Assembly: GCA_025352785.1 (NCBI GenBank)
Contig: JANXSD010000018.1
Span: forward strand, 1-64,000
Direction: 5' to 3'
Length of the DNA stretch: 64,000 nt
Origin: Bacteroidota bacterium
GTDB taxonomy: Bacteria; Bacteroidota; Bacteroidia; AKYH767-A; OLB10
Position 1 is the stretch's first letter; each line of letters starts with the position of its first letter. Positions 1 to 64,000 of this stretch are shown here, piece after piece. Both the position numbers and the translations under genes were made by a program. The notes under the pieces were generated by a model. The model ran no database searches, was not told where the DNA came from, and worked only from the letters and a program-made list of their open reading frames with translations.

Positions 1-3000
1 CCAGACATCGCTTTTGCAGTGACGGCCATAACGGGCAAGTTTAGCCATGCTGGGTTTTTTCGTATTTCAGCTATCGCATCATAACCATTCATATTTGGCA
101 TCATAATATCCATCAGAACAATCTCAATTTGAGGATTTTCTTTTAATCTAGCTAATGCTTCTAATCCATCATAAGCACAAATAACTTTTAATCCTTCATT
201 CTCCAAAATATTTGTCATCGAATAAATATTTCGCATATCATCATCAACGAGCAAAACTGTTTTGTCAGTAAGCAACTCATTCATTTTATTTTGAACTTGC
301 TCATATTTATCATGTCCTTTACTCACAGTATTCAGGAACATTCCTGTTTCATCGAGTACTCTATCGTGTGGATTGGAAGTGTCTCCGGAAATTAAATCCT
401 CCACTTCTTGCAAACATTCATCTGGATTATCATCTCTAAAAACTAGTGGTAAATTTCGAAGATCTGATTCTGCACGTATAGATTGAACTAGTTGTAGTGT
501 TATAGATTCATCGATATTTGAATCTATAATAATTCCGTGAATTTTATTCTTTCTAGAGCGATCAACGCATTCACTTAAATTTTGAACACTTTGAATTTCA
601 ACTGACCTTTCGCGTTCCTTGAGTATTGAAATAATTTTATTCATTTCATCAGGGTGAGATCCCATATATAATAATTTATGAGAAGGCACCTTTTTATTTC
701 CATCGATGTGATCAAATAATTTCTCCATATCAGCTTTACCTGCAGGCTTACTCAAATAAGTTGCGGCGCCCATATCTAAACCTAATTGTGCTTTATCGAT
801 TGAAGAAATTACATGTACTGGAATATTTTTTAATGTTTCCGATTCTTTCAACTTCTTCAAAACTGTCCAGCCATCCATTACTGGTAAACGCATATCAAGA
901 ATGATTGCATAAGGCTTATAATTTGTGGCATACGTTAAGCCTTGATCTCCTTGTAAAGCGATTATCGCTTTGAATCCATATTTATGACAATGATTCATTA
1001 ACATTCTAGCAAAAACATAATCATCTTCTACAATAAGAATTAATTTATCTCCTTCTTGCAGTTGATCACGATCATCTTTTATCTCATCATCATGATACCC
1101 GTTACGTAATTCCGTTACTTGCTCGCGTGTTATTGTTGCACTTTGATTTAACACCTTTGTCATAGATTCCATTTCAGGATGGACTAGTAAATCTTGAAAA
1201 TGTGCAGAGGACTCTGGCAGATAAATTAAGAAAGTACTTCCTTCTCCTTCAACACTTTCTAAAAGCATTTCTCCTCCTAACATGTGTGTTAATTCACGAC
1301 TGATTGCTAATCCTAAACCAGTTCCTCCAAACTTTCTACTTGTGGATCCATCCGCTTGTTGAAAAGCTTCGAAAACTAATTTTTGTTTACTCTCTGGAAT
1401 TCCTATTCCAGTATCTCGTACAGCAATACAAATTACTTTATCAGTTTGCAACAATGCCCTTTCTTTAAACACAATTTCTGCAGAGGCATTAGAGATCTTT
1501 AATTCAACTTGTCCTCCAGCAGGAGTAAATTTAAATGCATTTGAAAGCATATTTTTAATTACTTGCTCAATTCGAATTTTATCAGAAACGATTTTAGATT
1601 GAGAAGGAATATCAATAATGATATTAAAATCAATTAGTTTTTCACTAGCAAATTCACGGAACAACATTCTCATATCATCGGCTAAGTCAGCGACAGCGAA
1701 TGATTCAATTTGGAGATCTACTTTTCCAGCTTCAATTTTTGATAAATCTAAAATATCATTAATTAAAGTTAAAAGATCGGAACCTGACTTATGAATAATC
1801 TTTGCGTGTTCTACTTGTTTCAGATCTAGATTTTTGAATTTATTATCAGAAAGTAATTTAGCCAGAATCAAAATACTATTTAATGGCGTACGCAATTCGT
1901 GACTCATATTTGCCAAGAATGCCGATTTATATTTGTTGCTTTGCTCTAGTTGTTCGGCTTTAAACGATAAACTTAATCGCGCATCTTCAACAGCAATATT
2001 CTGTTCTTCAAGTAAGCCAGCTTTATCTTGTAACTCTTGATTAACTTGTTTCAATTCTTCTTGTTGCGCTTTCAATTCCTCTTCTGATTGCTGCAATAAT
2101 TGCGATTGATTGGTAAGTTCATTATTTATATTTCGCAACTCATGTTCTTGATATACTAATTCTTCAGCTTGTTTGCGCGACTCTTCAAGTAATTGCGAAG
2201 TAATCAGATTTGCTCTAACACTAAATAAACTAGCAGCAATTGGATCAGCCATTTTCTCAAGCAATAATTTCTGTGAATCGCTAAGCGATTTAATAGAAGC
2301 TATTTCGATTGCACCAACTACTTTTCCACTTGTTGAGAGAGGAATAATCATGATACTACATTGTCGAGAATCACCTATACCAGTATCAATGGTAAAGAAA
2401 GGATCTTGAATATTATCTAAGCAAATAATTTTATTAGATGCCATTGCTTGACCAATTAATCCCTCTTTCAATTCATAACGTTTACTATTTAATATTTTAT
2501 TATTCAAAGCATAATACGCCCCAAGTTGAATGTGCAAATCATTCATATCCTCGTTATGCAAAAGAAATATTGCAGCTTGTTCCACTTTAAGTTGTTTCAC
2601 AATACTATCAATAATCATATCCAAGAAAATATTGAATTCTTCACTTGATGATCGCATAATTTCATTTAAACTTGCGAGGCCTTCAGCCATCCAACTGCGC
2701 ATCGCATCTTCCTCAGAAGCTGCCATTAAACGATTACGCATTGTTAATAAAGAATGTCCTTGAATATCTTTATTACTTAATGGTTTAAATGGGTGATTAA
2801 AATTTCCCTTCCCGATTTCATCAACAAATACAGAGGTAGTTCGAAAACCATCCATCATAAATCCTAATTCTTGAAGCATTTCTCCAACAACATTACGTGG
2901 GATTTTCATTTTCAATTCAGGAAGTTCGCCCTTACCCATTTGCATAATTACCTCACGGACTTGCAAAACAGGAACAATGATTGAACGTGTTATTACGAAA

Positions 3001-3650
3001 GCAGCAAATAAAATTGAGCAAATAATCAAGAGAGCGATGCTTAATACGAGCACCATTAATGAATTAAATTGATAGAGCATTTTATCTTGCTCTTGCATTG
3101 CCATACTCGTTTGCTGTGTGATAATCGCTTTCAATCGTGAGGTTATATTCTCCGATCTTGGAATGATTTCTCTTTCAAGAATTTCTTCAGCGGCAAATCG
3201 TTTAACAGGATCTTGATAGTCCTCGAAAGTAACCAACATACGCATAATTTGCATTTGGTACGAAGAAAGCGCTTCATAGTCGGTAAATATTTTATTTATT
3301 GAAGCTACATGATCTTTCCTTTGCCAATGATTATTTAATGCGTGAATCTTTCCTCTAAGTTGAATATACTCACTATTATTTAAATTACGAAGGCTATCCT
3401 TGTCAGCTTGATTATTGGGCAAATAAACCCAATTAGTAATTAGCATTCTTGACCTCGTAACAAGAAGATTCATGTGTGCTAATGCATCCAAAGATGGATT
3501 CGTATTATCTACAATATCACTTGTAATTCTTTGGCTCTTTTGAATAGTATATGTACTGATAAATGCGTTTACAATAGCAATAGCTATTACAACAATAAAT
3601 ACCAGATAAATTTTCCGGTCTATTTTTTTAAATGCGCTTTTATTAAACAT
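1..3650 (-). CDS. Hybrid sensor histidine kinase/response regulator (TM sensor, HAMP-like, GAF, HisKA, HATPase_c, several REC domains), C-terminus beyond window start
   Basis: Manual minus-strand translation from ATG at 3650 (MFNKSAFKKIDRKIYLVFIVV...). Motifs: H-box AFLANMSHELRTPLNS, N-box and G-boxes (DTGIGIPESKQKLVFEAF, GGTGLGLAIS), REC motifs (LILIVEDDYVFARML, ILDMRLPVMDGW, VLLVDDDMRNI, IVLMDIMMPNMNGYDAI). Absent from the ORF track because it has no stop inside the window. Confidence 0.93.
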   Translation of the reverse strand, partial: MFNKSAFKKIDRKIYLVFIVVIAIAIVNAFISTYTIQKSQRITSDIVDNTNPSLDALAHMNLLVTRSRMLITNWVYLPNNQADKDSLRNLNNSEYIQLRGKIHALNNHWQRKDHVASINKIFTDYEALSSYQMQIMRMLVTFEDYQDPVKRFAAEEILEREIIPRSENITSRLKAIITQQTSMAMQEQDKMLYQFNSLMVLVLSIALLIICSILFAAFVITRSIIVPVLQVREVIMQMGKGELPELKMKIPRNVVGEMLQELGFMMDGFRTTSVFVDEIGKGNFNHPFKPLSNKDIQGHSLLTMRNRLMAASEEDAMRSWMAEGLASLNEIMRSSSEEFNIFLDMIIDSIVKQLKVEQAAIFLLHNEDMNDLHIQLGAYYALNNKILNSKRYELKEGLIGQAMASNKIICLDNIQDPFFTIDTGIGDSRQCSIMIIPLSTSGKVVGAIEIASIKSLSDSQKLLLEKMADPIAASLFSVRANLITSQLLEESRKQAEELVYQEHELRNINNELTNQSQLLQQSEEELKAQQEELKQVNQELQDKAGLLEEQNIAVEDARLSLSFKAEQLEQSNKYKSAFLANMSHELRTPLNSILILAKLLSDNKFKNLDLKQVEHAKIIHKSGSDLLTLINDILDLSKIEAGKVDLQIESFAVADLADDMRMLFREFASEKLIDFNIIIDIPSQSKIVSDKIRIEQVIKNMLSNAFKFTPAGGQVELKISNASAEIVFKERALLQTDKVICIAVRDTGIGIPESKQKLVFEAFQQADGSTSRKFGGTGLGLAISRELTHMLGGEMLLESVEGEGSTFLIYLPESSAHFQDLLVHPEMESMTKVLNQSATITREQVTELRNGYHDDEIKDDRDQLQEGDKLILIVEDDYVFARMLMNHCHKYGFKAIIALQGDQGLTYATNYKPYAIILDMRLPVMDGWTVLKKLKESETLKNIPVHVISSIDKAQLGLDMGAATYLSKPAGKADMEKLFDHIDGNKKVPSHKLLYMGSHPDEMNKIISILKERERSVEIQSVQNLSECVDRSRKNKIHGIIIDSNIDESITLQLVQSIRAESDLRNLPLVFRDDNPDECLQEVEDLISGDTSNPHDRVLDETGMFLNTVSKGHDKYEQVQNKMNELLTDKTVLLVDDDMRNIYSMTNILENEGLKVICAYDGLEALARLKENPQIEIVLMDIMMPNMNGYDAIAEIRKNPAWLNLPVMAVTAKAMS

Positions 3651-3662
3651 AATATTTTTTTC

Positions 3663-4208
3663 TTACCTTGAAACTGTTGCTAACTCATATAATTGATTCG
3701 ATACTTTAAATCCTTCACGTTTAATCGTTACATCATTTAATTCAAAACGTAAATGACTATCTTTTTCATAAATATTGATACTAGCGCCATGTGTACTCAT
3801 CTTTTTTTCTTCTGTAATGATTAAAATAGCTTTACCACTACATTTGTCTAACATCGCATTAAGCTTATCGCCTTGTCCTTGTGCAATGAAAAGTATTTCG
3901 CTATTAAATGCTTCCTCAATATTAGTAATTTCTTTTACTTCAATTGGCTTATCAATAACCTTTCTATCTTTTAAAATTGAAGTCAGTTTAGAATTCATTA
4001 TCGAGCTTCCAAGAACAGAAATTTGAAATTTAGGGCTAGAAATTTTCTGTGAAGGCCATTCTATGTGCTTCGTGAAATTGTAAATGAACAATGATTTAAT
4101 CATAGTTACATCTTGAATATTTGCTCCTTGAAATGCAGATAAAATCAAGTACATTGGTATAATAAATACCAATATTTTGACTTTAAATATAAAGTTGAAG
4201 TTTTTCAA
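3663..4208 (-). CDS. YfiR/DUF4154-like periplasmic protein
   Basis: 181 aa with signal peptide. MIKSLFIYNFTKHIEWP, ISVLGSS, and GKAILIITEEKKMSTHGASINIYEKDSHLRFELN are typical of the YfiR family. Confidence 0.8.
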   Translation of the reverse strand: MKNFNFIFKVKILVFIIPMYLILSAFQGANIQDVTMIKSLFIYNFTKHIEWPSQKISSPKFQISVLGSSIMNSKLTSILKDRKVIDKPIEVKEITNIEEAFNSEILFIAQGQGDKLNAMLDKCSGKAILIITEEKKMSTHGASINIYEKDSHLRFELNDVTIKREGFKVSNQLYELATVSR

Positions 4209-4218
4209 GATCTTAAGG

Positions 4219-6207
4219 TTAAAAATTTTGGTATAAAACTTTTAACTGAAACTCTCGACCCATACCTGGTAATGGTGCATGATTACTATTGTATGGTTGA
4301 ATATACCACTGGCTATTATCCAGCAAATTAAATATTGCACCTTGTATACTAAGCCCTTTTGCTGATTTAAATCTATATTCGAATTGCAAATTTATTATAG
4401 AAGTAGGAGATAACTTAGAATAAATGGAGTTTCCATTTGCATCAACAGTAGCAATTTGAGTTCTTGAAGAATAAAATGTTGCTCCAGCGTTGAAGAAAAT
4501 ATTTTGTTTTAGCGCTATTTTTAATGCGACATCTCCTTTGAATGGAGCGAGACCCAAATGTTCCTCTTCGTTTTGAGGAATACTATACGAATTTATTTGT
4601 TTACCATCAGTCGACATGTAATACGATGCTCCAATATCAATTCCACACCATGACTTTTTATAACGGTAAGAAAATTCTAAACCATTCGTTCCAGTTCTTG
4701 ACATGTTTGTATATGCATCGAAGTTGGTTATTGTATCAAAATAATAGATGATGGGATTGTGCGTTTGAATAATGTATGCATTTAATGCTACTAAAGAGTA
4801 TTCATTTATACTATATCCTGTTTCTAATTCAAAAACATTCGTTACCTCTGGCTTAATGTTAGTTGCTAAGTCAATATTCTCAGTACTTGGCGACCTAAAT
4901 GATTTGCTGTATAGTACTTTAAAATGAAACTTGTCAATGATAGTTGTAACACCTAGACGCGGAACTAAAGTTGATGAATACCTACTGTTATCATTATAAC
5001 GTACTCCTCCAATTATATTAAATTCTTTTATTTTTATTAAAGTTTGCAAAAATAAAGCGATATTGGTGTAAGTAAAATCAGGACTTGAAGTTGTAAGAAA
5101 ATTATTATCACCTTTTAAATTTTTTGAGTGATCATAAAAATATGATGCACCACCAGAAATATTAACGTTATCATTCGGATCAAAAATACTTGCAATAGAA
5201 CCACTATATCTTTTACTACTTTTCCAAAATGGAATATCAGTACTATCAAGTGAATCGTTATTGCCTGCATAAGCCCAAGGTAATTGATATTTGTAATTTA
5301 TCTTTGGAATAATTTTCCAATGTTCGTTAATTTTCCACTCGTAATTAATTTCACCTAGGTAACTATTAAAATGCATCAATAATGGAATTGGTACAATCGA
5401 TTGGTATTCGTCATAGGATCTTACATTATATACATCGGCAATTACCCTGATACCCAATTTTTCAATTGCAGCTCCAACGTTTACATAAAAATTATTGAGC
5501 TCAGAATTTCCTTTTAATGAAATGCTATCACTAAAAACATCTTTATACTCATTATGACTTCTTTGTCCTTGTGAAGCGAATGATTGAATTGAAATTGAAT
5601 TTTTATCTGATTTTGACCCAAGAAATAAATTTGCACCTCTTCTTGAAAAGTCATTTTTAGTAGCTCCATAAAAAGTTGAAGATTGAACTTCGAATTTATG
5701 TTGTGCTGTACGCGTGATTACATTGATCACAGCATACGCAGCATTTCCTCCATACATAGCTGATCCTGGTCCACGAATAATTTCTACTCTTTCAATATTT
5801 TCTACTGGATAATGGTTTCCAAATTGCAAAGTTGAATATAATCCATCATTCATTTCTTGTCCATCAATAAGCAAAACGGCTTTACCTTCATGAGCCCAAT
5901 TTCCTCGTACCGCCAAACCAACAATGCCTTCCACATCTACACCAAATTCAAATCCAGGAATATGTTGAAGTACATCCATCAAATCACGTGCGCCTGATTG
6001 TCGAATATTATCAGCAGTTAGATAACTTATGATTCCTGGAGATTCGCGTGCAGTGAGTTCTTTTATGGAAGCAACAGTAATTTTAATGTTCATCAAATCC
6101 TCTAACGACAATGTATCATACGCAGCAACCTGATTCGCTGATTGCTGTGCGTTCAGATTAGTTATAATCGTTAAAAAAGAAATTAGGAATAGTATCGTTT
6201 GTTTCAT
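4219..6207 (-). CDS. TonB-dependent receptor
   Basis: 662 aa, signal peptide. Plug domain (ARDLMDVLQHIPGFEFGVDVEGIVGLAVRGNWAHEGKAVLLIDGQEMNDGLY...VENIERVEIIRGPGSAMYGGNAAYAVINVITR), then a beta-barrel ending in an aromatic residue. Confidence 0.93.
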   Translation of the reverse strand: MKQTILFLISFLTIITNLNAQQSANQVAAYDTLSLEDLMNIKITVASIKELTARESPGIISYLTADNIRQSGARDLMDVLQHIPGFEFGVDVEGIVGLAVRGNWAHEGKAVLLIDGQEMNDGLYSTLQFGNHYPVENIERVEIIRGPGSAMYGGNAAYAVINVITRTAQHKFEVQSSTFYGATKNDFSRRGANLFLGSKSDKNSISIQSFASQGQRSHNEYKDVFSDSISLKGNSELNNFYVNVGAAIEKLGIRVIADVYNVRSYDEYQSIVPIPLLMHFNSYLGEINYEWKINEHWKIIPKINYKYQLPWAYAGNNDSLDSTDIPFWKSSKRYSGSIASIFDPNDNVNISGGASYFYDHSKNLKGDNNFLTTSSPDFTYTNIALFLQTLIKIKEFNIIGGVRYNDNSRYSSTLVPRLGVTTIIDKFHFKVLYSKSFRSPSTENIDLATNIKPEVTNVFELETGYSINEYSLVALNAYIIQTHNPIIYYFDTITNFDAYTNMSRTGTNGLEFSYRYKKSWCGIDIGASYYMSTDGKQINSYSIPQNEEEHLGLAPFKGDVALKIALKQNIFFNAGATFYSSRTQIATVDANGNSIYSKLSPTSIINLQFEYRFKSAKGLSIQGAIFNLLDNSQWYIQPYNSNHAPLPGMGREFQLKVLYQNF

Positions 6208-6297
6208 CGCTTTACATGTAGCCTGAAATTTGTACGATTACAATGCAAAAAGGTTTGTTAGTGTCGACATCAATACTAAAAAAGATACAAAAAAAAG

Positions 6298-6323
6298 GCT
6301 GCCGTTTTTTATTTCGACAGCCC
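6298..6323 (-). terminator. Rho-independent-type hairpin downstream of the 1989-aa ORF
   Basis: ggctgccg...cgacagcc hairpin, U-rich on the minus strand. Confidence 0.6.
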
Positions 6324-6347
6324 TTATACGTTCCTACTTTAGTTAAG

Positions 6348-9300
6348 TTACCTAATTAATGAAATTGTTCCCTTATATTGATTTCCTGCAACCTGCAAAA
6401 TATAAAAATAAGTTCCTGTAGGTAAATCCACACCAGCATTATCCTTTTTTCCATTCCAACAAGGATAAGATCTGCTACTTTGAAACACTCGTTGCCCCCA
6501 ACGATTATATACAGTCCAATCACTACAATTATCGAAATTAATTTGTTTACCTAAATTAAAGCAATCATTTTTTCCATCAGCATTGGGTGTAAAAATATTG
6601 GAAACATTTTCAAGGATTTTACTTATGGTACTAGGGCTAAAATTAATTGTTGTACTATCAGAACAAATATCATTAATTGCATAGAGCGTAATTAATTTAT
6701 CGTTACCAAATCCAAATAAATGTTGAGGATTAAAGTCAGTACTACTTGTTCCATCACCGAAATTCCAATTATAATTTTGAGCGTAACTGCTCGTATTTAT
6801 CAATGAAACTTCTACCCCTTCACAACCAATAACGATTGAAGTACTATCAACTGTAAATGCTGCCTTGGGTTGTGGATTAATATCAACTAAAACTTGTTCC
6901 TCGTCGGTACAGCCATTATTATCTGTTACAACTACAGTATACGTTGTTGAATTGGATGGATTAGCAAATGGGTTGGAGATATTTGCATTGCTTAATCCTG
7001 TAGATGGTGTCCATTGAAATCCAACACCGCCACTAGATACTAAACCAATTCCTGAACCTGCACAAATAACAACATCATCACTTGCAACAGCAACAGGTAA
7101 AGAATTTACAGTAATAGATACATCATCATTCTTACTACAACCATTCGCATCAGTCACAATAACAGTATAAGTAGTATATACTATAGGATTTGCATTAGGT
7201 GTAGCGATTGTTGGATTATTTAATCCTGTTGACGGCGACCATAAATAAGAGGTACCACCAGTTGCTAAAAGTGGAGTAGATGAACCAATACAGATAGACG
7301 TATCTGAACCTGCATTAGCCGGAGGCAAGGGATTAACTTTAATTTCTAACGTATCCGTATTTTTACATCCATTACCATCAGTAACGAGTAGAATATATGT
7401 AGTTGTTGATGTTGGACTAGCTATTGGATTGAAAATTCCTGCGTTATCTAATCCAGTAGATGGTGACCACGAGAAAATAATTCCACCATTTGCAGATAAC
7501 TGTACATTTTTCCCAAAACAAATAGTATCATTTACCCCAGCGTTAGCTAGTGGCAAAGCATTAACTGTAATAGGAATACTTACAGTATTTCCTAAACATC
7601 CATAAGAATTTGTTTCTTGTACATTCACTATAGCACTACCACTTCCAGTCCAGTTTGTTGTAATTCCATTTGAACCATTACCTGATAGAATAGTACCACC
7701 TGTTATTGTCCATGCGTATGTTGAGCCAGTAGAATTTAAAACAGTGTAGGTTCCAGTATCACTTACACAAATAGCATTGGTACCAGCTATTGCGCCCGTA
7801 ACAGGAATTGGATTTATAGTTATTGTTAACGTATCTGAAACACCAAAACAAACAGTAACATTTGTAACACTTGTTTCTTCATACCACAGTTTTACTGATT
7901 GTGGACCTACTACATTCCAATCAACAATTACATTACTAGTAGTATTTCCTGAAACTATATTTCCTCCTATGGCGAACCAATTATAAGTAGATCCTGGTGT
8001 ATTTATAGTTGAATAACTTATTCCTTGTGCAAGGTTTGCGCAAATCGTTTGAATTCCTGTTGGGGCAACTGGAGTTAAAATAACATTGATCGTTATTGGT
8101 AAAACAATTGGCGTTCGTGATTGACATCCTTTATCAGTAATTTCAATTACATTAACCGATCCGTTTCCTGATACACCTGGCCAATCTACCATAATAGTAT
8201 CAGTACTTTGCCCACTTGAAATTGTTCCATTAATTACATTCCAACTATATGTTGATGTAGGATTAGAATTGCTCACCCAGTATTGAACTCCTGTTACACC
8301 AGGGCAAACAGATAATGTTCCAATGATTGCGTTTGCCGTTGGAGCAGGATTAACTTTTACTGTAAGGGTATCGGAATTCGAACACAAATTACCATCAGTA
8401 CCATTTAACACATAAGTGGTGGTAGTTTGTGGATGTACTTGAATTGTATTTCCAGATCCAATAGTTCCGATAACACCATAGATGCTCCATACATAATTAT
8501 TAGCACCAGCACCTGATAATGATAATGTATCATCATAGCAAATTGAATCGGTAGCAGCTAACAATTGAACGATTGGCAAGGGATTGACAGTTATTAAAAT
8601 AGTATCCTTATTTATGCAACTCACGCTACTTGTTCCTGTTAAAATATAAGAGGTGCTTACCGTTGGAGTAACAGAAAGAGTAGTACCACTTCCAATTGAA
8701 ATGGTAGGGTTTGAAGATAATGCCCAGCTATATCCAGAAGCGCCATTCGCATTTAATGATGTCCCTGTTCCAAAACAAATTGCTTGTGGATTTGCAGTAG
8801 CAACAACAATAGGTAATGGATTGATAGTTAAAACTACGCTGTCTTTTGTTGTACATCCATTTAAAAAAGTATTCACCGTATAAGTGATGATTGATTGTCC
8901 TGAGCCATTATTTATTGCAGTCGCTAATGGATTAGAAATTACCACATTATTAAGTCCCGCTGATGGTGTCCAATTATAAGTATATCCAGAAGTTGCAACT
9001 GTTCCTAATCTTAAAGTATCTCCATTACAAAGAGTATTATTAGTTCCTGCAACTGACACTGGAAGTGGTTTTACAAATGCAACAACGGTATCCTTATCAA
9101 TACAACCGTACCAATTAACTGACATAATATAATTAACAGTGTCAACCAATGCTGTACCATTTGAAATTGTTAACGTTGGCGTTGCGGAAGTTGGATTATT
9201 TAAACCACTTGATGGAGACCAAGAATAAACATAACCACCAATTGCATTTGTTCCAACAGTAACGGATTGTCCGGAGCAAAATGTAACATCAGTTCCTGCT

Positions 9301-12300
9301 GCTGCAACTGGAACGGGGCTTGAAATTATTTGCACAGTGTCACTTGTTGTACATCCGCTTAATGTTGTTGTAACGATATATTTTAATGTATCGGGGATGG
9401 AATTTGTATTGGTGAGTGTTAAGGTAGGATTAGAAATTGTTGTATTATTTAATCCAGACACTGGGCTCCAAGAGTAAGCATAACCAATAGTTGATGCAGC
9501 CCCCAAAGAGGCAATATTTCCTGAGCATAATAGTTGATTTGTTCCCGCATTTGAAACTGGATTTGGACGAACCACCACTAGAGCAGTATCCTTATCAATA
9601 CATCCAAATAAATTTGTAGTTAGTATATATTTAATTGTATCATTCGTTGTATGTATTGTTGTTAAAGAAATATTTGTAGTACTTGTAGTTGCATTCGCTA
9701 AACCAGTTGTTGGACTCCAAGAATAGATATATCCGTTTATCACGGAAGCACCAATATTCCCATTTCCGCCACTACAAAAAGTAACATCGCTTCCTGCATC
9801 CGCAGTTGGAACTGGGCTTGATACAATTCTTGTTGTATCGCTTGTCGTACATCCGTTAAGAGTTGTAGTTACACTATAAAATAATGTATCTGGTTGTGAT
9901 GTAACATTAGTAAGTAGTAATGTTGGATTAGAAATTGAAGAGCTATTTAATCCAACTGTTGGTGACCACGAGTAAGTATATCCAATGGTATTTGCTGCAC
10001 CTAAATTAAGGATACTACCCGAACATAATAATTGATTTACACCAGCATTCGAAACAGGATTTGGGCGAACAACAACCTTAGCTGTATCTTTATTTGTACA
10101 TCCAAACCAACTTGCAGTAACAATATAATTTAAAGTATCGTTTACTGTATTTGTTGTTGTTAATGATATGGATGAATTGCTTGAAGTACTACTTGTTAAT
10201 CCAGTTGAAGGACTCCAACTGTACGTATAACCACTTACGGTGCTTCCACCTAAAGAGCCACTTGCTCCACTACAAAAAGTAATATCAGAACCTGCAACTG
10301 CAACGGGGACTGGTCTTACTGTCACTCTAACAGTATCTGTAGAAAAACATGTAAAAGCATTTTGTGTTTGAACAATATAGATTAATGTATCAGGAATGTT
10401 TGTTAAGTTCGTTAATGTTACCACTGGGTTGGAAATTGTTGAATTATTCAAACCAGTTGTTGGTGTCCATAAATAAGTGAAGCCAGTTGTTGATGCTGCA
10501 CCTATTGAAACTGAAGCGCCAGAACATATTGAAACATCAGCACCAGCACTAGCGGTAGGAAAAGGATTAGATGTTACTAAAACAGTATCCTTATTGGAAC
10601 AACCATTTAAATTTGTTGTTAAAATATAGCTTGTTGATTGAGGCGTTGTACCACTATTTATAAAAGTAACAGTAGGATTACTGATAGTGCTATTATTTAA
10701 CCCCGTAGAAGGCGACCATAAATAAGTATATCCAGATTGAGCTGTAGTTCCGAGCGAAGCATTTCCTCCGGAACAAAAATGAACATCCGAACCAGCAATG
10801 GCACTAGGCTGCGCTTTAATGTAAACTAATTTAGTGAGTGTATCTGATGGACAACCATACTGATTCAGCGCAACTATTTTTACCGATGCCAATCCTGAGC
10901 TTGTAAAGTTTACTCCTATTGCTGCTGCATGTGCACCTGTTGCTATTACACCATTAGTAATTATCCAATTATAAGTATAACCACTTGTTGACGTAACATT
11001 ATATTGAATTCCTGTTGCAGCATTTGAACAAATTGTATCCAAACCATTTATCACAAATGGCTTTTGTGTATTAGCAACATTTATTGTGTAAACAATATTC
11101 GTAATTTTTGCAGGGCATCCATTATCTCTTGCATTGACACTAAACTGATATGAATTCGTTCTTCCTTGTGAACAAGAAGTTGTCCAACAGAATTGTGAAC
11201 TGGCATTTGCTAAATTGCTAACATCAGTAAAAGTTGCTGCAGGATTTGTGAGCACTGAATTAAAAATATCCCCAGTGTGTGTAATAAAAATACTATCACC
11301 ATTAACATCTGTAAAAGCACTATTAAAACAAAGCGTTTGTCCTTCGTCAATATTGAAAGTTGTTTGTAAAGATGTTGATGCTTGCGCTGGCGCAGGATTG
11401 CTAGGACAAATAATAACAATGATTTGCAAATCACGTCTGGTAACACCAATTAAAACACCATTACGATATTCACTTATTTCTACAGCAAGAACATAAAAAC
11501 CTTGTGTAGTAGCGTAATAAGATGTTAGTCCTGTTAATGTATCAATACTTGCATATCCACCCGATCCGAAAGGATTTACGACAGAAAAACCTGATGTATA
11601 TGCAACAGTAGGAATTGGCCAAGGGTATGGGCTTGTCGGAGTAGGATTTGGCGTATTTTGATTTGATATTCCATTATAAGGTGTAACAAAATGATACGTC
11701 AATAAATCTCCATCAACATCATTTGCTTGATTTAAAATACTTGCAGTATCATTAGCACATATAAATGGAACTGGTGCGATAGCAAAAGTTGGAGAATTAT
11801 TTACAATAGTAGTTGGTGGTGCGAATGCATAATAGGCTTGTCCATCAGCACCAGGATTATTTAGGTTAACGATATTTCCATTTCTACAGCAACGATCTGC
11901 AATGAAATAATAACCAAAAGTATTCGCAGGTAGCGAAACGACACTTTGATAAACACCTTCTTCAACGCAAACATTTGTAGTAAACGAACAACTATCACCT
12001 GCTGCTGGAGGTTGAATAGTTTGCTGACTAATAAGTGGAATAGTGGTACCTAATGCAAGTAATTTATCACCCGTAGGATTTGCCGCATTATTTTGATAAA
12101 CACCCAAATTAATGGGGTTTGGTAAATTGGAACTTCCCGCTGCACAGTAACGATAAATAGTAACTGTTACCCGGTAATCATAAAGACCAGTGCTAGAATT
12201 CAAGCCTAAATACTGGTAAGTAAGGCTCCCACCCATAAGGTGAGTTGCAGTTGATAAATATGGTATGCAAAATATAAAAAGGGAAATGCATACAACTATA

Positions 12301-12317
12301 CGTTGTAGAAACTTCAT
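6348..12317 (-). CDS. Giant secreted PKD/Ig-like repeat protein with T9SS type B (gliding motility-associated) C-terminal domain
   Basis: 1989 aa, signal peptide, N-terminal ATHLMGGSLTYQYLG..YRVTVTIYRYC domain, many repeats of about 80-90 aa (AGSDVTFCSGG..GYxYSWSPTTGLNN), C-terminal NIFTPNADGKNDCFNLG...WTVYNRWGQRVFQS..YPCWNGK..LPTGTYFYIL. Confidence 0.92.
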   Translation of the reverse strand: MKFLQRIVVCISLFIFCIPYLSTATHLMGGSLTYQYLGLNSSTGLYDYRVTVTIYRYCAAGSSNLPNPINLGVYQNNAANPTGDKLLALGTTIPLISQQTIQPPAAGDSCSFTTNVCVEEGVYQSVVSLPANTFGYYFIADRCCRNGNIVNLNNPGADGQAYYAFAPPTTIVNNSPTFAIAPVPFICANDTASILNQANDVDGDLLTYHFVTPYNGISNQNTPNPTPTSPYPWPIPTVAYTSGFSVVNPFGSGGYASIDTLTGLTSYYATTQGFYVLAVEISEYRNGVLIGVTRRDLQIIVIICPSNPAPAQASTSLQTTFNIDEGQTLCFNSAFTDVNGDSIFITHTGDIFNSVLTNPAATFTDVSNLANASSQFCWTTSCSQGRTNSYQFSVNARDNGCPAKITNIVYTINVANTQKPFVINGLDTICSNAATGIQYNVTSTSGYTYNWIITNGVIATGAHAAAIGVNFTSSGLASVKIVALNQYGCPSDTLTKLVYIKAQPSAIAGSDVHFCSGGNASLGTTAQSGYTYLWSPSTGLNNSTISNPTVTFINSGTTPQSTSYILTTNLNGCSNKDTVLVTSNPFPTASAGADVSICSGASVSIGAASTTGFTYLWTPTTGLNNSTISNPVVTLTNLTNIPDTLIYIVQTQNAFTCFSTDTVRVTVRPVPVAVAGSDITFCSGASGSLGGSTVSGYTYSWSPSTGLTSSTSSNSSISLTTTNTVNDTLNYIVTASWFGCTNKDTAKVVVRPNPVSNAGVNQLLCSGSILNLGAANTIGYTYSWSPTVGLNSSSISNPTLLLTNVTSQPDTLFYSVTTTLNGCTTSDTTRIVSSPVPTADAGSDVTFCSGGNGNIGASVINGYIYSWSPTTGLANATTSTTNISLTTIHTTNDTIKYILTTNLFGCIDKDTALVVVRPNPVSNAGTNQLLCSGNIASLGAASTIGYAYSWSPVSGLNNTTISNPTLTLTNTNSIPDTLKYIVTTTLSGCTTSDTVQIISSPVPVAAAGTDVTFCSGQSVTVGTNAIGGYVYSWSPSSGLNNPTSATPTLTISNGTALVDTVNYIMSVNWYGCIDKDTVVAFVKPLPVSVAGTNNTLCNGDTLRLGTVATSGYTYNWTPSAGLNNVVISNPLATAINNGSGQSIITYTVNTFLNGCTTKDSVVLTINPLPIVVATANPQAICFGTGTSLNANGASGYSWALSSNPTISIGSGTTLSVTPTVSTSYILTGTSSVSCINKDTILITVNPLPIVQLLAATDSICYDDTLSLSGAGANNYVWSIYGVIGTIGSGNTIQVHPQTTTTYVLNGTDGNLCSNSDTLTVKVNPAPTANAIIGTLSVCPGVTGVQYWVSNSNPTSTYSWNVINGTISSGQSTDTIMVDWPGVSGNGSVNVIEITDKGCQSRTPIVLPITINVILTPVAPTGIQTICANLAQGISYSTINTPGSTYNWFAIGGNIVSGNTTSNVIVDWNVVGPQSVKLWYEETSVTNVTVCFGVSDTLTITINPIPVTGAIAGTNAICVSDTGTYTVLNSTGSTYAWTITGGTILSGNGSNGITTNWTGSGSAIVNVQETNSYGCLGNTVSIPITVNALPLANAGVNDTICFGKNVQLSANGGIIFSWSPSTGLDNAGIFNPIASPTSTTTYILLVTDGNGCKNTDTLEIKVNPLPPANAGSDTSICIGSSTPLLATGGTSYLWSPSTGLNNPTIATPNANPIVYTTYTVIVTDANGCSKNDDVSITVNSLPVAVASDDVVICAGSGIGLVSSGGVGFQWTPSTGLSNANISNPFANPSNSTTYTVVVTDNNGCTDEEQVLVDINPQPKAAFTVDSTSIVIGCEGVEVSLINTSSYAQNYNWNFGDGTSSTDFNPQHLFGFGNDKLITLYAINDICSDSTTINFSPSTISKILENVSNIFTPNADGKNDCFNLGKQINFDNCSDWTVYNRWGQRVFQSSRSYPCWNGKKDNAGVDLPTGTYFYILQVAGNQYKGTISLIR

Positions 12318-12539
12318 AATCGTTGGTTTTGGTTGTGGTTTACACTCACGATATTACAAAAAATAACTTAATTATCGGTTTTCATAATGAGTACACTTGG
12401 ATTTTATCGGTAAATAGGTTCCCCATATCGACTTTTTCACTTGATTTTCACTTGTGTTAGTTCCGAATGGTCCGATTCTTCTTTGAAAAGCGCTATGAAT
12501 CCATGCTGAAATTGAAAATTTGATTCCTATCTTTCGAGC

Positions 12540-13769
12540 ATGATTTCTTCAGTGATTACGATTATAGGAGCAGGTCCAGCAGGATGCACGGCAGCGATGG
12601 CTCTTTCTAAAGCAGGAATTCCATGTACAATTATTGATCAAGCAATATTTCCACGAGATAAAGTTTGTGGAGATGCATTGAGTGGAAAAGTTGTTTTAAC
12701 ATTAAAAAGATTGCACGATGATTTTCCCAATCAATTAGGAAACGACAATAATAATTTGGCATCTCATGGTGTTACTTTTATTGCTCCAAATGGCAAAGAG
12801 TTAAATGTACCTTTTCGAAGGGAAATGGATTTAACAACTCCACCTGGCTTTTTAAGTAAGCGAATTCATTTCGACAATTGGTTATTTGAACAAACAAAAT
12901 CATCACCTCATGTAAACATAATTACAGGAGTGCGTATAGAAAAATTTGAAAAAAAAGATACTACCTGGACACTCTCTGACAAAGAAAGAAAGACGATAAT
13001 TGAATCACAATTAATTATTGCAGCAGATGGTGCTCAATCACGATTTGCAAAACAATATGGAGGAATAATTCCAGAAGCAGATCATTTTTGTGCTGGACTT
13101 AGAGCTTATTACAAAGGAGTTAAAGGTCTTGATAAAATGGGATTTATTGAATTACATTTTGTGAAAGAATTTCTTCCAGGATACTTTTGGATTTTTCCTT
13201 TACCAAATGGCGATGCAAATGTTGGTGTTGGAATGCGTAGTGATGTTGTAGGAAGAAAAAAAATAAATCTTAAAGACGAAATGCTTCATTTAATAGCAAC
13301 GCATCCTATTTTAAAAGGGCGTTTTGCTGATGCGACCATTGATGGTACACTCCATGGATATGGACTCCCACTAGGATCTAAGAAAAGAAAAATATCGGGT
13401 GATGGATTTTTATTACTTGGAGATGCGGCATCGCTAATTGATCCTTTTACCGGTGAAGGAATTGGCAATGCGATGATAAGTGGTTTAAAAGCTGCAGAAA
13501 TAATTATATCAAAATGGAAAGATAAAAATTTTGACGCAGAAAATTTAAAAGCATACGATATAGAAGTTTATAAAAGATTGTGGCCAGAACTTAATCTAAG
13601 TAAAAAAATGCAAGAACTAGTAAAATACCCCTGGCTGTTTAACCTAATCGTAAACAAAGCAAATAGAAGTAAAACATTGAAAGAAACTATCTCGTGTATG
13701 TTTGAAGATATTGATCTAAGAAGTCGGCTAAAAGATCCATTCTTTTATTTAAAAGTTTTGTTTGAGTAA
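12540..13769 (+). CDS. NAD(P)/FAD-dependent oxidoreductase, geranylgeranyl reductase-like
   Basis: N-terminal VITIIGAGPAGCTAAMALSKAGIPCTIIDQ Rossmann motif, PRDKVCGDALSG, and GDGFLLLGDAASLIDPFTGEGIGNAMISG. Confidence 0.9.
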   Translation: MISSVITIIGAGPAGCTAAMALSKAGIPCTIIDQAIFPRDKVCGDALSGKVVLTLKRLHDDFPNQLGNDNNNLASHGVTFIAPNGKELNVPFRREMDLTTPPGFLSKRIHFDNWLFEQTKSSPHVNIITGVRIEKFEKKDTTWTLSDKERKTIIESQLIIAADGAQSRFAKQYGGIIPEADHFCAGLRAYYKGVKGLDKMGFIELHFVKEFLPGYFWIFPLPNGDANVGVGMRSDVVGRKKINLKDEMLHLIATHPILKGRFADATIDGTLHGYGLPLGSKKRKISGDGFLLLGDAASLIDPFTGEGIGNAMISGLKAAEIIISKWKDKNFDAENLKAYDIEVYKRLWPELNLSKKMQELVKYPWLFNLIVNKANRSKTLKETISCMFEDIDLRSRLKDPFFYLKVLFE

Positions 13770-14126
13770 AATTAAGGTAGTCATCCAAATTCCTAAAATC
13801 TTCCTTTCTGTTTTTCGAAACAAGAAACCTACCAAGTGAATTCAAATTATGTTAGGGAAAAAGCTTTATAATAAATTCTGAATTAGCCAGTAGTAAAACG
13901 TAAATTACTCATTTTCATATTTTTGAGATCAATAACGGGAAATCAGATTCACTTCATTATATTTATCTTACTAATTTCCACATCTACAAATATTTACTAA
14001 GATGTTTATATAAAAAATCAAATAGATTAAGTCTTGCAGTATTTCCATAAAATTATTAGATAATTTGCTCTATATTTAAGGGTCGCAATAGATGAATTAA
14101 ATATTAGATTGAATATTAATAATAAA

Positions 14127-14134
14127 TATCTTTG
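14127..14134 (+). promoter_or_regulatory. Candidate Bacteroidota -7 element (TATCTTTG) upstream of the HD hydrolase
   Basis: TAnnTTTG match about 30 nt before the ATG. The -33 TTG spacing is not ideal. Confidence 0.35.
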
Positions 14135-14163
14135 GACATTAATTTTATCTAAATTTCTTCTTT

Positions 14164-14748
14164 ATGCAATTAAATAAAGCTGAACAATTTATCATCGAAC
14201 ATTTGCAGTTGCACTTACCTGCGACTTTGCATTATCATAAATTAGCACATACGCTTGATGTTGTTCATTCATCATTAGTTATTGCGGAAGAGGAAAAAGT
14301 AACAGATCCTACCGAATTAATTTTACTGAGGACTTCGGCATTATATCACGATTGTGGATTTTTACACATTTATGATCATCACGAAGAAGAAGGGTGTAGG
14401 ATTGTTCGAGAAACATTACCAGGATTTTCGTACAACGAGCAAGCGATCACTATCATCTGCAATATGATTATGAAAACAAAAGTTCCGCAGCATCCTGAAA
14501 CTCATTTAGAACAGATTTTATGTGATGCTGATTTAGATCATTTAGGACGAGAGGATTTTGACATTATCGGAAAGCAACTATATTCTGAAAGAAAAGAATT
14601 TGGATATAATGGTAATGAGACTGAATGGAATAAAATACAAATTACATTTTTAGAATCACATGTTTTCTGGACTAAATCGTCACAACTTAAAAGAAATCAA
14701 AAAAAGGAAGAACATCTTCAACGTTTAAAAAATTTATTCATTCTTTAA
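14164..14748 (+). CDS. HD-domain phosphohydrolase
   Basis: 194 aa. LHYHKLAHTLDVV, ALYHDCGFLHIYDHHEEEG, LCDADLDHLGRED match HD metal ligands. Confidence 0.85.
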   Translation: MQLNKAEQFIIEHLQLHLPATLHYHKLAHTLDVVHSSLVIAEEEKVTDPTELILLRTSALYHDCGFLHIYDHHEEEGCRIVRETLPGFSYNEQAITIICNMIMKTKVPQHPETHLEQILCDADLDHLGREDFDIIGKQLYSERKEFGYNGNETEWNKIQITFLESHVFWTKSSQLKRNQKKEEHLQRLKNLFIL

Positions 14749-17700
14749 ATACTTCCGATCTTTTTCGAAATCATTTCTGTATTCTGCAATCTAATTCTTT
14801 TACATAAAATTCTCATAATACTTTTCAGTACTTCGATTCTATCTTCCATTAGTTCGTAAGCGTCTTCTTCATTCAATTTTAAAAGCAATGTATCTGCAGT
14901 AGCTGTAGCAGATGCAGATCTAGGTTCAGGATCTAGCAATGCTAATTCGCCAAAAAAGTTATGAGTGCCAAGAACTGCAAAAACATTGTCTCCATCATGA
15001 ATTTTCACTCCCCCCTGATAGATGATATACATACTACTTCCACTATCTCCCTTTTTAAAAATAACATCATCCTTAACCACGAATTCCTCTTTTACAATAC
15101 CTACAATTTCTGCAATAATGTTTTCGGGTGTTCCTCCAAATAATGCAGTGCTTTTTAAAACGATCACCTTTTCGATGTCTGATAAACGTTGGTCTCGTTG
15201 ATCTATTATCATATCCTGTTCAGAGATTACTAAATTAAAGATAGTTAATAATTCATTAAAATATATTAAATCATTGTCTTTAAATTTTGCTAGAATCTCC
15301 AACGCACTTTGCCGTACGATTGGATTTTCATCTTTCAAATAATTAAAAATTTCAGAGAATGACGTTTTATTTATTTCGATGCAACTTAATGCTGAAGCAA
15401 TAGTCCAGTTACTAAACCATATTTTACCTTTGCGTATGATAAACAATGGGGCAGGAGCATTATCTTTAATAACAAAAATCTTGAGCTTACTTAATTTTTC
15501 TGTTAGACTAATATTATCAGATAAAGCTACGAGGTAATCATGAATCTTTCGAGGAATAATTTGGTCTAATACTTCTAATGCATTGGCCTTTTTCTCTTTA
15601 CTTGCGACATTAAGCGCTGCTTGCGCTTTTTTAACTATTTCACGATTATACAGTAGACCAAGACAAAGGAATATCCTATTCTTACAAAGATCAATTTCAT
15701 ATTTCAGACTATCTCTCAACCTAGTATTGGAAGTCTTTTCATGAAATTCGTGCAATACCCAATATGCATAATGGAATTCATCATTCAGAATGTCATTTAG
15801 TATAGAAGTTCGAACTTTAGTAGGATTGAACTCTAAATTATTTAAAGCTGTAAGTACCCAAATTCGCACATCTATTGAAGCATCCTTTAAAAAAATAAAA
15901 AGCGTGTTTACTGCTTCATCTCCAGAGGCATTTTCGAGTATTTTTATATATTCATAATGTAAATTGTTATCTACAATGGGATTTATTTTTAATCTACTAT
16001 TTATTTCCAACGCTGGAGCATCTCCTAAATTAGAAAGTGCGATTATCACATCCCTTTTCAAATCCTTAGAACTTAGTAATTCAAACAAAAAAGGAACTGA
16101 TGATTTATTTTTTATTTTTCCGGCAGCATTTATTGCTTCACGTTGAACATTAAAATTTTGATCATTTAGAAATTTCAGTATTAAATCAAAGTGACTTTCA
16201 TCTTTTCTTTCGCCAATTATTTGTGTTGCAATAATTTTTTTTTCATCAATTTCAGAATTACAAAGTTCTCTTAATTGGAATTCAGCGTATTCCTTCCCAT
16301 CGAAATTCTCACTGCTAATTAAACCTGTAAGGAATGCAGTTTGTAAAATACTTGATTTCTGATCAATTGAATTTAAAAAATCTTGTGTAACATGAGTACT
16401 CAATTGACAATATATTTTGAGGGAAAGTGCTTTAACGTTCTCGTCAGATGATGTTTCATAAATTTGATAGAGAAGTTCAGAAAATTCTCTCCAATTATTT
16501 TTACCTATAACCGCTATTAAGTACTCAAGAACAATATCATTTTCATGTTTTAATAAATACACACATTCCTCTTTTAGTAAATCAATATTTGTTTTTTCCA
16601 ACATGGAAACGGCGTAAATCACTTCTTCAACAAATTCACTGTGTAATTTTCTTTGTAGCAATTTAAAATAACTATCATCAGCTACACCCAAATCAGTCCC
16701 TGAAATAAATCGTTTCCTTATCGCTTCTCCTAATGTCACTAAATATTTTTTATTGCTATAACTAATAGAAAAAATCCATAGTAAGCCAACAATTAATAAT
16801 CCTAAATTCAAATAGGAGAAATTTACAGTTCCTGTAAAATATTTAATTAACCACAAAATAATACCAACAACTCCTAAAGCTAAAGGTTGCACAAATCCTT
16901 TAATGATAGTGTGTCCCCTTAATCTCATTTGAGTTTGAAGTGGCTGAAACATTACTAAAAAAACAGGATCATTAATGGAATACCTTACGATGCTGGTAGA
17001 AATAAAGAGAAAGCTAATAAAAATCAAACTATCATGAAGGGAGTAATCTCTAAATTCCAGATAATAAAATGCTAGTGAAATTAATATTACGATGATTGGC
17101 AAAGCCAGAAGAGATCTTTTTATTCCCACACGAGCAGAAAACCTCCCTGAAAATAATAATTTAATAATTAGTGTAATGGAATAACCTATTACTAAAAAGA
17201 TACTTAAAAATGCTGCAAGGTCTACTTGAGAATGGTATTTTGTTTTTACATTAGAGAGAAATGCGTATTCAATAATTGCGATTGCTACTGCGGTTAAAAA
17301 CCCTAGTAATGCAAGTGAGAAAATAAAGTCGTTCCCAAAATATGTTTTAAGAAAATCTTTGTCGGAGAAGTGTTTTTGAGAATGTTCCACATGTTTTTGA
17401 GAATATTCAGGATGCTTAAATATACGCAGGAGGAAATATCTAGAAACCGCAAACGCAATTGCGGCAATAATTAAAAGACTTTGTAGTCCTATAATAGGTA
17501 CAAATAAATATACTGATAAGTAACCCAGGAGTTTCGCAGGCATATCCCCTGAACTTATTAATCCAAATAATCGCTTTCCTTGCCTAACATCGAATACAAT
17601 TGATGAAAGCCCCCAAAACTCAAGATTACTTAACAAATAAATTATTCGAAAAACAATAAAAAGTATAATTGGTAAGATCACAAAACCTTTTACGAAGAAT

Positions 17701-17996
17701 AACAACCATACTAAAATTGTTATAGCCACGATAGTAGTTAAAACAAAAGGCAATAATTTTTTAAACGGTTGTTTGTGTTCGAAATAGGAATACAGTCGCC
17801 CTGTAAGCATCATCGCAATCGCGGAAAATATAAACACCAATGGAAAATAACTTACCGGGAATAAAGAAATAAATAGTGTTTCTGAAACTATTAGTAACAA
17901 CGCTAGACCTAATCCCAGAAAAAAATGATGGAAGAAGAAATTAGAAACAATTTCCGACTCTTCCTCTCGTACATTAAATAATTTTAGCCAAATCAC
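14745..17996 (-). CDS. Multi-TM transporter-like (NTP/ADP-exchanger or MFS-like) protein with HEAT repeats and C-terminal cyclic-nucleotide-binding domain
   Basis: 1083 aa. About 12 hydrophobic segments, a HEAT region (FDLILKFLNDQNFNVQREAINAAGKIKNKSSVPFLFELL), and a C-terminal cNMP domain (VIFKKGDSGSSMYIIYQGGVKIHDG...HNFFGELALLDPEPRSASATA). Confidence 0.88.
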   Translation of the reverse strand: MIWLKLFNVREEESEIVSNFFFHHFFLGLGLALLLIVSETLFISLFPVSYFPLVFIFSAIAMMLTGRLYSYFEHKQPFKKLLPFVLTTIVAITILVWLLFFVKGFVILPIILFIVFRIIYLLSNLEFWGLSSIVFDVRQGKRLFGLISSGDMPAKLLGYLSVYLFVPIIGLQSLLIIAAIAFAVSRYFLLRIFKHPEYSQKHVEHSQKHFSDKDFLKTYFGNDFIFSLALLGFLTAVAIAIIEYAFLSNVKTKYHSQVDLAAFLSIFLVIGYSITLIIKLLFSGRFSARVGIKRSLLALPIIVILISLAFYYLEFRDYSLHDSLIFISFLFISTSIVRYSINDPVFLVMFQPLQTQMRLRGHTIIKGFVQPLALGVVGIILWLIKYFTGTVNFSYLNLGLLIVGLLWIFSISYSNKKYLVTLGEAIRKRFISGTDLGVADDSYFKLLQRKLHSEFVEEVIYAVSMLEKTNIDLLKEECVYLLKHENDIVLEYLIAVIGKNNWREFSELLYQIYETSSDENVKALSLKIYCQLSTHVTQDFLNSIDQKSSILQTAFLTGLISSENFDGKEYAEFQLRELCNSEIDEKKIIATQIIGERKDESHFDLILKFLNDQNFNVQREAINAAGKIKNKSSVPFLFELLSSKDLKRDVIIALSNLGDAPALEINSRLKINPIVDNNLHYEYIKILENASGDEAVNTLFIFLKDASIDVRIWVLTALNNLEFNPTKVRTSILNDILNDEFHYAYWVLHEFHEKTSNTRLRDSLKYEIDLCKNRIFLCLGLLYNREIVKKAQAALNVASKEKKANALEVLDQIIPRKIHDYLVALSDNISLTEKLSKLKIFVIKDNAPAPLFIIRKGKIWFSNWTIASALSCIEINKTSFSEIFNYLKDENPIVRQSALEILAKFKDNDLIYFNELLTIFNLVISEQDMIIDQRDQRLSDIEKVIVLKSTALFGGTPENIIAEIVGIVKEEFVVKDDVIFKKGDSGSSMYIIYQGGVKIHDGDNVFAVLGTHNFFGELALLDPEPRSASATATADTLLLKLNEEDAYELMEDRIEVLKSIMRILCKRIRLQNTEMISKKIGSI

Positions 17997-18136
17997 CTAT
18001 CGAATATATTTCTAACGCTTACGATTAATTCCATTACTGAACGACAAATTTTCTTTGACAAATTTACTACAAAAAAGTTCTATAATTGGTGATACTATTT
18101 AGCATATAAAATTTAATTATCATTTACATTATCTTA

Positions 18137-20101
18137 TTACGATAAACCATTTTTAACAAAATACATATCGATTTCGCCTTTATTTTTTGCCTGAATTTTA
18201 CCACGATGAACGCAATTAAAGTTATCCTTAATCAATTCGAAAGTAGTTCCTGAAATATTAACTTTCCCAGCTTCGCCACTTGATTCCATCCTTGAAGCTA
18301 CATTTACTGTATCTCCCCAAATATCATAGGCATATTTTTTTTTACCTACTACGCCCGCTACAATAGGTCCAGTATGAATTCCAACACGCAAATGCCATAG
18401 CACTTCACCAGCTATTTTTCGCTTTTCATTTTTGTCAAAAATATACTGCTGAATTTCCATTCCAGCATTTATGATATCAATTGGGTGGGTATTATTTTCG
18501 GTAGGGATTCCTCCGGCGCACATATAAGCATCACCGATAGTTTTTATTTTTTCTAGGTTATTTTTTTCAATAATATCATCAAATGCTACGAAGAAATCAT
18601 TTAATTCCTCTACAAGTTCATTAGGTGTTAATCCTTCAGCGATGGTAGTAAAGCCTTTAAAATCGGTAAATAATACAGATACACTTTCATAATATCTTGG
18701 TTTAGCATGACCATCCGTTTGTAATTCCTTAGCAACTTCTGCTGGTAAAATATTTAATAGTAACGTTTCAATTTCTGCTTTTTGGGTATCTAAAATTTTA
18801 TTAATCTTTACCTTAGCCCGATAATTTCGGAAAATAATAAATGCAATTATTAAAATAAGAATAAGTCCTGTTAAAAAAGCATTCTTTGCTATTTTTTGTT
18901 TTTGAAGATCAAGCTCCTGAAGTTTTTTATCTTTAGTTAAGAGATTTATTTGTCCTTGCTTTTTTTCTATTTCGTAGTTGAAAGAAATACTTCCGAGTTT
19001 TTTATCTGTTTCAATGTTGTACAACACATCTTTAATGTTGATTAATAAATTTTGATATTTGAAAGCATTTCCAAAATCCTTAATATCAGAATAAGATATG
19101 GAAAGTCCTTGATAGATATCTTTTAATTCTACGTTTGCATTAATCCCCTTTGCAAAATTCTTCGCCTTTTCATAGGTAATTATTGCCAATTTAGCATCGC
19201 CTTTTTCTTGATATACATCACCTAATCTTAGCAGTGATTGTGCCATATCTAATTTAGAATCCACACTCTTTGCTTTTTCGAAAGCTTCCGAATGTTTTTC
19301 TATTGCTCTATCATATTCACCACGTTTCTTAAAAACTCTACCAATATTATTTAAAGAATAAGGAATATTCCCAGATCCATCTTGTCCGATTAACTTATAT
19401 GCTTTTAATGACCTTTCAAAATAAACCAGTGCTGTTGAATCATCATTTTTTAAAAGATATATTTCTCCTAAGTTAGAAGTGATAGTGCCTATAGCATCTA
19501 TGTTTTCAATCTGTTCATTAATCTTTAAGGCACGTAAATCATAATCAATTGCTTTATTATAAGTAGCAGTTTTTTTTCCATATATTGCGCCAATATTTGC
19601 CAATATTTCTGCGATACGAAGAGTATCACCAATTTCTTCGGCAACTTTTTGCGCTTTTAGAAAATAATTCAAAGCCTTCTCATCATCTGCCTGATCAAAA
19701 TAAATTGTCCCGAGATTTTGAAGAATATTTGCTTGTCCTGCTTTTAAATTTGAAGCTTCAAAAACTTTGAGCGATTGATTCCAATAATCGAGTGCTTCCA
19801 AATATTTTCCTTGTCGGTAATTTATTAATCCGAGATATTTTAAAGAAAATGCCAAACCTTTTTGAAATCCAACCTTTTCGGCAAGCGTTTTTGCCTCAGT
19901 ACTATAACGAGTAGCTTCTTCAGGTGATGAATCTAGATAAGACCTACTCAATGCGATTAAAGTATTCACTTTTGTAGAGTCTTCAGAAGCAAATTGTAAT
20001 ACCTTTTTTAAACTATCTACTTTATTTTGCCCAAGGCAACATCCAACAATTAAAACAATATCAATAAATAAAAGTAAAATTCGTTTTTTCAACATGGTCA
20101 T
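18137..20101 (-). CDS. TPR-containing class III adenylate cyclase
   Basis: 654 aa. TPR repeats, one TM segment, and a cyclase domain (SVLFTDFKGFTTIAEGLTPNELV, IKTIGDAYMCAGG, AYDIWGDTVNVASRMES). The Lys/Asp positions fit ATP specificity. Confidence 0.93.
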   Translation of the reverse strand: MTMLKKRILLLFIDIVLIVGCCLGQNKVDSLKKVLQFASEDSTKVNTLIALSRSYLDSSPEEATRYSTEAKTLAEKVGFQKGLAFSLKYLGLINYRQGKYLEALDYWNQSLKVFEASNLKAGQANILQNLGTIYFDQADDEKALNYFLKAQKVAEEIGDTLRIAEILANIGAIYGKKTATYNKAIDYDLRALKINEQIENIDAIGTITSNLGEIYLLKNDDSTALVYFERSLKAYKLIGQDGSGNIPYSLNNIGRVFKKRGEYDRAIEKHSEAFEKAKSVDSKLDMAQSLLRLGDVYQEKGDAKLAIITYEKAKNFAKGINANVELKDIYQGLSISYSDIKDFGNAFKYQNLLINIKDVLYNIETDKKLGSISFNYEIEKKQGQINLLTKDKKLQELDLQKQKIAKNAFLTGLILILIIAFIIFRNYRAKVKINKILDTQKAEIETLLLNILPAEVAKELQTDGHAKPRYYESVSVLFTDFKGFTTIAEGLTPNELVEELNDFFVAFDDIIEKNNLEKIKTIGDAYMCAGGIPTENNTHPIDIINAGMEIQQYIFDKNEKRKIAGEVLWHLRVGIHTGPIVAGVVGKKKYAYDIWGDTVNVASRMESSGEAGKVNISGTTFELIKDNFNCVHRGKIQAKNKGEIDMYFVKNGLS

Positions 20102-20223
20102 TGCAAGAATTGCTTGCTAAAAATACAAAAATTTCACTACAGCCGACTTCATTCCCACACATGATGGATTTTTCGGGCTGAAAACGAAACCGATAACGCG
20201 TTAAAATGAATACAAGAAATTAA

Positions 20224-20257
20224 AAAAAGCGTTCTTGAATACCAAGAACGCTTTTTA
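20224..20257 (-). terminator. Strong hairpin terminator after the subtilase/adhesin ORF
   Basis: aaaagcgttcttg aatac caagaacgcttttt. Confidence 0.75.
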
Positions 20258-20299
20258 AAATTTAACTGTTGAAAAGTGGACAATTATAGAATAAAAATC

Positions 20300-23200
20300 T
20301 TATTGAACTGCAATAGGTATTGTTTGTTGCTCTGCCTCATTTTTTTCCAGCATCAAGAAGTAAAAGCCCTTTGGTAAATTGCTTAAATCAAGCTCTTTCA
20401 CATTATTTCCATCAAGTGAATATGCAGATTCTATAACTAATAAATTACCAAGCATATCAACAACTTTTAGTGTATACTTCTCATTTAATGTTGCGCCGAA
20501 AGTAATACTTAACTTACCTGAAGTTGGATTTGGGAATGCGGATAATGCAGTTAAAGCATTGTCATTAGAATTTACATTACTATTATTTTGATTTATTCTA
20601 CAATTTTGCGCAATTGTTATAACAAGTGAATTAACAATACTAGATCCGCAAGCATTATTCGCTTTTACAGTTAACGTTGCTGATGAAGATGTTGATGTTG
20701 TATATTTTACAGTGACACTAATTCCTGTTGATGTACTAACAAAACTAGCTCCACCGGTAATTGCCCATGTATAGGATGTTGCTCCTGTAACTGAACCAAT
20801 AGAATATGTTACGGCAGTTTGACTTTTACATACCGACGACAATCCAGAAATTACGTCTGGTTGTGATGTAGCCGCTATAACTGTTAACGATGATGTTGCA
20901 CTTGATCCACAAGCATTATTTGCTTTTACAGTTATATTTCCAGAACCTAAGAAACTATTTCCATAGGAAACTTTAATTGAGGTGCCATAATTATAAGTGA
21001 TTGTCGCTCCAGCAGGAACCGTCCAAGTGTATGAAGTAGCTCCGGAAATAGAAGAGATTGAATAAGTGACACTAGATTTTTTACAAACATTCGTTGTCGA
21101 TCCAGCGATTGCGCCAGGATTACTTGGTTTTGATTGAACTAATAACGAAGCAGTGAGACTATTTCCACATGCGTTGGTAGCGAAAACAGAAACATTTCCA
21201 GAAATAAATCCAGAAGGGAATGATATAAATACTTCATATTCATTTTGAGAATTGGGGCCTGTAAGAATTAACGGATTCCCTGAATGACCAAGTCCATCAG
21301 TTATGGTACTTCCAAATGGAGCCGACCAAGTATAAGATGTAGCCCCGATAACTTGATTTATCTCATATTCATAATTACTACCGCATACTCCAGACAAACG
21401 ATTATCATCTCCATCACCACTAAATATTGGTTTCGTTGGCACTGATCCCGTAAGAAGTACTACTGCCGTTGCCGTTCCAGTACATCCATTTTTATCAGAA
21501 ATAATTACTGAATAAGATCCTGAAGAAATCCCCGTAATAGTTGCAGAAGTTCCACCTCCGGGAGACCATAAATAATTGTATGCGGGCACTCCCCCTGAAG
21601 GAATAACTGTTGCGCTTCCAGATGCGAGACATCCTGAAGCTGTGGTGGAGGCAATTCCAGTTACTGCAGTTGGAATTGTGATAACTGCAGCAGCATAAGC
21701 GGTACAACCATTCACATCAGTAACGAGATAATTATATGTTCCTCCTATTAGATTTAATAAGGATGCATTACCATAATTATAAGGAGAAGTTCCACCAGCT
21801 GCTTGCAATGAAACTGTACCCAATTGATTATTACAAATCGGTTGAGTCGCATTTGCTGTTAATGATAAAAGTGATGGCTCTACTAAAGTTCCACTAACAT
21901 AATTAGTAGTATAATTAGCTGAAGGGATAAATTGCAAATTCGATGCAACAATAGTATACGTACCTCCAGATGGTATTCCATTAACGATTTGATTTTGTGT
22001 ATTCATTACTACATAATTCGGTCCTGAAGAAATAACGTTTGAAGCATTATCGTCATAACGATATCCTGAAATAGTAGAAGTAAAAGTTGGCAAACTATTA
22101 CATGCTTGATTTTTGCTATCGGCTTTAATAGTTAATTCAGCAGGAAGTATTGTTAGTATACCGAGATCGTAACTAACATCAAAATTATTTGATAAGAAAG
22201 CACCTGGCACAATATAATGTGAGCCTACTTTATAACCTGTAATTAAATTTATAGGTTTGAAAACATAAAGAGTATCACCTGCAGGAGCATTAACATCATT
22301 CTCATCGAGCACGACTGCAACATCTGCTTCGGTACTTGAACCTGCAGTACTATTTACAATTGGCGACCCACTTGCGATTACACGTTGATTCACAACAGCA
22401 GTTCCACTTGCGATTACACGTTGACTAGCAATAACACGTTGGTTAGCGAGAGGAATAGAACTTGTTAAAGTAACATTTGCGGAATCTACTTGATAATTGA
22501 AAACTGCTTCTGGTGAAAGATCAATTAATCGAGTTGTATCGAACACGACACTACTTGCAATTACTCTTTGACTAGCGATCACACGTTGACTAGCAATAGC
22601 TCGTTGACTTGTTAGGAAACTAAGATTTATTAAATCAATACTTGCAATTACTCTTTGATTAATTTGAATTTTATCATCCACAAAAACTACTGCATCTGAC
22701 ATATCCGAAGTGTGAATACTTTTCACTCCATTTAAGAAGGCACTTTGTTCACTTGGATCAATATATGAATTATCATAATTGTAATTAAATCCTAATGCAA
22801 GTCCATTTATTTCATCCCCATAAACGAGTGTAGTATCATGTGCTGTAATTTTCAATAACATTTTTTCAATTGCAAGTTGACTATTATTGAATGAATAATG
22901 ATACAGTTCTAACAAACCAACATCAAATGAAGTAACTGCTGGTTTAATAAAATAAATACCAACATTACTAGTGCTTGTAGCAGAAGTTGTATAAAGAATA
23001 TTATCTAATCCTAAGTCAGTGAGCGTAAGATTTGTTGAATCTAATGGTTGTCCATCAACTGTTACCTTAGCTGTGAAGAGTGGTAATTTCTCGCCGAATT
23101 TTTTTGCTTTATTATCTGCAGTAATGACAATATTTTTCTTTATTGGAGAATAGAAATACAACGAATCAGAATAACCACCATCGGTACCTAAAGGAGTAAT

Positions 23201-26200
23201 AGATGGATTATAAATTTGAATTGGAGGATTACCAAAAAATGTAGGAACAGTAGCTGATAATTGATTGGAATTTAGAATTGTTGTTACTAATGGTACTCCT
23301 CTAAAAATAATTTGCGATTGTGATGTTAAATAATTTCCATCGATTGTTACAACAAAAGTTACTTGACCGGGGATCACACTTGCATTAGGCAAACCGATGC
23401 TCAATAAATCAGGAGTTGGTGCAGCGAATGTTCGTAATGCGGCATCAGCATCCGCAAGACCGTAACCAGTTTCAAAATCAAACCCTGGAGAATTCATATC
23501 TACTCCTGAATTTTGCATTATCGTTTTTACTTCCGTAGGAGTTATTACTTGATTATAGAATTTTTTCTTTCCTTCCACTAACAATGCAGCGATACCTGCA
23601 GCATGTGGAGCAGCGCAAGAAGTTCCAAAGAAATTCGGGAATGCATCAGACTCAATGTTTAAATTTCCGCCAAATGAAACAGTAGTATTTACTCCATCTG
23701 GTGCGATGATATCTGGCTTATTTCGTGTTACTCCTCCTACAGGTGATCCACCAATGGAAGAAAATGTTTCAAGGAGTGGAGGAGTTACACCGAAGGCTGG
23801 AGTTCGTGTGTAACGTGCTGCGCCAACAGCGATAGCACCATTTGCATTAGCTTGACCAACAATGGTAGATGTACCAGTATTGTATTCTGAAATTATTCCT
23901 TCACCACGGAAGATAATATATTTAAAATTCACGTTCGATGTTCCTGCTGCACGAGTAATTAAAAGACTTGCATTTTGAGGTGTTGATCCTCCAACAGTAA
24001 AAGGTAAAACTTCAAGTGGATCACCACCAATATTATTTCTATTAAATCCAAATAATGTTATTCCATTATCGGCAGTCAGATAAATATCTAAATCATTATT
24101 TGTACCTGTTTGAATTTGTCCGTTAGAATAAATTGAATCTTGCCATTGAAGAACAATTGTATAATTTCCTGGAGCCAATGTTAAGCTCTGATATACGTCA
24201 CCAGCACCATTAAAATTATGAGCAGATCCAACTAAACCATTTGGAGTTGTTGTTGGATTGAAAACTCCAGCGTACGATTTATTTCCATAATTACCGGCTG
24301 CGGAGAAGTAAGACACTCCTTGACTAGCTACTTGATTAACAACTTGAGCAACTAATCCATCTTGAAAAAATGGTTCCGTAATAAATGTAACATCATCAAC
24401 AATAATAGTACAAGTGTCTTGTTGCAATTGCAAAATTCCTTGTGCAAAATCTCCAGCGCTAATAAATCCAGTTCTGAAAGCCAATTTTGCTTTTGGAGCA
24501 ACGTCATGCAGAATTTGCAACATTGCTCTTCCTTCATCACTACGACGACCAAATGGAAATTCTTTTAAAACATGAACAGGATCAGGATTTACTGTGTTGC
24601 CTATTCCTGGAAGGTCATCGTTGAGAACATCTGTTTGTGCAGGATCACCTAATAATGTATTATAACTATCTGATAAAACTCCAATCTTTACACCACGACC
24701 TTGAACATTATACCCATTGCGTGCAATGTCTGCTCGAGAGGCAATATCACCACCCGAACTTGAAACTCCACTATTAGATACGGGAGGAAAAAGAGGGCGA
24801 ACATAATCAATTAAAGTTGGAAGACTATCTAGTTTTTTTAAATTCACAACGGGATAAAGTCCAGATATAAATAAAGTATTCGGACCATTATTAATTAAGT
24901 TGGTGATACCATAAGGAGTTGTTTGAAGCAAGCTTAAAAGATTTGCATATTGACCAGCGCGCGCGATCACTTCAACTAAAACACTATCACTACTTAATTG
25001 ATAAATATTATCAAGCGTATCACTTACTGATGGATTGAAATTAAAATAAAGTGATGTTAATTCAGAACCAATTAATGAATTTGTTTTACCATCAACTGGT
25101 GGTGGATAGTAAGGGAAAATACAAGGCCCTTGTGATACTAATGCAAAATCTGAATTGGAACAACCATTGGTAGGATCAGTTACCGTTAATGTAAATGCTC
25201 CAAGAGCATTAACGATAATTGAATTAGTATTTGCACCAGAAACAATATTTCCACCATTACTTTGTGTCCAACTAAAACTAACACCACTAGTTGATGAAGT
25301 GCCTATTAAAGTAGGAGTTAAAATTGCACAACTTAATAATTTATCAGCTCCAGCATTTACATTTGGCACTACATTATTTAAAGTAACGAAAGCAGTATCA
25401 GTAGCACTACATCCATTAGAAGTTGTTGTTACTTTCAGCACATACCCACCGGCAACATTTGCATTAATGGAGGATATATTTGTTGCTGAGGTAATATTTC
25501 CTCCGTTGAGGGTTGTCCAGTTATAAGTTACGCCAGAAGTTGTAGATGAACCATTAAGTTGAGCAGTTGTTGATGCACATGTTATTTGTTTATCAGCACC
25601 AGCATTTGCATTTGGCACTATATTATTTAATGTTACGAAAGCTGTATCGGTAGCAAAACAACTACCAGTAGCAGTTGTAACTTTGAGTACATAGCCACCC
25701 GTAGCATTTGCAGAAATTGTAGCTGTATTTGATGCGGAAGAAATATTTCCTCCATTAATGGTAGTCCAGCTATATGTTACACCAGAAGTTGTTGATGAAC
25801 CTGCAAGTTGAACAGATGATGTAGAACAGGTAATTTGTTTATCAATTCCTGCATTTGCATTTGGTGTTGTGCAAGCAACTGCCAAAGGACAATAAACAAT
25901 TGTTACTCCACTTTGGATATTAATTTGTGTTGAACTCCAAAGTGCACCAGTGATATCACTATTTCCTGCACCTGATCCAATACTTATTCCTGCATTTGGA
26001 GTCCATACAGTACCGAGCCATTTCGAATGACTTCCACCTGAAGAACCATTTACGATAACGAATGAATAAGCTCCGTTAGAACAAGTAGAACCAATGCCAT
26101 GCGTTTCTGTATAAATTCGTGAGGCATTACCTCCATTCAATAAACTCACACTTGATTTACCAAGATCAATATCACCATGAACAAATATTTGAATATTTCC

Positions 26201-26959
26201 AGTGCTGGTATTTTGGAAATTAAAAATGAAATTATTTCCACTCCCCGAATTTTTTATTGATTTGAAAACATAAACACCAGGACCATTAAATGTAATTGTT
26301 TTATTTCCTGAAAGTGTCATGTCTCTAAAAATCCCAGGAGAAATAGATTGTGTTGATGTAATATTTGTTGATGCATAAGCAGCGAATGAAGTTGTAGCTG
26401 GAGCGGAAGGAAGAATTGGTAAACTTGGAGCAGCAATAAAATTTCCTAATCCAGGAATTGGTCCAGAGTATGTTGTTCCCGCAGGGTGAGTAACTTTTTT
26501 TGTTACTTGTCCGCCACCAACAATAATATTTCCGTTTACATCTAAGTTATCACCTAATGAAGCACCTGTTCCAACAGAAAGAATTGTTCCAGAAGTGGCA
26601 TTCGTATTTGCCGCAGTAATTTTTCCAGCAATGGAATTCGAGTTGCTTAAGATGATAGATCCTCCACTACTAATTCCGCCAGTAATATTTGCGTTACCCG
26701 TAGTTTTTATTAAAAAACTACTTCCGATCGTTCCTCCTTGAACAGAAGTAGAAGAACCCATTTGAACAAAACTATTCGAAGATGAACTAAATCCTCCGTA
26801 AAGTACATAGTTACTAATTGGGGTTAGTTGCCCGAATGAAATAATCGGTGATAAAACGATAGTAAAAAGAAAAATTGCACGAATAAAAACTTTCTTAGCA
26901 TTCTTCTGTTTCAACGTTAATCTCTTTGCCGACATTGGATAAGTTAGATTTTTTTTCAT
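20300..26959 (-). CDS. Giant T9SS type A secreted protein: N-terminal beta-rich domain, PKD-like repeats, S8 subtilase domain, MBG-like domains, SprB-like repeats
   Basis: 2219 aa. GVYVFKSIKNSGSGNNFIFNFQNTSTGNIQIFVHGDIDLGKSS domain; subtilase motifs GVKIGVLSDSYN, FSAAGNYGN and FFGTSCAAPHAAGIAALL; MBG-like IVITADNKAKKFGEKLPLFTA; C-terminal AFPNPTSGKLSITF...LDLSNLPKGFYFLMLE. Confidence 0.92.
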   Translation of the reverse strand: MKKNLTYPMSAKRLTLKQKNAKKVFIRAIFLFTIVLSPIISFGQLTPISNYVLYGGFSSSSNSFVQMGSSTSVQGGTIGSSFLIKTTGNANITGGISSGGSIILSNSNSIAGKITAANTNATSGTILSVGTGASLGDNLDVNGNIIVGGGQVTKKVTHPAGTTYSGPIPGLGNFIAAPSLPILPSAPATTSFAAYASTNITSTQSISPGIFRDMTLSGNKTITFNGPGVYVFKSIKNSGSGNNFIFNFQNTSTGNIQIFVHGDIDLGKSSVSLLNGGNASRIYTETHGIGSTCSNGAYSFVIVNGSSGGSHSKWLGTVWTPNAGISIGSGAGNSDITGALWSSTQINIQSGVTIVYCPLAVACTTPNANAGIDKQITCSTSSVQLAGSSTTSGVTYSWTTINGGNISSASNTATISANATGGYVLKVTTATGSCFATDTAFVTLNNIVPNANAGADKQITCASTTAQLNGSSTTSGVTYNWTTLNGGNITSATNISSINANVAGGYVLKVTTTSNGCSATDTAFVTLNNVVPNVNAGADKLLSCAILTPTLIGTSSTSGVSFSWTQSNGGNIVSGANTNSIIVNALGAFTLTVTDPTNGCSNSDFALVSQGPCIFPYYPPPVDGKTNSLIGSELTSLYFNFNPSVSDTLDNIYQLSSDSVLVEVIARAGQYANLLSLLQTTPYGITNLINNGPNTLFISGLYPVVNLKKLDSLPTLIDYVRPLFPPVSNSGVSSSGGDIASRADIARNGYNVQGRGVKIGVLSDSYNTLLGDPAQTDVLNDDLPGIGNTVNPDPVHVLKEFPFGRRSDEGRAMLQILHDVAPKAKLAFRTGFISAGDFAQGILQLQQDTCTIIVDDVTFITEPFFQDGLVAQVVNQVASQGVSYFSAAGNYGNKSYAGVFNPTTTPNGLVGSAHNFNGAGDVYQSLTLAPGNYTIVLQWQDSIYSNGQIQTGTNNDLDIYLTADNGITLFGFNRNNIGGDPLEVLPFTVGGSTPQNASLLITRAAGTSNVNFKYIIFRGEGIISEYNTGTSTIVGQANANGAIAVGAARYTRTPAFGVTPPLLETFSSIGGSPVGGVTRNKPDIIAPDGVNTTVSFGGNLNIESDAFPNFFGTSCAAPHAAGIAALLVEGKKKFYNQVITPTEVKTIMQNSGVDMNSPGFDFETGYGLADADAALRTFAAPTPDLLSIGLPNASVIPGQVTFVVTIDGNYLTSQSQIIFRGVPLVTTILNSNQLSATVPTFFGNPPIQIYNPSITPLGTDGGYSDSLYFYSPIKKNIVITADNKAKKFGEKLPLFTAKVTVDGQPLDSTNLTLTDLGLDNILYTTSATSTSNVGIYFIKPAVTSFDVGLLELYHYSFNNSQLAIEKMLLKITAHDTTLVYGDEINGLALGFNYNYDNSYIDPSEQSAFLNGVKSIHTSDMSDAVVFVDDKIQINQRVIASIDLINLSFLTSQRAIASQRVIASQRVIASSVVFDTTRLIDLSPEAVFNYQVDSANVTLTSSIPLANQRVIASQRVIASGTAVVNQRVIASGSPIVNSTAGSSTEADVAVVLDENDVNAPAGDTLYVFKPINLITGYKVGSHYIVPGAFLSNNFDVSYDLGILTILPAELTIKADSKNQACNSLPTFTSTISGYRYDDNASNVISSGPNYVVMNTQNQIVNGIPSGGTYTIVASNLQFIPSANYTTNYVSGTLVEPSLLSLTANATQPICNNQLGTVSLQAAGGTSPYNYGNASLLNLIGGTYNYLVTDVNGCTAYAAAVITIPTAVTGIASTTASGCLASGSATVIPSGGVPAYNYLWSPGGGTSATITGISSGSYSVIISDKNGCTGTATAVVLLTGSVPTKPIFSGDGDDNRLSGVCGSNYEYEINQVIGATSYTWSAPFGSTITDGLGHSGNPLILTGPNSQNEYEVFISFPSGFISGNVSVFATNACGNSLTASLLVQSKPSNPGAIAGSTTNVCKKSSVTYSISSISGATSYTWTVPAGATITYNYGTSIKVSYGNSFLGSGNITVKANNACGSSATSSLTVIAATSQPDVISGLSSVCKSQTAVTYSIGSVTGATSYTWAITGGASFVSTSTGISVTVKYTTSTSSSATLTVKANNACGSSIVNSLVITIAQNCRINQNNSNVNSNDNALTALSAFPNPTSGKLSITFGATLNEKYTLKVVDMLGNLLVIESAYSLDGNNVKELDLSNLPKGFYFLMLEKNEAEQQTIPIAVQ
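22371..22660 (-). repeat. Seven copies of a (N/S)QR(V/A)IAS heptapeptide-coding repeat inside the subtilase ORF
   Basis: Protein: INQRVIAS..TSQRAIASQRVIASQRVIASS..ANQRVIASQRVIASG..VNQRVIASG. DNA: repeated cttgcgattacacgttga and variants. Confidence 0.95.
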
Positions 26960-27292
26960 TGTTTAAAATTGTTAAAAGATTTGAAAATGAGCCCGAAATT
27001 TACATAAATTTTAGCCTCAAATTACCTTTTCATAAAAATAATTATAAGCTCAGCTTCTCTATGAAACCCTTAGCAAAAACGTTGATCAAACTCATTAAAA
27101 AATATAATAAATTTAATGACTATTTATCTTCAAATAATAATTAAAAACGTACAATTAATGCTAATCAAAAGAAAATTATTTCATCTTAAAATTTACTTAA
27201 TACATTAATGATCAAATATTTATCGCTAAGTTATATGAGAAATAACGCATTAATCATTATTTAAAGGATTTATTTTTGTTCAATTCTTGATT

Positions 27293-28126
27293 TCAACTTA
27301 GCTTAGAATCCACAAAATACATTTCGATTAATCCCTTATTTTTTGCTTCAATTTTACCTCGATGTGTGCAATTGAATTTATCTTTTATAAAACCATGAGT
27401 AGCATCGGAAATATTTACCTTACCAACATGTCCGCTACTTTCCATTCGGGATGCTGTATTTACCGTATCGCCCCAAATATCATAGGCGAATTTCTTAATC
27501 CCTACTATACCTGCAACTACAGGTCCCGTGTGGATACCTAATCGCAATTCAAAATAGGGTTGTCCTATTGCTATTCTTTCTTCTTTATTTTTTTCGATGA
27601 ATGCTTGCATCTCTAATCCAGCATGAACTACATCATGAGGATGTGTAAAATTGATTACTGGTAAGCCACCAGCACACATATAACTATCACCAATCGTTTT
27701 TATTTTTTCAATTCCGTATCTAGTAATAATTTCGTCGAATGCACTATAACAATAATTAATTTCGCGAACCAATTCTTCTGGAGAAAGTTTTTCACTTGCT
27801 TGAGTGAAGTTTTTAAAATCGGTAAACATTACAGTTACTGAAACAAAGCTTTTCGTTTTTGCAGTACCTGTAGCTTTTAGTTCTTCAGCTGTTTCTGCAG
27901 GAAGGATATTTAATAATAATTCTTCGCTACGTTTTTTCTCTTTTGAGATTCGATTTCGTTGTGTAAAAAACACACTAGCGAATAAAAGTACTACAGCAAA
28001 TCCACCAATAAATCCATTACGCATTAATGTTTGTCGGCGGATTTCTTGTTGTTGAATTTTTTGATCTTTCGTTAATAAATTTATTTGAGCCACCAACGGA
28101 AGTTGTCCATTGCATGGCATCATCAA
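27293..28126 (-). CDS. N-terminally truncated membrane adenylate cyclase (TM + CHD); probably part of a decayed chimeric gene
   Basis: Intact CHD: VMFTDFKNFTQASEKLSPEEL, IKTIGDSYMCAGG, AYDIWGDTVNTASRMES. The N-terminus lacks the TPR region found in the paralogue at 18137-20101. Confidence 0.75.
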   Translation of the reverse strand: MMMPCNGQLPLVAQINLLTKDQKIQQQEIRRQTLMRNGFIGGFAVVLLFASVFFTQRNRISKEKKRSEELLLNILPAETAEELKATGTAKTKSFVSVTVMFTDFKNFTQASEKLSPEELVREINYCYSAFDEIITRYGIEKIKTIGDSYMCAGGLPVINFTHPHDVVHAGLEMQAFIEKNKEERIAIGQPYFELRLGIHTGPVVAGIVGIKKFAYDIWGDTVNTASRMESSGHVGKVNISDATHGFIKDKFNCTHRGKIEAKNKGLIEMYFVDSKLS

Positions 28127-28488
28127 TACTCGTTTTAATTAAATAGACATCGGCAGAAGAAACGCCAAAACTATTCGTTCTTGCGGTAATAATATATCCA
28201 CTATCAGCGCATTGATGAACGAAACAATCTACTTCTTCACCAGAACCACGATACGTTTTAGTCCATTCAATTGCACCATTTACATTTGTTTTTACAAGAT
28301 AGATATCCCAATCTCCTGCTCCGTAACTTTTTGTCCAGCCAACCGCAATGTCCCCCCCCATCGAAAGTTTGTTCAGCAGAAAGTTCTTGATCAGTTGACG
28401 GACCACCAATTGCTTCTGCAAAGGTGATTTGAGCATGTGTTGGGAGGCAAAAGCACAAAAGGATTGATAAAAAAGTACAAGTTTTTAT
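28126..28488 (-). pseudogene. Remnant of a secreted beta-propeller-type protein (signal peptide plus about 1.5 blades), frameshifted, start codon apparently lost
   Basis: Frame 1: (ATA)KTCTFLSILLCFCLPTHAQITFAEAIGGPSTDQELSAEQTFDGG. Continues in another frame as GDIAVGWTKSYGAGDWDIYLVKTNVNGAIEWTKTYRGSGEEVDCFVHQCADSGYIITARTNSFGVSSADVYLIKTSIDDAMQWT. Confidence 0.7.
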
Positions 28489-28811
28489 TTCGTTAGGTTT
28501 TGCAACTCAACGAAATTTTGTTTTGAATATTGTCTAAAAATCAAACTTAAACAAAGAAACAAGATAATTCTAAATTTCATTCGCTGTTCTAAAACATATT
28601 CATATGCACTATAAACAGCCTACAATTCGATTTCATCAATTCTTAGATGATGAAGTATTTAAAAATAAATATATTTATCCTTTAAGGAAGGTAGAATAAA
28701 TAATTACTTGCGTTATCTACTTTCTGAATATCAATAATGGAATTGTATCTTTGGAAATGACGAAAGTAAATTTACCATCTCCAACTTTTAACAAATTAAA
28801 CATCCCCTACT

Positions 28812-29195
28812 TTGAAAAACTTTAAATCATACTTTATAATTCCAGCGCCTCCAGAAGATGTGTATGCTGCTATTACGAATCCATTAACGATTCAATTATG
28901 GACGGGTGAATCAGTTGAAATGTCGACGATTCCGGGTTCTGAATTTTCAATGTGGGAAGCAAGTATTAACGGTAAAAATTTGGAGTTCGAAGAAAATAAA
29001 AAAATTGTTCAGCAATGGTATTTTGGTGAGCAAGAGGAGCCATCCATTGTAACGATCAAATTACATCCCCATAAACAAGGAACATCGGCTGAATTACTGC
29101 ATACGAATATTCCTGATGGTGATTTTGATGATATTGTTGATGGATGGAAAGAAAGTTATTTTGGAGCTATAATTGATTTTTATTTGGTGGATTGA
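28812..29195 (+). CDS. SRPBCC/AHSA1-like domain protein
   Basis: 127 aa. FIIPAPPEDVYAAITNPLTIQLWTGE...IVDGWKESYFGAIIDFY is typical of START-like/AHSA1 proteins. Confidence 0.8.
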   Translation: MKNFKSYFIIPAPPEDVYAAITNPLTIQLWTGESVEMSTIPGSEFSMWEASINGKNLEFEENKKIVQQWYFGEQEEPSIVTIKLHPHKQGTSAELLHTNIPDGDFDDIVDGWKESYFGAIIDFYLVD

Positions 29196-29218
29196 CACAA
29201 AAGTTTCTACGAAAAAAG

Positions 29219-32200
29219 TTAATTGGTGAAATCAAAACTCATTATTGAATTATCAAATAAAACAGGTAATTTACTCCACGTTTCAATAGCATTACGGTTA
29301 TGTATTACGATATAATACGAGCTTCCAATTACAGAACTTGGATATTGAATTTGTGCAATACCATCCGTATGTAATACTACTGTTGAAGATGCAACTATTA
29401 CCGTTGGATTTATTACATCATGCAATTCAACGGTTATTGAATCAGAAGCTGTTTGATCGCTAGATATTCCCAAAGAAAATAAGGTAGGTTGCATAGTTCC
29501 ACTTCCTGTATACATTCCTTGAAGAAACGCTTTAAGATTTAACGTTACATTGCATGTACCATTAGTTGCGATTATATAATTTGCCATAGCGGTACATCCA
29601 TTTTGATCAGTAGCAATTACTGAATAAACACCAGCACCCAAATTATTTAAATCTTCCGTCAATGTTCCATTGATGATATGGATATCATAACCCATATAGG
29701 CATGATTTGCGCATATATAATGTAATAAGGATGGATGTGTGAAGTTAGGTGTAAAAAAAACTGTTCCATTATCATTTGGCGCACCTGTTTGTCCGCTTAC
29801 AACAATATTATTAGAATTACCCCCTATATTTTCCGTTGAAATATGCCATGGATGGCCGCTGCTAAAAACATTAAAAGTATAGGGAATATTTCGTGTCAGG
29901 GTGAGCTCTTTCGATTCAACACCATCGATATAAAATGAGGATGGGTTTCCTAATTGATAATATGGTCCGTTAGGTGTCTTGTCGCCAATCATAACGCCAA
30001 ACACTGATCCATTAAGTGTATTAAAAGTATCCCAAACAAAATTATAAGGTGCTAAACCAGAAGCAGCAGAAAGATCAATTGCACCAGTAGCACTATTACA
30101 ATTTGTATTTGTTACTGTCGCTGACAATACAATTGTAGAAGTAGTTGAATTTACGATATACTGCGCAGTAGCTGAACAGCCATTCATATCTTTCACAAAA
30201 ACAGTATACGTTCCTGCATGTAGATTGCTAAGATCTTCGCTTAACATTCCATTAACTATATTTATATTGTTTCCCATGTATTGATGATTTGCACAAACAT
30301 ATCGAAGCAAGTTTGGATGCGCAGCATTAGGAGTAAAAAAGACAGTGCCATTTTCACTAGGCGCACCAACTTGTGCATTTGTTACGATGTTGCTTGTATT
30401 TCCTCCAATGAAATCTGTAGAAATATGCCATGGGTGACTTGGACTTAAAATGTTAAAAGTGTAATTAATATTTCGAATAAGTGAAATAGTTTTTGCTTCA
30501 ACTCCATCAATGTAAAAACACGAAGTACTACCGAGACCAAAATAAGGATTAGATGCAGTTTTAACTCCTGCAATAATACCAAAAGTGGGACCATTAGTAT
30601 TTATAGTATCCCATGAAATAGTATATGGTGCAACCCCACCACTTACTGTTAAGTCAATAGCACCTGTTGATGAACTACAAATAGCATTGGTGATACTTGC
30701 ATTTAATGTTACGGGCGAAGGCAATTCAATTACTGTATACTGAGCTGATGTTGAACAACCATTAGCATCCGCAACAATAACAGTATATTTTCCTGCTTTC
30801 AAATTTGTTACATCTTCTGTTGCAAATCCATTAGTGATATTTACTTTATACCCCATGAACTGATGAAATTGGCAAGCATAATAAAGTAAATTAGGAGTTA
30901 CTGACGATGGTTTAAAAGTTACAGTTCCATTTTGAGTGGGAGCTCCTGATTGTCCATTAGTAACAAGAAATGTTGCATTGCCACCAATGTTATCTGTTGA
31001 AATATGAAATGGGTGAGAAGGAGTTAACACACTAAATGAATAAGTAATTCCACGTGTCAAAAACAATTCCTTTGCTTCTACACCGTCGAGAATAAATCCA
31101 CTGGTACTACCTAGACCAAAGAGTGGATTACTGGCAGTCTTTATCCCTGCTGTGACGCCAAACAATGCTCCGTTAATTGTATTGATTGTATCCCAAAGAA
31201 TTGTGTATGGCGCAGTACCACCAGTTACAGTAATATTTATTGAACCATTTTTTGCATTAGGACATGAGACGTTAGAAATTACTGCATTGCTAATGGTAGG
31301 AGCGCTATTCACAACACCAATTGTAATAACATTTGAAGCTATTACATTTGCAGTAACGCAAGATTGATTTGAAGTAAGTGTGCAAGAAATTTGATCTCCA
31401 ACAATTAATCCTGTAAGAGTAGGAGTTGGAGTATTAGTACTGATGTTACTACCATTTTTTTTCCATTGATAATTGGGTGTTGATCCTCCGTTTGTAATTG
31501 TTGAGGTATACGTTGCATTACCACTTGAACAAAATGCTGATGGTCCTGAAATGGAAATTGTAGGGGTAACAGATACCGAACAAATTGAAAGATTATCGAT
31601 AGCAAAGCTTGGACGACTTCCTATCCCACTAACATCACGTTGCACCCATCGTAACTGAACTATTGGTTGATTATTACAAGCAGCGGGAAGTGTAAACACT
31701 TTTGTTAATGAATTTTGTGGTATAGTAATGGCGGATATTTGTGTGGTAGTATTATTTTGATAGATGCCACTTGCTATTCCAGATACGGAGGCAAAAACTC
31801 CGGAAGTTCCAATGCGATATTGCAGATCCACTTGATTGATATGTGTATTTGTTGAAGCATCATAAGGATTACGAATTGTCATTACATCAAAATTCATTGT
31901 AACGGTAAAAAATCCCGTGGTACTTATTGCTAAACATAATGTTGCATCCGACGAACCCGAAGAAAGAATTCCAATCTTTCCATTATAATTTTGGATGCCA
32001 CCAGTAGTACTTGCTGCTGTTGCAGATGCAATTAATGAAAGATCAGAACTTGGAGGTGGAGTAATCGTTCTAAAAGAAGTAGAAGACCCGCCAGTGGAGA
32101 GATTCCATCCTTGAAATCCTACAGGATAAGTTGTAGAAATAGAAGTGAGAGAATTAAAATTTTGAATATAAGGTAATGATTGTGCTGCAGGATTTGTTTG

Positions 32201-32278
32201 CGCCTTGAGTTCGATTTGACCAAGTAAACTGAATAATAGTACTGCGCTAAATGTTACAATTGAGTAAAATATCTTCAT
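29219..32278 (-). CDS. Secreted SprB-repeat protein carrying three cupredoxin-like inserts
   Basis: 1019 aa, signal peptide. Three modules with HP(F/W)HIST(D/E) and LL.Y.C..H.(F/Y)MG motifs, each lodged between aPYtixWdt and nLxAGxYtVxxxDxNGCs halves of SprB repeats. The C-terminal domain ends YYIVIHNRNAIETWSKLPVLFDNSIMSFDFTN. Confidence 0.88.
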   Translation of the reverse strand: MKIFYSIVTFSAVLLFSLLGQIELKAQTNPAAQSLPYIQNFNSLTSISTTYPVGFQGWNLSTGGSSTSFRTITPPPSSDLSLIASATAASTTGGIQNYNGKIGILSSGSSDATLCLAISTTGFFTVTMNFDVMTIRNPYDASTNTHINQVDLQYRIGTSGVFASVSGIASGIYQNNTTTQISAITIPQNSLTKVFTLPAACNNQPIVQLRWVQRDVSGIGSRPSFAIDNLSICSVSVTPTISISGPSAFCSSGNATYTSTITNGGSTPNYQWKKNGSNISTNTPTPTLTGLIVGDQISCTLTSNQSCVTANVIASNVITIGVVNSAPTISNAVISNVSCPNAKNGSINITVTGGTAPYTILWDTINTINGALFGVTAGIKTASNPLFGLGSTSGFILDGVEAKELFLTRGITYSFSVLTPSHPFHISTDNIGGNATFLVTNGQSGAPTQNGTVTFKPSSVTPNLLYYACQFHQFMGYKVNITNGFATEDVTNLKAGKYTVIVADANGCSTSAQYTVIELPSPVTLNASITNAICSSSTGAIDLTVSGGVAPYTISWDTINTNGPTFGIIAGVKTASNPYFGLGSTSCFYIDGVEAKTISLIRNINYTFNILSPSHPWHISTDFIGGNTSNIVTNAQVGAPSENGTVFFTPNAAHPNLLRYVCANHQYMGNNINIVNGMLSEDLSNLHAGTYTVFVKDMNGCSATAQYIVNSTTSTIVLSATVTNTNCNSATGAIDLSAASGLAPYNFVWDTFNTLNGSVFGVMIGDKTPNGPYYQLGNPSSFYIDGVESKELTLTRNIPYTFNVFSSGHPWHISTENIGGNSNNIVVSGQTGAPNDNGTVFFTPNFTHPSLLHYICANHAYMGYDIHIINGTLTEDLNNLGAGVYSVIATDQNGCTAMANYIIATNGTCNVTLNLKAFLQGMYTGSGTMQPTLFSLGISSDQTASDSITVELHDVINPTVIVASSTVVLHTDGIAQIQYPSSVIGSSYYIVIHNRNAIETWSKLPVLFDNSIMSFDFTN

Positions 32279-32443
32279 CTATAAATTTATATTAATTAAA
32301 TATTGCATTCAAAATACACTATTATTATTTCATTCGCAACTGCAAGTTAAGTAAAATACTAGAAATAAATAGTAGCATCGAAGATAATAAACCTAAATAT
32401 TCAAATTTAACCTTAAAGTGAAACGATTACTTAAATTTGTCCT

Positions 32444-33193
32444 ATGCCTCTTTCGCTAAAATCACAAGCCAAAACCTATTTTAGGTTTTTTGTGATTATC
32501 CTATGTACATGCAATCCTATGACTTTAGTCAGTCAATCTATTTTTCAAGGGAGCTTTCTCATGTCATTTACCTCCTCAAATGTAACGATACAAGATTATC
32601 CATTGCAATGGACTATTCAACCAATTTCCGGAGGAATTAGAATGGCGATGGAAATTGAAGATAATATGCGCATGAAAGGAGTTGATAAACGTGTATTATT
32701 TAATCCGGCAGATAGCACATGGATGATGTTAATGGCCATTGGAAATGTAAAACAAGGAACAAAGATTCATCGTGCAATGATGTATCGTGATTCCACACTT
32801 GATCAAAAGGAAATATTAAAATTTACTAAAATTTCTAGAATTATTTCTAATTTAAAATGTTATAAAACCATCCGAGAAACTGACACCTACATTACAGAAT
32901 ATTGGATTACTATGGAATACACTTTTAATGTGTGCAAGGTTTATAAATTGTTAAGTCATTGTGGAATGATGAGTGAATCAATTCGAAAAGGTGATTGGTT
33001 TAATTGGAAAAACCCGAAAGGAATGATTGTTGAAATAACTACAAAAAATAAATTATCTGGTGACTTCTACACAGTGGCACTATCACAAATAAAATTTAAT
33101 GCTATTAATTTACAATTATTCAATTTAGCTGGATATAAAATTTCAGAAATTCCTGAAGGGCAAAATTGTGGTCCTGTTGTTAAGGAAAAATAA
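32444..33193 (+). CDS. Exported hypothetical protein, possibly DUF4412-like
   Basis: 249 aa with hydrophobic N-terminus. Family assignment is weak. Confidence 0.55.
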   Translation: MPLSLKSQAKTYFRFFVIILCTCNPMTLVSQSIFQGSFLMSFTSSNVTIQDYPLQWTIQPISGGIRMAMEIEDNMRMKGVDKRVLFNPADSTWMMLMAIGNVKQGTKIHRAMMYRDSTLDQKEILKFTKISRIISNLKCYKTIRETDTYITEYWITMEYTFNVCKVYKLLSHCGMMSESIRKGDWFNWKNPKGMIVEITTKNKLSGDFYTVALSQIKFNAINLQLFNLAGYKISEIPEGQNCGPVVKEK

Positions 33194-33441
33194 AGTAAAT
33201 ATAGAATACAAAATGCAATTCCGATAGTTACTCGGTTCAATGAAAACAAAAAACATTTTTCAAAAATATTGGAGCTATTATTATTTGCGTGCGGATGTAG
33301 TTGCAATGAAGCAGTTGGAAACACTGCTTCGTTGCAGCTGAATGATGGGCTCCTCAAACAATCAACCCTGCGACCTACGGTCTTAGAATTTTTTATTTCC
33401 ATTTTCACACAAGCAAGCTTGGTTCAATGAAAACAAAAAAC

Positions 33442-33467
33442 CCCACCTCGCAAGCGAGACAGGGTTG
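33442..33467 (-). terminator. Hairpin terminator downstream of tRNA-Cys
   Basis: Minus strand: ccctgtctcgc ttgc gaggtgggg ttttttgtttt. Confidence 0.6.
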
Positions 33468-33475
33468 ATTGTTTG

Positions 33476-33546
33476 AGGTCGCGAGCGGATTTGAACCGCT
33501 GTACGAGGTTTTGCAGACCTCTGCCTAACCGCTCGGCCACACGACC
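33476..33546 (-). tRNA. tRNA-Cys (anticodon GCA)
   Basis: Cloverleaf read by eye: acceptor GGTCGTG/CGCGACC, anticodon loop CTGCAAA flanked by GAGGT/ACCTC, T-arm GCGGTTCAAATCCGC, discriminator U. Confidence 0.95.
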
Positions 33547-33762
33547 ATGTGGCAATTTGAAATTTTTACTGGCGCAAATGTAATACATCTACCGTTTGAA
33601 ATTATATATTCCAAAATCGTTTTTTTTACTTTTCTCATCCTCAAATTGTTTCAGTTGGCGGAGAGTTTTAGTCCGTTTGTAAGGAATTCAAAATAAATGG
33701 TTTAAAAATGCGTTATCTTTATTACCTTAGTTCTAAGGATCTATTACAAAAAAATTAAAACA

Positions 33763-34113
33763 ATGAATAAGGCAGTCGCAGGGTATCACATGTTAACCAT
33801 CCTTTCAGCAATTGATGGCAATTCCAATTTACAAGAGGACAAAGTAGTTCTTCAATACATCAAAGAAAATTTCAAAGAAGCTATTAATCCCGCAAAGGAA
33901 TTAAATGTTATTCAATCTGTGGCTAGAATTGATTATCCTATTCATTTCAATAATGCGATGAATGATTTTTATATGGATTCAACGGCAGCAGAAAGAACCC
34001 ACTTTCTTGATTTGGCTGTTAAAGTAGTTATTGCTGATCATGAAGTAAGTCATTTCGAAAATCTATTCTTGAATGAACTATTTAATGCCTGGGAAGCGAA
34101 TTATACCTTATAA
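33763..34113 (+). CDS. TerB-like small protein
   Basis: 116 aa helical: ILSAIDGNSNLQEDKVVLQYIKENF...LDLAVKVVIADHEVSHFENLFLNEL. Confidence 0.55.
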   Translation: MNKAVAGYHMLTILSAIDGNSNLQEDKVVLQYIKENFKEAINPAKELNVIQSVARIDYPIHFNNAMNDFYMDSTAAERTHFLDLAVKVVIADHEVSHFENLFLNELFNAWEANYTL

Positions 34114-34123
34114 AGACAATTTT

Positions 34124-35266
34124 TTATTGTTTTACTATTCGAATACTTTGATCGCCTGATCTTAATAAATAAATTCCGGGGATTAATTCATCTAATGACA
34201 GACTAAAGTTTGTTTTTCCCGAATTAATTATTTTTATTACTCTTCCAGTGAGGTCATACAACTTGCTTTCTCCAATCTCCATTCCTCCTAGTTCAATGTT
34301 TCCTGCGGTTGGATTAGGATATGCACTCAGTTCCGAAGAAACGTATTCTAATCCATCATCTAATCGTTGTGATTCAGGTTTAAAAGTAATCTTTACAAAT
34401 TTGTTAACGATACAGTTCTCTAAAGAAGTTACTCTAACATGGTATGTCCCAGTATCAACTACTGTATAATATTTTCGAAAAGCACCTACTATTCGTGTAT
34501 TACCTTGAAACCATAGATATGATTTTACTGGGTAATTCACATTAGCAGTGAGTTTTGAGCTGCCTCCTAGAACAATTTTCCTACTGCCAGTTATTGTTAC
34601 GCCTAAAGGAACTTGAATTAGTTGACCAGTAAAATATTGTGCTGAACAACCTAGCGCATTTGTAACAGTAACGGTTTGATTACTTGCAATCCCACCTGAA
34701 CCAGTATAGGTAATTGATTGTGAATTTAAACCTGCTTCAAGCCATAAATAGGTATATGGTAAATATGCCGGAAACGAATCATTGGCAATTAATTCTGTAC
34801 CATAACAATGAACGATTTCTGTTATATAGGGCACAGGATTAGAAACAACATTCAACTCAGCACTATCTTTCGAAGTACAACCATTTGAATCAGTATAAGT
34901 AACATAATAAACACCATTATTAATTGCTAAAAACGAATTAACAAAGGCAAAAGGGTCAGTTGTGATGGCAGGAATTTCTGTTGGCATATTCCCATTTTTT
35001 CTCGACCATTCAAACGTTCCTTTTGGCCCGTTGGGATCATCAACAAAAATAATTAGTAACATTTGGTTACCCTCACAATTTCCATTTCCTGAGGCGGAAA
35101 TATCAATATTAGCAGCTGAACAGCCTTGTGCTTTTGAGCTAACAGGAACTATTGTAGAGGCTAAATAAATAACAAAAAGTAAACGTTTCATAAACAAAGA
35201 TTTAGTTAATCTAAATAAACCATTATCCTGTTTTATTTGCACGTCATTTAGAAGAGATTTCCCCAT
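34124..35266 (-). CDS. Secreted protein with T9SS type A sorting domain
   Basis: Internal M at MKRLLFVIYL signal peptide. C-terminal ELSAYPNPTAGNIELGG...LDELIPGIYLLRSGDQSIRIVKQ. Confidence 0.85.
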   Translation of the reverse strand: MGKSLLNDVQIKQDNGLFRLTKSLFMKRLLFVIYLASTIVPVSSKAQGCSAANIDISASGNGNCEGNQMLLIIFVDDPNGPKGTFEWSRKNGNMPTEIPAITTDPFAFVNSFLAINNGVYYVTYTDSNGCTSKDSAELNVVSNPVPYITEIVHCYGTELIANDSFPAYLPYTYLWLEAGLNSQSITYTGSGGIASNQTVTVTNALGCSAQYFTGQLIQVPLGVTITGSRKIVLGGSSKLTANVNYPVKSYLWFQGNTRIVGAFRKYYTVVDTGTYHVRVTSLENCIVNKFVKITFKPESQRLDDGLEYVSSELSAYPNPTAGNIELGGMEIGESKLYDLTGRVIKIINSGKTNFSLSLDELIPGIYLLRSGDQSIRIVKQ

Positions 35267-35351
35267 GTGGATGTTAAAAAGATATAAAAAATTACTGCAC
35301 TAATTATTTCAAATATATTTATCGTTTAATCACCATTTCTATATTAAAAAA

Positions 35352-35374
35352 AATCCGCCACTAAAAGGCGGATT
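35352..35374 (-). terminator. Hairpin terminator after acyl-CoA dehydrogenase
   Basis: aatccgcc actaaaa ggcggatt flanked by A/T runs. Confidence 0.75.
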
Positions 35375-35399
35375 TTTTTTAAAATTATTGTATCAAATA

Positions 35400-36578
35400 C
35401 TATGTAAAGGCATTTAAACCAGTTACATCCATACCGGTTATTAATAAGTGAATATCATGAGTACCCTCATAAGTGATTACACTTTCGAGGTTCATCATGT
35501 GGCGCATGATAGGATATTCACCCGTGATACCCATCCCTCCCAACATTTGGCGTGCTTCTCTTGCAATGGTTATCGCCATATTAACATTATTTCGTTTTGC
35601 CATAGAAATTTGAGCAGGTGTTGCACGATTTTCGTTTTTCAGAACACCTAATCTCCAAGTAAGCAATTGAGCCTTAGTAATTTCGGTGATCATTTCGGCT
35701 AATTTTTTCTGTTGTAGTTGAAATCCTCCAATTGGACGACCGAACTGTATGCGTTCTTGGGAATAACGTAAGGCAGTATCGTAACAATCCATTGCAGCAC
35801 CAATAGCACCCCAAGCAATTCCATAACGAGCTGAATTTAAACAACCTAATGGACCTTTTAGTCCTTTAACTTCTGGAAATATATTAGACTTTGGAACTTT
35901 AACATTGTCAAAAACTAGTTCTCCTGTTGCACTTGCACGTAACGACCATTTACCATGGGTTTCTGGAGTAGTAAATCCTTCCATTCCGCGTTCAACTATT
36001 AACCCGCGGATGTCTCCATTTTCATCTTTAGCCCAAACGACTGCCAGATGAGCAAATGGCGCATTGGAAATCCACATTTTAGCGCCATTTAAAATAACAT
36101 GATCCCCCGCATCCTTAAAATTGGTAATCATTCCACTCGGGTTGGAGCCATGATCAGGCTCTGTAAGTCCGAAGCAACCAATCATCTCCCCTTTGGCCAA
36201 ACTTGGGAGATACTTTTTACGTTGCTCTTCACTCCCATAAGTGAAAATAGGATACATTACAAGAGAACTTTGCACGGAGGCTGTTGAACGAATACCAGAA
36301 TCTCCACGCTCCACCTCTTGCATGATTAATCCATAAGAAATTTGATCGAGACCGCCACCGCCATATTCAGTAGGAATATATGGTCCAAAAGCACCAATGT
36401 CGGCAAGACCTTTTAATATTTGCTTTGGAAATTCGGCGCGTTGTGCATAATCTTCAATGATCGGAGAAACCTCCTTTTTAACCCATTCACGAACTGAATT
36501 TCGTATTAAAAGATGTTCTTCTGTTAAGAGCTCATCTACTTGATAGTAGTCGTGGCCCTGAAAACGGTCGTGTGCCAT
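35400..36578 (-). CDS. Acyl-CoA dehydrogenase (glutaryl-CoA dehydrogenase-like)
   Basis: 392 aa. GCFGLTEPDHGSNPSGM, ARYGIAWGAIGAAMDCYDTALRYSQERIQFGRPIGGFQLQQKKLAEM, YEGTHDIHLLITG. Confidence 0.92.
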   Translation of the reverse strand: MAHDRFQGHDYYQVDELLTEEHLLIRNSVREWVKKEVSPIIEDYAQRAEFPKQILKGLADIGAFGPYIPTEYGGGGLDQISYGLIMQEVERGDSGIRSTASVQSSLVMYPIFTYGSEEQRKKYLPSLAKGEMIGCFGLTEPDHGSNPSGMITNFKDAGDHVILNGAKMWISNAPFAHLAVVWAKDENGDIRGLIVERGMEGFTTPETHGKWSLRASATGELVFDNVKVPKSNIFPEVKGLKGPLGCLNSARYGIAWGAIGAAMDCYDTALRYSQERIQFGRPIGGFQLQQKKLAEMITEITKAQLLTWRLGVLKNENRATPAQISMAKRNNVNMAITIAREARQMLGGMGITGEYPIMRHMMNLESVITYEGTHDIHLLITGMDVTGLNAFT

Positions 36579-36815
36579 AGTGTTTTATTAAGCGCAAAAA
36601 ATCGATTACTATTTTTTTCATTCCTTGCCGCGCAAAGGTAAGAAATCAGTGTTGAACGAAGAAAGATTTTTACTCCTCAATTGCTTAACCTGATTAACAT
36701 TCGAAAATGATGAAAGTTTAGGAGGATTGAGCTCAGTAAAGGTTAATTACAAAATGTTGTCTTCTTGTTTCGCTAACAAACACAAGTCTACGTTTCTTAA
36801 AACAAATGATAGTAC

Positions 36816-37454
36816 TTATTTACTCGGTAAATTAGCTTCATAACTTGTACGTGCTTTTGTACGTTCTGTATATCCAAAATAGTTGGCAGGATAATCGCAA
36901 TTTACAAATAGCACATTAATAGAACAATCCTTCTTTTGCTTTTGAATAACGGCGTACCATTTATGCAAATCTTCATTATGTTTTGCATAATTAACAGCCC
37001 AAAAAATAATGATTGTTAAATCTGTTGATTTATTAATTTGCGTGTTATTAGATACCGATAACGGCTTTAACAAATTTAATACCTTTTGCATCGGAATCGT
37101 TGAATCGATTGCTATCGGTCTTTTATTACATATTCCATTTAAGTAATTTTCAACAGGACCAGTGCATGTTTTTTTCTCTGCAAACTGGAGTAAATAGCCC
37201 GCTTTATTGAATGTTAATATTTTTCCAAACTTATCATGGACTGTTGATACTTTCAAGAATGATAAACTATCTTTTGCAATATATGCTAAATTGGAATCAA
37301 TGGAATCCTTCACCATGAAAGCATGTAAACTTTGTTCTGTTTCGAAGTACGGCGATTTAAATCCTTGAGAGACATAATACAATTTCGCACACGAAAAGTT
37401 AATAAATAGTAACACAAAAAAGAATAGCATTAACATTTTTTGGGTGAATCGCAT
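36816..37454 (-). CDS. Hypothetical exported/lipoprotein-like protein
   Basis: Signal LFFFVLLFINFSC. No recognised domain. Confidence 0.6.
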   Translation of the reverse strand: MRFTQKMLMLFFFVLLFINFSCAKLYYVSQGFKSPYFETEQSLHAFMVKDSIDSNLAYIAKDSLSFLKVSTVHDKFGKILTFNKAGYLLQFAEKKTCTGPVENYLNGICNKRPIAIDSTIPMQKVLNLLKPLSVSNNTQINKSTDLTIIIFWAVNYAKHNEDLHKWYAVIQKQKKDCSINVLFVNCDYPANYFGYTERTKARTSYEANLPSK

Positions 37455-37487
37455 AGATTAGATTTTTAGATTTTATTATTTAGAAAA

Positions 37488-37520
37488 TGCAGGGAGTAAA
37501 AAAGTATTAGCTCCCTGCAA
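37488..37520 (-). terminator. Hairpin terminator after the 153-aa ORF
   Basis: tgcagggag ... ctccctgca. Confidence 0.55.
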
Positions 37521-37528
37521 ATATAATT

Positions 37529-37990
37529 TTATTTTATTGATAATGAAATTCTATAGCCTCCTTCAATTTTTAAAATAGGATAACGACCAATTTCAATATG
37601 TGAACCTGATGGAGCCCTCAAGCTTTTTACTGTTTCACCATCTAAATCTAATGCAACATCCAAAGGCAAAAAATGAAATGTGGTAAACTCATGAATTAAT
37701 TGATCACCCATTTCATTTTCCATCATTTCAATAGTTAAAATACCATTTTCGTATGAAGCAAAACCCCCAGCACGAGGATAAGGCAATACTTTGCCGCCAT
37801 TTGGGTCACAAATTATTCGACAAATTCCATAAATATTGTTACAATATGGCTCTCTACCAAGATTCAAATTCACATGTATGGTAGGAGCTCTTTGCTTCAT
37901 GATATTTATACTTACAACATTTTCTTTAAAACTTGAAAAGGTGATAAAGATTAATGCGGTAAACAAAATAAAAAGGATATTTTTTTTCAT
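37529..37990 (-). CDS. Small secreted protein, paralogue of 38113-38577
   Basis: MKKNILFI signal peptide. Shares IHVNLN/IHINF, GICR, SYE.G.LTIE, and L.AP.....AGKY motifs with its neighbour. Confidence 0.65.
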   Translation of the reverse strand: MKKNILFILFTALIFITFSSFKENVVSINIMKQRAPTIHVNLNLGREPYCNNIYGICRIICDPNGGKVLPYPRAGGFASYENGILTIEMMENEMGDQLIHEFTTFHFLPLDVALDLDGETVKSLRAPSGSHIEIGRYPILKIEGGYRISLSIK

Positions 37991-38069
37991 AGTAGATTAG
38001 AAATTAAAATTATGATTTAAACTTTGTGTAATTAAAATTAAAAGAAAATAAACAGTTTATTTTTATTTA

Positions 38070-38107
38070 AGGTTGCAAGAAGTAGCAAAACCACTTCTTG
38101 CAACCTT
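38070..38107 (-). terminator. Hairpin terminator after the 154-aa ORF
   Basis: aaggttgcaagaagt agcaaaacc acttcttgcaacctt. Confidence 0.65.
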
Positions 38108-38112
38108 TACTT

Positions 38113-38577
38113 TTATTTCAATATTAAAATCAACTTTATTCTATCCCAATCTTTAATAACTAAATATTTTCCAGCTTGCAAAGTAGCATCTGTAGGAGCG
38201 CCTAATGATTGTAAAAGCGATGGATCTAATGGCAAAGGTGTATCAATTGGGAAAGAAGTAATTTTATTAAAATTAGACATTAATACATCACTCATATCAG
38301 TATATAATACTTCAATTGTCAACGCACCTCTTTCATACGATGCATTCCCATTACAATTTAACCCTGTAGCTACCTTACCTAAAGTTATACCACCTTCCAT
38401 TCTACAAATACCTGGGAAAGCTGCGCATTCACTACGAGGTGATGCAACGGTGAAATTTATATGTATTTGAATTGGTCTAATAATATTTTTTGTTGATGTT
38501 AATTCTGATGCACTTGCAAAAGATGATGATGTTGCCGCGAATAATGCGAGCATGATAAAAAGGATGTTCTTTTTCAT
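38113..38577 (-). CDS. Small secreted protein, paralogue of 37529-37990
   Basis: MKKNILFIMLALFAATSSSFASA signal peptide. Same motif layout as its neighbour. Confidence 0.65.
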   Translation of the reverse strand: MKKNILFIMLALFAATSSSFASASELTSTKNIIRPIQIHINFTVASPRSECAAFPGICRMEGGITLGKVATGLNCNGNASYERGALTIEVLYTDMSDVLMSNFNKITSFPIDTPLPLDPSLLQSLGAPTDATLQAGKYLVIKDWDRIKLILILK

Positions 38578-38866
38578 ATTGTTTTTTTTAGTTGTTAGAA
38601 TTTAATTCAACTTCTACGCAGTTGTATGCTGTTCCTCTAAAACTTTTAAAGTTTTAGAGGCCGTTGGTAAATTTTAAGGTGTAAAACACCTTCGCTTTAT
38701 TTCATATTTAGTCATGCTTTCATTTTAAATTATTAGTACACTATTTTTTATTCTAGGGGAAATTCGATTACTGAATACATGACGAAAATAGTTGGTAGGA
38801 AAGTGTCCAGTTATTTGTAAACGCTTAACAACTAACAATAAATTGTTAATTAAAAAAAAATAAAAA

Positions 38867-38893
38867 TGCCAGACAAAAAAGTATTGTCTGGCA
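38867..38893 (-). terminator. Hairpin terminator after the Omp28-like ORF
   Basis: tgccagacaa aaaagta ttgtctggca followed on the minus strand by ttttta(t)n. Confidence 0.75.
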
Positions 38894-38912
38894 TACATTA
38901 AGAAGTAATAAA

Positions 38913-39752
38913 TTAATTAATAAGTTTTTTCTCTTCTACTTGTAACACCTCTTTCGTGTTGTCGTTAATAAGAATAGCATAAATATAAACTTGAGTTGGA
39001 TTGATGTCATTGCGCATTAATTTAGCACTATACGTTCGTGATAACAATTGACCTGCTGTCATTGCACCTTGGCTTTGACCAAAACTACCATTCAGAGATC
39101 CACGTAAAACATGACGATGTATGTAAAATTGCACATCAACAGTTCCGTCTTTTTGCCAATTCACAATACTATCTTCTACCACAAAAACACAAATACTAAC
39201 TGGATCTGTTAATGCATTTATCGCTTTAATATCGATGGTGCTCGAAACAGTACTATCTGTTGCATTAAATGAATTAGTAATTTTAAGAGAGGCGTCAGCA
39301 ACTTTGGTTAGTTGATCAGTAATAGCAGGTTCCCATGTAGGCCAATCCAAATCAATTGTTCCGCCACCGATTATCGACCTATTGATAATACCTTTAGGGT
39401 AGGTAGATCCTATTCCAAATGCAGTTGTAATATCATCACCAACAGGAGTTCTAAAATCATAAGCAAACGATCCATTTGGATGCGGTTGTGGTTTAGCAAA
39501 AAATCCTGAATGGATCGACAACACAACCAAACGACTTCCAAACTGACCTTGTAATCGTAGTGCCTCTGCATGAGCTTGTGGACAGGCTACACAAGTATGT
39601 CCAGTGAAGTCTTCCAATAAAATATTTCGAACAATGGAATCTTGACTTGTAGTATCTATGGTTCCAACAACTCCATAAGGACTATCGATTTTATCACAAC
39701 TATTAAATAGTAATGCAGATGATGCAAATACCATTAAAATTATTTTTTTCAT
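38913..39752 (-). CDS. Omp28-related lipoprotein
   Basis: NSCDK lipobox; LLEDFTGHTCVACPQAHAEALRLQGQFGSRLVVLSIHSGFFA; IYAILINDNTKEVLQVEEK. Confidence 0.85.
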   Translation of the reverse strand: MKKIILMVFASSALLFNSCDKIDSPYGVVGTIDTTSQDSIVRNILLEDFTGHTCVACPQAHAEALRLQGQFGSRLVVLSIHSGFFAKPQPHPNGSFAYDFRTPVGDDITTAFGIGSTYPKGIINRSIIGGGTIDLDWPTWEPAITDQLTKVADASLKITNSFNATDSTVSSTIDIKAINALTDPVSICVFVVEDSIVNWQKDGTVDVQFYIHRHVLRGSLNGSFGQSQGAMTAGQLLSRTYSAKLMRNDINPTQVYIYAILINDNTKEVLQVEEKKLIN

Positions 39753-39797
39753 GCTCTTGATTTAAAGATACTAAGTTATGAAGGATGAAGCTACTTT

Positions 39798-41444
39798 TTA
39801 AAATCTACTTGTAATATTTATATTAAACCCATTACTAGCGTAAACTTGTCGGCACACGCCCCCTACACACAATAGGCCACCTCTTTGGCGTGCATAACTC
39901 AATCCTATAGTTGTTGCATTCGCTGAATATGAAAATCCTACATTATAAAAATGGAATCGTTTTTCACTGTCACCATTTCCGTAATTCCATTCATCAAATG
40001 CATTAACAGCCCAATGAGGAGCAACAGTAAATTCGACCAATCCCATTGCCCAGTTTCCTCTATCTTGTTCTGTAGATAGATGTTGAATTTCCAATCGAAT
40101 ACTTTTTAAAGGAGTTATTTTTTTAGTAATATCTACAACTGCAATATGTGCTGTTACTTGTTGGTAATCGGTTTTACCTTCAATTTTATTCTTATCATAA
40201 ACTTGATAAATATAGGTAGCTATTAATTTTAAACTTTTACTGATTTTTTTATTGACTTCCACGCTAAAATCTTGGTAGAAAATATTATTACCCATCGAGA
40301 AAATTTTACTTTCATAACCAAGAGTATCATTACTTGCCGGAGTTCGATAAATATCACTTACGGTAGATGCATTTAAGCTTAATGTAGTTCCATAATGTCC
40401 TCCCAATTTAGAATTAGGTTTTAGGGAATAATATATTTCACCAGAATATCCAGACTCTCCTTGTGGTTGCGTTGCGTTTGGATATAATGTACTTAAACGA
40501 TAGGTATATTGTTTACTGATAGCAGGCAAATAATTAATAGATAAGTTATTTAGACTGGCACCTCTTTCAGAGCGAAAGCTCATATTATCAAGCCACTTAC
40601 TTGTCACCTTTATTCCTAGTCCTTTCTTTGCATAAGTTGCATTTAAATAAATAGCCTGACCAGGTTTATATATATAGTGGTTATTTAATGATGGATCATT
40701 AATTTTATATGCGTATTCTCCATTGAATGAAAATTTATTATAGATTAAACTTACTCTTCCAGCACTTGCACCCACATTTTCTGGTAATACACGTGATGCA
40801 ACATTATCTTTTTCATATTTACTTACGAAGCTTCCGCCAAGAGCAATTTTTAATTTTTTAGCATCCCATCCTGGCAAAAAATCATTAAGTTGAAAATCGC
40901 CATCAATCCCTCTCACCAAACCAGCACCTTTTATGAAATAAACCTTTTGCTCACCAATAAATGCTTTAACAGTTACCCCTTTAAACGGCACATATTGCAC
41001 TCTCAACCCATCGAAGGCATTATCAATCCCTAATGATTTCTGTTCGTATGTACGCAAGATCAATCCATTTCCAAATTGTTCGTAAAAATTTCCTGCTGTA
41101 ATTGTTAAATTATCACTGGTAAAACTTGCGAATCGATAGGCAATACCGCTTCCTTTATATCCGGCATCAAAACCTAAGAGCGGATTTTGATATGCTTCAT
41201 ATCGAATTCCAGCAGAAAAATTATTGTAATTATAATTCAGATTTAAAAATCCGTTACTTAATATTTTTTCGCTCACAGCAGGAGCTTCAATTGCTGAATC
41301 TGCTTTATATGTTTGTGCATTTATCTCAAAATTTCCAGTAAAATTTGAAACACCTGTTGGAGATTGAGCATGAGTAACATTCCATTTACACATTATAGTT
41401 ATAATAATCAGTAAATAGAAATTACAATTTTTTAATAGACGCAT
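39798..41444 (-). CDS. DUF6029-like outer-membrane barrel protein
   Basis: 548 aa beta-rich, signal peptide, terminal aromatic. GNFYEQFGNGLILRTYEQKSLGIDNAFDGLRVQYVPFKGVTVKAFIGEQ. Confidence 0.7.
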   Translation of the reverse strand: MRLLKNCNFYLLIIITIMCKWNVTHAQSPTGVSNFTGNFEINAQTYKADSAIEAPAVSEKILSNGFLNLNYNYNNFSAGIRYEAYQNPLLGFDAGYKGSGIAYRFASFTSDNLTITAGNFYEQFGNGLILRTYEQKSLGIDNAFDGLRVQYVPFKGVTVKAFIGEQKVYFIKGAGLVRGIDGDFQLNDFLPGWDAKKLKIALGGSFVSKYEKDNVASRVLPENVGASAGRVSLIYNKFSFNGEYAYKINDPSLNNHYIYKPGQAIYLNATYAKKGLGIKVTSKWLDNMSFRSERGASLNNLSINYLPAISKQYTYRLSTLYPNATQPQGESGYSGEIYYSLKPNSKLGGHYGTTLSLNASTVSDIYRTPASNDTLGYESKIFSMGNNIFYQDFSVEVNKKISKSLKLIATYIYQVYDKNKIEGKTDYQQVTAHIAVVDITKKITPLKSIRLEIQHLSTEQDRGNWAMGLVEFTVAPHWAVNAFDEWNYGNGDSEKRFHFYNVGFSYSANATTIGLSYARQRGGLLCVGGVCRQVYASNGFNINITSRF

Positions 41445-41535
41445 TTATTGGATAGATTATTTATAAGGATGGGCTAAAATAAAAACAGGGAATCAAATAG
41501 TGATGATCCCCTTGTATTTTTTTTTGAACATAGAA

Positions 41536-42042
41536 TTATTTACCAGTCAATTTCTTTATCTCTTCATAAAGTTTTTCTTCATCGCCTGGCGCATAGGAAT
41601 TATGCTGAGCAATCATTTTTCCTTTGCCATCAAACAAAAAAGTATGTGGAACATTATTAACATTCATGGCTCTTCTAAAATCACTGTTAGGATCGAGATA
41701 CACTTCAAAATCCCAATTTTTTCCAGCAACAAATGGTCCTACGGAGGCCATTGTACGTGTATCATCAATAGAAATTGCGAAAACTTTAACACCCGTTTCC
41801 TCTTTCCAATCGTTATAGTTCTCAGCAATGGCTGTTAATTCAGCAACGCAAGGTTTACACCAAGTGGCCCAAAAATCGATTATGAAAGGCTTACCATCAT
41901 TATTAAAAGTGGAAGTATTAATATTTTTTCCCTCGACTGATTTCACATTTGCAGATGCAACATCTGTATTTTTAGTAGTATTTTGAGCCGTTACAGCATA
42001 AATATTCATCAACAATAATGCAACAACAAGAATTCTTTTCAT
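41536..42042 (-). CDS. TlpA-family thioredoxin-like protein
   Basis: 168 aa. FIIDFWATWCKPCVAELTAIAENYNDW, NVNNVPHTFLFDGKGKM. Confidence 0.92.
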   Translation of the reverse strand: MKRILVVALLLMNIYAVTAQNTTKNTDVASANVKSVEGKNINTSTFNNDGKPFIIDFWATWCKPCVAELTAIAENYNDWKEETGVKVFAISIDDTRTMASVGPFVAGKNWDFEVYLDPNSDFRRAMNVNNVPHTFLFDGKGKMIAQHNSYAPGDEEKLYEEIKKLTGK

Positions 42043-42066
42043 ATTTTTTAATTTGACAGATATAAT

Positions 42067-42102
42067 AAAGGATCTAGTAATATACTAGATCCTTTATTAT
42101 TT
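42067..42102 (-). terminator. Hairpin between the Omp28-type and TlpA genes
   Basis: aataaaggatctagta ata tactagatcctttatt. Confidence 0.65.
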
Positions 42103-42116
42103 ATAATTAACAATAA

Positions 42117-44222
42117 TTATTTTTCAAGAACTACTTTCTTAGTGATGATTTTACCATCGGCATTAATATTTACGAAATATACTCCTGATGCTTGTGCGGA
42201 TAAATCAATTTTTATAGCGTTATCACGTTTTACACTTTCGAATTCGCTAACAAGCTTACCTGTATTATCAGTAATTGAAATTTTTACAGTATTTGATTTT
42301 ACTGATTCAAGATTGATAAATACATCTCCTCTTGTAGGTGTTGGGAACAATGATATTTGTTGTTCGGCAGAAGGTGCATCAATCCCTGTAACAGTATTGA
42401 TATTTATTTCATCAAGATAAAGATTGTTACCGTAATCAGATGTTGCTCGAAAGTTTACAATAACTTCTGGTTGACCAATAAATGCAATAAGATTTGCATT
42501 ATTAATTGACCATTCTGAAGTAACTACTGGACTTGTTGGAGTAAATGCTGTGGATGCATTTATAAGTGTTGCTAATGAAGCGCCGGATTCATCAAAAACG
42601 GATGTCCAGTTTTGACCACAATCAGACGAAACTAATACTTCTAATCGATCATTTTCAGTACCGCCTAATCCAGCTTTTGCAATTTTGAAATCAAGCGTAG
42701 CAGAGGTCACATTTGATAAATTTAATTTAGGGGAATACATTTCATCAACATCTCCTGCAGGGCTAAACCAAAAATCCATTTTAGCTGATCCACTTGAAGC
42801 GGAATAACCAGTAGTTATACGAGTCCAACCATAAGTTGCACCACCATTAATGCGAGTCCAGTTTGTAGGCGGGAATACTGTAGAATTAAATCCTTCAACC
42901 AATGGAGGTAAGATTGGGGAAGTTAAATTTGCAGTAATTTTTTTAGTGTAAACATTATTTGCAGCATCATTATCTAAAGTACCATTCACAGCTGTAATAG
43001 TTGCTGAAAATGTATTGACTCCTGCAATTAACGGTGATTGAGTTGGTAAAGGAATCGTCACAGTATTACCCACTGCAATTGTACCGTTCCATGTAGTCAA
43101 TACAGCAGTTCCAGTGTTGAGTTTATACGATATATCAAGAGATGAAATCACTGATGTACCAATATTTTTCACATCTATTGATGGAGTGTAAGAAGTTGTA
43201 CATGTTACATCGATACTTGGAGAGGTTATTACTTCAGCATCAATAGCTAAAGGTATAGGCTCGCTAATAGCAGCTTGGTGTACTAATTTGTTTGCAAATG
43301 TTAAACTTACAGCAGCAGTAGTAGCAGTAGTTACATCTGAAAGTAATACAGCCGTTCCATTAATACTTGAAACAGTTGTTCCAGCTGCAATTCCTGTTCC
43401 TGATACGTTTGTTCCAATTGCCACTCCAGGTACAACAGCTGAAAGTGTTAAAGCTTTAGTTCCAGATGTAATAGCTCCTGTTCCTGTAAAGGTTGTATTA
43501 TCTTGAATAAAACATACAATAGCAAGTTGACCTTTACTATAAGTAAATGTAGGTACTTTTATTGCAAAATTGTAAGACTGAGTTTGACCAACTGTCCAAC
43601 TTGTTCCTAATGAAGTTCCATTTGCATTTGGAATCATATTACGCATTACGCCATAAAATTCTTTTTCACCATTTGTGCCAGGTGCTGAAGCAAAAGTAAT
43701 TTGTTTCTCAACTAATCCAGTATGTAATACAAGATTTCCAGATACTGCTTGTGTACATATTACTTCCACAGAAATAAAAATAGAATCAAATGTTGCATTA
43801 TAAGTATGCGAAACATTCAAAGTATAAGGCGAAGGAACTGCATAACGATTATCGATAGAATCTTGTCCCCATAAATAAGGCCCTGCATCATACCCTGAAA
43901 CACCATAAGAAGGATCTCTCAACTGATATCCATCACGAACTGCAAAAGGAACTCCAGTTACACTGTAATAAGTCAAGCGAGGAGTTACAAAATTGTTTGT
44001 TTGAGCATTCATAGGATCGGCACCTGGAAAATTGGTTTGATACTTAATAGAAATGACTTTAGAAACGTTTGATGAAAGCAATGCATTAAATGCAGGGTTC
44101 TGACTAGCACATGGCGGGCAAGAAGCATTAGTAAACTCTTCGGCAAGAACCATTCGTTGGCTTTGCGCAGCTACTAGACCTGATAATAACAACGCGATAA
44201 TAGCGAAGTAAAGTTTTTTCAT
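42117..44222 (-). CDS. Omp28/thioredoxin-fold secreted protein with CARDB-like and MAM/choice-of-anchor-like regions and T9SS type A sorting domain
   Basis: Start chosen at MKKLYFAIIALLLSG (ORF track starts at 44282). VLAEEFTNASCPPCASQNPAFNALL; C-terminal SLFPTPTRGDVFINLESV...SGVYFVNINADGKIITKKVVLEK. Confidence 0.85.
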   Translation of the reverse strand: MKKLYFAIIALLLSGLVAAQSQRMVLAEEFTNASCPPCASQNPAFNALLSSNVSKVISIKYQTNFPGADPMNAQTNNFVTPRLTYYSVTGVPFAVRDGYQLRDPSYGVSGYDAGPYLWGQDSIDNRYAVPSPYTLNVSHTYNATFDSIFISVEVICTQAVSGNLVLHTGLVEKQITFASAPGTNGEKEFYGVMRNMIPNANGTSLGTSWTVGQTQSYNFAIKVPTFTYSKGQLAIVCFIQDNTTFTGTGAITSGTKALTLSAVVPGVAIGTNVSGTGIAAGTTVSSINGTAVLLSDVTTATTAAVSLTFANKLVHQAAISEPIPLAIDAEVITSPSIDVTCTTSYTPSIDVKNIGTSVISSLDISYKLNTGTAVLTTWNGTIAVGNTVTIPLPTQSPLIAGVNTFSATITAVNGTLDNDAANNVYTKKITANLTSPILPPLVEGFNSTVFPPTNWTRINGGATYGWTRITTGYSASSGSAKMDFWFSPAGDVDEMYSPKLNLSNVTSATLDFKIAKAGLGGTENDRLEVLVSSDCGQNWTSVFDESGASLATLINASTAFTPTSPVVTSEWSINNANLIAFIGQPEVIVNFRATSDYGNNLYLDEININTVTGIDAPSAEQQISLFPTPTRGDVFINLESVKSNTVKISITDNTGKLVSEFESVKRDNAIKIDLSAQASGVYFVNINADGKIITKKVVLEK

Positions 44223-44350
44223 GGTATAATGTTTTGAGGGATTAGTTAACAAGTTTAATGGCGTAAATGTAAAAAAAACCAACCGAATTTACCAACTTCG
44301 CTTTCACAAATTCATTTTTATGACACAAATTAAGCCCCCTACTTCGTTAA

Positions 44351-45766
44351 ATGAAATATAAATTCCTTGTTTTTATTTTGTTATTTCTTGGCTTATTAAA
44401 CACTTATGCCCAAGCACCTTATTTTGAAAAAACCTATCCAGAAAGTGGTGCTGATGTTGCTTTTTCTATCCAACAATTAGCTGATAGCAGCCTCTATTTA
44501 GGAGGGTTTAGCGAACAAGGCAGCAATGGTCAATATGATTTTGCATTAAAAAAAGTTACTCCAGATGGGAACTTGATTTGGTCGAAAAATTATGGCACCA
44601 TTTATAATGACCAAGCATTAGGAATGTGTCGAGCAGATTCTACAAACCTAATGATGATTGGCACTACCGAAGACCCAAACAATCAGTTATCTACTGATGT
44701 ACTATTAATTAAAATTGATTCCGCAGGCAACGAGTTATGGCGACATACTTATGGTGGTCCGCAATACGAACAGGCTAAATGGGTTCAGCAAATACAAGAT
44801 GGAGGTTATATTTTTTGTGGATTTGCACCCGATTTATTTGGATCAATAGATACCTATATAGTCAGAATTGATTCAACGGGAACACAGTTATGGGAGTCAT
44901 TTATAGGTGGTGCTCATGTTGAATCTGGTGACCGTATTATTTCAGTCCCAGGAGGGGATTTTATTGTTGCTTCAACCACTACAAACAATGGAAATAGCGA
45001 TGTGAGACTCTCACGAATTGACCAGAATGGAATTGTTGTTTGGGATACCATTACCGGAGATTCATTACAATGTGGAAGTCAGGGGGTATTATTAGATAGC
45101 CACCTAAGACTAATTGTGTTTGGGGAAACAGAAATTTCTCCTTTTTCGAAATATGATTATTTTATTCAGGCCTTCGATTTAAATGGACGTGAATTATGGA
45201 GAAAAACTTTTGGGGGGGGTGGAACAAATGCCCTTTTCGATTTGAAAGAAGATCAAAATGGTGATTTTATTGGAACTGGCTATTCGAACAGTATTGCTGG
45301 GTCCTCTTCTCCATTAAATGTATCAGTAATAAAAGTTGATTCCGCCGCAAATTTAATCTGGGCTAGAGAATATGGTTTTTCAGGAATTGATATTGGTTAT
45401 AGCTTGCTTATTTCACAAGATCAAAGCATTTATATTGGGGGAAGAAGTACCCAAATGGATGATGATTTTTATTTCCTTCATCTTAATCAGAATGGATTAT
45501 TATCCCTCCATGAAAATGAATCAGAAGAAGGTATTGTGTTATACCCGAATCCAGTGAATTACGAACTTTCCATTATTTGGGATAAAAAAATTAAAAGCTG
45601 GAATATCTATAATGCTTGCGGAAAGCCTGTATATTCAATGAAAACCGCTGATAATGAGAACACAACTCATTTAGACACCCAAAAATTTGGTAATGGACTT
45701 TATCTATTAAATGCCAAAATGATTGATGGAACTATGGTATGTAAAAAGATTGTCATCAACCATTAA
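44351..45766 (+). CDS. Beta-propeller-like secreted protein with T9SS type A sorting domain
   Basis: Repeating W..tyGg...e.a..i...dgGYi..G.......D.yi.ridstG..lW blades. C-terminal LYPNPVNYELSIIW...NGLYLLNAKMIDGTMVCKKIVI. Confidence 0.88.
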   Translation: MKYKFLVFILLFLGLLNTYAQAPYFEKTYPESGADVAFSIQQLADSSLYLGGFSEQGSNGQYDFALKKVTPDGNLIWSKNYGTIYNDQALGMCRADSTNLMMIGTTEDPNNQLSTDVLLIKIDSAGNELWRHTYGGPQYEQAKWVQQIQDGGYIFCGFAPDLFGSIDTYIVRIDSTGTQLWESFIGGAHVESGDRIISVPGGDFIVASTTTNNGNSDVRLSRIDQNGIVVWDTITGDSLQCGSQGVLLDSHLRLIVFGETEISPFSKYDYFIQAFDLNGRELWRKTFGGGGTNALFDLKEDQNGDFIGTGYSNSIAGSSSPLNVSVIKVDSAANLIWAREYGFSGIDIGYSLLISQDQSIYIGGRSTQMDDDFYFLHLNQNGLLSLHENESEEGIVLYPNPVNYELSIIWDKKIKSWNIYNACGKPVYSMKTADNENTTHLDTQKFGNGLYLLNAKMIDGTMVCKKIVINH

Positions 45767-45875
45767 TCTTTTATGACTTTTTAGATAATATGATCGGTTG
45801 TTATTGTTATGGACAACATTTTTCCTTATCTTTATCCCTCCAAAGCTAAAAGAATCTGTCAATAATTTTACAAGC

Positions 45876-46589
45876 ATGAAAAAACTTATCCACTTATCAT
45901 TTATTATTTGTGCAATTTTTATAGGATCAAAAAGTCAATCTCAGTCGATCAATCTTTCTAACTTCATCACTACATCGTACGAGGCAACGAATATTTATTC
46001 TATCGATTCACATGTTACAGTCGAGAACACTATTGCTAATCCCATCAACGTTAATGTAGAAAGAACGATTGGATATCTTGTACCAGGGCAGGATGAATTA
46101 TTTTGTTTTGGATCACAATGTTATGCTCCAGGAACAGCTTATTCAACCACACCAACTTCTATTTTAGCTGGTAAATCAGTGGATTTAAAAGCATCCGTAT
46201 CACCAAATGGAAATTCAGGAGTTACTTCATTGCATTATAGAATTATCAATTTTAACAATACAGCTGATTCAATTGGTATTGATTTGAATTTCAATTTTGG
46301 TGCAACAGGAATTTCTGAAAACAAAGAAGATTTTGGAATGTCGAAAGCATTACGTAATCCAGCTGATGGATTTACTTTATTTTCTTACAACCTTCCTGTA
46401 AATGAAGTAAGTGATAAATTAGTAGTATTTAACATGCTTGGATCATTTGTAAAATCGATGGATGTAAATGGTTTGAAAGGAACAATTGTAATGAATACTT
46501 CAGAACTTACTAGTGGAATTTATTTAGTTTCTTACATGAGTGGTAATAAAGTTAGATCAACTTCAAAACTGGTAGTTCGTCATAACTAA
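45876..46589 (+). CDS. Secreted protein with T9SS type A sorting domain
   Basis: Probable start at MKKLIHLSFIICAIF (ORF track starts at 45798). C-terminal ADGFTLFSYNLPVNEVSDKLVVFNMLGSFVKS...LTSGIYLVSYMSGNKVRSTSKLVV. Confidence 0.75.
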   Translation: MKKLIHLSFIICAIFIGSKSQSQSINLSNFITTSYEATNIYSIDSHVTVENTIANPINVNVERTIGYLVPGQDELFCFGSQCYAPGTAYSTTPTSILAGKSVDLKASVSPNGNSGVTSLHYRIINFNNTADSIGIDLNFNFGATGISENKEDFGMSKALRNPADGFTLFSYNLPVNEVSDKLVVFNMLGSFVKSMDVNGLKGTIVMNTSELTSGIYLVSYMSGNKVRSTSKLVVRHN

Positions 46590-46611
46590 GAAAAAATTTA
46601 TTGTTTATGCC

Positions 46612-46648
46612 AAAACGGGAAGATAAATATCTTCCCGTTTTTTTTTAT
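46612..46648 (+). terminator. Rho-independent terminator
   Basis: aaaacgggaagat aaat atcttcccgtttttttttt-type hairpin plus T-run. Confidence 0.8.
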
Positions 46649-46758
46649 GTTTTTCTTATGAAATCAAGTGTCAATTAAAGAGTGAAAAAGACACTAATTA
46701 CTAGTATCGCCTAATAGGATTTTGTATCTTTACGCCTCAATAAAATTTCGTAAAAAAT

Positions 46759-49056
46759 ATGCCAGACTTTAATCAAGAGGCGCTCGATTATCATTCTATC
46801 GGTCGTCCAGGTAAAATTGAAGTAGTACCAACAAAACCGACAAGTTCACAAAGAGATTTAGCATTAGCCTATTCACCAGGAGTTGCCGCTCCGTGTTTAG
46901 AGATTGAAAAAAATCCAGATGCTGTTTACAAGTATACTGCTAAAGGAAATTTAGTTGCTGTAATTTCAAATGGAACAGCAGTATTAGGACTAGGAAACAT
47001 TGGACCTGAAGCATCGAAACCGGTGATGGAAGGAAAAGGATTACTCTTTAAAATATTCGCTGATATTGATGTTTTTGATATTGAAGTAGATCAAACAAAT
47101 GTTGAGGATTTTATAAAAACAGTAAAAGCTATTTCTCCAACATTTGGAGGTATAAATCTTGAAGATATTAAAGCACCAGAATGTTTTGAAATAGAACGTC
47201 GATTAAAAGAAGAATTGAAAATTCCAGTGATGCATGATGATCAACATGGAACTGCTATAATTACTGGTGCTGCATTAATTAATGCTTTAGAAATCGCAGC
47301 GAAAAAAATTGAAGAAGTACGTATTGTAGTAAATGGTGCTGGTGCATCAGCAATTTCATGTACAAGTTTATTTGTTTCATTAGGAGCTAAACTTGAAAAC
47401 ATAGTAATGGTGGATAGTACAGGTGTCATTCGTAGTGATCGTGAAAATCTAGATTTACATAAAATTCGTTTTGCGACTACGCGTAACTTAAATACGCTAG
47501 AAGAGGCAATGGAAAATGCAGATGTCTTCATCGGACTTTCTAAAGGAAATATTTTAAATGCAGATCACATGATGCAACTTGCGCCGAATCCCATTGTGTT
47601 TGCCATGGCGAATCCTGATCCTGAAATAATGTATGAAGTAGCTGTTGCTGCTCGTCCTGATATTATCATGGCAACAGGTAGATCAGATTATCCAAATCAA
47701 GTAAATAATGTAATAGGATTTCCCTTTATTTTTCGTGGGGCTTTAGATGTTCGCGCCACACAGATTAATGAAGCAATGAAACTTGCTGCTGTTTATGCAA
47801 TTGCTCAATTGGCTAAAGAACCTGTTCCAGAAATTGTAAATCTTGCTTACAATAAACGCAATATTGTTTTCGGAAATGAATACATCATTCCTAAGCCGCT
47901 TGATCCCCGTTTAATACACACAGTTGCTCCTGCTGTTGCGAAGGCTGCTATTGCATCAGGCGTAGCCTTAAAACCAATAACAAATTGGGACGCATACGAA
48001 AATGAATTAAAGAAACGTTTAGGACTCGACAATAAATTAATTCGAGTAATCACGAGTAAAGCGAAACAAAGTAAGCAGCGAATAGTATTTGCTGAAGCTG
48101 ATACTTATAAAATTTTAAAAGCTGCACAGATTGTAAATGACGAAGGGATCGCGATTCCAATTTTATTAGGTAATCGTAAAAAGATTGCGCTGCTTATGGA
48201 GGAGCATAATCTTCGTTTAGATGATATTAAAATCATTGACCCACGCGAAGAATCACAATCTGTATTGGAATTTGGCGATATCTTTTTTGATAAGAGAAAG
48301 CGTCGTGGATTTACACAATATGAGTCGCGTAAGATAATGCAAGAGCGAAATTACTACGGTTCAATGATGGTTGAGACCGGCCAGGCAGATGCGCTAATTT
48401 CGGGACTCACACGTAATTATACTGAAACGATTAAACCTGCTTTACGTATTATTGGAACACAAGGTGATGTTCAAAAAGTTGCTGGCATGTACATTATGAT
48501 CACCAAAAATGGTCCTGTATTTTTTGCTGATACAACAATCAATATCAATCCTACTGCTGAAGAAATTGTTGAAATTACTTTACTTACTGCAAAGGCCGTT
48601 AAGCAGTTTAATATAGTTCCAAGAATCGCATTGCTATCTTATTCTAATTTCGGTTCATCAAATACGGAGAGTGCAATGAAGATGCGTAAGGCCGGTGATT
48701 TGCTTCATGAATCCCATCCTGAACTTTTAGTGGATGGAGAGATTCAAGCCAACTTTGCTTTTAACACTCAATTATTAAAAGATAATTTTCCATTTAGCAA
48801 TCTTGTAGATGGAGGAGCGAACACATTAATATTTCCTAATTTAGATTCAGGAAATATTGCTTACAAGTTATTACAATCTACAGGTGCCGCTGAAGCTATT
48901 GGCCCGGTATTGTTAGGATTGAATAAGCCAGTACATATTTTACAATTAGGATCTAGCGTTCGTGAAATTGTAAATATGGTTACCATCGCTGCTGTGGATG
49001 CACAAGCTCGTAAACCATTTGTTGATGTTGTTCATGATAAAATATTAGCGAAATAA
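46759..49056 (+). CDS. maeB: NADP-dependent malic enzyme with C-terminal phosphotransacetylase-like domain
   Basis: 765 aa. [49 protein letters not shown]-like region [20 protein letters not shown]...[11 protein letters not shown]. Confidence 0.95.
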
Positions 49057-49074
49057 AAATTTAATCTGTATCTA

Positions 49075-49109
49075 GAAACAGGAATTTAGTCTTACTCAAT
49101 TCCTGTTTC
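49075..49109 (+). terminator. Hairpin terminator after malic enzyme
   Basis: gaaacaggaatt ... aattcctgtttc. Confidence 0.65.
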
Positions 49110-49297
49110 TATGTTCAACATTTCCATATATAAAATAATTAAGTCACATCATTATTCTTTTTTACAATTACTTCTTAAGAATTAGTTCAACAGGCAAGTT
49201 TCAGCAACGATTTTTAAAATCGTATGTTTCCAAAAAATCATTTACTTTTAATAGTATCAATTATTAAGGTATTAAATTGAATACACTGTTTCTAATT

Positions 49298-50746
49298 TTA
49301 TCTTATCAAGGAAATCATTCCTTTCTGGGACACTGTTTTTAATCTTTCACCAATATATCCTCGATATTGTAAAATCATTGTGTAGATTCCTTCTTCGCAT
49401 GCTTTGCCATCATACATTCCATCCCAAGAAATTTTTGGATCATTCGTAGAAAACATTTCTTGGCCCCAGCGATTCCAAATTTTTATTTGAAAACTTTGTG
49501 TTTCACATTGAACGATAACATCAAATTTTTCATTTTTACCATCATGGTTAGGACTAAAAGCATTCGGATAAAAAACAGTACATGGACATTCGATATAATC
49601 AACTTTAATTTCATCAAAAACAATCGTACAACTATTAGTAGCCGTAGCTGAGTAGTTTCCTTCTTTTGTAACAGTTAGTGTAGGAGATACACTGCCATCA
49701 CTCCATGTTACTGTTGAATTGGAATTTGAATTAGCAAATAAGGTAATTGGCACACCAAAACATTGAGGCATTGAATCGGCAATGATATCTAATGTAGGAT
49801 TATCATTTACAACAATATAATTACTTTTAGTAATTGTATCTGATGAACATTCAAAATGTGTTATCATAGTTACATCATACGTCCCACTTTTCGGATAACA
49901 AATTTGTTGTGGATGAATTACATGGGATGAGGAAGGTAATCCTCCATCAAATAACCATTCATACGTAGTTGAAGGCATTAAACTAGTATCAGAAAAAGAA
50001 ATACAATTTCCACTACATAATGTTTGTTTAGAAGAAGTAAACCCAGAAACTCTTAAGGTTGCATCCGCAATTTTTTGTAGGGAAACATTATCAATATCAT
50101 AATAAAAAGTACTTGCATTAAGTTTACAAGTAGATGTAGATGTACTATCGTTACAAAAAAAACCAATCATCACATTATCAAAGCAACTATCAGCAATATA
50201 ATTAAAAACATATTCAGTGTAAAACCCTAATGATATTACATTGCCTGGAAGTCTAACTTGTGGATTTACTGCTGGGCAATCACCTATTATAAATGGAGGT
50301 AAATTTCCTGTTTTAAAAAAATAAAATCCTAAATCAAAACAATCGCTGGCAGGTGAAGGTTGATTTACAAGATTATACATTATTTGTGCCTTCAAAACAT
50401 ATTGTGCACCAGGAATTAATGTTTCTAAAAGCGGTGCTTGGAAAGACTCGCCATAAAAACGATTATAAGGGGGGAAATTCGAAGGAGGAGCACATAAAAA
50501 ACCTACAACACCAGTACCCGCATAAGCAATTCCATAATCACCTAAAGGAGAAGGACCATAATAGCTACAATTATAATAATCAGCAGTACCATAAGCAGAA
50601 TCCCAAATAGCACACCGATTTATTTGAGAGGAATACGTTGGGCATAAGTCAAAATCTTCAAATCCAGGATTTGGAAGAATATTTTGCGCAAAAGTATTTT
50701 CCGTAGAAACGAACACAAAGAATAAAATAAATAAGAAATTATTCAT
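49298..50746 (-). CDS. Secreted PKD-domain protein with T9SS type B C-terminal domain
   Basis: 482 aa. ILPNPGFEDFDLCP; TVFYPNAFSPNHDGKNEKFDVIVQCETQSFQIKIWNRWGQEMFST..ISWDGMYDGK..EGIYTMILQYRG. Confidence 0.9.
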   Translation of the reverse strand: MNNFLFILFFVFVSTENTFAQNILPNPGFEDFDLCPTYSSQINRCAIWDSAYGTADYYNCSYYGPSPLGDYGIAYAGTGVVGFLCAPPSNFPPYNRFYGESFQAPLLETLIPGAQYVLKAQIMYNLVNQPSPASDCFDLGFYFFKTGNLPPFIIGDCPAVNPQVRLPGNVISLGFYTEYVFNYIADSCFDNVMIGFFCNDSTSTSTCKLNASTFYYDIDNVSLQKIADATLRVSGFTSSKQTLCSGNCISFSDTSLMPSTTYEWLFDGGLPSSSHVIHPQQICYPKSGTYDVTMITHFECSSDTITKSNYIVVNDNPTLDIIADSMPQCFGVPITLFANSNSNSTVTWSDGSVSPTLTVTKEGNYSATATNSCTIVFDEIKVDYIECPCTVFYPNAFSPNHDGKNEKFDVIVQCETQSFQIKIWNRWGQEMFSTNDPKISWDGMYDGKACEEGIYTMILQYRGYIGERLKTVSQKGMISLIR

Positions 50747-50859
50747 TTACTACGTTTTATTTCTCACTACACAAGACTTATAAAATCATCTGGGGTTGAT
50801 CGAGCAAATTGTTGATACTCCAATTGACAGAATAAATATACAATTTTTATTTCGACTTA

Positions 50860-51519
50860 TTAATATTCCTTAGTGGTCATATCTTTAATTTTTGCTACAT
50901 ATAAACTGTCTTCTGCATATACTTTTCCTAAGTAATCCAAATAACGTTCTTTCACTTTGAAATTATGATCTTGCCATAACTTATAATCTGCTACTGCATC
51001 TTGCCAACATTTATAAACTGCATAACTTGCGAATTTGCTGTATTGCCTTAATGATTGTTGATCACCATAAATGATTTTATTTTTTGATGGAATAAATATT
51101 CCACAGGCAGTCGTTGGTCTAATGAATGGGTAGCGCATACCCATAAGGTTATTCGTATGCCGAAGTAATGGAGAACTAAGCGTTCCAGTTTCCAATTTCA
51201 TTTGAGCATAAACCTCATCTGCACATAAAACTTTTTGCACTTCTAACTCCTGGCGGAGATTACGAAATGATAATGGTTTAAAATTACGAGAATTTACATG
51301 AAACATTTTAAAATTATTTTCCTTGTTTTCCATGCTGAAGTCTTCCATAGAAAACATCATCTGTACAGCAAAGAAAGAAATGACAACTGGCTTCTTCCAT
51401 GCCAAAAAATCGCAATATAGATTTGTTTGTCCTAAATAGTTATTACAAATAGCATTTAGACAAACAATACTATTCCCAATTGAGATTGACTCCTTAGAAT
51501 TACAACAACTCGTTTTCAT
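50860..51519 (-). CDS. Putative glucosaminidase (GH73/FlgJ-like) domain protein
   Basis: VLCADEVYAQMKLETGTLSSPLLRHTNNLMGMRYPFIRPTTACGIF...FASYAVYKCWQDAVADYKLWQDH resembles Bacteroidota glucosaminidase domains. Confidence 0.65.
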   Translation of the reverse strand: MKTSCCNSKESISIGNSIVCLNAICNNYLGQTNLYCDFLAWKKPVVISFFAVQMMFSMEDFSMENKENNFKMFHVNSRNFKPLSFRNLRQELEVQKVLCADEVYAQMKLETGTLSSPLLRHTNNLMGMRYPFIRPTTACGIFIPSKNKIIYGDQQSLRQYSKFASYAVYKCWQDAVADYKLWQDHNFKVKERYLDYLGKVYAEDSLYVAKIKDMTTKEY

Positions 51520-51834
51520 GATCGCCTAACAATTAGCATTATTAGAATACTTATTTAAAGTTTTCGGAAATGGAATGCATTATTTTTGGTGGTAGGGTAA
51601 CACAAAGATGAATTCTTAAGGTAAAAAATATTCATTTTTTTTGGCGAACAACGCATTATATTAGGGTGAATGTAAGGTTTATCAAGATTTTGTATCAAAA
51701 TAAGACCTGAAATTATCACACATTTGATACTAAGGAATACTTATTGTAAAAAGAATAGTAAATAAATTCTTAGAAAAGAATTCATCAACATTGAAAAAAA
51801 TATTCATTAAAAAAATCTGTGTAGAATATTCTTT

Positions 51835-53019
51835 ATGATTGAAATCAAAAAAATAATATTTTCAATTTTCATTTTATCACATTCATTATGTGATGGACAA
51901 ATACTAAGTAGTTTTACATGGGAGTCAGGAAATATCACTACGGCAAGTTCTGGCAATAATGCAGCTTCCGTAAGTAGTTCAGCAACTATCAGTAGTGGTG
52001 GTTCTTCTGGAAATGGTTTAAATCCTGGATTACCGAAAGCTGATCTTGATTTAACAATTACTGCAACATCAATTTACGATACCGAAGGGGTGGATATCAG
52101 TTTTGATTATCAACGGGAAGAATCTATAGCAAACTTTTATATTAGAGGTAGTAGCTTGAATATCGGAATGAATGCAGGAAATTTATTTGTGAGTTACAGA
52201 GTTAGCAACGGTGCTGGAAGTTATACTTTAATTAGTTCTGGCAATGTATTTTCGATTCCAAATGATGATATTTTTAGAACCTATCGATTCAAATATATTG
52301 CAGCAACGGGATACGGTGAACTATTTGTAAATGGCACTTCGATGTGGGCAAACGATGGAATTGATAATAGAAGTATGTATTGGACAGGTGCAGGAAATAT
52401 TGTGATAGGATCATTGATGGATGGAAGTGGGAGTAATAAAACATGTTTGGATGGTTTTAGTATTTCTCGGATAGGTGGTACTCTTCCCATTGAATTAGTT
52501 TCATTTGTTGCAAAATCTGAAAAAGAAAATGTAAATTTAAATTGGACAACTGCCTCTGAAAAAAACAATGATTATTTTACAATTGAAAAATCACAGAATG
52601 GGATAATGTGGAATGAAATTGCAAAAGTAGCAGGTGCTGGGAATAGTAATCACGAATTAAATTATTACTTTATTGATAAAAATAACAATGTAAATGGAAC
52701 ATATTACCGATTAAAGCAAACTGATTTTGATGGTAAATTAGTTATTACAGGCGAACAATTTGTGCAATATTTCTTCAAAGAGTGGATTTCAACAATTTAT
52801 CCAAATCCAGCACATGAACGACTAAATATCAAAGTTGAAAAGCAGATCTTAACGCCAGAAATTACAGTATTAAATTCATTGGGAAATACAATTAATTTGC
52901 CCGTCGAAAAATTTGGAGATCATTATTCATTAAACACTAATTCCATAGAAAAAGGAATTTATATATTAAGTATCTCACAAGATCAGCAAACAAGAAATAT
53001 CCTCTTTGAAAAAAACTAA
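51835..53019 (+). CDS. Secreted LamG-like protein with T9SS type A sorting domain
   Basis: SSFTWESGNITTAS...; ELVSFVAKSEKENVNLNWTTASEKNNDYFTIEKSQNG; STIYPNPAHERLNIKVE...EKGIYILSISQDQQTRNILFEKN. Confidence 0.87.
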   Translation: MIEIKKIIFSIFILSHSLCDGQILSSFTWESGNITTASSGNNAASVSSSATISSGGSSGNGLNPGLPKADLDLTITATSIYDTEGVDISFDYQREESIANFYIRGSSLNIGMNAGNLFVSYRVSNGAGSYTLISSGNVFSIPNDDIFRTYRFKYIAATGYGELFVNGTSMWANDGIDNRSMYWTGAGNIVIGSLMDGSGSNKTCLDGFSISRIGGTLPIELVSFVAKSEKENVNLNWTTASEKNNDYFTIEKSQNGIMWNEIAKVAGAGNSNHELNYYFIDKNNNVNGTYYRLKQTDFDGKLVITGEQFVQYFFKEWISTIYPNPAHERLNIKVEKQILTPEITVLNSLGNTINLPVEKFGDHYSLNTNSIEKGIYILSISQDQQTRNILFEKN

Positions 53020-53073
53020 GCGTATTAAAAAAACCAATTAATTTGTTACTTTTAACAAATATTATTTGAGGAT

Positions 53074-53640
53074 ATGAATATTGGCTTTCAAGAGGTATTA
53101 TCGGTTACGATGATATTATTTGCAGTAATTGACATCATAGGATCATTGCCTGTAATCATCGAGACACGTAAGAGAGTTGGTGTAATTCATGCTGGAAGGG
53201 CAACAATAGCATCTTTAATTATCATGGTGCTCTTTTTGTTTTTAGGAGAGAGTATTTTGAAATTAATTGGTATCGATGTTTCTTCGTTTGCTATTGCCGG
53301 TTCACTCGTAATTTTTTTCCTGGCGCTCGAAATGATTTTAGGAATTCGACTCTATCGTGATGACATTCCATCAACAGCTTCTATTGTACCAATTGCGTTT
53401 CCCTTGATTGCTGGAACAGGAACCATGACTACCCTTTTATCCTTACGAGCATCTTACAGTTCAGAGACAATATTAATTGCAATTGCTGTTAATATGCTTA
53501 TTGTTTTCGCTGTATTAAAACTTGTTGAACCCATCGAAAAATTATTGGGCCCCGCAGGAATTAGTATAATCCGAAAAGTATTTGGAATTGTATTATTAGC
53601 CATCTCTGTAAAATTATTTCGAACCAATGTTGGATTTTGA
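53074..53640 (+). CDS. MarC family membrane protein
   Basis: 188 aa with about 6 TM segments. FAVIDIIGSLPVIIE...FPLIAGTGTMTTLLSLRASYS. Confidence 0.9.
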   Translation: MNIGFQEVLSVTMILFAVIDIIGSLPVIIETRKRVGVIHAGRATIASLIIMVLFLFLGESILKLIGIDVSSFAIAGSLVIFFLALEMILGIRLYRDDIPSTASIVPIAFPLIAGTGTMTTLLSLRASYSSETILIAIAVNMLIVFAVLKLVEPIEKLLGPAGISIIRKVFGIVLLAISVKLFRTNVGF

Positions 53641-53863
53641 GAAATGATCTAAGCTTTTGAATTATACATTTTGGCCTATAACTCGCTTGACGGTAAGAAA
53701 TATAAAGAAGTGGAATACAATAAAACTACTTTCGACATAAATATTTCAAATTAATTTAAACTTTTGAAAATGCCATTTGAAATAATGCAACTATTTATTG
53801 CCAAAGTACATTTCGAGTAATAAATTAAATTTATACATTTGAAACCGCACAATTAAACCATAA

Positions 53864-55642
53864 ATGAAAAAAATTACTTACGCATTTCTACTTCTCTTGT
53901 TAATGAATGCATGCCAGTCGAAAACTCAAAAAGTAATGCCCGAAGAATCCTCCAAATTAATAACTAAGCTTTTTGACTCTTACTATGAAGAGAGGTTAAC
54001 TTATTTTCCGTTAGAGGCTACTGCAATTGCAGACTCCCGTTACAATGACCAATTACCTGCAGATATCAGCGATAGCTATCGTGCAAAATTGAAAGTATTC
54101 TATCAAAAATATTTGGAATCTATTTCCTCGTTTGATCGAAGTAAATTAAAAGGACAAGATGTTTTAAGTTATGATGTTTTTAAAAGGGAGATGCAAATGC
54201 AGATCGAAGGATTATCGTTTAAAGATAATTTAATGCCTATTAATCAATTTTGGAGCATGAACCTAACATTTCCTGTGTTGGGATCTGGTGGCGGAAATCA
54301 GCCTTTCAAGACTGTAAAAGATTATGATAATTTTTTGAAACGCATTACTGCTTTTGTATCCTATGAAGATACTTGCATTTCAAATATGCGAAGGGGAATG
54401 GAACTAGGCATAACACCTCCAAAAATATTAATGGAAAAAGTATTGCCACAACTTGAAGGAATCATCGTTACAGATGCTAAAACAAGCGTTTTTTATGATC
54501 CAATTAAAAATATCCCATCATCATTTAGTGATGCTGATAAAGCTCGTTTAACCGACGCTTACACAAAAGCAATTATAGAAGAAATTGTTCCCGCATACAG
54601 TAAACTTCATGCATTCATTAAAGACGATTATATTCCGAAATGTAGAGAAACAGCAGGAATTTCTAATATCCCAAATGGAAAAGAGTATTACAATTACGAA
54701 GCACGTTTATGGACTACAACAGACTTAACTCCTGATCAAATCTTTGCGATTGGAGAAAAAGAAGTTACTCGAATTAAAACCGAGATGGAACGCATTAAAG
54801 ATGAAACAGGATTTAAAGGAGATTTAAAAGCCTTCATTGAATTTATTCATGACAACAAAAAATTTATGCCTTATAAAACTGATGGTGAAGTAATCGAAGC
54901 GTATAGATTTATTGGAAGAAAAATGCAACCTCAGTTAAAAAAACTTTTCAACCTCGTTCCGAAAGCTAAATTTGAAGTTCGTCAAACAGAAAAATTTCGT
55001 GAAGCATCATCAAGTGCTGAGTACAATCAATCAGCTCCTGATGGTTCTCGACCAGGAATATTTTATGTTCCAGTTTTAGATCCCACAAAATTTAATGTTG
55101 TAGGCATGGAAGATTTATTTTTACACGAAGCAATTCCTGGACATCATTATCAAACTTCAATTCAACAAGAAAATGAAGCGCTACCTAAATTTAGAAGATT
55201 CGGATGGTATGGTGCCTATGGGGAAGGGTGGGCACTCTACACTGAATCATTAGGAAAAGAATTAGGATTATATACGGATCCCTATCAATATTTTGGGAGC
55301 TTAAGCGAAGAGATGCATCGAGCAATCCGTTTAGTGGTAGATGTTGGGATGCATACGAAAGGCTGGACGCGTGAACAAGCCATCAATTATTCACTCGATA
55401 AAGATGCAGAAGGTCTTGGCGATATTACTTCGGAAGTGGAGCGTTATATGGCAATACCTGGTCAAGCACTGGCTTATAAAATTGGACAGATGAAAATTAT
55501 TGAAATTAGAAAGAGAGCTGAAACTACATTAGGAAATAAATTTAGCATTCAACAATTTCATGATGAAGTACTAAAAGATGGTTGTTTACCATTAGATGTA
55601 TTTGAAAATAAAATGAATGAATGGATTAAATCACAACAATAA
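53864..55642 (+). CDS. DUF885 family lipoprotein (predicted metal-dependent peptidase-like)
   Basis: 592 aa, NACQS lipobox; DLFLHEAIPGHHYQTSIQQENEALPKFRRFGWYGAYGEGWALYTESLGKELG. Confidence 0.93.
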   Translation: MKKITYAFLLLLLMNACQSKTQKVMPEESSKLITKLFDSYYEERLTYFPLEATAIADSRYNDQLPADISDSYRAKLKVFYQKYLESISSFDRSKLKGQDVLSYDVFKREMQMQIEGLSFKDNLMPINQFWSMNLTFPVLGSGGGNQPFKTVKDYDNFLKRITAFVSYEDTCISNMRRGMELGITPPKILMEKVLPQLEGIIVTDAKTSVFYDPIKNIPSSFSDADKARLTDAYTKAIIEEIVPAYSKLHAFIKDDYIPKCRETAGISNIPNGKEYYNYEARLWTTTDLTPDQIFAIGEKEVTRIKTEMERIKDETGFKGDLKAFIEFIHDNKKFMPYKTDGEVIEAYRFIGRKMQPQLKKLFNLVPKAKFEVRQTEKFREASSSAEYNQSAPDGSRPGIFYVPVLDPTKFNVVGMEDLFLHEAIPGHHYQTSIQQENEALPKFRRFGWYGAYGEGWALYTESLGKELGLYTDPYQYFGSLSEEMHRAIRLVVDVGMHTKGWTREQAINYSLDKDAEGLGDITSEVERYMAIPGQALAYKIGQMKIIEIRKRAETTLGNKFSIQQFHDEVLKDGCLPLDVFENKMNEWIKSQQ

Positions 55643-55718
55643 CTACCATTAATCGAAAGCCCTCGTTATTAATTTAGCGGGGGTTTTTATAGCAACTATA
55701 TTTCAAAAAAAATATACA

Positions 55719-56126
55719 ATGACAAAAGAATTTTGGATCAACCTTCCAGTAAAAGAGGTAACTAAATCAAGAGATTTCTTTGTGAATATTGGATTTAAAT
55801 TAAATCCTGGCCCCGGAAATACGGAACATTCAGCATGCATCTTTATTGGGAGTAAAAACATTGTGCTAATGCTATTTTCAGAACCCACATTTCAAAGTTT
55901 TACAGAACATGAAATTACGGACACCAAAAAATCTACGGAGGTTTTATTTTCGTTTGATGCAGAAAGCAGATTAGAAGTGGACGAGATGGCTGTAAGAGTT
56001 GAAAAAGCAGGTGGAACTGTTTTCTCTGCCCCAAATGAAAGTCAGGGATGGTTATATGGATTTGGTTTTTCAGATTTAGATGGACATCGATGGAATGTTT
56101 TGTTTATGGATACGAAAAAGAATTAA
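55719..56126 (+). CDS. VOC/glyoxalase-like protein
   Basis: 135 aa. FWINLPVKEVTKSRDFFVNIGFKLNPG...YGFGFSDLDGHRWNVLFMD. Confidence 0.88.
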   Translation: MTKEFWINLPVKEVTKSRDFFVNIGFKLNPGPGNTEHSACIFIGSKNIVLMLFSEPTFQSFTEHEITDTKKSTEVLFSFDAESRLEVDEMAVRVEKAGGTVFSAPNESQGWLYGFGFSDLDGHRWNVLFMDTKKN

Positions 56127-56207
56127 AAATTACGAATTACGTTCTGTTAGCTATCGTGATAAGAATTGATAATTTCTATAAATGCAAATTAAAAAATTGG
56201 TATGAGA

Positions 56208-56978
56208 TTATAAGGTATTTGAAGAAATGAATGGAGGGAGTTGAATTTCTCTTTCAGACAATAACTCTTCTTGACGCAATCGAAGTAGAATTTGCATAAC
56301 AGTTATTACATCTTTCTGGCAATATTCAACAATACGTGTCAAATCGTTTTCTTTATAATACACATCTGCAACCATACCGCCATCTATATCATCCTTCGGA
56401 CTTTTTATGTTCAGTATGAATGCAAGCAAATTAAGTGGTGTATAGTTTTTATAGTCACCAAATTTCCACAATTCAAGTGTATCGAGATGTTGTATTTCCC
56501 AAGGTTTTTTCCCGTGGAGGTTTAATAAATCAGGTAATGCGATACCATTAATTATCATCCTACGAGAAATGTATGGAAAATCAAATTCCTTTCCATTATG
56601 TCCGCAAAGAATAGAAGCAGGATTTAACTGATCTAAATAGTTCTTAAATGATCTCAACAACATTTCTTCATCGTCATCAAAAAAAGATTGCAATATAAAG
56701 TTACGGTGCCATTTATCACTAAATGCACCTACCGAAATACAAATGATTTTTCCGAATTCTGCATAAATTCCTGCTCGTTCATATAAGAGTTCATCAGTAT
56801 CCAACTCCGACTTTCGCAACTGAAGTGATTTCCTTTTCCACAGAGATTTTAGTTCATCAGAACACAAATCATAATTTGAATATTGAGGTACGGTTTCAAT
56901 ATCAAGACATAAAACGTTTTTAAAAGAGATTGTTTCGAGCATTTGAATGTATTTATTCAACAAAATTATGTTTCTCAA
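56208..56978 (-). CDS. 3'-5' exonuclease (PolB-like DnaQ superfamily)
   Basis: VLCLDIETVPQY, ILCGHNGKEFDFPYISRRMI, RIVEYCQKDVITVMQILLRLR. Confidence 0.88.
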   Translation of the reverse strand: MRNIILLNKYIQMLETISFKNVLCLDIETVPQYSNYDLCSDELKSLWKRKSLQLRKSELDTDELLYERAGIYAEFGKIICISVGAFSDKWHRNFILQSFFDDDEEMLLRSFKNYLDQLNPASILCGHNGKEFDFPYISRRMIINGIALPDLLNLHGKKPWEIQHLDTLELWKFGDYKNYTPLNLLAFILNIKSPKDDIDGGMVADVYYKENDLTRIVEYCQKDVITVMQILLRLRQEELLSEREIQLPPFISSNTL

Positions 56979-57131
56979 ACTAAATAATCATCACCTAAAA
57001 GACCTTAACTATTTGTAATTACCTTTACAACTACTCGCTCAATAAAAAGTAAACACCAACATTGCCTGTTCAAGCCTTGAAAATTCCTGCTCAGCAATTA
57101 AATTACATTTGATTTCAAATGGATCTGCTAT

Positions 57132-57298
57132 TAATACCAACAGCCAATATATTTTAGTCCAATCTACTTGTCCTTTTTCATCAATACTTCTTAAAAAAAT
57201 AGTTCCGTAGGCAAAGGCTATGCAACGATTTTTTAAATCGTCTTGATAAAAAAATTACATCGCAACTTTGGACTAAAATATATTTGCAATTGGTATTA
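57132..57298. repeat. MITE-like element: 31-bp imperfect terminal inverted repeats around about 105 bp
   Basis: Left arm 57132-57162 taataccaacagccaatatattttagtccaa; right arm 57268-57298 ttggactaaaatatatttgcaattggtatta; 28 of 31 positions complementary. Confidence 0.75.
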
Positions 57299-57383
57299 TT
57301 TCATAGTATGAAACCCTAAGATTATTTCTACGTAGAAGATCGATTAGTATAATTCTTAAAAATAGTCTATTTCGTAAAATAAT

Positions 57384-58646
57384 ATGATCGCTCCATCCAA
57401 TCCAGAAAACGAATCAGCGAGGTTAAACAATCTTGTCAATTATCAAATATTGGATACAATTCCAGAAACAGATTTTGATGATATTACTTCCTTAGCCTCA
57501 GAAATCTGCAATACTCCGATCAGTTTAATATCATTAATTGATAAAAATCGTCAATGGTTTAAATCAAATAAGGGGCTTCCCATTTCAGAGTCGCAAAGAG
57601 AAGTTGCATTTTGTGCTCATGCCATAAACAGACCGAACGAAATTATGATTGTTACGGATGCGAGGACAGATTTACGATTTATAGATAATCCGTTTGTGAT
57701 TGGCGATCCTAAAATTGTTTTTTATGCTGGTGCACCATTAGTTAGTCCGGAAGGTTTCACACTTGGAACCCTTTGCGTTATTGATACTATGCCACGAATA
57801 CTTTCCCAATTTCAATTAAACGCTTTAAGAACGCTATCCAATCAAATTATTAATCAGTTCTCCATAAGAAAAAAAAATCATGAACTTTTATTAGCACAAA
57901 TCAGGTTAGAAAAAATAAATGAAGAACTTAGTAGATTCACCCAAGTAGTTGCTCATGATCTTAAGTCACCATTACATGCAATTGGATCCTCTTTAGAGAT
58001 CCTGAAAAATAAAAATAATATTTCTGAAAAAAATATTAATGATTTATTAGAAATTGCCGGCAAACGTTGTGTAAGTATGGGACAACTTATCAACGGACTT
58101 TTACAATATTCGAATAATGCAGGAATGCAATTGGAATTTGACTTAATTAATTTTGATGATTTATTCCAGTCGATTTTTCCAATGATAGAAATCCCTGAAA
58201 AATTTGTACTCACCCATACTTGTGAAATTCGTCGTTTTTATTCCGATGAGGTTATGCTGAAACAAGTGTTGATTAATTTAATTACGAATGCCATAAAATA
58301 CAATTCAAAAACTGAAGGACGAATAGATGTTGAAATTCAAGAAAACAACAATGGAATTCAAATTGAAGTAAGCGACAACGGTCCAGGGATACCTAAAGAA
58401 AAACGGGAAACGGTATTTGAAATTTTTAAAACAATTGGTCAAACAGATCGCTTTGGGAATAAAGGAAATGGTATTGGATTAGCAACAGTAAAAAGGATTA
58501 TCACAAATTTAAATGGTGAAATTTATATCGATGACAATTACACATGCGGTACAAAAATTATTATTCATTTACCAGATATTGTATTTGAAAAATCTAATAA
58601 AATAGATCTGGTAAAACCGAATCACAATGAAATGAAAAATACGTAA
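57384..58646 (+). CDS. GAF-domain sensor histidine kinase
   Basis: ISLISLIDKNRQWFKSNKGLP..E..REVAFCAHAI GAF; FTQVVAHDLKSPLHAIGSS; NLITNAIKYNS; DNGPGIPKEKRETVFEIF; GNGIGLATVKRI. Confidence 0.94.
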   Translation: MIAPSNPENESARLNNLVNYQILDTIPETDFDDITSLASEICNTPISLISLIDKNRQWFKSNKGLPISESQREVAFCAHAINRPNEIMIVTDARTDLRFIDNPFVIGDPKIVFYAGAPLVSPEGFTLGTLCVIDTMPRILSQFQLNALRTLSNQIINQFSIRKKNHELLLAQIRLEKINEELSRFTQVVAHDLKSPLHAIGSSLEILKNKNNISEKNINDLLEIAGKRCVSMGQLINGLLQYSNNAGMQLEFDLINFDDLFQSIFPMIEIPEKFVLTHTCEIRRFYSDEVMLKQVLINLITNAIKYNSKTEGRIDVEIQENNNGIQIEVSDNGPGIPKEKRETVFEIFKTIGQTDRFGNKGNGIGLATVKRIITNLNGEIYIDDNYTCGTKIIIHLPDIVFEKSNKIDLVKPNHNEMKNT

Positions 58647-58652
58647 ATTATT

Positions 58653-59723
58653 TTATTTGAGTAATACCGTATTCCACTTAAACACATCATTTGCATTTCC
58701 GGTTCGTATCGCTGTTAATCTCCTTTCTAATTGTTTGCAAATTGAATCGCTAGAATAAGCAGGAAGCATAATTTTTTTTTCTTTTACTGTAATTGTTGCG
58801 ATGGGTGCCGTAATTGCGGCTGTTCCTGCTCCAAAGGCTTCCGTAAGTTTTCCATTCTCACTTGCCGCCACTAATTCAAATGCTGAAACTTTTCGTTCAT
58901 GAACTTCGATCTTCAAATCGTTTGCTAATTGCAATAATGAATCTCGCGTGATACCTCCTAAAATCGTATCTGAAAGTGGTGGAGTCACTATACAGTTATC
59001 GATTACAAAGAGTACATTCATTGTTCCTGATTCCTCAATATTTAATTCGTCAGAACCATCAGTCCATAAAACTTGATCAAACCCTTGTTGTCTGGCTAAT
59101 TGTGTTGGATAAAATGATCCACCATAATTTCCTGCGCATTTTGTTGCTCCAGTTCCACCTTGAGCGGCGCGCGTATAAGTATCTTCTACTTTAACATTTA
59201 AAGGCTTCGGATAAAAAGATCCAACAGGGCCCGCCATGATAATGAATAAATATTCTTCAGAAATCTTTACACCAAATCGCCCTTCGGATGCAAAAATTAG
59301 CGGACGTATATAAAGTGATTTCCCCTCCCCTTCTGGCACCCATGCATGATCAAGATTTACAAGTGCTTTTAATCCATCATCGAAGAATGAAAATGGGATG
59401 GCAGGCATACTCATTCTGTTTAATGATTTTTGCAATCGTTCGTGATGCGATGCAACTCTAAAAATGGATATGTTTCCGTCATCCATTTTAAATGCTTTCA
59501 TTCCTTCAAAAACCGATTGACCATAATGCAATGCCAATGCTGTTGGTGCTATCGTGATATCTGCAAAAGGAACAATTTTTGGGTCACACCATTCACCATC
59601 TGCATAACGTGCTACAAACATGTGATCCGACATGTGTTTTCCAAATTCTAAATTATTGAAATCAATCTCAGAAATTGCACTTTTAAATGTATGTGTAACG
59701 GGAATATTAGTGGTAAGAATCAT
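58653..59723 (-). CDS. ilvE: Branched-chain amino acid aminotransferase
   Basis: 356 aa. HYGQSVFEGMKAF, YIRPLIFASEGRFGVK, GGTGATKCAGNYGGSFYPTQLARQQGFDQVLWTD, EAFGAGTAAITAPI. Confidence 0.95.
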   Translation of the reverse strand: MILTTNIPVTHTFKSAISEIDFNNLEFGKHMSDHMFVARYADGEWCDPKIVPFADITIAPTALALHYGQSVFEGMKAFKMDDGNISIFRVASHHERLQKSLNRMSMPAIPFSFFDDGLKALVNLDHAWVPEGEGKSLYIRPLIFASEGRFGVKISEEYLFIIMAGPVGSFYPKPLNVKVEDTYTRAAQGGTGATKCAGNYGGSFYPTQLARQQGFDQVLWTDGSDELNIEESGTMNVLFVIDNCIVTPPLSDTILGGITRDSLLQLANDLKIEVHERKVSAFELVAASENGKLTEAFGAGTAAITAPIATITVKEKKIMLPAYSSDSICKQLERRLTAIRTGNANDVFKWNTVLLK

Positions 59724-59863
59724 TCTGTTTTTGTAAGATTTTTTGCTGGAAATTTTTTTAATTATTAACTATAGAAATAAATTTATTAAACCAAATAATA
59801 ACTCCATATTCGAATAATTTACAATTTAGAAATAGAAATCGACATCTGCAAATTATAAATGCA

Positions 59864-60460
59864 CTACATCCATTTAATTTTTTCTGACATTGGAATATTT
59901 CTTATACCAACTTTTTTAGGTTCATCGGTATATCCGAGATAAAGTAATCCCATTACAAGATCATGTTCACTCAAATTCAAATATTCTTTCATCGCTTTAT
60001 GATGAGTCATCCCACCAGTATTCCAAAATGCAGCAATACCTAAAGCAGTGGCACCAAGCAAAATGTTTTGAATAGAAGCAGAAGTGGCAGCAATCTCTTC
60101 CAGCAAGGGAATTTTAGGGTTATCCCCTCGTTTCATCACTGCAATGAGCAGATGTGACGCATTGTCAACGGCGTGCTCAAGATTTTCGTAAGTGGTAGTT
60201 TTTCTATTCTCTTCAGAAGTATTTTTCCAATATAATTCGGCATGTGTTTTACCAAAATTCTTGAGGGCGTCCCCAGTAAATACATAGAAAAACCACGGTT
60301 CCGTTTTACCATGTGTAGGTGCCCAATTAGCTAGTTCTAATACATTTTGAATTTCTTGATTTGGAATGATTGCGCCATTCATTGCTGCCACCTTCACTGT
60401 TCTTCGATCTTTGACCAGTAGATCAAATGATGAAAATGTAATATCTGCCATAGACTGCAA
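59864..60460 (-). CDS. Nitroreductase family protein
   Basis: NVLELANWAPTHGKTEPWFFYVF; ALGIAAFWNTGG; VMGLLYLGYTDEPKKVG. Confidence 0.9.
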   Translation of the reverse strand: MQSMADITFSSFDLLVKDRRTVKVAAMNGAIIPNQEIQNVLELANWAPTHGKTEPWFFYVFTGDALKNFGKTHAELYWKNTSEENRKTTTYENLEHAVDNASHLLIAVMKRGDNPKIPLLEEIAATSASIQNILLGATALGIAAFWNTGGMTHHKAMKEYLNLSEHDLVMGLLYLGYTDEPKKVGIRNIPMSEKIKWM

Positions 60461-60556
60461 AGATGGAAAAACAAGATGGAAAATGATTTAAAAAATCTTA
60501 AATTTGTTCCAAAATTCGTTAAAATTAGAACTTAGATAAATAAATCAAACACCATC

Positions 60557-61036
60557 ATGAAAAAAACAATTAAATCATTCGTTGCAATTAGTCTTCTTTC
60601 TTTAATAATGTTGGTTCAAAATGCGAAAGCACAAGGACAAACCAAAATGGATGCCTGGCCAGAAATGAAATCATTTCATGAAATAATGTCGCAAACATTT
60701 CATCCTGCTGAAGAAGGAAATCTGGAACCTATTAAAGCGATGAGTGCCGAATTATCACACAGAGCTATGGCCTGGTTAGAAAGTACTCCTCCAAGTGAAA
60801 TGGGTTCAGTAGATGTTAAAGTTCAATTACAAGCTCTTGCGAGTGGATGTGCGAATCTGGATAAGATGATTCATGGTGGAGTAAAAGATGAAGAAATAAA
60901 AGCTTCACTTACAAAATTACATGAACAATTTCACGCAATTGTTGGAGCATGTATGAACGAAGGTGGTGAAAAGCCAAAAACTAAATCAACTACGACGCCC
61001 AAAAAAACACCCGTATCTCCAGCAAAAACTAAATAA
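60557..61036 (+). CDS. Exported helical hypothetical protein
   Basis: 159 aa, signal peptide, FHEIMSQTFHPAEEGNLEPIKAMSAEL, basic TK/TP-rich tail. Confidence 0.6.
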   Translation: MKKTIKSFVAISLLSLIMLVQNAKAQGQTKMDAWPEMKSFHEIMSQTFHPAEEGNLEPIKAMSAELSHRAMAWLESTPPSEMGSVDVKVQLQALASGCANLDKMIHGGVKDEEIKASLTKLHEQFHAIVGACMNEGGEKPKTKSTTTPKKTPVSPAKTK

Positions 61037-61061
61037 TATTTTTTAGTTGAAATTTGTAAAA

Positions 61062-61092
61062 AGTCGAACCAAGAAATTGGTTCGACTTTTTT
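61062..61092 (+). terminator. Rho-independent terminator
   Basis: gtcgaaccaa gaaa ttggttcgac ttttttt. Confidence 0.85.
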
Positions 61093-61249
61093 TATAAATT
61101 CACTTGTATAATCATGTGCCAACAATAATAAAACTACTTTGGTATAGGCAATCCATAAGATTAAACATTATTCCATTTAATTTTTAAAGGTTTAATACTA
61201 TCTTGATTTTGCAATTCAAGATAAATATTCTTTTCTTGTAAACACTGTT

Positions 61250-61671
61250 GTCCTGAGTTTGCAACTCAGGACATTCCAATTAACTTACAACCATTCTGTT
61301 TTTTGAAGACCAACATTTCTTTCTTCGTATTAATCCTGCGGTCCTGAGTTTGCAACTCAGGACATTCCAATTATCTTACAACCATTCTATATTTAGAAGA
61401 TCAACATTTATTTCTTCGGAATAATCTCTAGCACAGCTGTCCTGAGTTTGCAACTCAGGACATTCCAATTATCTTACAACCATTCTATATTTAGTAGCCC
61501 AACATTTTTCTAGAACGTCTTTAGTTGCAATACTGCTGTCCTGAGTTTGCAACTCAGGACATTCCAATTATCTTACAACCATTCTATATTTAGTAGACCA
61601 ACATTTTTCTAGAACGTCTTTAGTTGCAATACTGCTGTCCTGAGTTTGCAACTCAGGACATTCCAATTATC
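61250..61671. repeat. Tandem array: 5 copies of hairpin GTCCTGAGTTTGCAACTCAGGAC plus RAYT 3'-end sequence, about 91-99 bp period
   Basis: Hairpins at 61250-61272, 61341-61363, 61439-61461, 61538-61560, 61637-61659. Between them are attccaatta(t/a)cttacaaccattct... segments homologous to the last codons of the RAYT ORF. Confidence 0.95.
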
Positions 61672-62226
61672 TTACACCCATTCTATATTTAGTAGGCCAA
61701 CATTTCTTTCTTCGGAATAATCTTTAGCACTGCTGTACAAATATTCATCAGCTTTTTCTACAATACCAGCTTCTACTGGATTGTTATGAATATAGTCTAA
61801 CTTTTGTTGAGTAAAATTTGTAGTAATTAATTCTATTGGATGATTATCTTGTTGCCAAAATTGATACGTCTTATTTCTACTGTTTTTTGCACCTGACTTC
61901 AAAAACACCTCTAGCATCCAATCTTTTCTGCTTTCTTGTGGATTATCTTGAATTGCTCTAAAAATTTGCTTTGAAGTAAATTTTTTGAAATCACCAAGGA
62001 TATCGCTTATATTATTGTTTTTAGCAGAAATAGCCATGTGAATATGGTTGCTCATAATGCACCATGCATGTAAGATCAATCCCTTTTCTTTTTGACAGTA
62101 TTTTATACTTTCAACTATAATATCTCTGTACTCTTTCCTCGTAAACACATCCACCCATTCAACTACAGCAAACGTAATGAAGTATGCTCCTTCTTTATTT
62201 CTGATTTTGTAGCCTCCATCATTCAT
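61672..62226 (-). mobile_element. IS200-like (Y1) transposase, REP-associated tyrosine transposase (RAYT) type
   Basis: 184 aa. HUH motif AWCIMSNHIHMAI; KLDYIHNNPVEAGIVEKADEYLYSSAKDY. Flanked by REP-like palindromes. Confidence 0.93.
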
Positions 62227-62246
62227 TGTGTAAAGTTATATGGAAC

Positions 62247-62269
62247 GTCTTTAGTTGCAAACTAAAGAC
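62247..62269. repeat. Perfect 10-bp-stem palindrome upstream of RAYT
   Basis: GTCTTTAGTT GCA AACTAAAGAC; a second near-identical copy lies at 62409-62431. Confidence 0.95.
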
Positions 62270-62291
62270 AGCTATGATTTGCTCCAGACAG

Positions 62292-62408
62292 TATTCTTTT
62301 CTTGTAAACACATTCACCACTCTACCACTGCTAATGTAATGAAGCATGCTCCCAATTTATTTCTGATTTTCTAGCTTCCATCATTCATTGTAAAAAGTTA
62401 TAAGGAAC
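62292..62408 (-). pseudogene. Degenerate duplicate of the RAYT 5' end and upstream region
   Basis: ttcttttcttgtaaacacattcaccac...taatgtaatgaagcatgctccc...tttatttctgattttctagcttccatcattcattgtaaaaagttataaggaacg parallels 62131-62246. Confidence 0.85.
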
Positions 62409-62434
62409 GTTTTTAGTTGCAAACTAAAGACAGC

Positions 62435-62576
62435 TCATCGGCATCTTTTGCTTTTACACTTTCGCAAGTGAGCTTGCTTCGTTGCAAAACAAAAATTGAA
62501 ATACTCGAGCTGCGTTCATCGGCATCTTTTACTTTTACACTTTCGCAAGCAAGCTTGCTTCGTTGCAAAACAAAAA
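62435..62576. repeat. Direct repeat pair (about 61 bp, 81-bp spacing) downstream of tRNA-Ser
   Basis: tcatcggcatctttt(g/a)cttttacactttcgcaag(tg/ca)agcttgcttcgttgcaaaacaaaaa at 62435-62495 and 62516-62576. Confidence 0.9.
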
Positions 62577-62602
62577 ATGCCGGTACTTCGTACCAGCATT
62601 TC
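62576..62602 (-). terminator. Hairpin terminator after tRNA-Ser
   Basis: Minus strand: aatgctggtac gaa gtaccggcatt ttttgtttt. Confidence 0.65.
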
Positions 62603-62615
62603 AATTTTTCTTTTG

Positions 62616-62700
62616 CGGAGAAGGCGGGATTCGAACCCGCGGTACCTTGCGGTACACAAACTTTCCAAGCTTGTACGTTCGGCCACTCTGACACCTCTCC
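62616..62700 (-). tRNA. tRNA-Ser (anticodon GGA)
   Basis: Acceptor GGAGAGG/CTTCTCC, anticodon loop TTGGAAA, long variable arm (gtgtaccgcaaggtac), T-arm GCGGGTTCGAATCCCGC, discriminator G. Confidence 0.95.
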
Positions 62701-62732
62701 GTATTTTTTGAAGGTGCAAATTTATTGAAAAA

Positions 62733-63743
62733 TCACTCTTCTAAACTTAATTCCCCACATATTGGTGCTTGAAATTGCCTTTTAATTTCCTTTAAGGTTG
62801 ATTTTCTTCCAAATAACACCATTAATTTCGTTAAAGCCGACTCAGTAGTTAAATCTATTCCACTTACCACGCCAATCTTTTTCAATTGAAAACTTGTTTC
62901 ATATTTGCCTTGCTCCACTCTTCCTCCACTACATTGTGAAACATTAATGATCACTAATCCATTTTTTATTGCTTTATCTAAGGCCTCAATAAACCATTTT
63001 TCGGTAGGCGCATTTCCACTTCCATACGTTTCTAAAACAATCGCTTTTAATTGCGGCAGACATAAAAAATAATTCAACCATTCATGAGTAATTCCCGGAA
63101 AAATTCTTAATAATCCGATATGTCGCTCTAGTTGATGATGCACTTTTAATTTTTTTCGCGAAGCCTTTGCTATGAATCGATGATTGTATTGAATGTCGAC
63201 TCCTGCTTCAGCTAATGCAGGATAATTTAATGATTGATATGCATCAAATTTCGATGACGTAAATTTCTCGGTTCTATTTCCTCTAAATAATTGATTATTG
63301 AAATAAATACAAACTTCAGGTATCACTATTTCTCCAGCAGCTAATTCAATAGATGTTATCAAATTTCTTCTTGCATCCGTACGTATGGCACCCATCGGTA
63401 ATTGTGATCCGGTAAATATGATTGGCTTATTTAAATGCTCCATCATAAAACTTAATGCAGAAGCCGAATAAGCCATCGTATCTGTTCCATGCAAAATAAC
63501 AAAGCCATCAAAATTATTATAAAATTTTTCAATGATAGTAGCAAGTTCTGTCCAATGTTCAGGTGTGATGTTCGAGCTATCAATTAATTTTCCAAAACTA
63601 TGATGATGCAATTTACACTTCAATCTTTTTAACTCGGGAACGTGTTCAAGAATTTTTGCAAAATTAAAAGGACGTAATGCGCCGAAAGCATCATGTTGCA
63701 TTCCAATCGTTCCACCTGTGTAGATGAGCATTATTTTTTTCAT
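62733..63743 (-). CDS. ansA: Type I asparaginase
   Basis: 336 aa. IMLIYTGGTIGM, GFVILHGTDTMAYSASALSFM, PIIFTGSQLPMGAIRTDARRNLITSIE. Confidence 0.93.
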   Translation of the reverse strand: MKKIMLIYTGGTIGMQHDAFGALRPFNFAKILEHVPELKRLKCKLHHHSFGKLIDSSNITPEHWTELATIIEKFYNNFDGFVILHGTDTMAYSASALSFMMEHLNKPIIFTGSQLPMGAIRTDARRNLITSIELAAGEIVIPEVCIYFNNQLFRGNRTEKFTSSKFDAYQSLNYPALAEAGVDIQYNHRFIAKASRKKLKVHHQLERHIGLLRIFPGITHEWLNYFLCLPQLKAIVLETYGSGNAPTEKWFIEALDKAIKNGLVIINVSQCSGGRVEQGKYETSFQLKKIGVVSGIDLTTESALTKLMVLFGRKSTLKEIKRQFQAPICGELSLEE

Positions 63744-64000
63744 AACCGAAATAATTTTTTTGCATTTGCTGAAGTTATTAATGCTACTTCTTCAATTGAA
63801 CTATTTTTTAGGATAGCCAACTTATCTGCAATTAGTCGGAGATAAGCAGGTTCATTTCGTTTGCCACGATACGGTGCTGGAGCTAAGTAAGGTCCGTCAG
63901 TTTCTAACAATAAATGATCTAAGGAAATTTCTTGCACTACTTTATCCAATCCTGAATTCTTAAAAGTAAGCACGCCACCTATTCCTAAATAAAACCCTAA
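63740..64000 (-). CDS. TatD family hydrolase, C-terminal part (5' end beyond window)
   Basis: LGFYLGIGGVLTFKNSGL...ISLDHLLLETDGPYLAPAPYRGKRNEPAYL. Reading frame stays open past the ORF-track Met to the window end, and its end overlaps the asparaginase start by 4 bp. Confidence 0.9.
   Translation of the reverse strand, partial: LGFYLGIGGVLTFKNSGLDKVVQEISLDHLLLETDGPYLAPAPYRGKRNEPAYLRLIADKLAILKNSSIEEVALITSANAKKLFRL

Follow-up and report, generated by a model that had tools for sequence, protein, structure and literature searches.

What is a set of copper-type ligand motifs doing inside the repeats of a large bacterial surface protein? The question is raised by an ORF of 1019 aa with an ATG start (29219-32278, minus strand) in the window, the 64,000-nucleotide stretch of DNA analysed here. 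The ORF is a secreted-protein candidate, whose hydrophobic N-terminus resembles a signal peptide by eye and is followed by a region of about 200 aa without family, an Ig-like stretch, three units of about 193 aa, and a C-terminal domain. Each unit is an SprB repeat split by a module of 117-118 aa. Every module contains an HPxHIST motif (residues 422, 615 and 809) and a CxxHxxM motif (469, 662 and 856), and identity to module 1 is 62% for module 2 and 53% for module 3. The reading developed below, to which we assign a probability of about 0.7, is that of a secreted surface protein displaying three copper-binding cupredoxin domains nested in SprB repeats, with the array arising by duplication of the unit.

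Along the minus strand, the first SprB repeat opens with a front half at 31178-31285, is interrupted by module 1 (residues 365-482; 30833-31186), and resumes with a rear half beginning NGFATEDVTNLKAGKYTVIVADANGC (30707-30832). The same order is found in the second unit (front half, 30596-30700; module 2, residues 559-675, 30254-30604; rear half, 30128-30253) and in the third (front half, 30026-30124; module 3, residues 752-869, 29672-30025; rear half, 29546-29671). The Pfam SprB model, PF13573, exceeds its cut-off of 28 bits in all three front halves (47.8, 41.3, and 29.1 bits). Since this model covers the front half of the repeat only, a full 75-position SprB model was built from six uninterrupted repeats in other proteins of the same genome. 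Front pieces match the full model up to position 40, and rear pieces begin at positions 41-45 (positions 41-74, 45-70, and 41-73, with 25.5, 19.4, and 23.4 bits). The modules alone score about 0 bits against it, and the joined front and rear pieces reach 54, 43, and 45 bits. Judged by these alignments, each repeat is confirmed to be split at one point, between model positions 40 and 41. The motif positions and the model scores thus agree with the preliminary description, which had proposed three units, each consisting of an SprB start, an inserted module, and an SprB end.

The nesting is borne out in relatives as well, where joined pieces score 31-66 bits in ten units of G024, G006, and G038 and in single copies of G019, G033, and G040. 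Three modules per protein are present in the window ORF, G006, and G024, and four in G038, while G027 carries a tandem pair of modules inside a single SprB repeat, an arrangement noted at L008:4659-5360. Applied to more distant relatives, the full-model test detected no SprB score in the flanks. Nesting in SprB is therefore seen only in the host's order and does not characterise the module family as a whole. Because the structure predicted for the whole SprB and module unit was poor (pLDDT 44), the evidence for nesting comes from sequence. The first units of different genomes are nearest each other with moderate support, which fits duplication of the entire unit prior to the divergence of these genera. 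The array would have grown, in this manner, through duplication of a composite of SprB and cupredoxin.

The module belongs to PF25489 (“At5g54830-like”), an established but sparsely named family that takes its name from an Arabidopsis protein. The whole protein scores 62.7 bits against this family. Module 1 alone reaches 35.6 bits, above the curated cut-off of 27, while modules 2 and 3 stay under it when scored singly, at 20.2 and 21.4 bits. The preliminary description had held an established non-copper family to be incompatible with its proposal. This objection does not apply cleanly: the family is indeed established, but no attribution of a metal or function to it was found, and a PDB search with its profile leads to copper proteins.

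An AlphaFold2 model of the module, computed for module 1 from a 64-row alignment, is confident (mean pLDDT 96.6, pTM 0.88) and all-beta, with eight beta strands. Its best fold matches in the PDB are rusticyanins (E 1.8e-4 to 4.3e-4, prob 1.00), followed by multicopper oxidases, laccases, and copper nitrite reductase, with only SO1698 intruding in the top 50. The model forms a Greek-key beta-sandwich of the cupredoxin type, albeit with a TM-score of only about 0.5 to the best match and an rmsd near 7 Å to solved cupredoxins. Viral models resemble it much more closely (E as low as 1.9e-11, TM-score 0.85), in line with membership of a single family. With a confident model and copper proteins as the best PDB matches, the cupredoxin fold anticipated earlier is well supported by prediction.

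At the sequence level, a profile search of the PDB reaches the Cys-His-Met loop of copper nitrite reductase (E 0.0038, the best sequence E-value) and weakly matches azurin (2xv0), pseudoazurin, and amicyanin at their Cys-His-Met loops. Other PDB profile searches gave weak or mixed matches only; a direct search of the PDB with the whole protein gave no match, and an NCBIfam scan no relevant one. The Pfam model Copper-bind (PF00127, the plastocyanin/azurin family) has no match in the window protein, where no module passes, and matches 4 of 64 relatives weakly (best E 0.003). The first His is followed by Pro (HP) in the modules as opposed to Asn (HN) in azurin-type proteins of the relatives. Profile comparison with these azurin-type proteins gave no useful match, and comparison with plastocyanin-type proteins of the relatives covered 16 columns only, around Cys-His-Met.

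Four residues, H58, C105, H108, and M111 in module numbering, account for four of the eight invariant columns among 17 bacterial, archaeal, and viral modules. In the AlphaFold2 model, H58 lies just before strand 60-63, C105 ends strand 100-105, and H108 and M111 are in the loop before the last strand, the placement found in cupredoxins. The preliminary description had compared the motifs to type-1 copper ligands of the amicyanin or pseudoazurin kind. The His/Cys/His/Met set is indeed kept, but of the two His residues in HPxH, only the first is a conserved upstream ligand. C-x2-H-x2-M is the spacing of amicyanin, whereas pseudoazurin and plastocyanin use C-x2-H-x4-M.

Whether the ligands are lost together was assessed in 51 copies outside the loci collected by a three-ligand pattern; the CxxHxxM virus-pattern loci were excluded because that pattern selects three ligands. 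All four ligands are present in 47 copies, and the remaining four lack both the first His and at least one of Cys, His, and Met. No copy breaks one side only (Fisher p 4e-6, with related copies not independent and with some collection seeds using HPxH or CxxHxxM strings, which favours intact copies). Among the 107 copies read in the excluded virus loci, 105 have the first His. The joint loss seen in the 51 copies points to a single metal site shared by His, Cys, His, and Met. Sequence comparison thus shows the nesting with its conserved junction, as well as a ligand set that is either intact or lost jointly.

Degenerate copies comprise one Bacteroidota pair (L041 and L043) and separate viral contigs. 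Two bacterial and three viral copies have lost ligands yet keep the fold residues G46, Y49, F51, G78, and P98, and nearly always P59. The loss is thus specific to the ligands, and the pattern is what loss of a metal site within a retained fold would look like. At L041:8373-8726, the module is still inserted in SprB with broken ligands (GFPF...YYNCTNQLNVG), the Cys being kept; at L043:8871-9224, an inserted module with broken ligands (GFPF...YYASGTGTLMG) keeps the Met. The module can therefore persist without metal, which is dispensable for some role of the module. Joint ligand loss also allows a clean comparison of metal-holding and metal-free copies.

Beyond this protein, 11 of 61 near genomes contain a match to the module, as do 10 of 398 genomes of a phylum sample, the host's own included in both counts. 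Further matches occur in a contig of the haloarchaeon Halobellus and in IMG/VR contigs, though a single-protein query against viral contigs gave no match. The Halobellus ORF (L009:4764-10397) encodes 1878 aa, with a 39% identical module near its N-terminus. In three other Bacteroidota, the module ends proteins (L052:5825-7762, L053:5951-7504, and L055:6367-7962) that contain repeats with HPAHIH/HPGHIH motifs, CHRD-like by eye. The module is also present in 41 phage records, most of them from phages of Synechococcus and Prochlorococcus; the annotations include tail fibre, baseplate wedge, and hypothetical proteins. Among the relatives are proteins of the tail fibre and baseplate in cyanophages and a pelagiphage, in addition to “beta-sandwich” proteins of giant viruses.

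The ORF product would act outside the cell. Its last 111 residues or so (29222-29554, minus strand) form a domain with no Pfam family over cut-off that recurs in seven other ORFs of the genome (six of 583-1800 aa and one of 176 aa), and the orthologues end in the same domain. It is possibly a sorting or anchoring signal of an unrecognised kind; searches of Pfam and NCBIfam found no recognised type IX sorting domain in the ORF. The recurrence of this domain, together with the presence of SprA in the genome, makes type IX export plausible. SprB repeats are abundant in the genome (140 matches), but nothing links the ORF product to motility, and the gliding-type scaffold suggested at the outset gains no ground. 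A divergently transcribed 249-aa protein without Pfam match (32444-33193, plus strand) is kept beside orthologues in three relatives (L037, L038, and L039; 44-47% identity). Other neighbours encode an adenylate/guanylate cyclase, an AHSA1 protein, and an acyl-CoA dehydrogenase-like ORF. Elsewhere in the window (20300-26959, minus strand), a 2219-aa protein, subtilase-like by eye, carries short repeats NQRVIASQRVIAS, and a similar protein adjoins the orthologue in two relatives.

Several other explanations deserve weighing. The modules may be structural or ligand-binding beta-sandwiches that serve in adhesion or spacing, as in phage tail fibres, with any metal only stabilising the fold. Relatives in phage tail fibre, baseplate, and giant-virus proteins, where electron transfer has no obvious use, speak for such a role, as do the two bacterial and three viral copies that keep the fold without the ligands. 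A complete His/Cys/His/Met set maintained over such distances, and lost jointly, is nevertheless more than a spacer needs, and we consider this explanation less likely. A little more doubtful is a cell-surface role in scavenging, storing, or detoxifying copper, in which three to four copper ions would be held per protein without an electron relay. Arrays of three sites (window, G006, and G024) or four (G038) would suit this purpose, but type-1 sites are usually tuned for electron transfer and no copper transport or resistance gene is present among the neighbours scanned. The same neighbours hold no redox partner gene either, leaving the earlier suggestions of electron transfer or copper scavenging without backing from gene context.

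Cys, His, His, and Met can hold zinc, so another metal could occupy a cupredoxin fold. This is improbable, as Met and the C-x2-H-x2-M loop are copper-type features found in amicyanin, and the profile's PDB matches at the Cys-His-Met loop are copper proteins. SprB-rich proteins are common in the genome, and chance motifs in a repetitive surface protein might be entertained on that ground, yet their likelihood is negligible: shuffles of the same protein contain 0.005 CxxHxxM on average, against 3 observed, and conservation of the motif extends to archaeal and viral relatives. This reading is refuted by both results.

The copper-binding cupredoxin array remains the preferred reading, and its workings can be outlined. 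The ORF product would be a secreted Bacteroidota surface protein showing three cupredoxin domains, each sitting in the loop between two SprB halves, so that the repeat presents the domain and the chain runs on. Every domain would bind one copper ion at a type-1 site with a short amicyanin-like loop, made up of the first His of HPxH together with Cys, His, and Met. We infer that the modules are occupied by copper, coloured, and redox active, with a capacity for electron transfer. They may function as an electron relay, a copper-binding surface, or a structural module; the most likely use is redox-active copper held at the surface, as a short-range electron relay or a copper-binding patch. A bolder proposal, which we regard as unlikely, is that PF25489-type domains are an overlooked type-1 copper family spanning Bacteroidota surface proteins, a haloarchaeon, and marine phage tails, and that the array borne by SprB passes electrons outside the cell. 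Should copper binding be confirmed, a family that owes its name solely to a plant gene would turn into a copper family, and in the phages of Prochlorococcus and Synechococcus, tail proteins would acquire a metal site open to testing. In addition, the nesting shows that SprB repeats can take in an entire domain at one fixed loop, which offers a natural site for display.

Cupredoxins, SprB repeats, and the PF25489 family are each already known. In the open-licence literature, no link between cupredoxins and SprB or tail fibres was found, nor a description of PF25489 phage members as a copper domain; cupredoxin and baseplate co-occur there in work on coccolith proteins. Two points are new as far as the searched literature shows: that PF25489, phage members included, is read as holding a copper site, and that an entire domain is inserted into SprB repeats at a fixed position. 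The ORF product is thus probably a cupredoxin array in a new architecture. Rusticyanin is its best PDB fold match, but shares only 16-18% identity with the module and has a longer Cys-His-Met loop. Amicyanin, which shares the C-x2-H-x2-M ligand loop, is reached by the profile only weakly (E about 1). The modules match PF25489, for which SprB nesting is another context. The same domain occurs in phage proteins of the tail fibre and baseplate (phrog_677 and phrog_9158; cyanophages and a pelagiphage), with the same four ligands in the aligned IMG/VR copies, but these are virion proteins and the domain is not nested in SprB there. With the SprB-repeat surface proteins of Bacteroidota, the ORF product has in common its three PF13573 repeats over cut-off; the repeats from this genome on which the model was built, with a period of about 75 aa, run without interruption, whereas those of the ORF are interrupted.
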